The notes beneath the pieces were generated by a model. It did no database searches. It saw nothing but the letters and a program-made list of their open reading frames with translations, and was not told the origin of the DNA. 10,394 bases of DNA from Marinosulfonomonas sp. (GTDB lineage: Bacteria; Pseudomonadota; Alphaproteobacteria; Rhodobacterales; Rhodobacteraceae), in NCBI GenBank assembly GCA_015494385.1, contig WGBJ01000335.1:1-10394 (forward strand), read 5' to 3'. The position numbers and the translations under genes were made by a program. Below are positions 1 through 10,394 of this stretch, piece after piece (the stretch's first letter is position 1; each line of letters begins with the position of its first letter).

Positions 1-1
1 G

Positions 2-88
2 GGTAAAAAGAACCACGACAAACGCGCCACCGAGGCCAAACGCGACTGGGGCCGTCAAAAGGCACGCCTGCTGCGGGAAAACAGCTAG
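2..88 (+). CDS. smpB: SmpB, C-terminal end (partial, 5' end outside window)
   Basis: The window opens inside a reading frame of 28 codons ending in TAG. Its translation contains GKKNHDKRATEAKRDW followed by a basic helix, which matches the C-terminal tail of SmpB (GKK..DKR....RDW.R.K.RL). SmpB is the small protein that binds tmRNA and carries it to stalled ribosomes; its C-terminal tail becomes helical in the empty mRNA channel and is needed for trans-translation. Only this tail is visible, so the call rests on a short but characteristic stretch. The stop lies 20 bases before the proposed ureD start, with no terminator between, so smpB transcripts may read into the urease operon. The tmRNA gene is not in the window. 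Confidence 0.8.
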   Translation, partial: GKKNHDKRATEAKRDWGRQKARLLRENS

Positions 89-97
89 GGCCACATC

Positions 98-103
98 AGG
101 AGG
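98..103 (+). promoter_or_regulatory. Shine-Dalgarno sequence that decides the ureD start
   Basis: AGGAGG is a perfect anti-16S match. Five bases after it comes an ATT codon (109-111) in the ureD frame. No ATG, GTG or TTG in that frame occurs before a TTG at 217, and that TTG lies inside the conserved part of UreD. The placement of this site is the main reason for starting ureD at ATT. Confidence 0.65.
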
Positions 104-108
104 GTGCC

Positions 109-942
109 ATTTCAACGGCGAGTGTTTCAGCACATGCGACCAGCAGGCAACCCCGGGCACACGGGGCTGTCACCCTTGCCGTCAAATCCAGTGGACGCGA
201 GACCTGTTTAAAGGATTTGCGCCAATCCGGCTCTCTAAAGGCACTTTTCCCGCGTGCAACCGGCCCCGATTTTCAAGCGGTTCTGGTCAACACGGCGGGC
301 GGCATCACCGGCGGTGACACTGTCAAAATCAACGCCCGTGCGGATGCCGGTTCGCACCTGACCCTGACCACACAAGCCGCCGAACGCGCCTACCGCGCAC
401 AGCCCGGGCAATTCGGCCACCTGCAAACCCGGCTAGAGGTTGAAGCGGGCGCGCGGCTGAACTGGCTGCCACAGGAAACGATCCTTTTTCAGGGCTGCGC
501 CCTTCGCCGGTCCTTGCGTGTCGATATGCAGGCGGATGCCAGTTTTCTGATGGTCGAGCCATTGATTTTCGGGCGCGCCGCGATGGGTGAAACCCTGACG
601 GATGCCTCTTTCAGCGACAGCATTGAAATTCACCGCGAAGGGCAGTTGTCCTACGTTGACAGGGTCACCCTGCAAGGCGACATCGCCGCGCAAATGGCCC
701 GCCCCAACACCGGCAATGGTGCCGTCGCTATGGCCAACCTTGTCTATGTCGCCGCCGATGCTGGCGCGCAACTGGCCCCCTTGCGGGCCATGCTGCCCGA
801 TACGGCGGGCGCCAGTCTGATACGGGATGACCTTCTGGTCTTGCGTCTGTTGGCGCCTGACAGCTATCTTATGCGACAAACCCTGATCCCGATCCTGAAC
901 CGATTGACCCATGACACCCTACCCAGATGCTGGATGACCTGA
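109..942 (+). CDS. ureD: Urease accessory protein UreD (probable ATT start)
   Basis: UreD (UreH) is the scaffold that joins UreF and UreG on apo-urease and passes nickel to the active site. Read from ATT the protein has 278 residues, the usual UreD length. The family signature [11 protein letters not shown] is at residues 60-70. The N-terminal strand [11 protein letters not shown] (13-23), typical of UreD, is encoded upstream of the first conventional start codon in frame (TTG at 217), so starting there would cut off conserved sequence and give only 241 residues. ATT is a rare start (known from infC), and here it has a perfect Shine-Dalgarno five bases away. A sequencing error or a true ATG in related strains is possible. 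It is the first gene of the ure operon, 20 bases after smpB; its TGA stop is one base before the ureA ATG, suggesting coupled translation. Function is near certain, the start less so. Confidence 0.9.
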
Positions 943-943
943 T

Positions 944-1246
944 ATGAACCTGACCCCGCGCGAAAAAGACAAACTGCTGATCAGTATGGCCGCAATGGTA
1001 GCACGCAACCGGCTGGAACGCGGCGTGAAACTGAACCACCCCGAGGCGATTGCCCTGATCACCGACTTTGTCGTCGAGGGCGCGCGCGACGGGCGCAGCG
1101 TGGCCGATCTGATGGAGGCCGGCGGGCATGTGGTAACGCGGGAACAATGTATGGAGGGCATCGCCGAGATGATACCCGATGTGCAGGTCGAGGCCACCTT
1201 TCCCGACGGCACCAAACTGGTGACGGTGCACAGGCCGATCAGGTAG
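944..1246 (+). CDS. ureA: Urease subunit gamma
   Basis: A 100-residue protein, the standard length of the bacterial urease gamma subunit. It starts [20 protein letters not shown] and contains [14 protein letters not shown], the [16 protein letters not shown] segment and the [17 protein letters not shown] ending, all hallmarks of UreA. With UreB and UreC it forms the (alpha-beta-gamma)3 cytoplasmic enzyme that hydrolyses urea to ammonia and carbamate. Its ATG follows the ureD stop after one base (TGATATG), a typical translational coupling junction; the upstream Shine-Dalgarno is weak. GC content matches the other ure genes, with no sign of foreign origin. ureB starts 46 bases after its TAG stop. 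Confidence 0.98.
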
Positions 1247-1292
1247 GATGCCTGCGGCGCGGATATTTGGACCATTTGGAAGGACAAGCACG

Positions 1293-1601
1293 ATGATACC
1301 CGGAGAGATATTGCCCGCCGATGGCATGATAACCCTGAACAAGGGGGCCGAGGCCGTGGTGCTGATGGTGGCCAACACCGGCGATCGTCCCGTGCAGGTC
1401 GGTAGCCACTACCATTTCGCCGAGGCCAATCCGGCGCTGGAGTTCGACCGGAGTGCGGCGCGCGGTCGGCGGCTGGACATCGCCGCCGGAACCGCCGTGC
1501 GGTTTGAGCCGGGGCAGCGGCGCGAGGTGACGCTGGTGCCGCTGGGCGGGGGGCGCAAGGTGTTTGGGTTTAATGGGGAAGTGATGGGGACAATCGACTA
1601 A
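1293..1601 (+). CDS. ureB: Urease subunit beta
   Basis: A 102-residue protein beginning [11 protein letters not shown], the classic N-terminus of bacterial UreB, with [18 protein letters not shown] starting at residue 36 and the ending [15 protein letters not shown]. The frame is open upstream to an ATG at 1248, but the MIPGEI start at 1293 is chosen because homology begins there and a GGAAGGA Shine-Dalgarno lies at 1278-1284, eight bases ahead. UreB packs with UreA and UreC in the urease trimer and has no catalytic residues of its own. Its TAA stop overlaps the ATG of a doubtful downstream frame (TAATG). ureC does not follow directly: 279 AT-rich bases separate them, unlike the tight spacing elsewhere in the operon. 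Confidence 0.97.
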
Positions 1602-1873
1602 TGCTTAACCTCGCCCATCATCACAGCCATCAAAGTAAGTGCGGAAACCATTTCTTTCGAGATCATACTAGCCTCAACATGTGCGATGATAACAATCGAA
1701 ATTGTGAAATAGGTAGAAAGTTTCATTTGGGAGCTCCCACTATAGAGCGAAGGTATTTCACTCAGGAGCCCCCTAATCTTCACACATTTTCGATTGAACC
1801 AATGCACTCGAAATTTCCAATGGGACGTCAAAAGAATCCAGGTTTGGATTCACAAGTGATTTCAGGAGTTTAG
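1601..1873 (+). CDS. Doubtful small ORF between ureB and ureC
   Basis: A 90-codon frame whose ATG overlaps the ureB stop (TAATG) and whose TAG lies 7 bases before the ureC ATG. I do not recognise the protein. It starts with a His-rich stretch ([12 protein letters not shown] at residues 6-17), has few hydrophobic residues, no membrane segment and no motif of a known family. Base composition is about 40% GC in the two lines I counted (1621-1740), far below the flanking ure genes. The tight packing against both neighbours favours a gene, and the His/Cys-rich start could be read as metal binding in a nickel operon. The odd composition, and inverted repeats inside the frame, favour decayed or non-coding DNA. 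A competing minus-strand frame exists at 1598-1726. Confidence 0.3.
1692..1705. repeat. Short inverted repeat in the ureB-ureC interval
   Basis: ACAAT, a CGAA loop and ATTGT form a five-base-pair stem. It is the first of three inverted repeats in the AT-rich interval. Alone it could be chance. Confidence 0.3.
1728..1739. repeat. 12-base perfect palindrome in the ureB-ureC interval
   Basis: TGGGAGCTCCCA reads the same on both strands over 12 bases. It is GC-rich within an AT-rich stretch, so it stands out. It could be a dimeric-protein operator. It also supplies a GGGAG on the minus strand seven bases before the ATG (1726) of a 42-codon antisense frame. The role is not known. Confidence 0.45.
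1834..1851. repeat. Perfect 7-bp hairpin just upstream of ureC
   Basis: GAATCCA, loop GGTT, TGGATTC: a perfect seven-base-pair stem ending 29 bases before the ureC ATG and 12 bases before its AGGAG (1864-1868). There is no T-run after it, so it is not a standard terminator. As RNA it could protect a processed 5' end of ureC mRNA or affect ribosome loading; this is inference. Confidence 0.45.
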
Positions 1874-1880
1874 ATTAACC

Positions 1881-3590
<1,710 letters not shown>

Positions 3591-3595
3591 GGGGG

Positions 3596-4348
3596 ATGAT
3601 GGATTCAATTTTAGATAAGGCCTATCAGTTGCAAAATGGACTTGTGGCTAGGGCTACTGGAGGAGATTTTGAAGCTCATGAATACATGAGCCTTAGATCA
3701 AGCCTGACGGAAAACATTGATACACAAAATTTGGTTCCAGACTTTGTTCGCCGCTGCAGAAACCTTGATCAATTTTGGGCGTGGATTAAAAGAGAAACCG
3801 ACGATCTGCAAAATGGGATTTGGGAAACACGGCGGCAAATAATCTGGGAAGCATTCAATCCTTTGCTCGATAGGCTGGAGCAGTCAATTTCCACTCCTTC
3901 TGACGCAATAATAAGTGATCAATTGGAGGTTTTGGACGAAGCGCATGTATCGGAAAAATGGACAAAAGCCCTTAAGCGTAGATCAACAGATCCAGAGGGC
4001 GCAATTACACTAGCCAGAACACTATTGGAAAGCGCATGCAAGATCGTTTTGGATGAAGCAGATATCAAATATAAAGATAATGCTTCTCTTCCCGCATTGT
4101 GGGATTTGACTTCTAAGCACCTTAATCTCGCACCATCCCAACATTCGGAACCCGCATTCAAAACGATACTTGGTAACTGCCAATCCATCGTTCAAACCAT
4201 AGGGAATTTGAGGAATACGATCAGTGACTCGCATGGCAAAGGGAAAGGCCCTCCCGTTAAACCAAAAGCTAGACATGCTGAACTCGTGGTAAATCTAGCT
4301 GGAACAATGGCTGCATTCCTAGCTGCTACAAAGAACGCAAAAAACTAA
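3596..4348 (+). CDS. Abortive infection (Abi_C domain) family protein
   Basis: A 250-residue protein unrelated to urease. Residues 132-242 carry the Abi_C (abortive infection C-terminus) pattern: DPEGAITLARTLLES (132-146), LNLAPSQHSEPAFKTILGNC (176-195), LRNTISDSHGKGK (205-217) and RHAELVVNLAGTMAAFL (226-242). The N-terminal part (VPDFVRRCRNLDQFWAWIK, 47-65; WEAFNPLLDRLE, 84-95) matches the front half of the same family as I recall it. R206-x6-H213 resembles the RX4-6H motif of HEPN ribonucleases; a nuclease role is inference. Members are annotated as phage abortive-infection proteins, mostly without a demonstrated mechanism. No signal peptide or membrane segment is seen. The gene is AT-rich (26/60 and 20/60 GC in two lines counted, 3601-3660 and 4021-4080), so it was probably acquired. 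It starts 5 bases after ureC; a second ATG at 3599 is an equally good start. Its TAA overlaps the ureE ATG (TAATG), so it sits within the operon and is probably expressed with it. Confidence 0.88.
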   Translation: MMDSILDKAYQLQNGLVARATGGDFEAHEYMSLRSSLTENIDTQNLVPDFVRRCRNLDQFWAWIKRETDDLQNGIWETRRQIIWEAFNPLLDRLEQSISTPSDAIISDQLEVLDEAHVSEKWTKALKRRSTDPEGAITLARTLLESACKIVLDEADIKYKDNASLPALWDLTSKHLNLAPSQHSEPAFKTILGNCQSIVQTIGNLRNTISDSHGKGKGPPVKPKARHAELVVNLAGTMAAFLAATKNAKN

Positions 4349-4803
4349 TGTCCAAATCCCTATCATCATCCCAAACCCTCCAACGCGCCAACCACTGGTC
4401 CGGCGCTCACGACCTCGTCACCCTCACCTACGACGACCGCTTCCTGCGCCGCAAGGTTCTGACCACGGCCCAGGGCGAGCGCTTCCTTGTCGATCTGCCG
4501 CAAACCACCAGCCTGAACCACGGCGATGCGTTCGAGCTGACCGATGGTCGCCTGATCGAGGTGATCGCCGCAAAGGAGCCGTTGATCGAGGTCACCGGCC
4601 CCGATCTGACCCGTCTGGCGTGGCACATCGGCAACCGCCACACCCCCTGCCAGATCGAGCCTGACCGCCTACTGATCCAGCACGACCATGTGATCCGCGA
4701 TATGCTGGCACAACTGGGCGCAACCCTGCGGGACATATCCGAACCCTTCACCCCCGAAGGCGGCGCCTATGGCCACGGGCGCACGCATGGCCATGCACAC
4801 TGA
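4348..4803 (+). CDS. ureE: Urease accessory protein UreE (nickel metallochaperone)
   Basis: A 151-residue protein with the UreE C-terminal domain: AWHIGNRHTPCQIEPDRLLIQHDHVIRDML (91-120), followed by a His-rich tail ([11 protein letters not shown], 141-151). H98, and H112/H114 in QHDH, correspond to the dimer-interface nickel site of Klebsiella UreE (H96, H110, H112). UreE dimers bind nickel and hand it to UreG in the cytoplasm. The ATG shares bases with the stop of the preceding Abi_C gene (TAATG), so ureE translation is probably coupled to that gene rather than to ureC. The tail is modest compared with the long polyhistidine tails of some UreE proteins. The 3' end overlaps ureF. Confidence 0.96.
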   Translation: MSKSLSSSQTLQRANHWSGAHDLVTLTYDDRFLRRKVLTTAQGERFLVDLPQTTSLNHGDAFELTDGRLIEVIAAKEPLIEVTGPDLTRLAWHIGNRHTPCQIEPDRLLIQHDHVIRDMLAQLGATLRDISEPFTPEGGAYGHGRTHGHAH

Positions 4804-5437
4804 CGAGCAGATCATAACCCTGAGCCAATGGCTCTCGCCCGCCTATCCGGTTGGGGCCTTCGCCTATTCCCACGGGCTGGAATCGCTGGTGGAAACCGGC
4901 GCGGTGACGGATGCGGACAGCCTGCTGGACTGGCTGACCGATGTGCTGCGCTTTGGTGCGGGGTTGTCGGATGCGCGGTTTCTGATCGCGGCCTACGGGG
5001 CGGATGCGCAGGATGTTGGCACGGTTGATGCCCTCTGCCGCGCCTTTGCCCCGTCAAAGGAACGGTTGCAGGAAACCGATTTGCAAGGTGCTGCGTTTTG
5101 CGAGGTAACGGCGGCGGTCTGGGCGCAACAGATCGCGGGGCTGACCTATCCCGTTGCGGTGGGGCGTGCCGCCGCGCTTGAGGGTCTGCCGCCCGGCCTG
5201 ACCACACGCCTGTATCTGCAAGCCTTTGTCAGCAATCTGGTGGCCGCCGCGCAACGGCTGCTGCCGATTGGCCAAACCGAAGGCCAGCGCCTGATCCGCA
5301 CCCTTGCCCTGCTGCTGGCCGAAATCGCCGAACTGGCGCAGGCGGGCAGTCTGGACGATCTGTCCGGCACCGCCTTTCTGGCCGACATCGCCGCGATGAA
5401 ACATGAAACGCAATATTCAAGGATTTTCCGCACATGA
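4769..5437 (+). CDS. ureF: Urease accessory protein UreF
   Basis: UreF bridges UreD and UreG and acts as the GTPase-gating part of the nickel-loading complex. The protein has the signature [22 protein letters not shown] (18-39 from the first ATG) and ends with the typical [13 protein letters not shown]. From the ATG at 4769 it has 222 residues. That ATG has GAAGG at 4756-4760, eight bases ahead, and overlaps ureE by 35 bases. Two further in-frame ATGs (4787 and 4793) would shorten it to 216 or 214 residues; homology starts only after them, so the start is uncertain. The stop overlaps the ureG start (ATGA at 5434-5437), showing tight coupling. Confidence 0.95.
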
Positions 5438-6051
5438 ACAACGGCCCCCTTCGGATCGGCATCGGCGGCCCTGTGGGGGCTGGCAAAACCACCCTGACAG
5501 CCGCCCTGTGTGAGGCCCTGCGCGACACCCATTCCATCGGGGTCATCACCAATGACATCTACACACAGGAAGACGCCGAAGCCCTGATGCGCCTGCAGGC
5601 ATTGCCGCAGGACCGGATCATCGGCGTTGAAACCGGCGGCTGCCCGCATACAGCGATCCGCGAGGATGCCTCGATCAATCTGGCGGCGATTGCCGAGATG
5701 GTTAACCGCCACCCCGATGTTGAAATCGTGCTGATCGAAAGCGGTGGCGATAACCTGTCGGCCACCTTCAGCCCCGAATTGGCCGATATAACGCTCTATG
5801 TCATCGACGTTGCCGCGGGCGAGGAAATTCCGCGCAAGGGTGGTCCGGCCATTACCAAATCGGATATTCTGGTGATCAACAAGACCGATCTGGCGCCCCA
5901 TGTCGGCGCATCGCTTGAAGTGATGGACAGGGACGCAAAACACATGCGGGGGGCGCGTCCGTTTGTGTTTGCCTGCCTGCGGGACCGGCAAGGGGTTGCG
6001 GAAATCATCCGGCTTCTGGCCGATATCGGCGGCCTCGATATGCCGGCGTGA
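5434..6051 (+). CDS. ureG: Urease accessory protein UreG (GTPase)
   Basis: A 205-residue SIMIBI-class GTPase that uses GTP hydrolysis to deliver nickel and form the carbamylated active site. Visible motifs are the P-loop GPVGAGKT (12-19), the nickel-binding CPH motif (70-72, within [14 protein letters not shown]), the ESGGDNL segment (102-108) and NKTD for guanine recognition (149-152). Length is normal and there is no His-rich N-terminal extension. It begins at ATGA overlapping the ureF stop and is the last gene of the urease operon. Its TGA stop is four bases from the stop of the opposing LysR gene, leaving no room for a separate terminator. Confidence 0.98.
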
Positions 6052-6061
6052 CCGGTTACGC
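6046..6061. repeat. Near-perfect palindrome spanning both convergent stop codons
   Basis: GCGTGACCGGTTACGC is self-complementary over 16 bases apart from one G-T wobble position in each half. Its centre lies midway between the ureG TGA (6049-6051) and the LysR stop (6056-6058, minus strand). No T-run follows on either strand, so it is not a canonical intrinsic terminator; it may help stop or stabilise both transcripts. Confidence 0.45.
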
Positions 6062-6958
6062 GAACCGCGTCGAAAGCTGTTTGTTCACCGTTTCCAGAAA
6101 CCGCGCGGCGGCAACGGGCAATGTGCGCCCCTTCAGGTACCCCGCCGCCAATACCCCCGCCGGCACACCGCCAAGGTGCAGCGGCACCGATACCAGCCGC
6201 GCCTTGTCCAGATCGGGGCGCAGGTTGATCGCCAGACAAAAGCTGAGTGCAAGACTGTCCTGCGACATCAGCCGCAACAGGTCCAGACTGTTGGATTCCA
6301 CGGCGGGTTCCAGCGGAACCCCCACCTTGGCCGCGACTTCGTCCACCACCTGCCGGATACCTTCGGGTTGTTTGGGCAGCAGCAACGGGAAATCGGTGCA
6401 GTCATAGATATGCAGGTTTTCACGCCCCGCCAGCGGGTGATCCTGCGACATCACCACGAACATTTCCTGTGGTCCGGCGTAAACCGTCTGCATGTCCTGC
6501 ATGTGCATCGGCTCAAACACGATGGCGATGTCATTGCTGTTGTCCTGCAATGAATTCTCGGCCTCGCCGCGTTCATGCAGGTTGACGCCGAAGGTCACGG
6601 CGGGGAATTCGGTCAGGTGCTGTTTGATCAGGTCGGGCAGGAAATAGGCCACCACTTCGCGGGTGGTGGCGATGTTGATGTGACCGGCCCGCATACCCGA
6701 CAGATCGGCGATGCGCGATTTCACCCGCTCCATATCGGCCAGTTGGTCACGGATATGTTTCAGCAGGATCTCACCGGCGATGTTGGGGCGCAGACCGGCG
6801 GGGTGACGCTCGAAAATCTCGACGCCCAGTTCTTCCTCGACCCCCAGAATCCGGCGGTTCAGGGCAGACGGGGTGATGCCCAGCTCCTCGGCCGCACTGC
6901 GCAAACTGCCGGTGCGGGCGATTTTCTCGATGTATTTCAGCACTTGCTGGTGACGCAT
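6056..6958 (-). CDS. LysR-family transcriptional regulator
   Basis: A 300-residue protein of normal LysR length. Residues 1-60 form the winged helix-turn-helix (LKYIEKIARTGSLRSAAEELGITPSALNRRI at 7-37, then VEEELGVEIFER), followed by a linker helix and, from about residue 92 (GHINIATTREVVAYFLPDL), the periplasmic-binding-protein-like effector domain. The frame is open far upstream, through the 5' part of nirB, but the ATG at 6956-6958 is chosen because LysR homology starts exactly there and an AGGCGG precedes it. It is divergent from nirB across 126 bases and convergent with ureG, the layout of LysR regulators that activate the divergent operon and repress themselves. Nitrite reductase genes are therefore the likely target; the effector is not evident. 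I could not assign it to a named subgroup. Confidence 0.95.
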   Translation of the reverse strand: MRHQQVLKYIEKIARTGSLRSAAEELGITPSALNRRILGVEEELGVEIFERHPAGLRPNIAGEILLKHIRDQLADMERVKSRIADLSGMRAGHINIATTREVVAYFLPDLIKQHLTEFPAVTFGVNLHERGEAENSLQDNSNDIAIVFEPMHMQDMQTVYAGPQEMFVVMSQDHPLAGRENLHIYDCTDFPLLLPKQPEGIRQVVDEVAAKVGVPLEPAVESNSLDLLRLMSQDSLALSFCLAINLRPDLDKARLVSVPLHLGGVPAGVLAAGYLKGRTLPVAAARFLETVNKQLSTRFA

Positions 6959-6977
6959 GGGGTGCCCGCCTAAGGTG

Positions 6978-6992
6978 TTGCGTTTTTTGCAA
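6978..6992. promoter_or_regulatory. LysR-type binding box (T-N11-A) between the regulator and nirB
   Basis: TTGC-GTTTTTT-GCAA is an interrupted palindrome of 15 bases containing the T-N11-A signature of LysR-family sites. It begins 20 bases upstream of the regulator ATG on its strand and lies about 95 bases before the nirB ATG, fitting a recognition site for autoregulation and activation. The T-run inside is not a terminator. The call rests on pattern and position only. Confidence 0.5.
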
Positions 6993-7010
6993 CGGGTTCC
7001 TGATTTCTTA

Positions 7011-7026
7011 GCAACAGACAGCAACA
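7011..7026 (+). repeat. Tandem GCAACA half-sites upstream of nirB
   Basis: GCAACA occurs at 7011-7016 and 7021-7026, exactly 10 bases apart, about one helical turn. It repeats the GCAAC right arm of the LysR-type box (6989-6993). Such half-sites between the recognition box and the promoter fit the activation-site arrangement known for LysR regulators. No convincing -35/-10 pair could be assigned. Confidence 0.35.
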
Positions 7027-7084
7027 CATTCAAGCCGTATGACTGTTTCAAGTGATTCATATTCATGAAAAGGAATGTTGTGAC

Positions 7085-9529
7085 ATGGCGCAAAAGCTGG
7101 TTGTGATCGGGGCGGGAATGGCATCGGGGCGGATGCTGGAAGAGCTGTTCGCGCAGGATGCAGACGCCTATGACGTCACCCTTTTCGGGGCCGAGCCGCG
7201 TGGCAATTACAACCGGATCATGCTGTCGCCCGTGCTGGCCGGTGAAAAGGAATACGGCGAAATCATCACCCATGACGCCGATTGGTACCGTGAAAACGGG
7301 GTGAATTGCCGTTTCGGTGAACCGGTGGTGAAAATTGATCGCAAGGCCAAACAGGTGGTCAGCCCCGGCGGGGTGACGCCCTATGACAAGCTGGTGATCG
7401 CCACCGGCTCGGCCTCGTTCTTCATTCCGGTGCAGGGCAATGATTTGCCCGGTGTTGTCGGCTTTCGCGATCTGGACGATGTCGAAGCGATGCTGAAGGT
7501 CGCGGGCAAACCGGACGGGCAGGCCGTGGTGATTGGTGGCGGTTTGCTGGGGCTCGAGGCCGCGGCGGCGCTCAAGGAACAGGGCATGGATGTGACCGTT
7601 CTGCACCTGATGGATCATTTGATGGAGCGTCAACTGGACCCCGCCGCCGGGTATCTTTTGCAAAAGGAACTGGAAGGGCGCGGCATCAAAATTGTCTGCA
7701 AGGCCCACACGCAGGCCATTCTGGGCAAGGACCATGTCGAGGCGGTGCTGCTGGAGGACGGGCAGGTATTTGGCGCTGATCTGGTGGTGATGGCTGCCGG
7801 TATCCGCCCGGAATCATGGCTGGCGGTGGATGCGGGCCTGCGGGTCGAACGCGGCATCTGGGTGGATGATACCCTGCAGACCAGCGATGCCGATATCTAC
7901 GCCCTTGGCGAATGTGTCGAGCATGACGAGGTGGTTTACGGCCTTGTCGCGCCGCTGTTTGATATGGCCAAGGTGCTGGCGAAAACCCTGACCGGCACGG
8001 CGGCGGAATTCAAGGCACCTGTGGTGTCCTGCCAGTTGAAGGTCACGGGTGTTGATCTGTTTTCCGTCGGGGACTTTTCCGAAGGCGATGAGCGCGAGGA
8101 AATCGTGTTTCGCGACCCCGGACGCGGCATCTACAAGCGGCTGATCCTGAAAGACGACCGGATCATCGGGGTGGTGATGTATGGCGACACGCTGGACGCG
8201 GGCTGGTTTTTCGAGATGCTGAAATCCGGCGAGGATATTTCCGCCATCCGCGACACGCTGATTTATGGCCCTGCCTTTCAGGGTGGCGAAGCACTGAACC
8301 CGCTGGCGGTGGTTGCCGCCATGCCTGACAGCGCCGAGATTTGCGGCTGTAACGGCGTGTGCAAAGGCACCATCGTGCAGGCCATCCATGACGGCGCGAC
8401 CGATCTGGGGGCAATCAAGGCCGTAACCAAAGCGTCAGCATCCTGCGGCAATTGCACGGGGCTGGTGGAGCAGGTTCTGGCCAGCACGCTGGGCGATGAA
8501 TTTCAGGTGCCCGTCCCTGCGGGGATTTGCGGCTGCACCGACCATAGTCACGAGGACATCCGCCGCGTGATCAAATCGCAAGCGTTGAAATCCATTCCGG
8601 CGGTGATGCAGGAAATGGGCTGGAAAACATCCTGTGGCTGCCACATCTGCCGACCGGCGCTGAATTACTACATGATTGCCGAATACCCGCTGGAATACGC
8701 CGACGATCTGCAAAGCCGTTTCGTGAACGAACGCAACCACGCCAACATTCAAAAGGACGGCACCTATTCCGTGGTGCCCCGCATGTGGGGTGGCATGACC
8801 ACGCCACAGGAATTGCGCGCAATCGCCGATGCGGCGGAAAAATACAACGTGCCAACCATCCACGTCACCGGCGGTCAGCGGATTGATCTGCTGGGCATCC
8901 AGCGCGAGGATTTGCCGGCAATGTGGGCCGATCTGAACAGCGCCGGACTTGTCTCGGGTCACGCCTATTCCAAGGGGCTGCGCACGGTGAAAACCTGTGT
9001 CGGGTCCGATCATTGCCGCTTTGGCACGCAGGACAGCACCGGCCTTGGCATCAAGCTGGAGAAAATCCTCTGGGGGTCATGGACACCGCACAAGGTCAAG
9101 CTGGCCGTGTCCGGCTGCCCGCGCAACTGCGCCGAGGCAACCTGCAAGGATCTGGGCGTGATCTGCGTGGATAGCGGCTATCAGGTGTCGGTCGCGGGGG
9201 CTGCGGGGATGGAGCTGAAGGAAACCGAGGCGTTGGCAACGGTTGCGAGCGAACAAGAGGTGATCGATCTGGCCGTGGCGTTCATCCAGCTATACCGCGA
9301 AAGCGCAAACTATCTGGACCGGCCCTATAAATGGGTTGCCAAGGTCGGGATGGACTGGGTGATCAGCCAGGTGGTCGAGGACACAGAAAACCGCGCCGCC
9401 CTGTGCGAACGCTTCGAGATTTCCCAATCGGTTTACCGCAAGGATCCGTGGGCCGAACAGGCCAAACCCGAATACCAACCGCGCAAGTGGGCGGCACTGG
9501 CCGATCTGACATTGGAGGCAGCAGAATGA
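7085..9529 (+). CDS. nirB: NAD(P)H-dependent assimilatory nitrite reductase, large subunit
   Basis: An 814-residue cytoplasmic enzyme that reduces nitrite to ammonium with six electrons from NAD(P)H. In order: FAD-binding fold (VIGAGMASG, 7-15); NAD-binding fold (VVIGGGLLGLEAA, 148-160); BFD-type [2Fe-2S] domain with C420, C422, C454 and C457; a second Cys-rich segment with C482, C484, C517, C519 and C522; then the nitrite/sulfite reductase domain with C638, C644, C678 and C682 (TCVGSDHC and SGCPRNC) holding the [4Fe-4S]-siroheme centre. The cysteine numbers almost coincide with those of E. coli NirB. The frame is open to an ATG at 7052, but the MAQKLVVIGAG start at 7085 is chosen by homology and an AGGA at 7071-7074. 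It overlaps nirD by ATGA and is divergent from the LysR gene, its likely activator. Siroheme synthesis is not encoded in the window. Confidence 0.96.
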   Translation: MAQKLVVIGAGMASGRMLEELFAQDADAYDVTLFGAEPRGNYNRIMLSPVLAGEKEYGEIITHDADWYRENGVNCRFGEPVVKIDRKAKQVVSPGGVTPYDKLVIATGSASFFIPVQGNDLPGVVGFRDLDDVEAMLKVAGKPDGQAVVIGGGLLGLEAAAALKEQGMDVTVLHLMDHLMERQLDPAAGYLLQKELEGRGIKIVCKAHTQAILGKDHVEAVLLEDGQVFGADLVVMAAGIRPESWLAVDAGLRVERGIWVDDTLQTSDADIYALGECVEHDEVVYGLVAPLFDMAKVLAKTLTGTAAEFKAPVVSCQLKVTGVDLFSVGDFSEGDEREEIVFRDPGRGIYKRLILKDDRIIGVVMYGDTLDAGWFFEMLKSGEDISAIRDTLIYGPAFQGGEALNPLAVVAAMPDSAEICGCNGVCKGTIVQAIHDGATDLGAIKAVTKASASCGNCTGLVEQVLASTLGDEFQVPVPAGICGCTDHSHEDIRRVIKSQALKSIPAVMQEMGWKTSCGCHICRPALNYYMIAEYPLEYADDLQSRFVNERNHANIQKDGTYSVVPRMWGGMTTPQELRAIADAAEKYNVPTIHVTGGQRIDLLGIQREDLPAMWADLNSAGLVSGHAYSKGLRTVKTCVGSDHCRFGTQDSTGLGIKLEKILWGSWTPHKVKLAVSGCPRNCAEATCKDLGVICVDSGYQVSVAGAAGMELKETEALATVASEQEVIDLAVAFIQLYRESANYLDRPYKWVAKVGMDWVISQVVEDTENRAALCERFEISQSVYRKDPWAEQAKPEYQPRKWAALADLTLEAAE

Positions 9530-9861
9530 GCAACTGGATTGATATTGCCGCGCTTGAGGACATCCCGCCACGCGGCGCGCGGGTGGTGAAAACCCGCCTT
9601 GGATGTGTGGCGGTGTTTCGCACCGGGGATGACAAGGTGTTCGCGATTGACGACGCCTGCCCGCACAAAAAGGGGCCACTGTCCGAGGGCATCGTGCATG
9701 GCAACGCCGTCACCTGCCCGCTGCACAACTGGGTGATCGATCTGGAAACCGGCATGGCGCAGGGCGCTGATAAGGGCCGCGTCAATACATATGAAATCAG
9801 GGTCGAACAGGGCCGTATCTTGCTGGACGGGGCGCGTTTGCTGGCCCGTTCCGCTGCTTAA
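9526..9861 (+). CDS. nirD: Nitrite reductase small subunit NirD (Rieske type)
   Basis: A 111-residue protein whose ATG overlaps the nirB stop (ATGA at 9526-9529). It has a Rieske fold with a full ligand set: C45-x-H47 (CPHKKGPLSEG) and C64-x2-H67 (CPLHNW), so a [2Fe-2S] cluster is likely. E. coli NirD, by contrast, is known as a Rieske-like protein without these ligands. Length and position directly after nirB identify it as the small subunit, which supports electron transfer within the NirBD enzyme. A generic Rieske ferredoxin is the alternative, but the coupling to nirB makes NirD much more likely. The frame is open upstream inside nirB, which is not coding. The next gene starts 17 bases downstream. 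Confidence 0.93.
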   Translation: MSNWIDIAALEDIPPRGARVVKTRLGCVAVFRTGDDKVFAIDDACPHKKGPLSEGIVHGNAVTCPLHNWVIDLETGMAQGADKGRVNTYEIRVEQGRILLDGARLLARSAA

Positions 9862-9878
9862 CCGAAGGGGCCACAACC

Positions 9879-10394
9879 ATGGCATATCTACAACCAACCG
9901 AATTTGTAACCAAACTGGTCGATGCGGGCGCCGCCAAGGTGTTCATGTCCACCCGCGATACCCTGATCCGCGCCTTTATGGCCGGTGCCATTCTGGCGCT
10001 GGCGGCGGCCTTTGCCATCACTATCAACGTCAATACCGGCCAGCCGCTGGCGGGGGCTGTGCTGTTTCCGGTGGGGTTTGTGCTGTTGTATCTGCTGGGG
10101 TTCGATCTGCTGACCGGTGTGTTCACCCTTGTGCCGCTGGCCCTGATGGACAAGCGCCCGGGGGTGACTGTTGGCGGGATGCTGCGCAACTGGGGGCTGG
10201 TGTTTACCGGCAACTTTGCCGGTGCCTTTACGGTGGCGGTGTTCATGGCGATCGTCTTTACCTACGGGTTCACCACCGACCCCAACATCATCGGCCAGAA
10301 AATCGGCCACATCGGCGAGGGGCGCACAGTTGGCTATGCCGAACATGGCGCGGGCGGGATGCTGACCCTGTTTATCCGTGGCGTGTTGTGTAAC
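9879..10394 (+). CDS. nirC: Formate/nitrite transporter family protein, probable nitrite channel (partial, 3' end outside window)
   Basis: The frame begins MAYLQPTEFVTKLVDAGAAK and stays open for 172 codons to the window edge. The ATG at 9879 has GAAGGGG at 9864-9870, eight bases ahead, and follows nirD by 17 bases. The sequence is hydrophobic, with membrane segments near residues 32-50, 58-88 (including the family-typical FDLLTG loop, compare SELFTG in E. coli NirC), 105-130 (NWGLVFTGNFAGA) and from 160 on; it ends in LFIRGVLCN, which matches the conserved ALCNW segment before the middle helix of FocA/NirC proteins. A full protein would be about 270-280 residues, forming a pentameric inner-membrane channel. 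Location after nirBD points to nitrite uptake, as with nirC in E. coli. The symbol follows context; the substrate is not provable from sequence. Confidence 0.9.
   Translation, partial: MAYLQPTEFVTKLVDAGAAKVFMSTRDTLIRAFMAGAILALAAAFAITINVNTGQPLAGAVLFPVGFVLLYLLGFDLLTGVFTLVPLALMDKRPGVTVGGMLRNWGLVFTGNFAGAFTVAVFMAIVFTYGFTTDPNIIGQKIGHIGEGRTVGYAEHGAGGMLTLFIRGVLCN

Follow-up and report, generated by a model that had tools for sequence, protein, structure and literature searches.

A probably laterally acquired Abi_C gene between ureC and ureE, and the variable cargo of this junction in Profundibacter

An intact open reading frame of 250 codons (positions 3596-4348, plus strand), here called abi, was found between ureC and ureE in the window, i.e. 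the whole 10,394-bp stretch of DNA that was analysed. The gene is rather probably a defence gene of the Abi_C/HEPN type that was acquired laterally, lacks a promoter of its own, is carried on the urease transcript and occupies a junction into which such genes have been captured repeatedly. The genus of the window was taken as Profundibacter, and a gene of nuclease or defence type was present in the ureC-ureE gap of all five urease-bearing Profundibacter genomes examined.

Position, composition and product of abi

The genes of the window follow the order ureD (partial)-ureA-ureB-ureC-abi-ureE-ureF-ureG with an insert of 279 bp between ureB and ureC, and UreA, UreB, UreC, UreE, UreF and UreG each matched their own Pfam family. 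The upstream neighbour ureC (1881-3590, plus strand; Urease_alpha and Amidohydro_1) ends with a TAG at 3590, and 5 nt separate it from the first ATG of abi at 3596. A second in-frame ATG lies at 3599. The latter is probably the true start because the database copy of the protein (P0001, 249 aa) and its nearest relatives P0002-P0004 begin there; abi is accordingly placed at 3599-4348 (plus strand, 249 aa), 8 nt past the ureC stop, with 3596 as the alternative. The run of G residues just past that stop (3591-3595, plus strand) is a probable ribosome-binding site of abi. The TAA of abi (4346-4348) shares bases with the ATG of ureE (4348-4803, plus strand; UreE_N and UreE_C, NCBIfam NF009758 above its cut-off), and the resulting TAATG (4346-4350, plus strand) probably couples termination to reinitiation. 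The original prediction of a 250-codon Abi_C gene between ureC and ureE with a TAATG overlap was confirmed by the reading frame and by Pfam; the spacing of 5 bases after ureC, given at the same time, is correct for the first ATG but not for the probable start. The ure genes were intact around abi, as had also been claimed.

The GC content of abi was 0.43 compared with 0.64 for ureC (shift -0.20), and a search of its own genome returned one copy. Promoter- and terminator-like sites occurred at chance level in a scan, and no repeat pair bracketing the insert was found in a search for repeats at its borders. Mis-assembly is unlikely since both P0001 and the UreC protein P0121 are listed on two contigs, the longest of which, 16,218 bp, compares with 10,394 bp for the window. 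An artefact or a pseudogene was rejected on this ground and because the reading frame is intact and its motifs are conserved.

The assignment to Abi_C, for which a search with PF14355 had been proposed and the lack of a match named as counter-evidence, held: residues 167-242 matched Pfam Abi_C with an E-value of 3.7e-19 and 69.1 bits, passing the gathering cut-off of 24. Nearly the whole protein (residues 5-245) matched phrog_23253 (E 1e-61), and residues 105-247 matched positions 138-278 of the 281 in the PADLOC AbiJ profile (PDLC02347, E 9.5e-21). NCBIfam gave no match. In the homologue search 3168 of the 7342 scored candidates matched at E<=0.001, which, together with the conservation of catalytic-type residues, argues that the Abi_C gene is more than a chance reading frame. 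A FUSC match below the cut-off (E 0.0019) was taken as chance, and the search of solved structures by sequence returned one match, a designed protein with an E-value of 0.61.

The last ~140 residues are predicted to form a HEPN helical bundle (residues 111-250 counted from the first ATG; 3926-4345, plus strand). Both HEPN motifs, Rx4-6H with a polar residue after R and Ex3[KR], as defined in the available part of PMC3710099, are present there. In alignment A1 (16 rows) R206 and N207 were invariant and H213 was conserved in at least 90% of rows, so that the Rx6H motif R206-N207-x5-H213 (4211-4234, plus strand), the predicted RNase active site, has its polar residue. The Ex3[KR] motif E145-x3-K149 (4028-4042, plus strand) lies in helix 133-154, with E145 invariant and K149 again conserved in at least 90%. 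The product is therefore read as probably an abortive-infection-type ribonuclease of the HEPN superfamily, and the fold and motifs bear out the defence-type family proposed at the outset.

The protein shares the C-terminal domain match with the Abi_C family (PF14355, 'abortive infection family protein'); it differs in that its gene sits inside a urease operon, a setting found for only one other of 104 homologue loci with ure genes in the available flank. The likeness to AbiJ, the HEPN family of Lactococcus Abi systems, is limited to the C-terminal part. AbiJ proper was rejected because no AbiJ_NTD domain (NTD1-5) was found in Pfam and the PADLOC profile matched the C-terminal half only, although AbiJ proteins without an NTD are also described in the part of PMC3710099 that was available. 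Other systems compared were the HEPN ribonucleases and toxins Csm6, the HEPN of HEPN-MNT and the KEN domain of RNase L (the last from the same part of PMC3710099), from which the present protein differs by an N-terminal half with no CARF, nucleotidyltransferase or AbiJ-NTD match in Pfam. A phage gene in the narrow sense was rejected as well, with 2 of 50,697 phage records matching, both over ~60% of the query.

Distribution of Abi_C genes and their linkage to urease

The full-length relatives were mostly 41-57% identical, chromosomal and plasmid-borne, and three were closer (78-90%). Of 394 Rhodobacteraceae genomes, 26 had a match at E<=1e-5, which was near full length in 11; at E<=1e-30 there were matches in 9 of 385 genomes of the class sample and 6 of 398 of the phylum sample. 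The genome of the window is included in every count. Among plasmids there were 148 records, 17 of which covered at least 80% of the query. The gene ureC was present in 84 of the 147 genomes searched, the window's included, and the loci of 80 of the other 83 were fetched (left out were G121, G123, G144 and second copies of G010, G052 and G058). None of these 80 ure loci had abi. A tblastn search over 110 loci, made up of the window, the 80 and 29 from the class sample with some genomes represented twice, detected it in the window only. The presence of abi is thus sporadic, judged by its absence from the 80 loci and its patchiness in the family, class and phylum samples, and its lateral acquisition, already suggested in the original prediction, is well supported by the GC shift, the absence from those loci and the patchy occurrence in the family. 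Conservation in related operons with ure-like codon use, named beforehand as the pattern that would suggest a urease-related role, was not what the comparison of the ureC-ureE interval across Rhodobacteraceae gave.

Outside this operon, as seen by eye, Abi_C homologues adjoined resolvase and TIR-like genes or an integrase and a methylase gene, or stood alone. Eight of the 88 Abi_C loci with both neighbours called were tight (<=60 bp) between co-directional genes. One of these, L112 from a Rhizobiaceae MAG and the best row among the 80 of 179 genome loci taken in, was also the only one of the 104 Abi_C loci with ure genes in the available flank, some flanks being only ~1.5 kb. Its genes are ordered ParD (E 1.4e-12), ParE (1.4e-16) and Abi_C (1.5e-22), followed by ureE 8 bp on; ureD-A-B-C are encoded on the opposite strand, where ureB and ureC are separated by a gene for a MazE-type antitoxin (5.2e-11). 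By eye a PIN-looking frame was also noted between ureB and ureC of this cluster (L112:1495-6729), with no Pfam match at 0.01.

In the tree the Abi protein of the window grouped with P0002-P0004, P0066 and a copy of P. amoris outside ure (L193; support 0.80), and the Rhizobiaceae protein fell in another group. Most simply, the association of Abi_C with ure therefore arose twice. A clade of Abi_C specialised for ure was rejected on the same placement, deeper support in the tree being weak. A further case of linkage in Profundibacter is likely, as the Abi protein P0002 (90%) and the UreC protein P0129 (98%) each have a longest contig of 3,204 bp, the common length being the sole basis for linking them.

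These distributions bear on the idea that abi serves urease itself, as an RNase by which ure mRNA or the UreE level is adjusted to the nitrogen supply. The position of abi with its TAATG overlap, and an Abi_C gene directly before ureE in the Rhizobiaceae MAG as well, would fit such a role; the absence of abi from all 80 other fetched loci, the two ure-linked genes not being sisters, and the presence of ure genes in the available flank of L112 alone make it highly improbable. A conserved urease helper was rejected from the same absence and from the composition, which is not host-like. The link to nitrogen status that had been suggested rests on nothing in the sequence.

Two minor observations concern relatives of the gene. 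P. amoris has an AT-rich Abi_C gene at a second site (L219:6950-7741 of G001, at 2.098 Mb; 53% identity, GC 0.42) among GC-richer reading frames, and two relatives within the family, L204 (G399) and L205 (G324), have an in-frame stop.

The ureC-ureE junction within and outside Profundibacter

The gaps of the five Profundibacter genomes contained, respectively, Abi_C; AbiJ_NTD4, in P. amoris (G001, complete genome of 3,558,757 bp); a PD-(D/E)XK-like nuclease; HNH together with DUF559; and DUF559. The cargo of G003, G006 and G007 had HNH, DUF559 or a PD-(D/E)XK-like fold, and that of G003 had no match in the search of solved structures by sequence. DUF559, which is Vsr-like, was found at L032:6804-7244 (G007) and L035:6714-7091 (G006); genes of this kind occurred in 2 of 8 genomes of the genus, each time in the ureC-ureE gap. 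The core of the original interpretation, a lateral defence-type gene in an intact operon, was well supported by the sequence; it had missed both the variable gap with other cargo in sister species and the Rhizobiaceae Abi_C before ureE.

A G-rich run followed the ureC stop in all five operons, and the cargo began past it. The cargo stop overlapped the ureE start as TAATG in the window and as ATGA in G003, with no overlap in G001, G006 and G007. Among the 19 operons compared, those with no insert between ureB and ureC mostly had these two genes overlapping by TGATG or TAATG, and the overlap with ureB was taken over by the ureB-ureC cargo as ATGA in G007 and G001 and as TAATG for the frame of the window. 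It would appear that inserts persist mainly where they leave translation of the operon intact.

Divergence at four-fold sites among the window, G007 and G001 was 0.12-0.28 (ureA, C, E, F, G), with the out-of-frame ureB row of G007 left aside, and the three differed in the contents of each of two junctions. No rise in divergence at the ureC end next to the gap was seen among these three (p 0.7-0.9), and the last sixth of ureC had no excess in four-fold-site counts in 8 of 10 pairs of the genus. The two pairs with an excess both involved G003 (29/49 against 78/239 with the window, p 6e-4; 26/48 against 76/238 with P. amoris, p 5e-3; uncorrected), a hint of an exchanged tract next to the gap in the G003 lineage only.

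Free-standing homing endonuclease genes such as seg and mob of phage T4 are single nuclease genes between conserved genes, and the genus gaps resemble them in this. DUF559, HNH and PD-(D/E)XK endonucleases might have cut operons that were still empty, at the conserved ureC 3' or ureE 5' end, and have spread through repair of the cut; the Abi genes would have entered later through the same recombination. This route is considered unlikely. The genes of the window (HEPN) and of P. amoris (AbiJ_NTD4) belong to Abi types and do not encode DNA endonucleases, and no LAGLIDADG, HNH, GIY-YIG, PD-(D/E)XK or Vsr domain was found by Pfam in the former; comparisons among the window, G007 and P. amoris also gave no sign of an exchanged tract.

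Extra DNA in ure operons was common in Rhodobacteraceae, judged by gaps of at least 150 bp. Among 81 loci, a few of them from other families, such gaps were measured in 28/79 ureA-ureB, 43/80 ureB-ureC and 43/76 ureC-ureE junctions, and in 6/73 ureF-ureG, 1/77 ureD-ureA and 0/76 ureE-ureF junctions. In the class sample (29 loci, three of the same family) the ureC-ureE gap was below 100 bp in 26 of 28 measured. The cargo beyond the genus was mostly host-like in composition. Pfam named one of the 35 ureC-ureE frames, a glycosyltransferase, and among 41 ureB-ureC frames it named a cyclase (5), LprI (5), GNAT (1) and a few others; none of these 76 frames, some of which may be spurious, matched PADLOC at 1e-3. 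A GC shift of -0.14 or more was found for 7 of 9 genus cargo frames against 1 of 93 others (Fisher 1.5e-8), the exceptions being the two DUF559 genes added after the gaps were read, and PADLOC matched 3 of 4 scanned genus frames in the ureC-ureE gap against 0 of 35 others (Fisher 4e-4); both p-values are rough since the tests treat frames as independent, the controls were chosen greedily by length and gaps were inspected by eye in the genus alone. The greedy choice overlooked the plus-strand DUF559 genes of G007 and G006, and perhaps plus-strand genes elsewhere likewise.

A sample of the P. amoris genome (20 x 20 kb) contained 415 genes with products of 70 aa or more, 17 of which had a GC content below 0.47; three of these low-GC genes lay tightly between two neighbours of the same direction, the total of tight junctions being 171. 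The ure operon of this species has two such genes in six junctions. One lateral gene may simply have landed between operon genes, in which case the sister species would carry their cargo by coincidence and the site would be no hot spot. The tolerance of Rhodobacteraceae ure operons for extra DNA between ureC and ureE, and the tight AT-rich embedded genes elsewhere in P. amoris, are in line with such a chance event; the genus contrasts in GC shift and PADLOC matches, rough as they are, and an Abi_C gene before ureE in another family as well, render it improbable.

Repeated capture is the reading preferred here. More specifically, and tentatively, at somewhat less than even confidence, the Profundibacter junction is proposed to be a genus-wide hot spot in a housekeeping operon, where promoterless genes for nucleases or defence proteins are captured singly, joined stop to start and replaced within the genus, with neither an integrase nor an island or tRNA site involved. 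The urease genes, being conserved, would perhaps serve as exchange arms, and the same kind of site would have been used separately in Rhizobiaceae. The likeness to the defence islands of E. coli is that defence genes occupy chromosomal addresses between core genes; PF14355 is counted among the Abi proteins there (available part of PMC10121019). The cargo of the window and genus differs from those islands, as the same part of PMC10121019 presents them, by consisting of single genes inside an operon with stop/start junctions and by the absence of an integrase gene among the Pfam-scanned neighbours.

Several side observations were made on inserts in this and other operons. The DUF559 genes of G007 and G006 adjoin GC-rich palindromes CCCTCCCC..GGGGAGGG. 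In the ureC-ureE gap of L033 the AbiJ_NTD4 gene is separated from ureE by ~140 bp of palindromic, GC-rich DNA, the core of which had one near match in 400 kb of the genome. LprI and a putative cyclase recur as ureB-ureC cargo families of Rhodobacteraceae ure operons (ureA-ureB and ureB-ureC gaps, L036-L111). An operon from outside the family (L289:1090-1482) has an AT-rich ureB-ureC insert of 407 bp (GC 0.45 vs 0.65) with a frame of 130 aa that had no Pfam match.

Proposed action of abi and other features of the window

Judging from the sequence, abi would be translated from the urease transcript with the G-run past ureC as its ribosome-binding site, and ribosomes would be passed on to ureE through TAATG. 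The N-terminal helical half (~residues 1-110) probably senses infection or keeps the enzyme inactive. The C-terminal HEPN domain (residues 111-250), probably dimeric, would cleave RNA by means of R206 and H213 with E145, so that growth stops and phage may be warded off. The ureC-ureE junction of the genus would act as a socket that takes up single foreign genes for nucleases or defence proteins and later exchanges them for others; insertions would survive only if they left the operon readable, which would account for the tight stop/start junctions.

Searches for defence genes usually look at islands, prophages and the spaces between transcription units. If such genes and nuclease genes do settle inside metabolic operons, island-based searches would easily miss them, and their expression would be tied to a host pathway, here urease. 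The junction would then be a testable model for the entry of promoterless genes without operon breakage, and its turnover is fast enough for study because three close lineages differ in two junctions. A literature search, limited to the accessible part with most subscription papers beyond reach, turned up no report of Abi_C within a urease operon.

The second AT-rich insert of the window (1602-1880, plus strand; GC 0.42) has a plus-strand frame of 90 aa between ureB and ureC which begins in a TAATG overlap with ureB, is little protein-like and is of doubtful coding status. It had no Pfam match above the cut-off, none in PADLOC, NCBIfam and PHROGs, and none in the plasmid search; the DNA of the insert had no relative in the other 146 genomes searched. 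An antisense frame in this insert (1831-1598) has a hydrophobic stretch. Downstream, as seen by eye, a LysR-type regulator gene (~6056-6970, minus strand) is convergent with ureG, with 4 bp between the stops, and nirB/nirD-like nitrite reductase genes follow at ~7052-9529 (plus strand).
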